Below, one piece after another: positions 1 to 33,223 of a DNA stretch of 33,223 nt. The translations under genes and the position numbers were made by a program. The stretch is from Pseudomonadota bacterium (GTDB lineage: Bacteria; Pseudomonadota; Gammaproteobacteria; Burkholderiales; UBA11063): NCBI GenBank assembly GCA_003962985.1, contig RXKA01000071.1:8258-41480 (forward strand). The letters are read 5' to 3'. Numbering within the stretch: position 1 is the first letter of the stretch; each line of letters starts with the position of its first letter. Under the pieces are notes generated by a model that saw nothing but the letters and a program-made list of their open reading frames with translations, ran no database searches and was not told the origin of the DNA.

Positions 1-114
1 AATCGGTGCTGGTGGAGGATTACTGCCACCACCACAACTACCACAACTTCCACCACCACAGCCCACAAGTAGTGAGGCCACGATAGACCCCGACAAAAAA
101 TTTTGCAAATTCAT
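1..114 (-). CDS. Lipoprotein, N-terminal part (runs off the window)
   Basis: This is the first 38 codons of a gene that continues past the left edge. The ATG at 112-114 begins a short hydrophobic signal peptide ending in the lipobox SLLVGC, so the product should be cleaved by signal peptidase II and lipid-anchored at the Cys near residue 19. The mature part starts with a Gly/Ser/Cys-rich stretch (GGGSCGSCGGGS) followed by Pro residues. An AAGG Shine-Dalgarno-like sequence lies about 10 nt upstream of the ATG. A promoter-like sequence is found at 172-201. The gene is separated from tviB by about 150 nt and probably forms its own transcription unit. The function cannot be told from this fragment. 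The extra cysteines just after the lipobox are unusual. Confidence 0.6.
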   Translation of the reverse strand, partial: MNLQNFLSGSIVASLLVGCGGGSCGSCGGGSNPPPAPI

Positions 115-171
115 ACTAGAGAAACCTTAAAAAATAACAGATAAATTACACGCCAACCAAAAACTTCGACA

Positions 172-201
172 ATTATAGCACTTTTACAATCTGATAAGCA
201 A
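172..201 (-). promoter_or_regulatory. Predicted sigma-70-type promoter for the lipoprotein gene
   Basis: Read on the minus strand, a perfect TATAAT (172-177) lies 18 nt downstream of TTGCTT (196-201). Transcription would start near 165 and give a leader of about 50 nt before the lipoprotein ATG at 114. The call rests on the consensus match only. Confidence 0.45.
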
Positions 202-260
202 CTGTTTATGTTACTAAATTGATATCACACCAACAAACCTTTATATAATGTTGGAAAAAA

Positions 261-1544
261 CTACAAACGCCACAAAATATAACCACGAGCACGGATTTCT
301 TCTTTAGGCAAAATTGATTTGACATCTAAGATTACGCCACCTGGTTGTACTTTAGATAGTAACTCGTCTAAATCAAGTGATTTAAACTCATGATGGGCAA
401 CGGCTAATATCAATAATGGAACTTGCGGTAAGTCATTAAATTGAGTAAAAGTCACACCGTATTCATGCTCAGCGTCTGGAGCATCCGCAACAGGATCGCA
501 ACAATAAACTTTCGCATTATAATCTTCAAGCTCTTTGATAATATCAATTACTTTAGTATTACGCACATCAGGACAATCTTCCTTGAAAGTAAAACCCAAA
601 ACCGTAGCTTGTAAATTAGCAAAGTCTAGTCCATGTTTCAAAATAAGTTTAACGCCTTTACGAGCTACATAGCGTCCCATATTATCGTTGATACGACGGC
701 CTGCTAAAATAACTTGTGGAATATAACCAATTTGTTCTGCACGATAAGTTAAATAATATGGATCAACACCGATACAATGTCCACCTACCAAGCCTGGGCG
801 AAATGGCAAAAAGTTCCATTTAGTACCTGCTGCTCGGAGAACTTCTTCAGTGTCAATACCCAAGCGATCAAAAATCACCGCCAATTCATTCATAAATGCG
901 ATATTTAAATCACGTTGAGAATTCTCAATTACTTTGGCAGCTTCCGCTACTTTAATCGAACTCGCCTTATGCACACCAGCAGTTACTACCGACGAATAAA
1001 CATCGGCAACTATATCTAATGTAGCTTGATCTTGACCTGAAACAATTTTATGAATAGTCGTAAAACTACGTTCTTTATCGCCTGGATTAATACGCTCTGG
1101 TGAAAAACCCACTGTAAAATCTTCACCACAACGTAAACCAGATTCACGTTCCAATATTGGCACACAAATATCTTCTGTCACCCCTGGATAAACTGTTGAT
1201 TCATAAACAACAATGTCACCTCTTTTAAGAGCCTTACCAACTGTTACCGAAGCTTTTTCTACAGGCGTCAAATCTGGTACATGCGCGTCATCAACAGGTG
1301 TAGGAACAGCAACAATATGGAAATCAGCCTTACGTAAGTCATTAATATCACAAGTATACAGAATATCTGCGGATAACAAATCTTCTACAGTAGTCTCTTC
1401 AGTGCGATCAATACCTTGCTTAAGTTCTAAAATACGCTGAGGATTGATATCAAAACCAATACATTGTTTCTGTTTACCAAATGCAACCGCCGCTGGTAAT
1501 CCGACATATCCTAAACCAACCAACGACACTATTCTATTATGCAT
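261..1544 (-). CDS. tviB: UDP-N-acetylhexosamine 6-dehydrogenase (TviB/WbpA family)
   Basis: This is a 427-residue nucleotide-sugar dehydrogenase of the UDP-glucose/GDP-mannose dehydrogenase superfamily. It should oxidise UDP-GlcNAc (or UDP-GalNAc) with two NAD+ to the corresponding uronic acid in the cytoplasm. The N-terminal Rossmann motif VGLGYVGLP is at residues 9-17, the conserved Lys is in EAAKVIEN (about 204), and the catalytic Cys is in GGHCIGVDPYYL (about 257). The C-terminal UDP-binding domain contains TFKEDCPDVRNTK. Length and motifs fit TviB/WbpA/WbpO rather than UDP-glucose dehydrogenase. A GAAGGG ribosome binding site sits about 7 nt before the ATG. It follows the wecA-like gene by 25 nt and is the last gene of the locus in the direction of transcription. 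No TviC/WbpP-type 4-epimerase gene is seen in the window. Whether the substrate is GlcNAc or GalNAc cannot be decided here. Confidence 0.88.
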   Translation of the reverse strand: MHNRIVSLVGLGYVGLPAAVAFGKQKQCIGFDINPQRILELKQGIDRTEETTVEDLLSADILYTCDINDLRKADFHIVAVPTPVDDAHVPDLTPVEKASVTVGKALKRGDIVVYESTVYPGVTEDICVPILERESGLRCGEDFTVGFSPERINPGDKERSFTTIHKIVSGQDQATLDIVADVYSSVVTAGVHKASSIKVAEAAKVIENSQRDLNIAFMNELAVIFDRLGIDTEEVLRAAGTKWNFLPFRPGLVGGHCIGVDPYYLTYRAEQIGYIPQVILAGRRINDNMGRYVARKGVKLILKHGLDFANLQATVLGFTFKEDCPDVRNTKVIDIIKELEDYNAKVYCCDPVADAPDAEHEYGVTFTQFNDLPQVPLLILAVAHHEFKSLDLDELLSKVQPGGVILDVKSILPKEEIRARGYILWRL

Positions 1545-1569
1545 GAATTTTCCCTTCTATCATTAAAGA

Positions 1570-2703
1570 TTACTTTAAATTAGTATTAATATACATTTTC
1601 TTAGTTAAAAAATATGCCATCCATTTAAATAGCAATGGCGTTTTAAATTTTATCAGCATTACATAAACATATATATAAAAAATCCAATATGCTAATAATG
1701 ATAACAAAATCATTATGGTATTATCATACCAAATTATTGCACAAATGGTCTGTGGTATCATCATTATTGCTGCAATTGGCATTACTCGAGCATTTTTCTG
1801 TAGCAATGACATTTTTTCATGAAAACAACGACTAAAGATTAATTGATGTAAATGTAAACAATCTGGTTGCATTGCTCTAGTCTTATGGATAAATTTACGT
1901 CTAAAAATAGTAAAAATAGTTTCTGTAAACGGGTAAGCAACTAATAATAAAACTGCAAATGGAGAAATAGCTCCAATATGACGACCAACAAGATTTAAAC
2001 TAATTAATGAAATTAGAAACCCTATGGTATAAGATCCACCATCACCAAGGAATATTTTACCAAATGGATAATTAAAAACAAAAAAACCAGCTATAGCAGC
2101 CACCAACATTGCGGCACTAAACATAGTATTGAAGTCACCTAGGCGAAACCCGATGTATAACAACCCTAATAAATTAACCATTGCGGTAAAAGACGACAAA
2201 CCATTATAACCATCAATCATGTTATAGGCATTAGAGATGCCGACAACCGCAAAACACGTGATGATGAACGCAATAACTTCATAGCGTAAAAATTGATTTA
2301 ATGTTTCATGTTCTAAATTACGAATCATATTCATTGAACTTAATACATAAATAGTAAAAACTACTGCCGACATCATAAACAACATACGTACAACGGGTGT
2401 CACTCTACCTGATAAGTCTTCGGCCAAACCACCGACAAAAACAAAAAATACCGACATAATCAATGCTGAATACATACTGCCCCATGTGGCATGAATAGCG
2501 GAGCCATATAATGCAGTAAAAACCATACTAATAAAGATAGCTAACCCACCGATACGAGGAACAGGCTTACTATGCATGCGTTGTACCGCACCAGAATTAT
2601 TATCTAAGCCAAAGCCACTCTCTTCTCTGCGCACCGCAACAGAAACTACAATTTTTGTCACAATAAATGACAATAAGAATGTTAAACCCAATGGGATATA
2701 CAT
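1570..2703 (-). CDS. WecA/MraY-family undecaprenyl-phosphate glycosyl-1-phosphate transferase (initiating enzyme)
   Basis: This 377-residue polytopic membrane protein, with roughly ten or eleven hydrophobic segments, belongs to the polyprenyl-phosphate N-acetylhexosamine-1-phosphate transferase family (WecA, WbpL, MraY, TagO). It should transfer the first sugar phosphate of the repeat unit to undecaprenyl phosphate at the inner membrane. Diagnostic cytoplasmic motifs are HSKPVPRIGG (about 44-53), GLAEDLSG (about 92-99, with Glu-Asp where WecA has Asp-Asp), NMIDGYNGLSS (about 161-171), FLGDGGS and HLHQL near residue 287. The length matches WecA (about 370). A strong AAGGAG site lies 8 nt before the ATG. 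The gene heads a two-gene unit with tviB, cut off from the rest of the locus by a transposase remnant, and has its own likely promoter at 2756-2784. The sugar it uses (GlcNAc, FucNAc or QuiNAc) is not evident. Confidence 0.85.
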   Translation of the reverse strand: MYIPLGLTFLLSFIVTKIVVSVAVRREESGFGLDNNSGAVQRMHSKPVPRIGGLAIFISMVFTALYGSAIHATWGSMYSALIMSVFFVFVGGLAEDLSGRVTPVVRMLFMMSAVVFTIYVLSSMNMIRNLEHETLNQFLRYEVIAFIITCFAVVGISNAYNMIDGYNGLSSFTAMVNLLGLLYIGFRLGDFNTMFSAAMLVAAIAGFFVFNYPFGKIFLGDGGSYTIGFLISLISLNLVGRHIGAISPFAVLLLVAYPFTETIFTIFRRKFIHKTRAMQPDCLHLHQLIFSRCFHEKMSLLQKNARVMPIAAIMMIPQTICAIIWYDNTIMILLSLLAYWIFYIYVYVMLIKFKTPLLFKWMAYFLTKKMYINTNLK

Positions 2704-2755
2704 CGTAAAAGCTCCTTAATAGTAACAAAGAATAAAGATTACTCTTTAGTATATG

Positions 2756-2784
2756 ATTTTAGTACCTGACATTTTTCTACACAA
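2756..2784 (-). promoter_or_regulatory. Predicted promoter of the wecA-like/tviB unit
   Basis: On the minus strand, TTGTGT (2779-2784) is followed after 17 nt by TAAAAT (2756-2761). Initiation near 2749 would give a leader of about 45 nt to the ATG at 2703. The position, just inside the boundary with the transposase remnant, suggests that wecA-tviB is transcribed independently of the upstream operon. Confidence 0.4.
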
Positions 2785-2831
2785 TTTAACTACAGCTTAT
2801 TGTAATATTTGGTTTTCATTAGGATCCAAAC

Positions 2832-3282
2832 ATGCAAGATTTTGCAGCTAAAACTCTTACCATCATTAAAGATTTCATTTTTGAAGCGCGGATTGAAAAA
2901 GCAACCTTGATTGCTAACCTTATCCCACTATTCGTCTCTGGGTCCAAAATCTCATTACCACAGTTAGCTATTGCTATTAGTGGGGGACAGTGTAAATCCA
3001 AGAGCTCCGAACAAAAAATACGCAGATTATTGGAACTATTTCCCAATCTCTGCTCCAACATACGCAAAAGCCGTAATTGCATTATTTGATATTTGCTCTG
3101 CTGAGCTAATTATTGATAGAACTAACTAGAGATTTGGAGTTATATCCATCAACTTTCCAGTTTTAGCTATCCGTTGGAATCGTATTGGCATTCCCATATA
3201 TTGGCTAATGCTAGATAACAACTGAGGAAACTCTAGTTCTGAGCAACGTATCGCATTGGTTAATTGGTTTGTATATCAATTG
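2832..3282 (+). pseudogene. Decayed IS4-type DDE transposase remnant
   Basis: The plus strand holds the N-terminal third of a transposase broken by one frameshift and two in-frame stops. The first segment (2832-3089) starts MQDFAAKTLT and contains LIPLFVSGSKISLPQLAIAI and KIRRLLELFPN. Reading then continues in another frame from about 3058 as YAKAVIALFDI, LIIDRTN, stop, RFGVISINFPVLAI, RIGIPIYWLMLDN, stop, GNSSSEQRIALV. The pattern DRTNW-RFG...IPI-W-LLD--GNS resembles the first catalytic region of IS4-type transposases. The first stop (3127-3129) falls exactly where the family has Trp, consistent with a TGG to TAG change. The frameshift near 3059 looks like a 1-nt insertion. No recognisable C-terminal half follows and no terminal inverted repeats could be assigned, so the element is dead. 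Assignment to IS4 rests on pattern recognition, not alignment. Confidence 0.7.
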
Positions 3283-3440
3283 AAACTACGCATATGACAC
3301 AATATCATAGAACATCAGCTTTATTTATGTTACTTACCATCAGTTACTGTTACTACTGTAAACTTGGTTATATCATGAATACAATCAGACTAATAACGAC
3401 AAAAACACTCAGACGTACATATAGATAGAAAGAACCTACT

Positions 3441-3506
3441 GCATAACTTACTATTTTAAAATACGGCTTCTACTTGTTAAAGAACTTCTTTAATAGTTTG
3501 TTATGC
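3441..3506. repeat. 15-nt inverted repeat enclosing two smaller palindromes
   Basis: GCATAACTTACTATT (3441-3455) and AATAGTTTGTTATGC (3492-3506) are complementary at 13 of 15 positions. Between and partly overlapping the arms lie two perfect palindromes: TATTTTAAAATA at 3452-3463 and TTAAAGAACTTCTTTAA at 3477-3493, the latter with 8-nt arms around one central base. The DNA could form a long stem or two alternative smaller ones. It may be an end of the decayed insertion sequence, a miniature element or a transcript hairpin; the sequence does not decide. Confidence 0.5.
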
Positions 3507-3537
3507 GATAGTTCCGTCGTTGCACGACAGCTCTATC
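3507..3537. repeat. Interrupted dyad symmetry of 31 nt
   Basis: Outer arms GATAG (3507-3511) and CTATC (3533-3537) and inner arms GTCGT (3516-3520) and ACGAC (3524-3528) share one centre (TGC, 3521-3523), with mismatched 4-nt segments between them. It directly abuts the inverted repeat ending at 3506. No T-tract follows on either strand, so it is not a standard terminator. Confidence 0.4.
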
Positions 3538-3825
3538 AGATACCAAACTATACGCCTGATACCCAAAAATTCCAAAATTTATAAAATTATTATGAAAATG
3601 ACCTAATTTTCTGCCAATTTTAAAATATTTACTATCTGCGTTTCGGTGAACTTTGAAGTCTTCATTATTAATACCTTTTTATGTTATCTGTTACTGTAAA
3701 TCTCTCTACTTTTGAATGGCATTGTTTTTTGGTGGGATTACCGAACTACTCTTATTTAAACCCATTAAATACAAATAATAAGAATTCTAATTTATAGATG
3801 TAAAAATAGCCTATCAAATTATAAA

Positions 3826-5574
3826 CTACTTCATTATCTGATTATTTAGAGTCAAAATTAATTTTATTTTATCAATTATTCTCTGCCTAGTTCCTACAGG
3901 ATCTCCAACATCAATCAACAGCTTTGGATCAAAATTACATATTATATTATCTTGAGTACATTTACGAGACATTAAATCTAATAAAGTATAATAATAACGT
4001 ACATCAGTAATAGCTGAGGCATATCCTTCCCATTGTATAGTATCAATAACACCATTAGAAGTAGGATAAGTAAACATATGATCATAATAAACACGATCAT
4101 CAAAGTTATTCCATACTGAGCAATAAGCAGTCTGACTAGTAAAACACAATCCACCACTTAACTCACTACTGTGCTGGTGCTCAGGAAAACCAAATTGGTA
4201 AGCAAAAGGCATCGCCCCAGTATAATCATTTTTAATGAGATAATAACCATAATTCTTACGATATAAGAAAGGATTAGCTATTCCAGACTGTGGTTCTCCA
4301 TACAAATAAACATCCTTGCCAAGTGTGCGCATTTGTAATTTATCTTGCTTAGTCTGATTATATAAAGGCAGTGAAACTAATGTTTGTAGATTAGTGAGCA
4401 TATTATTTTCGTATAAATCTCCTTTAAATGATGCAGCAAACACAAAAGCGCCATTATCAGTAACCGCCTTCCATTCCTTGCTTTCTGAAAGTAAAGTACT
4501 CCCGCTTGCCTCATCTATGCCATATAAATATATCTGCGCATTCTTACAATCAGAATTTGTTGATACAATATTTTTCAGCAACCGTATATTAGATTCAAGT
4601 ATTGATAAAACATGCACATGAGTGTCTCCAATACCGCCGATAAAATACATCTTATCGCATGGAAATCCTAATTTATTTCTAATTCTAACATATTGAGCAA
4701 TTACGGATTCATTATCACCAAATAAATACTGCGTTGGGTACAACACACCATGAGATTTTAGATTCTTTAATTCTGCAATATATTGAGACTCTGTTTTAGG
4801 TGTTGACAATAAACGATTAATACCACGTAACTGACCACTATAATAAACAGAATGATTAAGTTTATCATTACTCAATTGAAGAGGAAGAACTTCAAAATTA
4901 AATGGTACAAATAAGTAGCGTTTCTGACTACCAATAAAATATTCAATCTTAAGCTTTATATTATACGACTTAATTTTTGTCAACTGGTTGGTAGTGAGAT
5001 TTAACCATATTTGTTTACCTTGGTTAGACTTAATAATAAATGGTTTTAAATCCTTTGTATCATTAACTATGGCATTATTGCTCATCAATTCAGTAGGAGA
5101 GGAAATATCTAGATAAGATTCAAGTCCATCTTGTAAATTATTCAGATAATTTTTTTGTGTCTTATTATCGATCATAATTAAACTGTCATTCTTTAGCAAT
5201 AATTCTGGTGTTAGCTTTGGATTTGCTAATCCTTGTTTTGTCACAGAAATTCCAGTCTGACTTCCCATATACCAATTCTTTACTACCCGAATATCGTATA
5301 CTAAATTATCTGATTGTACTAGATTAACAATAGAAATACTCTTTATTTTTATATCACTATCATTATTATTACGTAAAATAAATGAGAGAGGTTCATTTTG
5401 CCCTAGTAATAGAGAAAATGATGGCTGAACATAATTAATTGGTGACTTAACCATTGATTCACTAAATAGTAATGAACCTAAAGGGTTCCAATAAAAATAC
5501 TGTAAGTCTCTATTAGGCTTAGCAAAACAATTCGACGCAATAAAGAGTGTTAACAAAAATATTTTTTTAATCAT
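3826..5574 (-). CDS. Secreted DUF4091/GH123-like putative glycoside hydrolase
   Basis: This 582-residue protein starts with a clear Sec signal peptide (MIKKIFLLTLFIASNCFA, cleavage near residue 18) and should act in the periplasm or outside. Residues of about 20-235 look like an all-beta domain ending in FNFEVLPLQL. The rest resembles the TIM-barrel half of DUF4091/GH123-type proteins: YGIDEASGS places an Asp-Glu pair at about 354-355, where GH123 enzymes have their catalytic pair, and near the C-terminus YPTSNGVIDTIQWEG followed by DVRYYYTLLDLM matches the family's W-E-G...D-x-R-Y-x-x-L ending. Known GH123 enzymes act on beta-N-acetylgalactosaminides, and this locus makes an amino-sugar polymer, so a role in trimming, releasing or degrading the polysaccharide is a reasonable inference. 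The ATG overlaps the 3' end of the wbuB-like gene by 8 nt, which suggests translational coupling. Substrate and activity are unproven. Confidence 0.55.
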   Translation of the reverse strand: MIKKIFLLTLFIASNCFAKPNRDLQYFYWNPLGSLLFSESMVKSPINYVQPSFSLLLGQNEPLSFILRNNNDSDIKIKSISIVNLVQSDNLVYDIRVVKNWYMGSQTGISVTKQGLANPKLTPELLLKNDSLIMIDNKTQKNYLNNLQDGLESYLDISSPTELMSNNAIVNDTKDLKPFIIKSNQGKQIWLNLTTNQLTKIKSYNIKLKIEYFIGSQKRYLFVPFNFEVLPLQLSNDKLNHSVYYSGQLRGINRLLSTPKTESQYIAELKNLKSHGVLYPTQYLFGDNESVIAQYVRIRNKLGFPCDKMYFIGGIGDTHVHVLSILESNIRLLKNIVSTNSDCKNAQIYLYGIDEASGSTLLSESKEWKAVTDNGAFVFAASFKGDLYENNMLTNLQTLVSLPLYNQTKQDKLQMRTLGKDVYLYGEPQSGIANPFLYRKNYGYYLIKNDYTGAMPFAYQFGFPEHQHSSELSGGLCFTSQTAYCSVWNNFDDRVYYDHMFTYPTSNGVIDTIQWEGYASAITDVRYYYTLLDLMSRKCTQDNIICNFDPKLLIDVGDPVGTRQRIIDKIKLILTLNNQIMK

Positions 5575-6793
5575 GCTGATATTTCATAAATTGATTTTGT
5601 ATTTGCTGAAAGGCCTTGAACGAGTCAAGTTCCTGTTCGTAAAAGTCACGCCCATTTTCCCCAAGCTTTGCTCTTAATCCAGCATCTGAATATAATTCAA
5701 AATAGCGTTCTAGCAATTCTTCACTATCTCCAGCTAATGCAAATCTACCCGCTTGTGCAATATCAGTCAAGAAGTTACCATAATCCGCTGCGGCACATGC
5801 ATCCAAGCTAGCCAAAATAGGCAACCCAAGCTTAAAATAATCTGTAGTCTTTGAAGGAAAATTGGGCACCGTAAACCTAGCATCTAAACTAACAATCCCA
5901 ATGTCTGCAACTGCGGTAATATATTCATAGTCTTCACGTGGCAATTGTTCAATAAACTGAACATTATCTAGTCCCATTGCATTAGCTAACGAGATTAAAC
6001 GTGGCGTTTCAGTTCCTTTACCCACAAATAGAAATTTTGCGTGTTCTAATTTTGACTGTGCTTTAGATGCAAGCGTAAGAATATTTTCTAGCGCTTGGGG
6101 AACCCCCATATTACCACCAAAAATAGCAATAATATCATCTACTGTATAGCCAAATCTTTTACGTATTGTCAGTCTATCAATAGCAGGAATTGGTTTAATC
6201 ATTGCACTATTATACAACTTATTAATAGCAATATTTGACAATTGTGGATAATGTTTACGTAAATAACTAACATTACCATCTGACATACACCAAATTTGCT
6301 CATACGACTGGAGCATTTTAATTTCTGCGCGTTTAAAAAAATTAAATAACATCCTGTTTTTAATGATACCAATATCCCAAGCATTTTGTGGAAAAATATC
6401 CCATAAGATAAGCTGCGCTGGGCAATTAAAATATTTTTTTAATGGTAAAATGATCTTACGGCTGGACATAAAAGGTGTATGAGTAATGATTAAGTCAATT
6501 GACACACCTTCAAGATATTTTTTAGCTGTAGATACAAAACAATTTGGTAGTGTTAAAATAGTCTTTACTTTCTCAGCTCTAGTACGACAGTTAAAATAAT
6601 TACCTGTTTTTACTCGCAATACATTGTAACCATTTTCTAATGACATCTTCGTTGGCTGGTTATTACGTTTTTCCAACATTGTCATAACATACACATTCGC
6701 ACCAGAGGCCGCAAATGCATCCGATAAATCCTTAGTTAGGGTCGAATCACGAGGATCTGTTGCGTGGCGTGAAAAAATAAATAATACATTCAT
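5567..6793 (-). CDS. wbuB: GT4-family glycosyltransferase, WbuB-like (probable L-FucNAc transferase)
   Basis: This 408-residue cytoplasmic or membrane-associated GT-B glycosyltransferase has an N-terminal acceptor domain starting MNVLFIFSRHATDPRDSTLTK, as in WbuB-type proteins. Its C-terminal nucleotide-binding half contains IFGGNMGVPQALENIL, FLFVGKGTE and FPSKTTDYFKLGLPILA. In E. coli O26 and related loci the gene following fnlA-fnlB-fnlC is wbuB, which encodes the FucNAc transferase; the same order here supports that role. The ATG follows the fnlC stop codon with no intervening base, and its own 3' end overlaps the hydrolase-like gene by 8 nt. All these genes are therefore likely to be translated as a coupled block. 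The acceptor sugar and the linkage cannot be predicted. Confidence 0.8.
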   Translation of the reverse strand: MNVLFIFSRHATDPRDSTLTKDLSDAFAASGANVYVMTMLEKRNNQPTKMSLENGYNVLRVKTGNYFNCRTRAEKVKTILTLPNCFVSTAKKYLEGVSIDLIITHTPFMSSRKIILPLKKYFNCPAQLILWDIFPQNAWDIGIIKNRMLFNFFKRAEIKMLQSYEQIWCMSDGNVSYLRKHYPQLSNIAINKLYNSAMIKPIPAIDRLTIRKRFGYTVDDIIAIFGGNMGVPQALENILTLASKAQSKLEHAKFLFVGKGTETPRLISLANAMGLDNVQFIEQLPREDYEYITAVADIGIVSLDARFTVPNFPSKTTDYFKLGLPILASLDACAAADYGNFLTDIAQAGRFALAGDSEELLERYFELYSDAGLRAKLGENGRDFYEQELDSFKAFQQIQNQFMKYQHD

Positions 6794-7924
6794 TTAGTAT
6801 TTCTTCCAAATAACCCGATTAATGTAATCAGTATAGCTATGGATGATCCGAACAACTTTATCTGATACATTTGGCATGCTATAGTCAGCAACCTGACGTA
6901 ATAAACGCTCATTACCTTGAGATTGAGATTCTAATATCTCTAACGCTTGGAATACACGCTCGCTATTCAAACCAACCATCATCACTGCCGCTTCTTCCAT
7001 GCCCTCTGGACGTTCACTAGCTTCGCGCATGTTTAAGGCAGGAAAATTCAAAATCGATGATTCCTCATTAATGGTACCACTATCAGATAATACAGCTTTA
7101 GCTGATTTCTGTAATTTTACATAATCATGGAATCCCAAAGGCTTGGATAGATTAACTAATGGATTAAAGGTAATGTTTAATTTTTCAACACGCTTTCTGG
7201 TACGCGGATGTGTCGACACAATAACAGGGTACTGATATTTAGCAGCAAGACCGTTTAATATATCAACAATTTTCAGAAAATTGGTATCAGATTCAACGTT
7301 CTCTTCACGATGGATACTAACCACAAAATATTTGCCCTCATGTAGATTCAAACGTGATAATGCATCTGAAGAATCTATCTGTGGCAAATAATGATTTAAT
7401 ACCTCGTACATCGGGCTACCAGTTTTGATAACTAAATCATGCGCCAATCCTTCACGGAGTAAATATTCTCGTGCGATTGAACTATAAGTTAAATTTACAT
7501 CTGCTGTATGATCTACTATTCGACGATTAATTTCCTCTGGCACACGCATGTCAAAACAACGATTTCCTGCTTCCATATGGAAAATAGGAATTTTACGACG
7601 TTTAGCAGGTATTGCAGCCAAACAGCTATTGGTATCACCTAAAATTAATACTGCATCTGGTTTGATATCGGCTAAACAACGATCTACTGCAATAATTACA
7701 TTACCAATAGTTTCCGCTGCATTAGCACCACTAGCATTAAGAAAATAATCAGGCTTACGAATCCCAAGATCTTTGAAAAATATTTCATTTAATTCATAAT
7801 CATAATTTTGCCCTGTATGTGCAATAATATGCTCACAATGCTCATCTAATTTCGCCATAACTCGCGATAAACGAATAATTTCGGGACGCGTTCCAACAAC
7901 TGTTAATACTTTTAATTTTTTCAT
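6794..7924 (-). CDS. fnlC: UDP-2-acetamido-2,6-dideoxy-L-talose 2-epimerase (FnlC/WbjD/CapG)
   Basis: This 376-residue member of the UDP-GlcNAc 2-epimerase (WecB) family should catalyse the last step of UDP-N-acetyl-L-fucosamine synthesis, C2 epimerisation of the L-talose intermediate. Visible family signatures are VVGTRPEIIRLS at the N-terminus, HTGQNYDYELNEIFF, LGDTNS, FHMEAGNRCFD followed by PEEINRRIVDH, VSIHREENV, and SDSGTINEESSIL near the C-terminus. The form FHMEAGNRCFDMRVPEE is the one seen in FnlC/CapG/WbjD rather than in true WecB. Its position directly after fnlA and fnlB confirms the assignment. It starts 21 nt after fnlB and abuts the wbuB-like gene. WecB function (UDP-ManNAc) is the alternative but less likely given the neighbours. 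Confidence 0.9.
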   Translation of the reverse strand: MKKLKVLTVVGTRPEIIRLSRVMAKLDEHCEHIIAHTGQNYDYELNEIFFKDLGIRKPDYFLNASGANAAETIGNVIIAVDRCLADIKPDAVLILGDTNSCLAAIPAKRRKIPIFHMEAGNRCFDMRVPEEINRRIVDHTADVNLTYSSIAREYLLREGLAHDLVIKTGSPMYEVLNHYLPQIDSSDALSRLNLHEGKYFVVSIHREENVESDTNFLKIVDILNGLAAKYQYPVIVSTHPRTRKRVEKLNITFNPLVNLSKPLGFHDYVKLQKSAKAVLSDSGTINEESSILNFPALNMREASERPEGMEEAAVMMVGLNSERVFQALEILESQSQGNERLLRQVADYSMPNVSDKVVRIIHSYTDYINRVIWKKY

Positions 7925-7945
7925 TTTGATTACTTTTTATTACAA

Positions 7946-9055
7946 TTAAATCTTAAAGTTTATAGTATCTGGCTTTTGACGATCAAAGATCTCATTTGCC
8001 CACAACATAACTACCAACTCATCATCACCGATATTCGTAATATCATGCGACCAGCCTGGGATAGTTTCCACGACCGTCGGATTAGTACCATCAACAATCA
8101 ACTCATAGTACTCACTGGTTACGATATGACGAAAGCGATATTTTGCAGTTCCCTTGATAACTAAAAACTTCTCAGTTTTGGTATGATGGTAATGACCACC
8201 ACGAGTTATCCCTGGGTGCGCAGTAAAAAATGAAAATTGACCACTATCTGGCGTTTTTAACATTTCAACAAATACACCACGAGGATCTTCATGCTTTACT
8301 AAATTATAAGCAAATTTATCAGTTGGCAAAAATGACAAATATGTAGAATACAATGCACGAGTTAGACCTGTACCAACTGGCAAAGTAATTCCACTTTGGA
8401 TACTGTCTTTAAAACCATAAATAATTTGGGCTATTTCACCAACCGTAGTATCATAAACAGGTGAAATGGATTGATAACTAGGCAATTGAGAATGATTATT
8501 ATGCAATAAATCTATCCACGCATCAATCACATCATCAATATAGACTAATTTCACTGTAGCATCAGGATTATGAATAGTGATGGGTAATTCTCGCGCAATA
8601 TTATGACAAAATGTCGCGACAGCCGAGTTATAATTTGGTCTACTCCACTTACCAAAAACATTTGGCAATTGATAAATAAAAACTGGACAATTACTGCGTT
8701 GTTTTAACGCCAATAATAATTTCTCGGCAGCTAGTTTACTTTTGCCATAATCATTATCTAACTGTGATTGAGTAGACGAAGTTAAGATTAATGGAATTTG
8801 CCGACCACTTTGCTCAACTAATGTACATAGTTTTTCCGTCAGATCTACATTACCCTCTTGAAACTCATGTGGGTTTTGTGGACGATTAATCCCTGCTAAA
8901 TGAAAAATCCAATCTGCTTTATCAACTAATGCGGCTAATTCAACCTCGGATTGACCACGTTCAAACGTCATAACCTCATATTGGTCTAATTCTGCTAGCC
9001 TAACACATAAGTTTTTACCTACAAAACCACCAGCTCCTGTAATTAGAACTTTCAT
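7946..9055 (-). CDS. fnlB: UDP-2-acetamido-2,6-dideoxy-hexulose reductase (FnlB/WbjC/CapF)
   Basis: This is a bifunctional enzyme of the UDP-L-FucNAc pathway with an N-terminal SDR-type reductase domain (MKVLITGAGGFVGKNL at the start, DYGKSKLAAE with the Tyr-x-x-x-Lys pair in the middle) and a C-terminal cupin domain with the metal-binding-like motif GGHYHHTKTEKF. It processes the product of FnlA to the L-talose compound, which FnlC then epimerises. The ATG at 9055 (369 residues) is preferred over an in-frame start 66 nt upstream, because the domain begins exactly there, the start lies 4 nt after the fnlA stop codon, and a GAAGG site is placed correctly in the fnlA tail. Both domains appear complete; the length matches CapF. 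Confidence 0.9.
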   Translation of the reverse strand: MKVLITGAGGFVGKNLCVRLAELDQYEVMTFERGQSEVELAALVDKADWIFHLAGINRPQNPHEFQEGNVDLTEKLCTLVEQSGRQIPLILTSSTQSQLDNDYGKSKLAAEKLLLALKQRSNCPVFIYQLPNVFGKWSRPNYNSAVATFCHNIARELPITIHNPDATVKLVYIDDVIDAWIDLLHNNHSQLPSYQSISPVYDTTVGEIAQIIYGFKDSIQSGITLPVGTGLTRALYSTYLSFLPTDKFAYNLVKHEDPRGVFVEMLKTPDSGQFSFFTAHPGITRGGHYHHTKTEKFLVIKGTAKYRFRHIVTSEYYELIVDGTNPTVVETIPGWSHDITNIGDDELVVMLWANEIFDRQKPDTINFKI

Positions 9056-9059
9056 TATG

Positions 9060-10103
9060 CTATTCGCCTTCAAATAAGATATCCAATGATTTTTGTTCAA
9101 CAATTTTACGTAATGTCTCAACTCGTAATAAAACTTTTTTCGTACCCTCTAAGTCTAGACGATTAGTATTATGGGAGTTATAATCAACCAGCGTTTCCAT
9201 ATCAATATTACCTTGATCAAAATACTTACCGTAATTTAAATCTCGAGTATCGGCAGGAACACGGAAATAATCACCGTGATCGATAGAAACAGCCCTTTCT
9301 TCACGTGTTAACAATGCTTCATATAGTTTTTCGCCATGGCGGGTTCCTATTACTTTGATTTCATGATCTGGTTTATCTAGTAACTCAATAATACCACGGG
9401 CAATATCGCCAACGGTTGATGCAGGTGCTTTTTGTACAAAAATATCACCATTTTCACCATTTGTGAACGCATAAATCACCAAATCAACTGCATCATTAAG
9501 AGTCATCATAAAACGCGTCATATTGGGATCGGTAATTGTGATGGGCTGATTATTACGTATCTGATTTACAAATAATGGAATAACTGACCCCCTTGATGCC
9601 ATGACGTTACCATAACGAGTACCACAAATTATAATCTTGTTACTATCTAAGTTACGCGACTTGGCAACCATAACTTTTTCCATCATCGCCTTGGAAATCC
9701 CCATTGCATTAATTGGGTATGCCGCTTTATCAGTACTCAAGCAAACTACACGACTGACACCACATTGAATTGCTGCCTCAAGCACATTTTCTGTACCTAA
9801 AACATTGGTTTTCACCGCCTCAAGAGGATAAAACTCACATGATGGCACTTGTTTTAATGCAGCCGCATGAAAGATAAAATCAACACCACGCACAGCATTC
9901 ATTACACTCTGCGGGTCACGTACATCACCGAGATAGAATTTCAGTTTCGGATGATTATACTTTTTACGCATATCATCTTGCTTTTTCTCATCTCGACTAA
10001 AAATACGAATTTCACCAATATCCATGGTCAAAAAGCGTTTTAAAACCGCATTACCGAAAGAACCAGTTCCGCCGGTTATTAATAAAACTTTATTTTTAAA
10101 CAT
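9060..10103 (-). CDS. fnlA: UDP-GlcNAc 4,6-dehydratase/5-epimerase (FnlA/WbjB/CapE)
   Basis: This 347-residue extended SDR enzyme starts UDP-L-FucNAc synthesis from UDP-GlcNAc in the cytoplasm. The NAD(P)-binding motif GGTGSFGNAVLKRF is at residues 11-24, and the catalytic region reads STDKAAYPINAMGISKAMMEK (about 123-143). The usual SDR catalytic Tyr is replaced by Met at about 134 while the Lys at 138 is kept; this is typical of FnlA/CapE and separates it from PseB/FlaA1, which keep Tyr. A GTGAGAAA sequence serves as the probable ribosome binding site. It is the first gene of the fnlA-B-C-wbuB block and lies 40 nt after the PAP2 gene, so it is likely read through from upstream. Confidence 0.92.
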   Translation of the reverse strand: MFKNKVLLITGGTGSFGNAVLKRFLTMDIGEIRIFSRDEKKQDDMRKKYNHPKLKFYLGDVRDPQSVMNAVRGVDFIFHAAALKQVPSCEFYPLEAVKTNVLGTENVLEAAIQCGVSRVVCLSTDKAAYPINAMGISKAMMEKVMVAKSRNLDSNKIIICGTRYGNVMASRGSVIPLFVNQIRNNQPITITDPNMTRFMMTLNDAVDLVIYAFTNGENGDIFVQKAPASTVGDIARGIIELLDKPDHEIKVIGTRHGEKLYEALLTREERAVSIDHGDYFRVPADTRDLNYGKYFDQGNIDMETLVDYNSHNTNRLDLEGTKKVLLRVETLRKIVEQKSLDILFEGE

Positions 10104-10143
10104 AATTTCTCACTTGAATAGTTAGTAATGAAAATACGCTGAA

Positions 10144-10854
10144 TTATTTTAACAAATAATTTTCTGGTATTAACTTCCAAATTAAGATGCTAATATATCC
10201 GAATATTAGTCCAAAACATGTCCCAGAAAAACAATCACCAAGAAAATGATAATTAAACAATATCAAACTCACAAACACAATTGAGAATAAAGCCAAAACC
10301 AATATCTTTAAATAACTATTAAAATAAAAGGACCACATTAAAGCATAGCTGAGTATCATACAATGACCAGAAGGAAAACTGACAAACCCATTTCTTGTAC
10401 TAAAAAAATTAAATCCATATGGTGATAAATCAAGAGATATGTTGTATAATAAACAGACTTCTGGTACACACCTAGCAAAAATATACTTCAAAAAGATCTT
10501 CACATAATTCAATAGGCATAAACTCAATAATTGATAAATTACAAAAAGAAATATTAACTTAACGGTCAATTTAGAAAATGTTCTTTTAAACAAGCACAGC
10601 AACGTAAAAATAGAAAATAATCCTGCAACACATAACAATAGTTCTTCTGAAGTAATTACCCTATAAACTAAGCTTTTATCCAAACGATACGTAAAATCAA
10701 TTTCATTAGATAGGTTCTGGTTAACAAATACAAAAACATTTGCATCTAAAAACATAGTCGACAAAAATGATAGCACAAGCAGGATAATAACTAACATATA
10801 GAATTTATTATTGCAGGTTGCAAATTTTGCATTACGTATTTTTTTGCGCAACAT
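10144..10854 (-). CDS. PAP2-superfamily membrane phosphatase
   Basis: This is a roughly 236-residue membrane protein with about six hydrophobic segments. The three PAP2 motifs are present in somewhat variant form: KYIFARCVPE (motif 1, with Cys-Val between Arg and Pro), FPSGHCM (motif 2) and NYHFLGDCFSG (motif 3, with Asn-Tyr before the His and the catalytic-pattern Asp four residues on). Such proteins dephosphorylate lipid phosphates, for example undecaprenyl pyrophosphate or lipid A. In this locus, recycling of the lipid carrier or removal of a polymer-lipid phosphate is plausible. The start is uncertain: a TTG at 10881 would add nine residues and overlap the upstream glycosyltransferase by 50 nt, while the ATG at 10854 (preferred) overlaps it by 23 nt. 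The gene is much more AT-rich than the flanking rml and fnl genes. Confidence 0.75.
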   Translation of the reverse strand: MLRKKIRNAKFATCNNKFYMLVIILLVLSFLSTMFLDANVFVFVNQNLSNEIDFTYRLDKSLVYRVITSEELLLCVAGLFSIFTLLCLFKRTFSKLTVKLIFLFVIYQLLSLCLLNYVKIFLKYIFARCVPEVCLLYNISLDLSPYGFNFFSTRNGFVSFPSGHCMILSYALMWSFYFNSYLKILVLALFSIVFVSLILFNYHFLGDCFSGTCFGLIFGYISILIWKLIPENYLLK

Positions 10855-11743
10855 CGACGTCCAAAACTTTCTTGATTGCAACCACCACGTCTAGACTATT
10901 TTCATTCATGATTCTTTCTACCTCTTTTAGCTTAACATCCACTAGAAATCTATACCAGAATCCTTGTAAAAAATGAAATGAAAATCCTGCAAAGCCATCA
11001 AGAAACCCTAAAGCAAAAAAATACCTGAAGCAAAAATACATAAATGGACGGACTCCACAAGGTAATTTATTATATATCTGCTCTTTAATAAATCTTTTTA
11101 TACTTGCTTGCGATTTTATACTAATTTTTTGATTATCTCTACTAATGTCAAACTTATATTGTTGATTTAATATTTCTATAACCTCACGCGATGAATAGCC
11201 ATTATGTTTAGCTGTCCACCAAGACAAAGGTTGCAAATTATGATCAATAAGACCACCTCTAAAAACTACACTCTCTCCACTCAACAACTTAAGGTGCTCA
11301 TCCATCCATCTAGTTTCCATTTCAGCACATCCACGTTTCCAAATACCTAAAGTTACTCCATTTACTGCACCAAATCTTATTAGCTTGCCTTGAAACACTC
11401 GATATTTGCGACAGTATACACCTTTAATCTCTGGTGATAATTTGTGCAAACATCTTGATATATCATCAACATACTGGTGAGATAAATATTCATCCGCATC
11501 AACACGCATTATCCAATCTATATCTGGTGGAACTTGTGCTAACGCCCACTTGAACTGTGCTGCATGATTGACAAACTTATTTTGCATAAATCTTGCATCA
11601 TACTTATATGCAATTTCCTCAGTACGATCAGTTGAAAAACTATCGACCACCCAGATATCTGTAACAATATTTTTTAGACGACTTAAACAACGTTCCAGAT
11701 GAATTTCTTCATTATAAGTTAAAATAATAGCTAATATCTTCAT
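10832..11743 (-). CDS. GT2-family glycosyltransferase
   Basis: This 303-residue GT-A inverting glycosyltransferase opens with ILAIILTYNEEIHLERCL, has the acidic VVDSFSTDRT motif of the nucleotide-binding fold, and carries the metal-binding DxD-like motif in RVDADEYL (about 100-107). It resembles the WaaE/LgtF-like group of short GT2 enzymes, with a C-terminal region containing aromatic and basic residues (RPFMYFCFRYFFALGFLDG) that may associate with the membrane. It starts 6 nt after the upstream GT4 gene and overlaps the PAP2 gene at its 3' end. It should add one sugar to the lipid-linked repeat unit at the cytoplasmic face. Donor and linkage are unknown. Confidence 0.82.
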   Translation of the reverse strand: MKILAIILTYNEEIHLERCLSRLKNIVTDIWVVDSFSTDRTEEIAYKYDARFMQNKFVNHAAQFKWALAQVPPDIDWIMRVDADEYLSHQYVDDISRCLHKLSPEIKGVYCRKYRVFQGKLIRFGAVNGVTLGIWKRGCAEMETRWMDEHLKLLSGESVVFRGGLIDHNLQPLSWWTAKHNGYSSREVIEILNQQYKFDISRDNQKISIKSQASIKRFIKEQIYNKLPCGVRPFMYFCFRYFFALGFLDGFAGFSFHFLQGFWYRFLVDVKLKEVERIMNENSLDVVVAIKKVLDVDVAQKNT

Positions 11744-11749
11744 TTAGTT

Positions 11750-12898
11750 TTACCGCTTAAATATAAAATCAGGATGTTCTCCACCATCTATCATCCATGA
11801 ATACAATGCCCGAGATTTCTCCCCTATTGCATTCCAGTCAAAATTATCACGTACCATCCTATTCCCTTGTAAACCCATTTCTCTTAACTCATCAAGAGGT
11901 CTGTCCAAAGCATCACGTAGAGAATTAACTAATCCGTCTAAAGACACATCTATCCACCACCCTGCTTCATACTCATTAATCATACTCCAAGGAGCTCCTT
12001 TGGTAGTAATAACAGGAGTAGCAGCAGCAAATGCTTCAGCAACTGACATACCAAAATTCTCAGAATATGTAGGTAAAACATATAAATCAGCATCATAATA
12101 TTCGCGCCATTTGTCATCACCATAAACAGCACCTGCAAATTCTATTCGCTCTAAATTTAGATCTTTAGACATTTTCCTTAAAGTATCTAAATAGCCATAA
12201 TTATCTGTGCCAACAATCTTTAATTCCCAATCAGGAAATTTCACCTGCACTACTTGCCAAGCCTTTAGCAACATATCCAACCCCTTAATAGGATGAATAC
12301 GCCCTAAAAACAGCAATCTCTTAACTTCTTTCTGTGCAACTTTTATTGGTAAATCGGGAATATCAACACCATTCGGAATAATCGCAACAGGTTGCTTAAA
12401 ACCCAAACGTCTAATATCTAAATACTCAGATTCTGCTGTCGCATGGAAACAATTTGCAATACTCACTGATGGCTTCTGCAATAATGGCCAGATAAATTTT
12501 TTAAGTATTGAGCCACTTTTAAAGGCAACTTGGGATAGAGTTCCTCGCGGAGCAACAACAAGTGGAACATCAAATTGACGCTTGATCCAACCAGGATAAA
12601 TATTAGACATCATCCATAAACTATGATTATGAATTACATCTATTTTTCCATTAATGGTCTGTTCTCTTAGCCACTGATACAATTGTGGTGCATTACCAAG
12701 TTTTCTTGGTCCAATGCCAAGTTCAAAACTATGAATATTCTTATTTCCATGAAACACCCCTCCATCACAACATGCTATTGATGAATTAAAATCCTGACTT
12801 TCAATAGACTTCGACAGTCGATAAACTGAATATGATGGCCCGGCAGCTTGTTCTTTCATAGATGGAATCACATGAATAATACTAAACATTTTTGTCAT
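11750..12898 (-). CDS. GT4-family glycosyltransferase
   Basis: This 382-residue GT-B retaining-type glycosyltransferase has an N-terminal domain with AAGPSYSVYRLSKSIE and VIHNHSLWM, and a group-1 C-terminal domain with LLFLGRIHPIKGLDMLLKAW, the EFAGAVYG loop and the E-x7-E motif in ENFGMSVAEAF. It should extend the repeat unit from a nucleotide-activated sugar in the cytoplasm. A GAGGAT ribosome binding site lies about 7 nt before the chosen ATG; a second Met three codons on (MFSIIHVIPS) would also do. The gap to the wzy gene is 30 nt. The donor sugar is unknown. Confidence 0.87.
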   Translation of the reverse strand: MTKMFSIIHVIPSMKEQAAGPSYSVYRLSKSIESQDFNSSIACCDGGVFHGNKNIHSFELGIGPRKLGNAPQLYQWLREQTINGKIDVIHNHSLWMMSNIYPGWIKRQFDVPLVVAPRGTLSQVAFKSGSILKKFIWPLLQKPSVSIANCFHATAESEYLDIRRLGFKQPVAIIPNGVDIPDLPIKVAQKEVKRLLFLGRIHPIKGLDMLLKAWQVVQVKFPDWELKIVGTDNYGYLDTLRKMSKDLNLERIEFAGAVYGDDKWREYYDADLYVLPTYSENFGMSVAEAFAAATPVITTKGAPWSMINEYEAGWWIDVSLDGLVNSLRDALDRPLDELREMGLQGNRMVRDNFDWNAIGEKSRALYSWMIDGGEHPDFIFKR

Positions 12899-12928
12899 AG
12901 ATTATATCCTCGAATTGTAATATTGTCA

Positions 12929-14410
12929 CTAGCGTAATTCACTTTTAAATAATATTTTTTGCAAGACAATTAATAGTGGAAATAAGCGAAAAAAATTAAT
13001 CATCACAGAATCCATCAACATTTCAGCATTTATAGACATTGTAGACAGCATTGCGATATACACAAATGCTCCAGATAAAGAATTATGTGGATTTGTCAAT
13101 ATGAGAATAAATCTTTGCATTACACCTAAAAAAAAATAACCAACAATTACAGCAATAAAACCCGCTGCCATGTACAAATTAACAATTAGACTCATGGCTG
13201 TAGAAGATAATGAGTTAAAATTGCGTAATACATACTTAGTATACCAAACACCATCATTGGAAATTGATTTACTATTCCATAAAAAACGAGGCACCCACGC
13301 GCTAACAGGTGATAATAATATTTTATTTAAGAAATTAGGATCTCCTGCATAATAAGAATTCTCATCATAATATTTGATACCTTGCGATCCTAGATAACTT
13401 AAATTGAGTCTTGACAATACGGCAATAATAATTGGCACATCCTGTAAATTATCCCCATTATCTTGAGAAGACAATACCGACGTTGTCGTATCAAGAGCTG
13501 AATCACCATTTTGTTGTGACTTCTGCAATGCATCTCTATAACTAGGAATAATACTAAACGCAACCATAACTGAGAATAGAGTATATAACAGCCACTTCCT
13601 TTGAATATTATTAGTTTTTATATACTGGCAAATAATTACTAATAAAAATGGTACAAACATTGCACTTTTAAACCCTGATATGAATCCCAAAAACACTTCC
13701 TCAGATAAAATGAAATAGAACCATAAAGAAATATTTGCATACCTGCTCTTATCTTCAGAAAAATACATCAAAGATACCATTAATAGTGCAATTGCCCCAA
13801 ACTGAGAAGAATAGTAAATTAATTGCGTATATTCATAATACCTACTCGCATTATCTGGATTGATCGTACTTAAATAGCCAAATATTCCCAACCTTATCTG
13901 AATTAATTTACTGATTAAAGATATCAGTAATAGTATCATTAATACGTTTTTGCGAGGATAGAAAATACAGTTATCATTATTATTCTTTAACTTAGAAAAC
14001 ACTGGCAAACAAAATAAAATACTATAACAATTAGAACTGTATCCAAACCACATTGCACATAAGGCAAGTAGCACTAAAAACATAAACTTAACCATTTCTA
14101 GAGTAATTTCTGGTGTTACTCTTATCATGGACATTGTTTCATTAGAAAAAATGAAGATTAAGTTGGATAATAAATAGTAAATTCCAAAAGATATAATTGA
14201 TGCGATAATTACTGGATTAAAAAACCACATATATGATTCTGATCTTTTAAGGATATTAACTTCGACTAATATATAAACAAAAACTAGTATATTTAGCATT
14301 AAAAAACCATAAGAGGTAGAAATTATGTCTAAAATAGTCAATACGTAGATCAGCAGACCAGCACTAGAAGTAACAAATAATCTAAATATGAATTTCTCGA
14401 TGTTTTTCAC
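12929..14410 (-). CDS. wzy: Oligosaccharide repeat-unit polymerase (Wzy-like)
   Basis: This 493-residue, very hydrophobic protein has about ten to twelve membrane segments and a large non-hydrophobic loop (about residues 290-375, containing Ser/Asn/Asp-rich sequence such as DSALDTTTSVLSSQDNGDN). That topology is typical of Wzy polymerases, which join flipped repeat units at the periplasmic face. Wzy proteins share little sequence, so the call depends on topology and on the position among glycosyltransferases, wzx and wzz; it is the only such candidate in the window. Translation starts at a GTG 14 nt after the preceding glycosyltransferase gene, with only a weak ribosome binding site, which may limit expression. 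Base composition is among the most AT-rich of the locus, usual for a serotype-specific gene. Confidence 0.75.
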   Translation of the reverse strand: MKNIEKFIFRLFVTSSAGLLIYVLTILDIISTSYGFLMLNILVFVYILVEVNILKRSESYMWFFNPVIIASIISFGIYYLLSNLIFIFSNETMSMIRVTPEITLEMVKFMFLVLLALCAMWFGYSSNCYSILFCLPVFSKLKNNNDNCIFYPRKNVLMILLLISLISKLIQIRLGIFGYLSTINPDNASRYYEYTQLIYYSSQFGAIALLMVSLMYFSEDKSRYANISLWFYFILSEEVFLGFISGFKSAMFVPFLLVIICQYIKTNNIQRKWLLYTLFSVMVAFSIIPSYRDALQKSQQNGDSALDTTTSVLSSQDNGDNLQDVPIIIAVLSRLNLSYLGSQGIKYYDENSYYAGDPNFLNKILLSPVSAWVPRFLWNSKSISNDGVWYTKYVLRNFNSLSSTAMSLIVNLYMAAGFIAVIVGYFFLGVMQRFILILTNPHNSLSGAFVYIAMLSTMSINAEMLMDSVMINFFRLFPLLIVLQKILFKSELR

Positions 14411-14424
14411 AACTAGCCCAAATC

Positions 14425-15423
14425 TTAACGGTTATAACTTAAACAAGTCAGCTTCTGATATAATTCATGATATTGGCAAGCAACGTTATCTACACTGTAA
14501 CCAATGACATTATTATTAGCGTTTGTGACAATATGATCTCTTTTCTCTTTATCATTAATAGCCATGATAATAGCATCACGCACAGATTGAACTGAGTATG
14601 GATCAACTATAAACGCACCACTACCTGCTATGGAATTCATTGGTTCAAGATTTGAAGTTATCACAACCCTACCTATGGCTTGAGCTTCAATTATCGGCAC
14701 ACCAAAACCTTCCCTCAAACTAATAAAGGTAACAATATCACATTTTAAATACTCGTTCACTAATTTATCATAATCTAGTCCATAGTAATTCTCAAAATCT
14801 ACTCTCCCAGCCACCAATTCTTGTTTTAGTTCTGGTGACAATTTACCTATAAGTACCAGTTTACAGCTTAGATCTTTAATAGCCTCAATAAGAGTAGACA
14901 CATTTTTGTGTGGTGCAGTTCCTACTTGCAAAATAACAGGACATTCTGAATTAAATTCTTTAGGGGATCTGTGCAATAGTGGCGAGAAGCAATTTGGAAT
15001 AACTATAATATCTTTATTATAACCACTCGCTTCACAAAACAAATTGTCTTTCGTAGTCGAGGATATTGTTGTAATCTTTGCAGCAAACCTCATCGGCAAT
15101 GATATCCATATGAGTTTATAAATTATCTTACGCAATCCTGTTAAATTATATAAATAATGATTAATATCATGAATAGTCAATATCGTTTTAGCTTTAGGAA
15201 GAAAAATTGCAAGATAATGACAATCACCTGTTATATGATAAATATCAGCATTCAAACGCCTCAATTGAAATATATCTTTTAAAATATCTTTTTTACTACC
15301 AACAATATAATGAGTAACATTTACATATTTTTTCAGTTCAGTTGAAATAGTACTGAATAAAACCTCAATACTGTTACCTGATACGACTTTCTTCCGAAAA
15401 ATTAACACAACCTTGATTGTCAT
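14425..15423 (-). CDS. GT4-family glycosyltransferase
   Basis: This 332-residue GT-B enzyme is recognisable from IYHITGDCHYLAIFLP and TILTIHDINHYL in the first half, VIPNCFSPLL at the domain boundary, VILQVGTAPHKNVSTLIEAI in the nucleotide-binding half, and the E-x7-E motif in EGFGVPIIEAQ near residue 240. The arrangement is like mannosyl- and rhamnosyl-type group-1 transferases, but donor specificity cannot be assigned. It lies 14 nt before wzy and 226 nt after the GT2 gene, so it may also be transcribed from an internal start (see 15481-15486). It should add one residue of the repeat unit. Confidence 0.82.
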   Translation of the reverse strand: MTIKVVLIFRKKVVSGNSIEVLFSTISTELKKYVNVTHYIVGSKKDILKDIFQLRRLNADIYHITGDCHYLAIFLPKAKTILTIHDINHYLYNLTGLRKIIYKLIWISLPMRFAAKITTISSTTKDNLFCEASGYNKDIIVIPNCFSPLLHRSPKEFNSECPVILQVGTAPHKNVSTLIEAIKDLSCKLVLIGKLSPELKQELVAGRVDFENYYGLDYDKLVNEYLKCDIVTFISLREGFGVPIIEAQAIGRVVITSNLEPMNSIAGSGAFIVDPYSVQSVRDAIIMAINDKEKRDHIVTNANNNVIGYSVDNVACQYHELYQKLTCLSYNR

Positions 15424-15649
15424 TATAATTTATTCACTATAAAAATTTTTCCATTTATAAACAAAATTTGACACATTTAAATTATACAATACAAAACTAT
15501 TTGCTTTACTAAATATTTCTTATTACTAATAATTACTAGCAGGAGAAATAGAGACTAAACCTCAACCATGATCGACTATTCTTCTTGAAAGATAATACTT
15601 ACTCCAGACCAGTATACAAATATCACATGATAACTCTTTCAACAGCCGT
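15424..15649. other. Gap between two glycosyltransferase genes, possible internal promoter
   Basis: This 226-nt AT-rich spacer is by far the longest break inside the core of the operon. On the minus strand a perfect TATAAT lies at 15481-15486, but no good -35 hexamer is visible at the right distance. A short stop-bounded minus-strand reading frame (containing WSKYYLSRRIVDHG) may be eroded coding DNA; I do not recognise it. No terminator-like hairpin is evident. Confidence 0.3.
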
Positions 15650-16606
15650 TCATTTAATTATTTTTTTAATTATTTTTTTTAATTTGTCATTAATAAAAAA
15701 CCTAGTACAACAATTAACAAAAGATTTCTTATTGTAAGTCAAAATCTCTCTATAGTTATGTATTAATATTTTAAAAGCATCCAATTTACTAAAAGTACAT
15801 GTTTGATAAAAGGTGTTAACAAAAAACCCACCAAATGAAACTAAAATACTACGATATAAATCTTGCACTGAAATATAAGCCTTATTTTGTTGATATATAA
15901 GCAAACGAATCTGTATATTAGCAGCTAGCATTTTCTCATAGTTTTTTGAAATACTATTGTCGTTAGATGCATTATAAAATCCAACCACCTTATCGACAAA
16001 TGAAAATTGATATTTTGCAGCCATCCTTAACCATAAATAATAATCACCTATGTAGATCCCATTATCATATCCACCGACTTCAACAAACACACTACGTCGA
16101 AACATAACGGTACACGCAGAAATGTAATTACGAAAATAAAGTCCTTTAAAAGATAACACTTCTTTTTCTAAGCTAGTATGAGAAATCGATTTTTTATGGT
16201 TTAAATCATTAACAAACACTAATGACTTAGCATATACAAAGGCTGGCCGATTTGGATTTTGACATAATTCTTTTGATAGTACCTCCACCGCATCTAAGGA
16301 AAGATAGTCATCACTATCAATAACTTTCACAAAATCTCCAGTTGCATAATTTAATATTGCAATATTCAAATTCGCACAAGCACCAATGTTTTTTTCATGA
16401 AGCACTGGAACTATCTTTTTATTTGGATATTTAACTATAAATTTTTCAATAATTTCCCGGCTATTATCTGTAGAACAATCATCTGCAATTATAATTTCAA
16501 TATTTATATAAGTTTGGTTAGCAGCACTTTCTAAGCATTCTTCCAAGTATTTTGCATTATTATAACTTGCTACTACAATACTAACTAAAGGTAAGTCATT
16601 GCTCAT
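15650..16606 (-). CDS. GT2-family glycosyltransferase
   Basis: This 318-residue GT-A inverting glycosyltransferase has the classic start PLVSIVVASYNNAKYLEECL, the acidic IIIADDCSTDNSREII motif, and the metal-binding motif in VIDSDDYLS (about 96-104). A further catalytic-region segment, YIGDYYLWLRMAAKY, lies near residue 185. The C-terminus is Lys-rich (LKKIIKKIIK), which may help membrane contact. It overlaps the wzx gene by 11 nt at its 5' end, so translation is probably coupled. It should add one sugar of the repeat unit; the donor is unknown. Confidence 0.85.
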   Translation of the reverse strand: MSNDLPLVSIVVASYNNAKYLEECLESAANQTYINIEIIIADDCSTDNSREIIEKFIVKYPNKKIVPVLHEKNIGACANLNIAILNYATGDFVKVIDSDDYLSLDAVEVLSKELCQNPNRPAFVYAKSLVFVNDLNHKKSISHTSLEKEVLSFKGLYFRNYISACTVMFRRSVFVEVGGYDNGIYIGDYYLWLRMAAKYQFSFVDKVVGFYNASNDNSISKNYEKMLAANIQIRLLIYQQNKAYISVQDLYRSILVSFGGFFVNTFYQTCTFSKLDAFKILIHNYREILTYNKKSFVNCCTRFFINDKLKKIIKKIIK

Positions 16607-17846
16607 TTAAGTACTTTCTCGTTAAAATAGTCAACCATAAAAACCATAAAAAATAAGTAATTGCAAAAGATAATACACTAGATTGAATAGGGATAATTCC
16701 TATTAAAATATATGTAAGCACAACTACTAAGCAATTAAACAAAATATCATTAAATCCAATTACCATCGCTTTACCTTTGGACGCAAAAATTAACCCCATA
16801 GGCCAGGCTATCGTTTTAAAAAAATCACCTATTAGTTGCCAAAAAAACAACTGCCCCATATCACCAAATGCTTTTGAATAAAGAATATGGATAATAAAAC
16901 TACGCCCAAAATAGATAACAACAATTGATAACGCAACAAAAGGAACAATCAATTTGTAGCAATCAAAGAGTTCGTTACGTATTTCTGCTTTAGTTTTCAG
17001 TGATGCAAATTTCGGCATAAAATAAGTACTAAATGCCGTATAAACAATCAGCAAATATGCATTTGATATACTTTGCAAACCTTGCCAATTACCGGCCATG
17101 TTCATACTAAGATCTTTAATCATTAGGTTGCGAACCAAAAGTTGCTGCATAGGAGTTACAGTAGCACCAATTATTGTCATTAATGTAAAACTAGATAATC
17201 CAATAAAAGTTTTTTTATCAAATTTACCAAAAAATGCTGACCATTTAAACCATGTAGATCGATAAACAAAAAATAAACTGATAAAAAATATAATATTAGG
17301 AACAATCGCAATTGCTAATAGTGCACCATAAACTTTATAATGCAATACTAATATTATCGACATTGCCAAACTAATAAAACTGCCTAATGTATTGATTGTA
17401 GTCATTTTGGCAATTTCACGTTGTCCGTTAAGGATTGCCAATAATAATTGATTCCACACAAAAAACAGTAAAGAACAACCAAAAGCAATAAAAACACCAG
17501 AGTAATTATCAGAATGCAAAAACTCTATTGATAAATATTTTCTAAAAATGATAGTGGCAAGCCCGACAATTAACGACAAGCAACCACTTAACCAAACTGC
17601 AGTATGCCAAACTTTATATTTTTCCCGCTCATTATCATGATACTTAGCTGTAAAACTAGTTACACCACCATTAGTTGCACCCGATGCAATTGTCCCAGCC
17701 ATTGTAATAAAATTCATCAACTGACCAACTAATGCAACCCCTGATGGACCAATTACCACTGCTACTATTTTTAATGAAATAAACCCTGAAGCTAATTTAG
17801 ATAACGTCGTCACTCCAGATAATAGTGTAGTTTTAACTAATTTCAT
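16596..17846 (-). CDS. wzx: Lipid-linked repeat-unit flippase (Wzx, WzxE-like)
   Basis: This 416-residue membrane protein has about twelve hydrophobic segments and belongs to the polysaccharide transporter branch of the MOP exporter superfamily. The N-terminal region (LSGVTTLSKLASGFISLKIV followed by VIGPSGVALVGQLMNF) matches the WzxE-like group that carries ECA and other repeat units containing 4-amino-4,6-dideoxy sugars. This agrees with the VioA/VioB-like genes immediately upstream. It should move the undecaprenyl-linked repeat unit to the periplasmic face. Its start overlaps the acyltransferase gene by 14 nt and its end overlaps the GT2 gene by 11 nt. The length is normal for the family. 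Confidence 0.88.
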   Translation of the reverse strand: MKLVKTTLLSGVTTLSKLASGFISLKIVAVVIGPSGVALVGQLMNFITMAGTIASGATNGGVTSFTAKYHDNEREKYKVWHTAVWLSGCLSLIVGLATIIFRKYLSIEFLHSDNYSGVFIAFGCSLLFFVWNQLLLAILNGQREIAKMTTINTLGSFISLAMSIILVLHYKVYGALLAIAIVPNIIFFISLFFVYRSTWFKWSAFFGKFDKKTFIGLSSFTLMTIIGATVTPMQQLLVRNLMIKDLSMNMAGNWQGLQSISNAYLLIVYTAFSTYFMPKFASLKTKAEIRNELFDCYKLIVPFVALSIVVIYFGRSFIIHILYSKAFGDMGQLFFWQLIGDFFKTIAWPMGLIFASKGKAMVIGFNDILFNCLVVVLTYILIGIIPIQSSVLSFAITYFLWFLWLTILTRKYLNEQ

Positions 17847-18402
17847 TACTCAATTTATTTTCTAACTCAAGCAAATTTCGTTTACGCTCTTTAATTGCTT
17901 TTGCAGGCGCTCCAGCATAAATCATAAACTCGGGATATTCTTTACCCAAGACTAAAGATAGCGAACCAATAGCTACGCCAATATTTAGTTTTGCTCCAGG
18001 TAAGACTATTGCACCAGCACCAACAATAACATGCTTACCAATATAAACTGGACGACTATCGACATTACAATATTCAATTGGTACTGTAGGATTAGTTAAA
18101 AATTCACCAGAATAATCATCACTGCTTGAATAAATTGAAACTCGTGATGATACTCCAGAAAAATCTGCCAATGTAATTTTTTCTGCACCAATTAGACTGG
18201 AATAAGCTGCTATATGCACATATTTACCAATATGAATACCACCAGCCCCTGCCGATAAAATGCAAAAATCATCAATACGAGAGTTATCATCTAAATAAAG
18301 ATTTTTGGCATTATAAATTGATGCCTTATCTGAAATTTTAACATTTTTACCAAGATATTTAAAATTTAGACTTTCTAGTTGCGTTTGAGATAAATATGCC
18401 AT
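17833..18402 (-). CDS. Left-handed beta-helix acyltransferase, probable dTDP-amino-sugar N-acetyltransferase (VioB-like)
   Basis: This 189-residue protein consists mainly of hexapeptide repeats of the left-handed beta-helix (LbH) fold: IHIGKYVHIAAYSSL, VYIGKHVIVGAGAIVLPG and IYAGAPAKAIKERK are the clearest turns. Such enzymes use acetyl-CoA (or another acyl-CoA) in the cytoplasm. Its partner, 8 nt upstream, is a VioA-like aminotransferase, so the likely reaction is N-acylation of dTDP-4-amino-4,6-dideoxyglucose to give a Qui4NAc-type donor. An AGGTGG ribosome binding site overlaps the end of the aminotransferase gene. An O-acetyltransferase acting on the polymer, or a WbpD-like enzyme, is an alternative. 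Confidence 0.75.
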   Translation of the reverse strand: MAYLSQTQLESLNFKYLGKNVKISDKASIYNAKNLYLDDNSRIDDFCILSAGAGGIHIGKYVHIAAYSSLIGAEKITLADFSGVSSRVSIYSSSDDYSGEFLTNPTVPIEYCNVDSRPVYIGKHVIVGAGAIVLPGAKLNIGVAIGSLSLVLGKEYPEFMIYAGAPAKAIKERKRNLLELENKLSNEIS

Positions 18403-18410
18403 TATTCCAC

Positions 18411-19484
18411 CTACTTGCTTACATAATTTACAATTTTACATATTTTACTAATATCTTCATCTGTTAGACTCGGATACATTGGTAAACACAAAATCCGCTT
18501 AGAAATATTTTCTGATACAGGACATTTCTGATATTTTACATAATCCAACGTGTTTAATGATGGATAGAAATAGCGACGAGGCATAATTTCATTTGCTAAA
18601 AGATTGTCCCGAACATTTAGGCAAATATTTTCATCTTTAAGTAAGATTGGATAATAACTAAAATTATTACTGGCAGTTTCGATACTATTTGGCAACAATT
18701 CGGCATTTATCAATTTGTTATATGTTTCGTGTACTCGTTGGCGCTCTGCCATAATATCATCAATATTTTCTAAAACAGCTAAACCCATTGCCGCAGCAAA
18801 TTCATTCATTTTAGAATTAGTACCAACTCCTTCAATGCGATCATAGCCTGCAATTCCAAAATTAATCAGCTTTTTACACTCTTTAATTACTGCCTCATCT
18901 TTAGCAATAATCGCTCCACCTTCTATAGTATGAAATAATTTGGTTGCATGAAAACTTAGTGTTGACGCATCACCATAAGACAAAATATTCCTATTTTCAT
19001 GAGTAATTACATTAAACGCATGAGCCGCATCATAGATAACTTTTAAGTTATGCTTCTCAGCGACCTCTTGAATTTGCCATACATCACAAGCACGTCCAAA
19101 TACATGTACTGGCAAAATAGCAGATGTTTTGCTTGAGATTTGTGATTCAAGTAACGATGGATTAATATTTAGAGATGTACTATCAATATCCACAAACTTA
19201 GGTTTCAAATTTTCCCACGCTAAAGTACTCGTAGTGGCGACAAATGAAAATGGAGTAGTTAAAACTTCACCTTTTAAGTCTAATGCACGATAAAGAACCT
19301 GCATTGCCAATGTACCATTATTAACTAGTAACAAATTTTCCACATTGAGATATTGTTTTAATTTCTCGGTTAATTCACGCTCTAATGGTCCAAAATTAGT
19401 TAACCAATTCGATTGATAAATACGATCAACATACTTATCAAATGATTCACGAACTGGTAGAAATGGTTTTGTGACACTTATCAT
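18411..19484 (-). CDS. vioA: DegT/DnrJ/EryC1-family sugar aminotransferase (VioA-like)
   Basis: This 357-residue PLP-dependent aminotransferase starts ISVTKPFLPVRESFDKYVDRIYQ and has WLTNFGPLERELTEKL, the VioA-like N-terminal pattern. The PLP-ring Asp is in VIYDAAHAF (about 152) and the Schiff-base Lys in SFHATKLFHTIEGG (about 182). VioA makes dTDP-4-amino-4,6-dideoxy-D-glucose from dTDP-4-keto-6-deoxyglucose, the product of RmlA and RmlB, which are encoded in the same window. The adjacent acyltransferase gene supports this pathway. The ATG has an AGGAAC site 6-7 nt upstream. A WecE-type enzyme (making the galacto isomer, Fuc4N) is the main alternative, and the stereochemistry cannot be settled by eye. 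Confidence 0.8.
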   Translation of the reverse strand: MISVTKPFLPVRESFDKYVDRIYQSNWLTNFGPLERELTEKLKQYLNVENLLLVNNGTLAMQVLYRALDLKGEVLTTPFSFVATTSTLAWENLKPKFVDIDSTSLNINPSLLESQISSKTSAILPVHVFGRACDVWQIQEVAEKHNLKVIYDAAHAFNVITHENRNILSYGDASTLSFHATKLFHTIEGGAIIAKDEAVIKECKKLINFGIAGYDRIEGVGTNSKMNEFAAAMGLAVLENIDDIMAERQRVHETYNKLINAELLPNSIETASNNFSYYPILLKDENICLNVRDNLLANEIMPRRYFYPSLNTLDYVKYQKCPVSENISKRILCLPMYPSLTDEDISKICKIVNYVSK

Positions 19485-19563
19485 TTATTGTTCCTAAATT
19501 AAATTAATTACAAATACACATCTAATATACCTCAAATTTTGCCAATTTATTAAAAGTATTTTG

Positions 19564-19569
19564 ATTATA
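19564..19569 (-). promoter_or_regulatory. Possible -10 element before the vioA-wzx block
   Basis: A perfect TATAAT on the minus strand lies in the 106-nt gap between wzz and vioA, about 80 nt upstream of the vioA start. No convincing -35 hexamer is seen, so the site is only a candidate for an internal promoter that would transcribe the variable core separately from wza-wzz. Confidence 0.25.
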
Positions 19570-19590
19570 CAGCAGTAAACTGAATAAACT

Positions 19591-20724
19591 TCAGCTACTT
19601 CTAACAATAAATATTTTGTTACGATTTCTAATTATCAAGTATACAAAACTAAAAAACAATCCTAAAAATAATCCTTTTACTATTATACTTAATCGTCGTG
19701 GTTTAGACTTATATAACGGCACTTGAGCTGGATCAATAACTTGAATAGCCAAAGGAACCATTTCACTTTGTGCATCTAGTTGAGCAGCTTTTGATTGCTT
19801 AAGCATAACATCATACACTAATTGTTTAAACATAAGATTACGTGTTAAACTTAAATACTCACTTGTCAATTTAGGAGCTAATCCAACTGGGATAGTAATG
19901 TCTTCATCTATACTACGGTTACTTAATTGATTAATCTGCTTCTTTATTGACTCTATCTTTGTCTGCATTGCTCTATAATCAGGATTGTCGCTGCTCGTAT
20001 AGTACGACATACTCTGCAGCTGCATTTGCGCAGCAATCAGCTGCCCTTGTAACTGAGATGATATACTAGCAATAACACGCTCTTGCTGACCAGCTAGTAT
20101 ACCATTACTTTCTGTAAAAAGTTTTAGCTGATTTTCAGCATCTTTTAATGCTGTAAACGCGACAGATAATTGGCTTTCATAAAACTGATAACGTTGGTTA
20201 GCTCTAGAGTATGCAACATTATTAATAGCTTGACCTAAAGCTACGGTATAGTAATTAGCAATATCTGCTGCCAATTGAGGATTCTTATTGTCTACGTCTA
20301 TTTCTACAAAACCAGTCCGCAAATCTGGAACAAATCTAATAATAGTACTTAACACTCTTCTTGTTACATCAAAATCTGTTCTATTCCACATTTTTATTAA
20401 ATTGAATTGCCTAATAACCATATCACTCACAGAGTCAGTTCTCATAATTGCTATTGCAATATCTGCATCCGTCTTCTGCAACAATCCACTTCCACCACTG
20501 GTCAACGCAGTTATTCCACTAATGACCTGAGAAAATCCTGTTCCTGAATCAGTTAATTTAGGTGGATTAATTAAAACCTTTGCAGTATAAATCGGGGTGG
20601 CAAAAATACAGTACACAATAGCAATAACAGTAGAAAAAGAAGTCAGAGCCCCTATAAACTTCTTATTACACTTTATAACATCAATCACTGCTTTCCAATT
20701 GATTTCTTTTTCTTTACTAGACAT
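19591..20724 (-). CDS. wzz: Wzz-family chain-length determinant / polysaccharide co-polymerase without kinase domain
   Basis: This 377-residue inner-membrane protein has a first membrane helix at about residues 22-44, a long periplasmic region with coiled-coil character (about 190-270, rich in Gln/Leu/Ala), and a C-terminal DPAQVPLYKSKPRR segment followed by a second helix ending at about 372. That Pro-rich motif before TM2 is the signature of Wzz/Wzc/KpsE co-polymerases. There is no Walker A motif or tyrosine-rich tail, so it is the kinase-less type. The ATG at 20724 (MSSKEKEINWK) is chosen over an upstream in-frame start that would overlap wza, because it follows an AGAAG site and lies 11 nt after wza. 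No Wzb phosphatase or separate kinase is seen in the window. Confidence 0.83.
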   Translation of the reverse strand: MSSKEKEINWKAVIDVIKCNKKFIGALTSFSTVIAIVYCIFATPIYTAKVLINPPKLTDSGTGFSQVISGITALTSGGSGLLQKTDADIAIAIMRTDSVSDMVIRQFNLIKMWNRTDFDVTRRVLSTIIRFVPDLRTGFVEIDVDNKNPQLAADIANYYTVALGQAINNVAYSRANQRYQFYESQLSVAFTALKDAENQLKLFTESNGILAGQQERVIASISSQLQGQLIAAQMQLQSMSYYTSSDNPDYRAMQTKIESIKKQINQLSNRSIDEDITIPVGLAPKLTSEYLSLTRNLMFKQLVYDVMLKQSKAAQLDAQSEMVPLAIQVIDPAQVPLYKSKPRRLSIIVKGLFLGLFFSFVYLIIRNRNKIFIVRSS

Positions 20725-20734
20725 TATTTTTCTT

Positions 20735-23332
20735 CTAATTTTTAAATACAGTAATTGCAGCAGCTGCAGTACCAAAGTTAGCTAAGATCTGTGTCCAATT
20801 TAACAGGTTCTGCATCGTACCACCAAATTGAATTTGCTGTGGTACTATCACGGCATCACCAGGATTAAGAGTTTGTCCACCAAAACCACCAAACCACCCT
20901 GATTGCTGACGGTTATATAATGTACCATCAGCACGTAAGACATATTCGTTCGAGGTATCGGCAAACTGATTTTCAGTTCCTGCCATTTTGATATAGTCAT
21001 TAACCGTTGTATTTGGCTTATACATAAAAGTTGCAGGGTTGTAAACTTGACCGATTACATCAACCGTTGATGGTCTAGTTGGGATATAAATAGTGTCACC
21101 ATTTTCTATTTGAATATCAGGTAAATGCTCTAGATCGACAGAAGCAGAATCAACCCCTAAGACAACTCTACCACTAGGTTTAATCTGGCGCATTTTACCA
21201 ATAAATGCTTGCTGTTGCGACAATACCTGATTTTGAATTGACACCTGTGTTGTTGATGTAGCACCCGCATTTGAGTTACTAATATTACCCAATAAACTTT
21301 GTTGTAGCTGATCCAACATCTGATTTAAAATTACAACTTGTTTTTTCTTCACTGATTCACGATTTAATTCAGTACCATATAGGTAAGCTTTTGTAGATAT
21401 ACCACCAGCTTTCTGAATAACATCAACTATAGTGCCTCCTGGTTTCATCTCATAAACCCCAGGTGCATTAACTTCACCATCAATAAAAACATAAACGGTG
21501 GATGTTGATGATGGTGTACGCACATCTTTAGATGACAAAATATCTATTACATCACCTGGCTGTAATAAGATATCATTGGCAGCATCTTTATTAAGAGCCT
21601 TACGTAAATTAAATGGGATTACACTAGTTGAGAATGTCTCTTTATTTAAGCGAATTACTGTTGCATAGTTCCAATTGATATTTGCCTCTGGTATCTGTAT
21701 TGGACCTGCAATAAATAAATTATCACTAGCACCAAAAACTTTACCACTATTGCTATTGGCACCAGCACCTGAAGAACCATTCAATCCTGTTGAATACATC
21801 GCCGTACTATCGGCATTAACTTGGGTAGTTGTTTTCTCGCGTCCAATCTGAGTTAGTAAATTGTCACGACCACCAGTATTGTATGAATAACTATTCCAAA
21901 AACTCTTAGTTAACAATGCTGCTTTATCTGGGATAGCATCACTAATTCGCATCCCTTCTCGATAACCTAAACGGGTTGGCTCTGCCACGTTACCCATTAG
22001 TACAATGCTACTTTCATAACTATTATTTAAACTAAAGAAATGAACAATGTCACCATCATTTAAAGCTATTTGCAAACCTTGCTTCATGTCATAATCAGTT
22101 ACCTCAATCGCTTGATTAGCCGTTAGATGTTCTACAATAACTTTCTGTTTATTCACATTATAATTAAAACCACCTGCAAATTTAACTAACTGCTCTATAT
22201 TTTCATGAGCTCTTGTCTCATAAATTGCAGGAACTTTGACACCATCATAGATGGCAACCTGATTACCACGTGGTGCAAAGTATAAAGTATCCCCTGGTAA
22301 TAAGCGTACATCTTTAGAATTATCACCATGCAATAATACGTCATACATATCAAAGTCAGCGACAACTCTACCATCACGTTTAACTTCTATGTGACGCAAT
22401 GAGCCAGCAAGAGATGGTCCACCAACCGCAAATACTGCGTTACTAATCGTAGAAAAAGCACTTAACTGATATGTCCCAGGACGAATTGCATACCCTGCTA
22501 CATTTACTGAGATAGATCTCACTTGGCTAACTGTGGCAGACATTGAAAAATTACGGTAAACTCGTCCAATTTTACCCTTTAAATAGGTATCTAAACTACT
22601 GGCCTTGATTCCAACCACACTAATTTTACCAACTTTAGGAATAAATATTGAACCATCTTTAGCCACTGGAGTTGAGAAGTCTACATTCATACTCCCCCAC
22701 GCTTTTAGGTTTACTATATCACCAGGACCTAAAGTATAATTAGCATCAACAGGCATGTTATTGACTGGTGCAAACGTCTTTGGATAGAAAAATAAACTAT
22801 AACCAAAAACAGGTAAAAATATCCCACTACGAATCTGCACATTTTTTTGGAAAATATCTTGAGAAGTCAGTGGATTAGCAACATAACCAGTTCCCAACAC
22901 ACTTGGGACATAAGCTTGCTGACCACCCATTACACCAATGCCACCATTACGCATATTAATATTAGAATAGTTTTGCCATAAATCATTACTATTAACGCTA
23001 TTTTTGGTATAATCATCACCATTCATCGCTCCACCAGCCGCGGCATTTCGATAAAAATCATCATCACCAGCCGTTGAACGATATAACTCTGTTTGATTAT
23101 TCAAATTTAATGAGGCATCACCAGCGAAACCGCCACTAATTGGTGGAACAATTACACTAGCCCCGCCTGAATTAGTAGAAGCAGAGTTACCAGAGTCACC
23201 TCCAAACATCGCACTACCACCACCAAGATCTCCACCGAGCCCAGCATCTCCGCCAATAGCGCCGCCTGCATCATCAGAATATACAAAACTAATTAAACCT
23301 AAGCTAAACATTACGAGTATTATTTTACGCAT
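20735..23332 (-). CDS. wza: Wza-like polysaccharide export protein with multiple SLBB domains
   Basis: This 865-residue secreted protein is much longer than E. coli Wza (about 380). It has a Sec signal peptide ending near VYS (19), with no lipobox Cys. A Gly/Ser/Asp-rich low-complexity region covers about 20-75. The polysaccharide export domain begins near residue 195 (DANYTLGPGDIVNLKAWG). SLBB-type domains follow at about 275-350 (VNVAGYAIRPGTYQLSAF), 360-430, 610-660 (VFIDGEVNAPGVYEMKPGG) and 755-805 (VIGQVYNPATFMYKPN). The C-terminal segment (NLLNWTQILANFGTAAAAITVF) could form the outer-membrane helix barrel, as the last helix does in Wza. It is followed by wzz 11 nt later. It should form the outer-membrane exit channel. 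The ribosome binding site is weak. Confidence 0.85.
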   Translation of the reverse strand: MRKIILVMFSLGLISFVYSDDAGGAIGGDAGLGGDLGGGSAMFGGDSGNSASTNSGGASVIVPPISGGFAGDASLNLNNQTELYRSTAGDDDFYRNAAAGGAMNGDDYTKNSVNSNDLWQNYSNINMRNGGIGVMGGQQAYVPSVLGTGYVANPLTSQDIFQKNVQIRSGIFLPVFGYSLFFYPKTFAPVNNMPVDANYTLGPGDIVNLKAWGSMNVDFSTPVAKDGSIFIPKVGKISVVGIKASSLDTYLKGKIGRVYRNFSMSATVSQVRSISVNVAGYAIRPGTYQLSAFSTISNAVFAVGGPSLAGSLRHIEVKRDGRVVADFDMYDVLLHGDNSKDVRLLPGDTLYFAPRGNQVAIYDGVKVPAIYETRAHENIEQLVKFAGGFNYNVNKQKVIVEHLTANQAIEVTDYDMKQGLQIALNDGDIVHFFSLNNSYESSIVLMGNVAEPTRLGYREGMRISDAIPDKAALLTKSFWNSYSYNTGGRDNLLTQIGREKTTTQVNADSTAMYSTGLNGSSGAGANSNSGKVFGASDNLFIAGPIQIPEANINWNYATVIRLNKETFSTSVIPFNLRKALNKDAANDILLQPGDVIDILSSKDVRTPSSTSTVYVFIDGEVNAPGVYEMKPGGTIVDVIQKAGGISTKAYLYGTELNRESVKKKQVVILNQMLDQLQQSLLGNISNSNAGATSTTQVSIQNQVLSQQQAFIGKMRQIKPSGRVVLGVDSASVDLEHLPDIQIENGDTIYIPTRPSTVDVIGQVYNPATFMYKPNTTVNDYIKMAGTENQFADTSNEYVLRADGTLYNRQQSGWFGGFGGQTLNPGDAVIVPQQIQFGGTMQNLLNWTQILANFGTAAAAITVFKN

Positions 23333-23399
23333 TAACCATGAACCATATAAAACACTTTAAGGGGTTTATTCTATCATAAAGTTACAAAAGAAAAAGAAT

Positions 23400-23428
23400 A
23401 TTATACACCTAACTTACTATAGAAGTTA
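23400..23428 (-). promoter_or_regulatory. Predicted wza promoter with overlapping inverted repeat
   Basis: On the minus strand TATAAT (23400-23405) is preceded after 17 nt by TAACTT (23423-23428), a poor -35. The same -35 bases form one arm of an inverted repeat, TAACTT/AAGTTA (23410-23415 and 23423-23428), so a regulator binding there could block or replace normal -35 recognition. Alternatively the repeat is a weak terminator hairpin for the gene ending at 23429. The leader to the wza ATG would be about 60 nt. Confidence 0.35.
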
Positions 23429-23899
23429 CTATTTATTTCCTACTATCATAACCGACATCTCATAGTCATTTCTTAATGCTGATATGGTTATTAAATTAAC
23501 TCCGACAATATACTTAGTAAACGCTCCTGTTTTGTTAACACTAGTCATCGCGCTAGTATAGCTACGTCCAAAGTCATCTACAAATTTCTTATAATTGATA
23601 TCGTCAACACCTTTGTTGGTAATGACCTGTGCACTGACTGCTAAATCGTGAGCATCACATCCTAGTACTATTTGTTTGGCGTTATTCATTCCAGACTTGT
23701 TTACCATTCCAAGATATGTCTTTACATCATTAATAATACCATTATACATAAAGCTCATGTGATCAGAAAGATCTCGGATAATCAGTGGACAATTACTTGT
23801 ATTTATTTTGGATATCAGATATTTAGCATCTGCAACATCATCAGCAACACAAAACTGAATTATCCCTAACAATACCAACAGTAACTTATACCTAAGCAT
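23429..23899 (-). CDS. Small secreted protein of unknown function
   Basis: I do not recognise this 156-residue protein. It has a good Sec signal peptide (MLRYKLLLVLLGIIQFCVA, cleavage before DD) and a mature part of about 137 residues, mixed helical in appearance, with two Cys residues (in SNCPL and LGCDAHD) that could form a disulphide in the periplasm. The ATG at 23899 is preferred because it gives the signal peptide and follows a GAGAGG site; an in-frame ATG 105 nt further upstream would add a hydrophobic, Tyr/Asn-rich extension without a good ribosome binding site. It lies between wza (same strand, 96 nt away) and a divergently transcribed outer-membrane protein gene, so a role in the cell envelope or export is possible but unproven. 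Confidence 0.6.
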   Translation of the reverse strand: MLRYKLLLVLLGIIQFCVADDVADAKYLISKINTSNCPLIIRDLSDHMSFMYNGIINDVKTYLGMVNKSGMNNAKQIVLGCDAHDLAVSAQVITNKGVDDINYKKFVDDFGRSYTSAMTSVNKTGAFTKYIVGVNLITISALRNDYEMSVMIVGNK

Positions 23900-24006
23900 T
23901 AGACACCTCTCGACAAAAGTAACATTAAATCCCAAATAGCATAAAATAACACAAATAACATTATAATTATAATAGTTATTATACCATATTTCATTATCAC
24001 TCATGG

Positions 24007-24021
24007 TATCCGTATCGGATA
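24007..24021. promoter_or_regulatory. Inverted repeat in a divergent intergenic region
   Basis: TATCCG (24007-24012) and CGGATA (24016-24021) are perfect inverted arms separated by TAT. The repeat lies in the 212-nt region between the divergent starts at 23899 and 24112. Its size and place suit an operator for a dimeric regulator, but no regulator gene is in the window and no second copy was noticed. Confidence 0.3.
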
Positions 24022-24111
24022 AACTAAACTTAATGTATTAGAAATTATATATTAGCTCATCATAATGTGGTAGAATCACTCAGTTATTTATTTTATATAA
24101 ACGTGATACAA

Positions 24112-24762
24112 ATGCTAAAAAAATTAATACTAATTACTATGGGCACTATTGTTAGTGCTGCATATGCAGACTCTGGTTTATACTTGGGAGTCGGTGCTGG
24201 TTATGCAAATCAAGGAATAAGTACAACGAATGGCTATAGCTATCTAGATGGTTCATCGAGCCAATCTGGTGGGAATATGCTAGGCAGTGTTTATCTGGGG
24301 TATGATTTTAATCACTATCTAGGTATACAATCAGATTATTTCTACATGGCAGATGTGCAGTACACTATTGGAAATAACCTGAATAATGGTTCACAAGGAT
24401 CGTTCACTGCATCACAGCAATTAATTGATCTAGGCATCACTGGACATTTACCTTTTGGAATTTTTGCGAATTCACTGAGTGGATTATCTATTTTTGGTAA
24501 ACTGGCTCTTGGCTATAGCTTCATGAATTTCAGTGGCGGAACAGTTGGAATAAATGGCAATAGTAGCTCTACCCAAAATATTCCAGGTAGCTCTCAAGGA
24601 TTAGTACCTGTGATTGGTGGTGGATTTGAGTATGGTATAGATTCAGCGGGGATTCGCCTTGAATATGATTACATTGGCAATACACCGATCAGCAATAACG
24701 GACAATCATTAATGAATGCAAATAATAGCATTTTCTTATTGTCTGCTCTTTATCACTTCTAA
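24112..24762 (+). CDS. Outer-membrane beta-barrel protein (OMP_b-brl/OmpA-barrel type)
   Basis: This 216-residue protein is the only plus-strand gene in the window. It has a signal peptide (MLKKLILITMGTIVSAAYA) followed by alternating hydrophobic and aromatic strands typical of an eight-stranded small barrel, with GLYLGVGAGYANQG at the first strand, YLGYDFNHYLGIQSDYFY in the middle, GGGFEYGIDSAGIRLEYDYIG near the end and a C-terminal Phe (ALYHF) of the kind recognised by BamA. The start at 24112 is preferred to one 45 nt upstream because it begins at the signal peptide. Its stop lies 2 nt from the convergent VirB1-like gene. Function (structure, adhesion or polymer retention) is not evident. 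Confidence 0.8.
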   Translation: MLKKLILITMGTIVSAAYADSGLYLGVGAGYANQGISTTNGYSYLDGSSSQSGGNMLGSVYLGYDFNHYLGIQSDYFYMADVQYTIGNNLNNGSQGSFTASQQLIDLGITGHLPFGIFANSLSGLSIFGKLALGYSFMNFSGGTVGINGNSSSTQNIPGSSQGLVPVIGGGFEYGIDSAGIRLEYDYIGNTPISNNGQSLMNANNSIFLLSALYHF

Positions 24763-24764
24763 AT

Positions 24765-25232
24765 CTATTTCTGGATATTAGTAAGTATTTTCTCGAGATA
24801 GCCATTATTGAAGCCCGCATAGCTGTTACCTGTGTTATACATGCTTAATGCTTGACGTAATGCTAATTGTGGGTTGTTGGTATTTTTCTTAGCTTGTAAA
24901 TAATTTTTAGTTAGAATATCGCCACTTACTTTCAAGTTAGTACATGAATCAAAAAGTTGCTCTGGTTTTAACTTATATTTACGAATATTTTTGATGTTGA
25001 TCTGCCCAAGACCAACATCAAAATTATAACCATTCTTATCTAAATATTTCACCCACGCGATTGCCTGACTTTCAGTTTTGGGTTGAGCACGTAAACGTGC
25101 ACCATTCAACCCCAATGCCAGCGGATTACCACGCGACTCAGTTTTCACTAAAGTCACCATAGTAGTTGGCGCAACAGTTGGACTGCATTTTTGCGCAAGT
25201 GTCATCAGATCAGGAGTAGCTAAAATTGGCAT
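24765..25232 (-). CDS. VirB1-like lytic transglycosylase (SLT domain)
   Basis: This 155-residue protein consists almost entirely of a lytic transglycosylase domain. The catalytic Glu is in TLVKTESRGNPLALG (residue 32), followed by the NFDVGLGQINIKN motif of the GLGQIN type and ALSMYNTGN near the C-terminus, which together match VirB1/IagB-type enzymes that open peptidoglycan for secretion systems and other envelope machines. No clear signal peptide is visible, so the route to the periplasm is uncertain; a start further upstream would lie inside rmlD. Its ATG overlaps the rmlD stop codon by one base (TAATG), so translation is coupled to a sugar-synthesis gene. No VirB/T4SS gene is present in the window. 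Local wall opening for polysaccharide export is an inference. Confidence 0.75.
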   Translation of the reverse strand: MPILATPDLMTLAQKCSPTVAPTTMVTLVKTESRGNPLALGLNGARLRAQPKTESQAIAWVKYLDKNGYNFDVGLGQINIKNIRKYKLKPEQLFDSCTNLKVSGDILTKNYLQAKKNTNNPQLALRQALSMYNTGNSYAGFNNGYLEKILTNIQK

Positions 25233-26101
25233 TATTCAGCAAATTTCAAATCCAGATATTCTTTTAATGCGACTTGATAGGTTGGCATTTGGTAATATTT
25301 TGCCAATTTATCTACCGCCATTACACCATATTGTGGGCGTAATGCCTTAAATTTATACTCACGGTAACTGATCGGTTGGACTTTATTTTTATCAAATCCG
25401 CACATAGTTAAAATATCCTGCGTGAATTGATACCAACTACATGAAGAACTACTTACACAATTATAAATACCATATTCAGTTACTTGCTGATTAATCAAAG
25501 CCACTATAGCCCGGGCAATATCTAGCGTATGGGTAGGACAAGTAATTTGATCATCAATAACTGTCCACGAGTCTTTCTCTCTAGCAAGACGCAGCATCGT
25601 AGTTACAAAGTTACCACCTTCACCAGCAGCACCAGCCACACCAAACAATGAAGATACGCGTAAAATAAAATGCTTAGTAGTATAAGTAGATATCCCAACT
25701 TCGGCAGCATATTTAGATAAACCATATATATTCAGAGGCGCGGCTAAATCATTTTCTTGATATGGAGTAGTTTTATTACCATCAAAAACATAATCTGTCG
25801 ACAAGTGAACTAAGGTAATATCATGCGCGGCACAGAACATAGCTAATTTCAAAGCAAAACTAGTATTAATACTAAATGCATCATGCACATTATCTTCGCA
25901 GCCATCGACATTGGTCACAGCAACACAATTGATAATATAATCAATATCACCATATTGTTCAAATTTACTAACCGCAAGTGAATCTAGCGCATCAAAATTA
26001 TCACGAGTTAATGGAACAACTTGATGTGACGAATCGGCCAATACTTTAACTAAATCACTACCTAGTTGCCCGTCCGCACCCAAAATTATTATTTTTGCCA
26101 T
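25232..26101 (-). CDS. rmlD: dTDP-4-dehydrorhamnose reductase
   Basis: This 289-residue SDR-family reductase makes dTDP-L-rhamnose from the 4-keto intermediate with NAD(P)H, in the cytoplasm. The cofactor motif is IIILGADGQLGSDL at residues 4-17, and the conserved LSTDYVFDG and YGLSKYAAE segments carry the catalytic Thr/Tyr/Lys set. The length is normal for RmlD. The gene lies 3 nt after rmlB and its last base overlaps the transglycosylase start. It completes an rmlA-C-B-D set in that order. Confidence 0.93.
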   Translation of the reverse strand: MAKIIILGADGQLGSDLVKVLADSSHQVVPLTRDNFDALDSLAVSKFEQYGDIDYIINCVAVTNVDGCEDNVHDAFSINTSFALKLAMFCAAHDITLVHLSTDYVFDGNKTTPYQENDLAAPLNIYGLSKYAAEVGISTYTTKHFILRVSSLFGVAGAAGEGGNFVTTMLRLAREKDSWTVIDDQITCPTHTLDIARAIVALINQQVTEYGIYNCVSSSSCSWYQFTQDILTMCGFDKNKVQPISYREYKFKALRPQYGVMAVDKLAKYYQMPTYQVALKEYLDLKFAE

Positions 26102-26104
26102 GGA

Positions 26105-27166
26105 CTATCTCGCTGTATAATTCTGTTGAATCCAATTTTGATATTCACCACTCATAATGTGCTGAACCCATTCTTGGTTATCTAAATACCACTGTACGGT
26201 CTTCTTAATACCTGTATCGAAGTTTTCTTCTGGCTGCCATCCCAATTCAGTTTGAATTTTGGTTGGATCCATTGCATAACGGAAATCATGTCCTGCACGA
26301 TCTGTCACATAGGTAATTTGATCTAAATAACTACCCACAGCTTTAGGTTGTAATTCATCCAAGATTCTACAAATAGTTTGAACAACTTCTAAATTTGTCC
26401 GTTCGTTGTGTCCACCAATACAATAGCTCTCACCAAGAACACCCTTTTCAAATGCTAAAATAATACCTTTGGCATGATCTTCAACATATAACCAATCGCG
26501 GATATTATCTCCCTTACCATAAATTGGTAGATTTTTACCTGCCAAGGCATTATTAATTACCAATGGAATTAATTTCTCAGGGAAATGATATGGACCGTAA
26601 TTATTGGTACAATTAGTAATCACTATTGGTAAATTATAGGTGTGATACCATGCACGGACTAATAAATCACTGCTTGCCTTTGATGACGAGTATGGACTAC
26701 GTGGATCATAAGAAGTGGTTTCACTAAAGTACCCTGTATCGCCAAGACTACCAAATACTTCATCGGTTGAAATATGGACAAATTTAAATTGGCTCTTATC
26801 GGTTAGCGTATTGAAATATTCACGCGCACATTCCAATAAATTATAGGTACCTATGATATTAGTTTGAATAAACTCACCAGGACCCACTATTGAACGATCA
26901 ACATGACTCTCTGCCGCTAAATGTAAGATCCCAACGGGCTGATATTCATTAAAAATACGACTAATATTTTCTTTATCGCAAATATCAACTTGTTCAAACT
27001 TATAACTCGGATTATCAGCAATTTCCTTTAAAGATTCCAAATTACCCGCATAAGTTAGTTTGTCAATATTAACTACATTGTAATCGCTTGCCTTGATTAA
27101 CTGACGCACTACTGCTGAACCAATAAAACCAGCACCACCAGTTACCAATAATGTTTTTTTACTCAT
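26105..27166 (-). CDS. rmlB: dTDP-glucose 4,6-dehydratase
   Basis: This 353-residue extended SDR enzyme converts dTDP-glucose to dTDP-4-keto-6-deoxyglucose. Motifs seen are [14 protein letters not shown] (NAD binding, residues 8-21), [23 protein letters not shown] with the catalytic Asp-Glu pair, and the YSSSKASSD Tyr-x-x-x-Lys. The product is a branch point here: RmlC/RmlD take it to dTDP-L-rhamnose, and the VioA-like aminotransferase probably takes it to a 4-amino sugar. The Shine-Dalgarno sequence is weak (AAAGAAA). It is in an operon with rmlC (26 nt upstream) and rmlD (3 nt downstream). Confidence 0.95.
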
Positions 27167-27192
27167 TGTATTTTTTCTTTATAAACAGTTTA

Positions 27193-27744
27193 TTAATACA
27201 CAAAATTAATGTCAGTATTTTGCAACAACGGTTGCTTTAGATCTTTATCAGATAATAGTAAACCATCTATGATTGGCCAAATTATACCGATCTCTGGATC
27301 ATCATACCTTATACCACGGTCACACTCAGGGGCATACTCACCTGTAGTTTTATACAAGAATTCTGTATTATCCTCAAGGGTAACAAAGCCATGAGCAAAT
27401 CCAGCTGGAATCCAAAGCATGTGTTTATTCTCAGCACTTAATTCAAAACCCACCCATTTACCAAAAGTAGGTGAACCACGACGAATGTCTACCGCTACAT
27501 CAAAAACCGCACCAGCGACGCAACGTACTAGTTTACCTTGCGCCTTCGGATCTAATTGGTAATGTAAACCTCTTAAGACACCTTTAGAGGATTTCGAATG
27601 ATTATCTTGAATAAATTCTTCAGTTATACCATTGGCATGAAAAAGTGACTTCTTATAGCTTTCCAAAAAGAAACCGCGTTCATCTCCAAATACTTTGGGT
27701 TTAATTAAAATAACCTCAGGAATAGCTGTTGATATAAACTCCAT
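27193..27744 (-). CDS. rmlC: dTDP-4-dehydrorhamnose 3,5-epimerase
   Basis: This 183-residue cupin-fold epimerase is recognised by DERGFFLESYKKSLF, FIQDNHSKSSKGVLRGLHYQ with the catalytic His in GLHYQ, and the IPAGFAHGFVTL segment. It performs the 3,5-epimerisation that commits the intermediate to L-rhamnose, so its presence argues that rhamnose itself, not only a D-configured amino sugar, is made. Its start codon follows the rmlA stop by 1 nt, so the two are tightly coupled. Confidence 0.94.
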   Translation of the reverse strand: MEFISTAIPEVILIKPKVFGDERGFFLESYKKSLFHANGITEEFIQDNHSKSSKGVLRGLHYQLDPKAQGKLVRCVAGAVFDVAVDIRRGSPTFGKWVGFELSAENKHMLWIPAGFAHGFVTLEDNTEFLYKTTGEYAPECDRGIRYDDPEIGIIWPIIDGLLLSDKDLKQPLLQNTDINFVY

Positions 27745-27745
27745 C

Positions 27746-28618
27746 TTATTTGGTAATCCTTCTTAAATATTCAGCATAGGTCGATTTGCCCATGGTAGCA
27801 GCTTTCTCACGAACTGCTTCTTTACTAATCCAACCTTTATGTATGGATATTTCTTCCAAACAAGCAATCTTAATACCTTGGCGATGCTCTACCGTTTGAA
27901 TAAAGTTTGACGCATCCAGAAGTGAATCATGCGTACCTGTATCTAACCACGCGAATCCTCGCTTCATAGTTACTACATTCAAGGTACCTTGTTCAAGATA
28001 GATACGGTTCAGATCAGTAATTTCTAGTTCACCGCGTGGCGATGGTTTAACCTGTTTTGCGTAGGCAACTACATTACTATCATAAAAATACAAGCCTGTA
28101 ACTGCAAAATCTGATTTCGGTGTAGCTGGTTTTTCTTCAATACTAATCGCGCGTTTATTCTCATCAAATTCGACAACGCCATAACGCTCGGGGTCTGATA
28201 CCTGATAAGCAAATACGGTTGCACCAGTATTCGTTTGCGCACTTCTTAATAAGTCAGGCATTCCACTACCATAGTACAAATTATCGCCAAGAATCAAACA
28301 AGCTGGTGAACCAGCCAAGAAATCTTCACCAATCAAAAAAGCTTGCGCTAATCCATCTGGACTTTCTTGAACCGCATATGACAATGAAATTCCCCATTGA
28401 CTACCATCACCCAATAATTGTTCAAAGCGCCCAATATCCTGAGGAGTCGAAATAATTAAAATCTCACGAATTTCAGCCAACATCAAAATAGACAACGGAT
28501 AGTAAATCATTGGCTTATCATAGACTGGCAACAACTGTTTTGAAATAACTTGCGTAGCTGGATGTAAGCGCGTCCCGCTGCCACCTGCCAAAATAATACC
28601 TTTATAATTAGTGCTCAT
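27746..28618 (-). CDS. rmlA: Glucose-1-phosphate thymidylyltransferase
   Basis: This enzyme of about 290 residues makes dTDP-glucose from dTTP and glucose-1-phosphate. The nucleotidyltransferase signature [20 protein letters not shown] is near residues 11-30, followed by [16 protein letters not shown]. Also visible are LGDNLYYG, containing the metal-binding Asp, and [16 protein letters not shown] near residue 225. The ATG at 28618 is chosen because an AGGAGT site lies 8-9 nt upstream; a TTG two codons earlier is too close to that site. The gene is 19 nt after the wlbA-like gene and begins the rmlA-C-B-D block. Confidence 0.95.
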
Positions 28619-28637
28619 TAACAATTACTCCTCTTAA

Positions 28638-29699
28638 TTAATAAACTAGTGGTAATGAAACTTTTTTTCCATCACGTGCTGACATATAAATCGCAATCAA
28701 AAACTCAAGTGATTTTAATCCTTCGCGTCCATCGGTTAACGGAGCTGCTTTTCCTTGTAGCGTCTCAATCACGTTCGCATAATATAGTGGATGACCGAAT
28801 CCATATACTGAGGTAGTCGCATAATTAGCATTCATTACATTTTCATCTTCAGGACGCTTATCCGCAAATTCCCAATGATCAATCTTATTAACTGCCAATC
28901 CACCCACGCGTACCGTACCTTTTTCACCGATGATAGTAATTGAGCCCTCCAAATTTTTAGGATAAGTCAACATTGATACATTCATTGTACCTAGTGCGCC
29001 ACTACGATATTTAATCGCAACTACACCACTATCTTCAGTTTCAATATTACGTGCAAGAGTTGCGGTATAACTTTGTACAGATTCAACCGAACCAATTAAC
29101 CACTCCATTAAATCAACATAATGGGATGCCTGATTCATGAATGCACCACCATCAAACTCCCAAGTACCACGCCATTCATCATGATCATAATATTCTTGTG
29201 GACGTGTCCAAAATACATTACAGGCTACTGAATAAATTCGTCCAAAACGTCCTTCATCAACAGCTTTCTTAACCATCTGGATTGTTTCATTGCGACGATT
29301 TTGTTTCACAACAAACAAGCGCACACCTGCTTTATCACAAGCTTTTACCATTTCGATACCATCAGACATTCTAGTTGCCATTGGTTTTTCTGTAACCACA
29401 TGATAACCTGCTTCTGCACACATGATAGTTTGTGGAGGATGTAATCCACTTGGTGTAGTCAAAATAACCGCATCAAAACCGCCCTCTTCCAACATATCTT
29501 CAAGACTATAATAAGCTTTCGCATTATATTTATCTGCAGCTTGATCTGCACGACTAGGAATAATGTCACAAACCGCAACTAACTCACATGCCGCCATGTG
29601 TTTTTCCAATGAACCAAAATGATTCGCTGCAATACGACCACAACCAACCAAGGCAAATTTAATTTTACGATCCGTAATTGGTTTATACTTGCTTAACAT
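28638..29699 (-). CDS. wlbA: Gfo/Idh/MocA-family dehydrogenase, WlbA-like (UDP-GlcNAcA 3-dehydrogenase)
   Basis: This 353-residue oxidoreductase of the Gfo/Idh/MocA family has a Rossmann N-terminus (KFALVGCGRIAANHFGSLEKH, residues 14-34), the EKP motif with catalytic-type Lys at about 105, and a GGAFMNQASHYVDLMEW segment with His at about 193. Segments such as FVVKQNRRNETIQ, NVFWTRPQEYY and MLTYPKNLEGSITIIGEKGTVRVGG closely resemble Bordetella WlbA. That enzyme oxidises C3 of UDP-N-acetylglucosaminuronate with NAD+, on the way to a 2,3-diacetamido uronic acid. The ATG at 29699 has a GAAAGAG site and a promoter upstream; an in-frame start 48 nt earlier lies across the predicted transcription start. 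It is the first gene of the locus. The usual partners (WlbB acetyltransferase, WlbC aminotransferase) are not next to it. Confidence 0.82.
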   Translation of the reverse strand: MLSKYKPITDRKIKFALVGCGRIAANHFGSLEKHMAACELVAVCDIIPSRADQAADKYNAKAYYSLEDMLEEGGFDAVILTTPSGLHPPQTIMCAEAGYHVVTEKPMATRMSDGIEMVKACDKAGVRLFVVKQNRRNETIQMVKKAVDEGRFGRIYSVACNVFWTRPQEYYDHDEWRGTWEFDGGAFMNQASHYVDLMEWLIGSVESVQSYTATLARNIETEDSGVVAIKYRSGALGTMNVSMLTYPKNLEGSITIIGEKGTVRVGGLAVNKIDHWEFADKRPEDENVMNANYATTSVYGFGHPLYYANVIETLQGKAAPLTDGREGLKSLEFLIAIYMSARDGKKVSLPLVY

Positions 29700-29733
29700 A
29701 ATAACTCTTTCACCTATATTAAATTTATACATG

Positions 29734-29763
29734 ATTATACTACACATGTAATTTACACAACAA
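29734..29763 (-). promoter_or_regulatory. Predicted promoter of the wlbA-rml operon
   Basis: On the minus strand TTGTTG (29758-29763) is followed after 18 nt by a perfect TATAAT (29734-29739). Transcription would begin near 29727, giving a leader of about 28 nt before the wlbA-like ATG. The site lies downstream of the complex I terminator, in the 276-nt gap, where a new transcription unit is expected. Confidence 0.55.
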
Positions 29764-29918
29764 AACTCTCAACTCAAGAGGCAATTAGATTTTGATTAAC
29801 TATTTAACCACATCCAATCTTATTTTATATATTGATACAAATAACATCCTGTAATAATATAATTTACATTTATTTCAATACATCAGAAACTATATTTTAT
29901 ACAATGTATTACTAGATT

Positions 29919-29948
29919 AAAAAACAGCCCCATAATATTATGGAGCTG
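29919..29948 (-). terminator. Rho-independent terminator of the nuo operon
   Basis: A hairpin with 10-11 base pairs (29925-29948, stem CAGC-x-CCATAA against TTATGG-x-GCTG, one mismatch) is followed on the minus strand by six T residues (29919-29924). It begins 27 nt after the nuoN stop codon and marks the end of the complex I operon. Confidence 0.85.
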
Positions 29949-29975
29949 CTTATTTACATCATCACAATCAGATGA

Positions 29976-31409
29976 TTAATTAACTAAATGCTGACAATAA
30001 ATAACCACTGAAGTTGGCAGGATACCAATTACAAGCAATGCTAATACATTCACAGCTAGTAAAGTTCTTGTTACAAAACAAGCATCTGCAACTGCAACTT
30101 CTTTTGTTGGCTCATCAAAGTACATGAACTTAACTACGCGAATATAGTAGAACGCACCAATTAATGACATGATAACCGCAAATATGGCTACACCAATATA
30201 ACCGATACTAATTAATGCGGCTAAAATTTTAAATTTAGCATAGAAACCAACTAGCGGAGGAATACCTGCCATTGAGAACATTACTAACATCATAAAGAAA
30301 GCATATACAGGATGAGATTTACTCAGACCTTTAAGATCCTCAAGTGTTTCACACTCAAAACCATCTTTAGATAACAAGGTCAAAATACCAAAACCAGCTA
30401 ACGCGGTAAATGAATACGTTACTACGTAGAATAATGTTGAAGTAAGACCTTCAATGCTAAGTGTCACAAAACCTAATGCCACGAATCCCATATGTGAAAC
30501 GGTTGAGTAACCCAACATACGTTTAACATTCGTTTGTGCAATCGCAATAATATTCCCGAAGAATAATGACAATATTGCAAGGAATAATAACATCATCGAC
30601 CATTCTTGTGCAGCTAGAACCAAACCACCGATTAAGAAACGAATGATAAATACTACTGCCGCAATTTTGGTTAAACTTCCGATAACTGTACCAACCGCCA
30701 ATGGTGAACCCTCATATACATCAGGAATCCACATATGGAAAGGAACTAGACCCAATTTAAAGACTAATCCAGCAACTACAAATACCAATCCAAATAATAG
30801 CAATGGATTAATATTGTTACCATCGATAGTCATTGCACGCAACACCTGATCTAATTGTAAATGACCACCAGTTGCACCGTAAATAAATGAAATACCATAC
30901 AACAAGATACCTGATGCTAGTGCGCCCAGAATAAAGAACTTCATTGCTGATTCAGTTGCTTTAACACTATCGCGCTGTAATGCTATTAAACCATATAAAG
31001 CAAGAGATAATAATTCTAAACCAACATACAATACTAACATATTGTATGCAGAAATCATTACCATCATACCTAAAATAGCAAATAGAAAGATTGCAAAAAA
31101 TTCACCAACGTGCAATTTCTTATCAACTAGATAGCGTCGAATATAAATCACAACGACAAATGATAGCAAATACGTTACCAATTTGGTACCAGTTGCTAAG
31201 TTATCTAAAATAAACATATTATTAAATGTTACTTGTGTAGTACCTGTATCTACATGTAGTTGCAACACAAAGCAACCGACCAAAGTCAATAGCGTTAATC
31301 CTGTGACAATTGATTTCTTAATTGAAAAAGCATCAACTAATAAAATCACAACTATCATAAACGCCATAAATAGTTCCGGCAATACCGGAAATAAATTAGG
31401 ATAAGTCAT
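29976..31409 (-). CDS. nuoN: NADH-quinone oxidoreductase subunit N
   Basis: This 477-residue antiporter-like membrane subunit of respiratory complex I has about fourteen hydrophobic segments. It contributes to proton pumping in the inner membrane. Diagnostic stretches include LYVGLELLSLALYGLIAL (with the conserved TM5-type Glu), KLGLVPFHMWIPDVYEGSP (with conserved Lys/His), ANVKRMLGYSTVSHMGF-like sequence (here TNVKRMLGYSTVSHMGF) and FSMAGIPPLVGFYAKF. Length and motifs fit NuoN rather than NuoL/M. It follows nuoM by 15 nt, has a GGCAGG site before the ATG and is the last gene of the operon, closed by the terminator at 29919-29948. Confidence 0.95.
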   Translation of the reverse strand: MTYPNLFPVLPELFMAFMIVVILLVDAFSIKKSIVTGLTLLTLVGCFVLQLHVDTGTTQVTFNNMFILDNLATGTKLVTYLLSFVVVIYIRRYLVDKKLHVGEFFAIFLFAILGMMVMISAYNMLVLYVGLELLSLALYGLIALQRDSVKATESAMKFFILGALASGILLYGISFIYGATGGHLQLDQVLRAMTIDGNNINPLLLFGLVFVVAGLVFKLGLVPFHMWIPDVYEGSPLAVGTVIGSLTKIAAVVFIIRFLIGGLVLAAQEWSMMLLFLAILSLFFGNIIAIAQTNVKRMLGYSTVSHMGFVALGFVTLSIEGLTSTLFYVVTYSFTALAGFGILTLLSKDGFECETLEDLKGLSKSHPVYAFFMMLVMFSMAGIPPLVGFYAKFKILAALISIGYIGVAIFAVIMSLIGAFYYIRVVKFMYFDEPTKEVAVADACFVTRTLLAVNVLALLVIGILPTSVVIYCQHLVN

Positions 31410-31424
31410 TATCTACACCTGCCT

Positions 31425-32915
31425 TTAAAGTTTGCTGTACGCTACTTGTTTAATCAACACTTCTACTGAAGTATGCATTTTGGCAACAAATAGATTTGGA
31501 TAAACACCCATTACTATCACGGCAATAGCCAATATTGCCAAAATGATAAATTCACGTGATGACACATCATCCATTTCTGCAACATGTGAATTTGTCACAT
31601 TACCAAATACAACTCGTTTATACATCCATAATGTATAACCAGCACCTAAAATCAGTGTAAATCCAGCGAAGAACGCAGCTATAAAGCTAGTTTGTACTGC
31701 ACCTAAAATCACCATAAATTCACCGACGAATCCAGAAGTTCCAGGTAACCCTGAGTTTGCCATGGCAAACAACATGAAAAACGCGGCAAAAACAGGCATT
31801 TTATTCACCACACCACCGTAATCACTTATATTACGTGAATGCACACGATCATACATAACACCAATACAGAAGAACATTGCAGCAGATACAAAACCATGTG
31901 AAATCATTTGCGTGATCGCACCTTCAACTGCCCATACATTCAACGTACCATTTGCGAATAGGAAACATCCTAAAGTCACAAATCCCATATGAGAAATTGA
32001 TGAATAAGCAACCAGTTTCTTCATGTCTTTTTGTACTAATGCAACTAAACCGATATAAACAATCGCAATCAATGATAATACGACCATTAAACCAGCTAAA
32101 TGACGTGATGCATCAGGTACGATTGGTAGAATAAAACGTAAGAATCCATAACCACCAATTTTCAAAGTAATTGCAGCTAACACCATTGAACCACCAGTTG
32201 GCGCTTCAGGATGGGCATCTGGCAACCATGTATGTAGTGGCCACATCGGAACTTTTACTGCAAAAGATAAGAAAAAGGCGATAAATAATAAAATTTGTGG
32301 ACCAATTGCCAATGGTAAATTATAGTAACTCAAAATTTCGAAACTACCATTACTCTTGAAGAATAAGTAAATTAAACCCACTAGCATTAATAATGAACCA
32401 ACCAAAGTGTATAAGAAGAATTTAACCGCAGCATAAACACGATTAGTACTTCCCCAAACACCAATGATCAAGTACATTGGAATTAACATCGCTTCAAAGA
32501 ATACATAGAATAAAATTGCATCTAAAGCACAGAATGAACCACTGATAAAACCAGTCATCATTAGGAACATTGCATTATAAAGGGCAACTTTATGTTTAAT
32601 AACTTTGAAACCAGCTAAAATCACTAGAACCGTAATAAAATTATTTAACAATACAAATGGCATTGAGATTCCATCAACTCCAAGATGATAGTTGATATTA
32701 AAACTTGGAATCCACGGAGCAACTTCCTCAAATTGCATTGCTGCTTGATGAGGATCAAAGTAATGAAACATCACTACTGAAAAAATTAATGCAATAACAG
32801 AGCCTAATAATGATACATAGCGCGCCATGCAATCATTTTTTGGAAACACCACTAAGGTAATGAGACCAAATACAATTGGTGTCCATATAGTTAAACTCAA
32901 TAAATAATTCATCAT
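31425..32915 (-). CDS. nuoM: NADH-quinone oxidoreductase subunit M
   Basis: This 496-residue antiporter-like subunit of complex I has about fourteen membrane helices. Motifs seen are NYHLGVDGISMPFVLLNNF near residue 75, FYVFFEAMLIPMYLIIGVWG with the essential TM5 Glu, AVKVPMWPLHTWLPDAHPEAP with conserved Lys/His residues, KLVAYSSISHMGFVTLG and NSGLPGTSGFVGEFM. All are characteristic of NuoM. An AAGGATAAG ribosome binding site precedes the ATG, and nuoL ends 13 nt upstream. The gene is intact, and it shows no sign of transfer. Confidence 0.96.
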   Translation of the reverse strand: MMNYLLSLTIWTPIVFGLITLVVFPKNDCMARYVSLLGSVIALIFSVVMFHYFDPHQAAMQFEEVAPWIPSFNINYHLGVDGISMPFVLLNNFITVLVILAGFKVIKHKVALYNAMFLMMTGFISGSFCALDAILFYVFFEAMLIPMYLIIGVWGSTNRVYAAVKFFLYTLVGSLLMLVGLIYLFFKSNGSFEILSYYNLPLAIGPQILLFIAFFLSFAVKVPMWPLHTWLPDAHPEAPTGGSMVLAAITLKIGGYGFLRFILPIVPDASRHLAGLMVVLSLIAIVYIGLVALVQKDMKKLVAYSSISHMGFVTLGCFLFANGTLNVWAVEGAITQMISHGFVSAAMFFCIGVMYDRVHSRNISDYGGVVNKMPVFAAFFMLFAMANSGLPGTSGFVGEFMVILGAVQTSFIAAFFAGFTLILGAGYTLWMYKRVVFGNVTNSHVAEMDDVSSREFIILAILAIAVIVMGVYPNLFVAKMHTSVEVLIKQVAYSKL

Positions 32916-32928
32916 TATAAGCTTATCC

Positions 32929-33223
32929 TTAGTGTAAAATTAAACCGGTATAAAATAGACCAGAACAAAAAGTTAACAAAATCAATACCCCCAAAACCAT
33001 GTAAGTAGCCGAACTATTTACATAGCCAGTTTGAAGCTTACGGAAGATATTAGCAAAGAATGCAACCACTCGTGCTGAACCATTTACAACTAAGCCATCA
33101 ATCAATAAGATATCACCAATTGACCATAATACTTTACCCATCCAACGACCAATAGGAGCTAGGATATTGATGAACAAATCATCCATAAAATATTTACGTT
33201 CCATCACAAAGATAAATGGCTTG
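32929..33223 (-). CDS. nuoL: NADH-quinone oxidoreductase subunit L, C-terminal fragment
   Basis: This is the last 97 codons of nuoL; the open frame continues through the right edge of the window, so the Met residues near 33204 are internal. The fragment (FVMERKYFMDDLFINILAPIGRWMG, then WSIGDILLIDGLVVNGSARVV and a final hydrophobic helix GVLILLTFCSGLFYTGLIL) matches the end of the NuoL C-terminal extension and its last membrane helix. It sits 13 nt before nuoM in the usual L-M-N order. Confidence 0.9.
   Translation of the reverse strand, partial: KPFIFVMERKYFMDDLFINILAPIGRWMGKVLWSIGDILLIDGLVVNGSARVVAFFANIFRKLQTGYVNSSATYMVLGVLILLTFCSGLFYTGLILH

Follow-up and report, generated by a model that had tools for sequence, protein, structure and literature searches.

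Gene content and organisation of the locus

The window, by which is meant the whole stretch of 33,223 nt that was analysed, carries a Wzx/Wzy-type polysaccharide locus on its minus strand. In the order of that strand, dTDP-sugar genes are followed by genes for a polysaccharide export protein (20735–23332), a chain-length-type protein (19591–20775), an aminotransferase, an acetyltransferase, a WzxE-like flippase and glycosyltransferases. Next come a multi-spanning Wzy candidate of 493 aa, for which no family match was found in the Pfam and NCBIfam scans, a PAP2 protein, and three fnl genes: fnlA, encoding a UDP-GlcNAc 4,6-dehydratase/5-epimerase (9060–10103; best model TIGR04130, 601 bits, below its cut-off of 730), fnlB, encoding a WbjC-type reductase of the UDP-L-FucNAc pathway (7946–9121; NF047837, 605 bits, cut-off 500), and fnlC, encoding a wecB-type UDP-HexNAc 2-epimerase (6794–7924; TIGR00236, 235 bits). 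A wbuB-like GT4 glycosyltransferase gene (5567–6793), recognized by GT1-type Pfam models and a WcaI-family NCBIfam model, then leads into the gene of interest, which encodes a protein of GH123 fold (3826–5574). Insertion-sequence debris, a wecA-like gene for an initiating phosphosugar transferase (1570–2703; PF00953, TIGR02380) and a TviB-like UDP-HexNAc dehydrogenase gene (261–1544; NF011729, 516 bits, below the cut-off of 592) lie downstream, all on the minus strand apart from the debris. Thus, the GH123-fold gene closes the variable part of the locus and lies within the glycosyltransferase region of a cluster that has Wzx-like, export, glycosyltransferase and WecA-like genes nearby. A preliminary description of this DNA held that wbuC is usually the gene after wbuB in comparable loci; this is so in an E. 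coli record, but not in a Diaphorobacter or a P. aeruginosa record.

By eye, the debris between the GH123-fold gene and the wecA-like gene (2820–3700) occupies both strands and consists of broken transposase-like frames, without any complete gene.

The GH123-fold gene and its product

The GH123-fold gene runs on the minus strand from an ATG at 5574 to a stop at 3826 and encodes 582 aa. The frame and its translation agree with the coordinates given previously, as does the 8 nt overlap of its start with the upstream glycosyltransferase gene. Identity by codon position to the closest full-length relative (62 % identical; contig L004) is 69/78/53 %, which indicates a constrained protein-coding gene. 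The protein starts with MIKKIFLLTLFIASNCFA, which by eye has the features of a typical signal peptide of the Sec type (MIKKIFLLTLFIASNCFAKP, about residues 1–20; 5515–5574, minus strand), and a hydrophobic leader is also present at the start of the related proteins. Beyond the signal peptide, six cysteines (307, 343, 477, 485, 539 and 546) are conserved in every full-length relative. Both sequence motifs singled out earlier can be read in the translation; GIDEASGS contains D354-E355, and the W-E-G...D-x-R-Y ending is W515-E516-G517...D524-V-R526-Y527.

Fold and relationship to GH123

Standard family searches did not place the protein. No Pfam or NCBIfam model recognizes it or its relatives, PF13320 (GH123_cat/DUF4091) has no match to the window protein (P0001) or the relatives at E values up to 10 and none in the source genome at 1e-5, and a phmmer search of the protein against PDB gave chance matches only. 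Weak matches to Lipase_C, DyP_N and Pih1 were rejected as far under their cut-offs. A profile built from the four family sequences, searched against PDB sequences, had the GH123 enzyme NgaDssm (8k2j) as its best match (E 0.015). Local profile–profile comparison in hhalign returned a probability of 0.1 with a three-sequence GH123 alignment and became informative once 19 sequences were used on the GH123 side, with a score of 40.1 over 366 columns; 150 column shuffles gave a mean of 16.6 (sd 2.8, maximum 28.6) and the reversed profile 17.4. A plain HMM test of three members, with 200 shuffles each, was marginal (9.8 bits for the L004 relative and 5.4 for P0001, against 4.4 for the best shuffle).

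Structure prediction points to GH123 as well. The first AlphaFold model was made from an alignment of the four family sequences only and is poor (pLDDT 43, pTM 0.35), yet its top 19 Foldseek matches in PDB are all GH123 β-N-acetylgalactosaminidases (E 6e-8 to 5e-5), and in VIA-align GH123 entries alone cover the sandwich and the barrel together (8k2j, Z 10.6, residues 22–381). As no GH123 sequence entered this model, the match is not circular, although the training of AlphaFold may have included GH123 structures. The second model, partly guided by 13 GH123 sequences in its alignment, reached a pTM of 0.63 and a pLDDT of 57.5; all of its top 22 Foldseek rows and top 17 VIA-align rows are GH123 structures, the best in VIA-align being NgaDssm (8k2j) with Z 18.6 and an rmsd of 3.9 over 430 residues, versus Z 11.1 for the best row outside GH123.

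Both models contain, at low to moderate confidence, an N-terminal β-sandwich (about residues 22–235; 4870–5511, minus strand) followed by a (β/α)8 barrel with a DUF4091-like segment (about residues 236–520; 4014–4869, minus strand), the sandwich matching the all-β N-terminal region proposed from sequence. The eight barrel strands of the second model fall at approximately 240–241, 277–280, 308–315, 347–353, 376–381, 398–401, 421–424 and 453–454. Thus the search for a TIM barrel and the comparison with GH123 structures, both suggested in the preliminary description, came out in favour of its GH123/DUF4091-like assignment as far as fold is concerned. Strict membership of the family did not stand, given the missing PF13320 match and the residue changes at Trp431 and Arg478 described below.

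The putative catalytic pair and conserved residues

The putative catalytic pair, Asp354-Glu355 (4510–4515, minus strand), lies at the end of barrel strand 4, directly after strand 347–353 of the second model, where local confidence is below 50 around residues 353–357. It falls exactly on the Asp-Glu pair of GH123 in the first alignment and in the MAFFT genafpair and globalpair alignments, and one residue off in hhalign and MAFFT localpair; the proposed correspondence therefore holds exactly or to within one residue. Y425, G453, Y503 and W190 fall on conserved GH123 residues in three MAFFT strategies. With the numbering of NgaLy and the residue roles assigned in PMC11087588, the substrate-site Tyr392 is Y425 in all three full-length members, the structural Gly427 and Tyr466 are G453 and Y503 in all four members, and the structural Trp115 is W190, while Asp95 falls on N166 or on E124 of PELLL, depending on the alignment. 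Part of the DUF4091 signature GD....YP...R is likewise present as D498-x4-Y503-P504 (4060–4083, minus strand).

Other positions have diverged. The Arg of the DUF4091 signature is replaced by Gln514 (codon 4033–4035), which is also the position of the structural Arg478; Gln is found there in 4/4 family members and Arg in all 20 of the GH123 sequences aligned. The substrate-site Trp431, Trp in 20/20 of the same sequences, is Phe457 in every one of the four members, and changing W431 of NgaLy to alanine strongly lowers activity (PMC11087588). NgaDssm has about 40 residues more between the sandwich and the Asp-Glu pair, which implies that active-site loops have been lost in the window protein.

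Compared with NgaDssm (Group 3, 8k2j) and NaNga of Niabella (8p4l), the window protein thus shares the sandwich and barrel, an Asp-Glu pair after strand 4, a secretion signal, the Tyr after strand 7 (Y425), the Gly at strand 8 (G453) and the D-x4-YP motif. It differs from them in an identity of only some 10–15 %, the lack of a PF13320 match, Phe and Gln in place of Trp431 and Arg478, one relative without the Glu, fewer residues before the pair and a longer insertion in the N-terminal domain.

Relatives and distribution

The family is very narrow in distribution. It is present in 3 of the 23 genomes of the source genus, and no relative was found in the remaining 397 genomes sampled from the phylum (398 with the window's own) or among the plasmids, phages and viral contigs searched. 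A fourth match within the genus (E 0.03) was dismissed as noise, and weak matches in Bacteroidota and in genome G003 (E 0.006–0.03) were judged to be due to chance.

The 62 % identical relative on L004 has a conserved gene order, with the end of fnlB, fnlC and a wbuB-like glycosyltransferase gene preceding the GH123-fold gene. A second relative (L005) is a fragment, 75 % identical, at a contig end, immediately ahead of wecA-like and TviB-like genes. The third (P0003; L002/L006) is 48 % identical and follows a family-2 glycosyltransferase gene in a locus of the pseudaminic-acid type, which encodes PseB, C, F, G, H and I. Spacing to the preceding glycosyltransferase gene is an 8 nt overlap in the window, a 7 nt gap in L004 and direct adjacency in L002. 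The Asp-Glu pair is retained in P0001 and in the 62 % identical relative; P0003 has Asp-Gly and so is without the acid/base Glu.

P0003 (L002:1183–3183) also carries about 90 additional residues at its N-terminus, which by eye have coiled-coil character. The L004 contig is binned in a Sphingobacteriaceae MAG; its genes are 62–93 % identical to those of the window, and on these identities the contig is probably a mis-binned piece of an organism related to the window's genus.

Between the window and L004 the GH123-fold protein is 62 % identical, versus 91 % for FnlC, 93 % for FnlB and 74 % for the glycosyltransferase. Faster divergence of this gene than of its neighbours is as expected for a specificity gene.

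The wbuB-like gene (64–65 % identical) also occurs in three sister genomes, with fnlC seen ahead of it in G002 and G005, but in none of them does the GH123-fold gene stand beside it. A dedicated role in L-FucNAc metabolism, as had been proposed, was rejected on this synteny and on the pseudaminic-acid locus of P0003. The GH123-fold gene is not part of UDP-FucNAc synthesis; the same two observations make it an optional accessory of variable polysaccharide loci.

In two of the sister genomes the wbuB-like gene is followed by a gene of opposite orientation other than the GH123-like one (L032:6020–7138 and L034:1–918, both on the plus strand of their contigs). In G005, three large lipoprotein-like proteins (L033:7198–14001) follow the wbuB-like gene in place of a GH123-like one.

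Predicted function and alternatives

The window protein may be an exported hydrolase of the Wzx/Wzy-type locus, retaining and substrate-assisted in mechanism, that acts on the cell's own polysaccharide; this is the most economical of the readings considered and the likeliest, and we put it at about an even chance. The enzymatic activity, substrate, linkage and physiological role that it comprises are what we infer from the computed fold and locus context. Asp354 would hold the 2-acetamido group of the substrate and Glu355 would act as the general acid/base. Cleavage would take place at a 1,2-trans HexNAc linkage of the polymer, either in the periplasm or outside the cell, and would restrict the length of the chains, set polymer free or remove misplaced material. 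Participation of a 2-acetamido group requires a 1,2-trans bond, whereas the α-L-FucNAc that WbuB-type enzymes usually form is 1,2-cis and thus would not be cleavable by a substrate-assisted mechanism. The target is more likely a β-D-GlcNAc/GalNAc linkage, such as the Wzy-closed bond of a WecA-initiated repeat, than the FucNAc bond. If active, the protein would represent a ready-made hydrolase for an amino-sugar polysaccharide.

A non-hydrolytic binder has to be taken seriously as a rival, because of P0003 and the altered substrate site. Such a pseudo-enzyme would be a secreted polysaccharide-binding protein, i.e. a lectin, chaperone or chain-length factor, that has kept the GH123 fold and lost hydrolysis; loss of the catalytic Glu in the pseudaminic-acid locus, replacement of the substrate Trp and structural Arg in all members and the shortened barrel loops are in keeping with it. 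However, P0001 and the 62 % identical relative keep the Asp-Glu pair, Y425, G453 and the YP motif, none of which would be needed had activity been lost before these two diverged, and we consider the binder possible but on the unlikely side. A combined scheme is doubtful, in which a separate subfamily of the GH123 clan co-evolves with the repeat unit of a single variable locus for surface polysaccharide, as an endo-hydrolase in FucNAc-type loci that, in loci of the pseudaminic-acid type, has lost its acid/base and turned into a factor that binds chains without hydrolysing them. If true, it would link a switch from enzyme to binder to the serotype of the sugar coat. With a Glu-bearing copy in a FucNAc-type locus and a Glu-less copy in a pseudaminic-acid locus of one genus, the reason for a hydrolase in a polysaccharide cluster becomes directly testable.

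The remaining alternatives are improbable. Characterised GH123 enzymes mostly come from the degradation and use of outside glycans (PMC11087588), and the protein could be a scavenging exo-glycosidase that merely happens to be located in a polysaccharide locus. Against this, the gene is closely coupled to those of glycosyltransferases in each of three different loci, and no uptake or catabolic gene was found nearby among the window ORFs in the Pfam and NCBIfam scans. Retaining, substrate-assisted glycosidase folds are also capable of transglycosylation, and as the last gene ahead of the wecA-like gene it could serve a late step, such as linking polymer onto a surface acceptor; no acceptor or anchoring motif was seen, however, and such a tailoring role is hardly to be expected. 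That the barrel belongs to another glycosidase family (GH2/GH5-like) unrelated to GH123 is very improbable, even with the 10–15 % identity to GH123 near or under HMM thresholds, as GH2/GH5/GH30-type structures reach Z of about 10 against 15–18.6 for GH123 entries with the second model in VIA-align, and the first, GH123-free model ranks the families in the same order.

Comparison with known systems

As a putative degradative enzyme whose gene lies in the operon for synthesis of the polymer that it would act on, the window protein resembles AlgL, PslG, PelA, PgaB and BcsZ. AlgL is a periplasm-clearing enzyme (PMC8829089) and PslG is co-transcribed (PMC9075953). Their folds or families differ from that of the window protein, however, and several of these enzymes belong to synthase-dependent systems. 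Closer in setting is WceF of Pantoea stewartii, a stewartan hydrolase encoded in a Wzy-dependent EPS cluster, the loss of which lengthens stewartan (PMC7949094). As in the window, the gene for a secreted (in the window, putative) hydrolase lies in the glycosyltransferase region of a Wzy-dependent cluster; unlike the GH123-type barrel of the window protein, WceF is a trimeric β-helix of the tailspike type, and its signal is Tat rather than Sec.

The kind of system is therefore already known, from WceF, from the neighbourhoods in the GH123 expansion paper, where neighbouring genes are taken to suggest capsule or O-antigen as the target of some relatives (PMC11087588), and from two Bacteroidota loci. 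The earlier suggestion of a new kind of locus member does not survive these precedents; what is new is the sequence family and its diverged use of the fold. With this family, the GH123 fold reaches proteins missed by all public family models and becomes connected with the synthesis of bacterial coats instead of the digestion of outside glycans.

The two Bacteroidota loci contain genuine GH123 genes (L035:8513–10108, minus strand; L036:8216–9805, plus strand), with PF13320 scores of 211 and 203 bits, respectively. These are clear PF13320 members, whereas the window family goes unrecognized; otherwise the window resembles them in having a secreted GH123-fold protein, a gene overlapping that of a glycosyltransferase and an export-type polysaccharide locus. 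Each of the two genes lies between two glycosyltransferase genes, with overlaps of 4 and 8 nt, and Wza/Wzc-like, Poly_export, Wzi-like and UDP-sugar dehydrogenase genes are found nearby.
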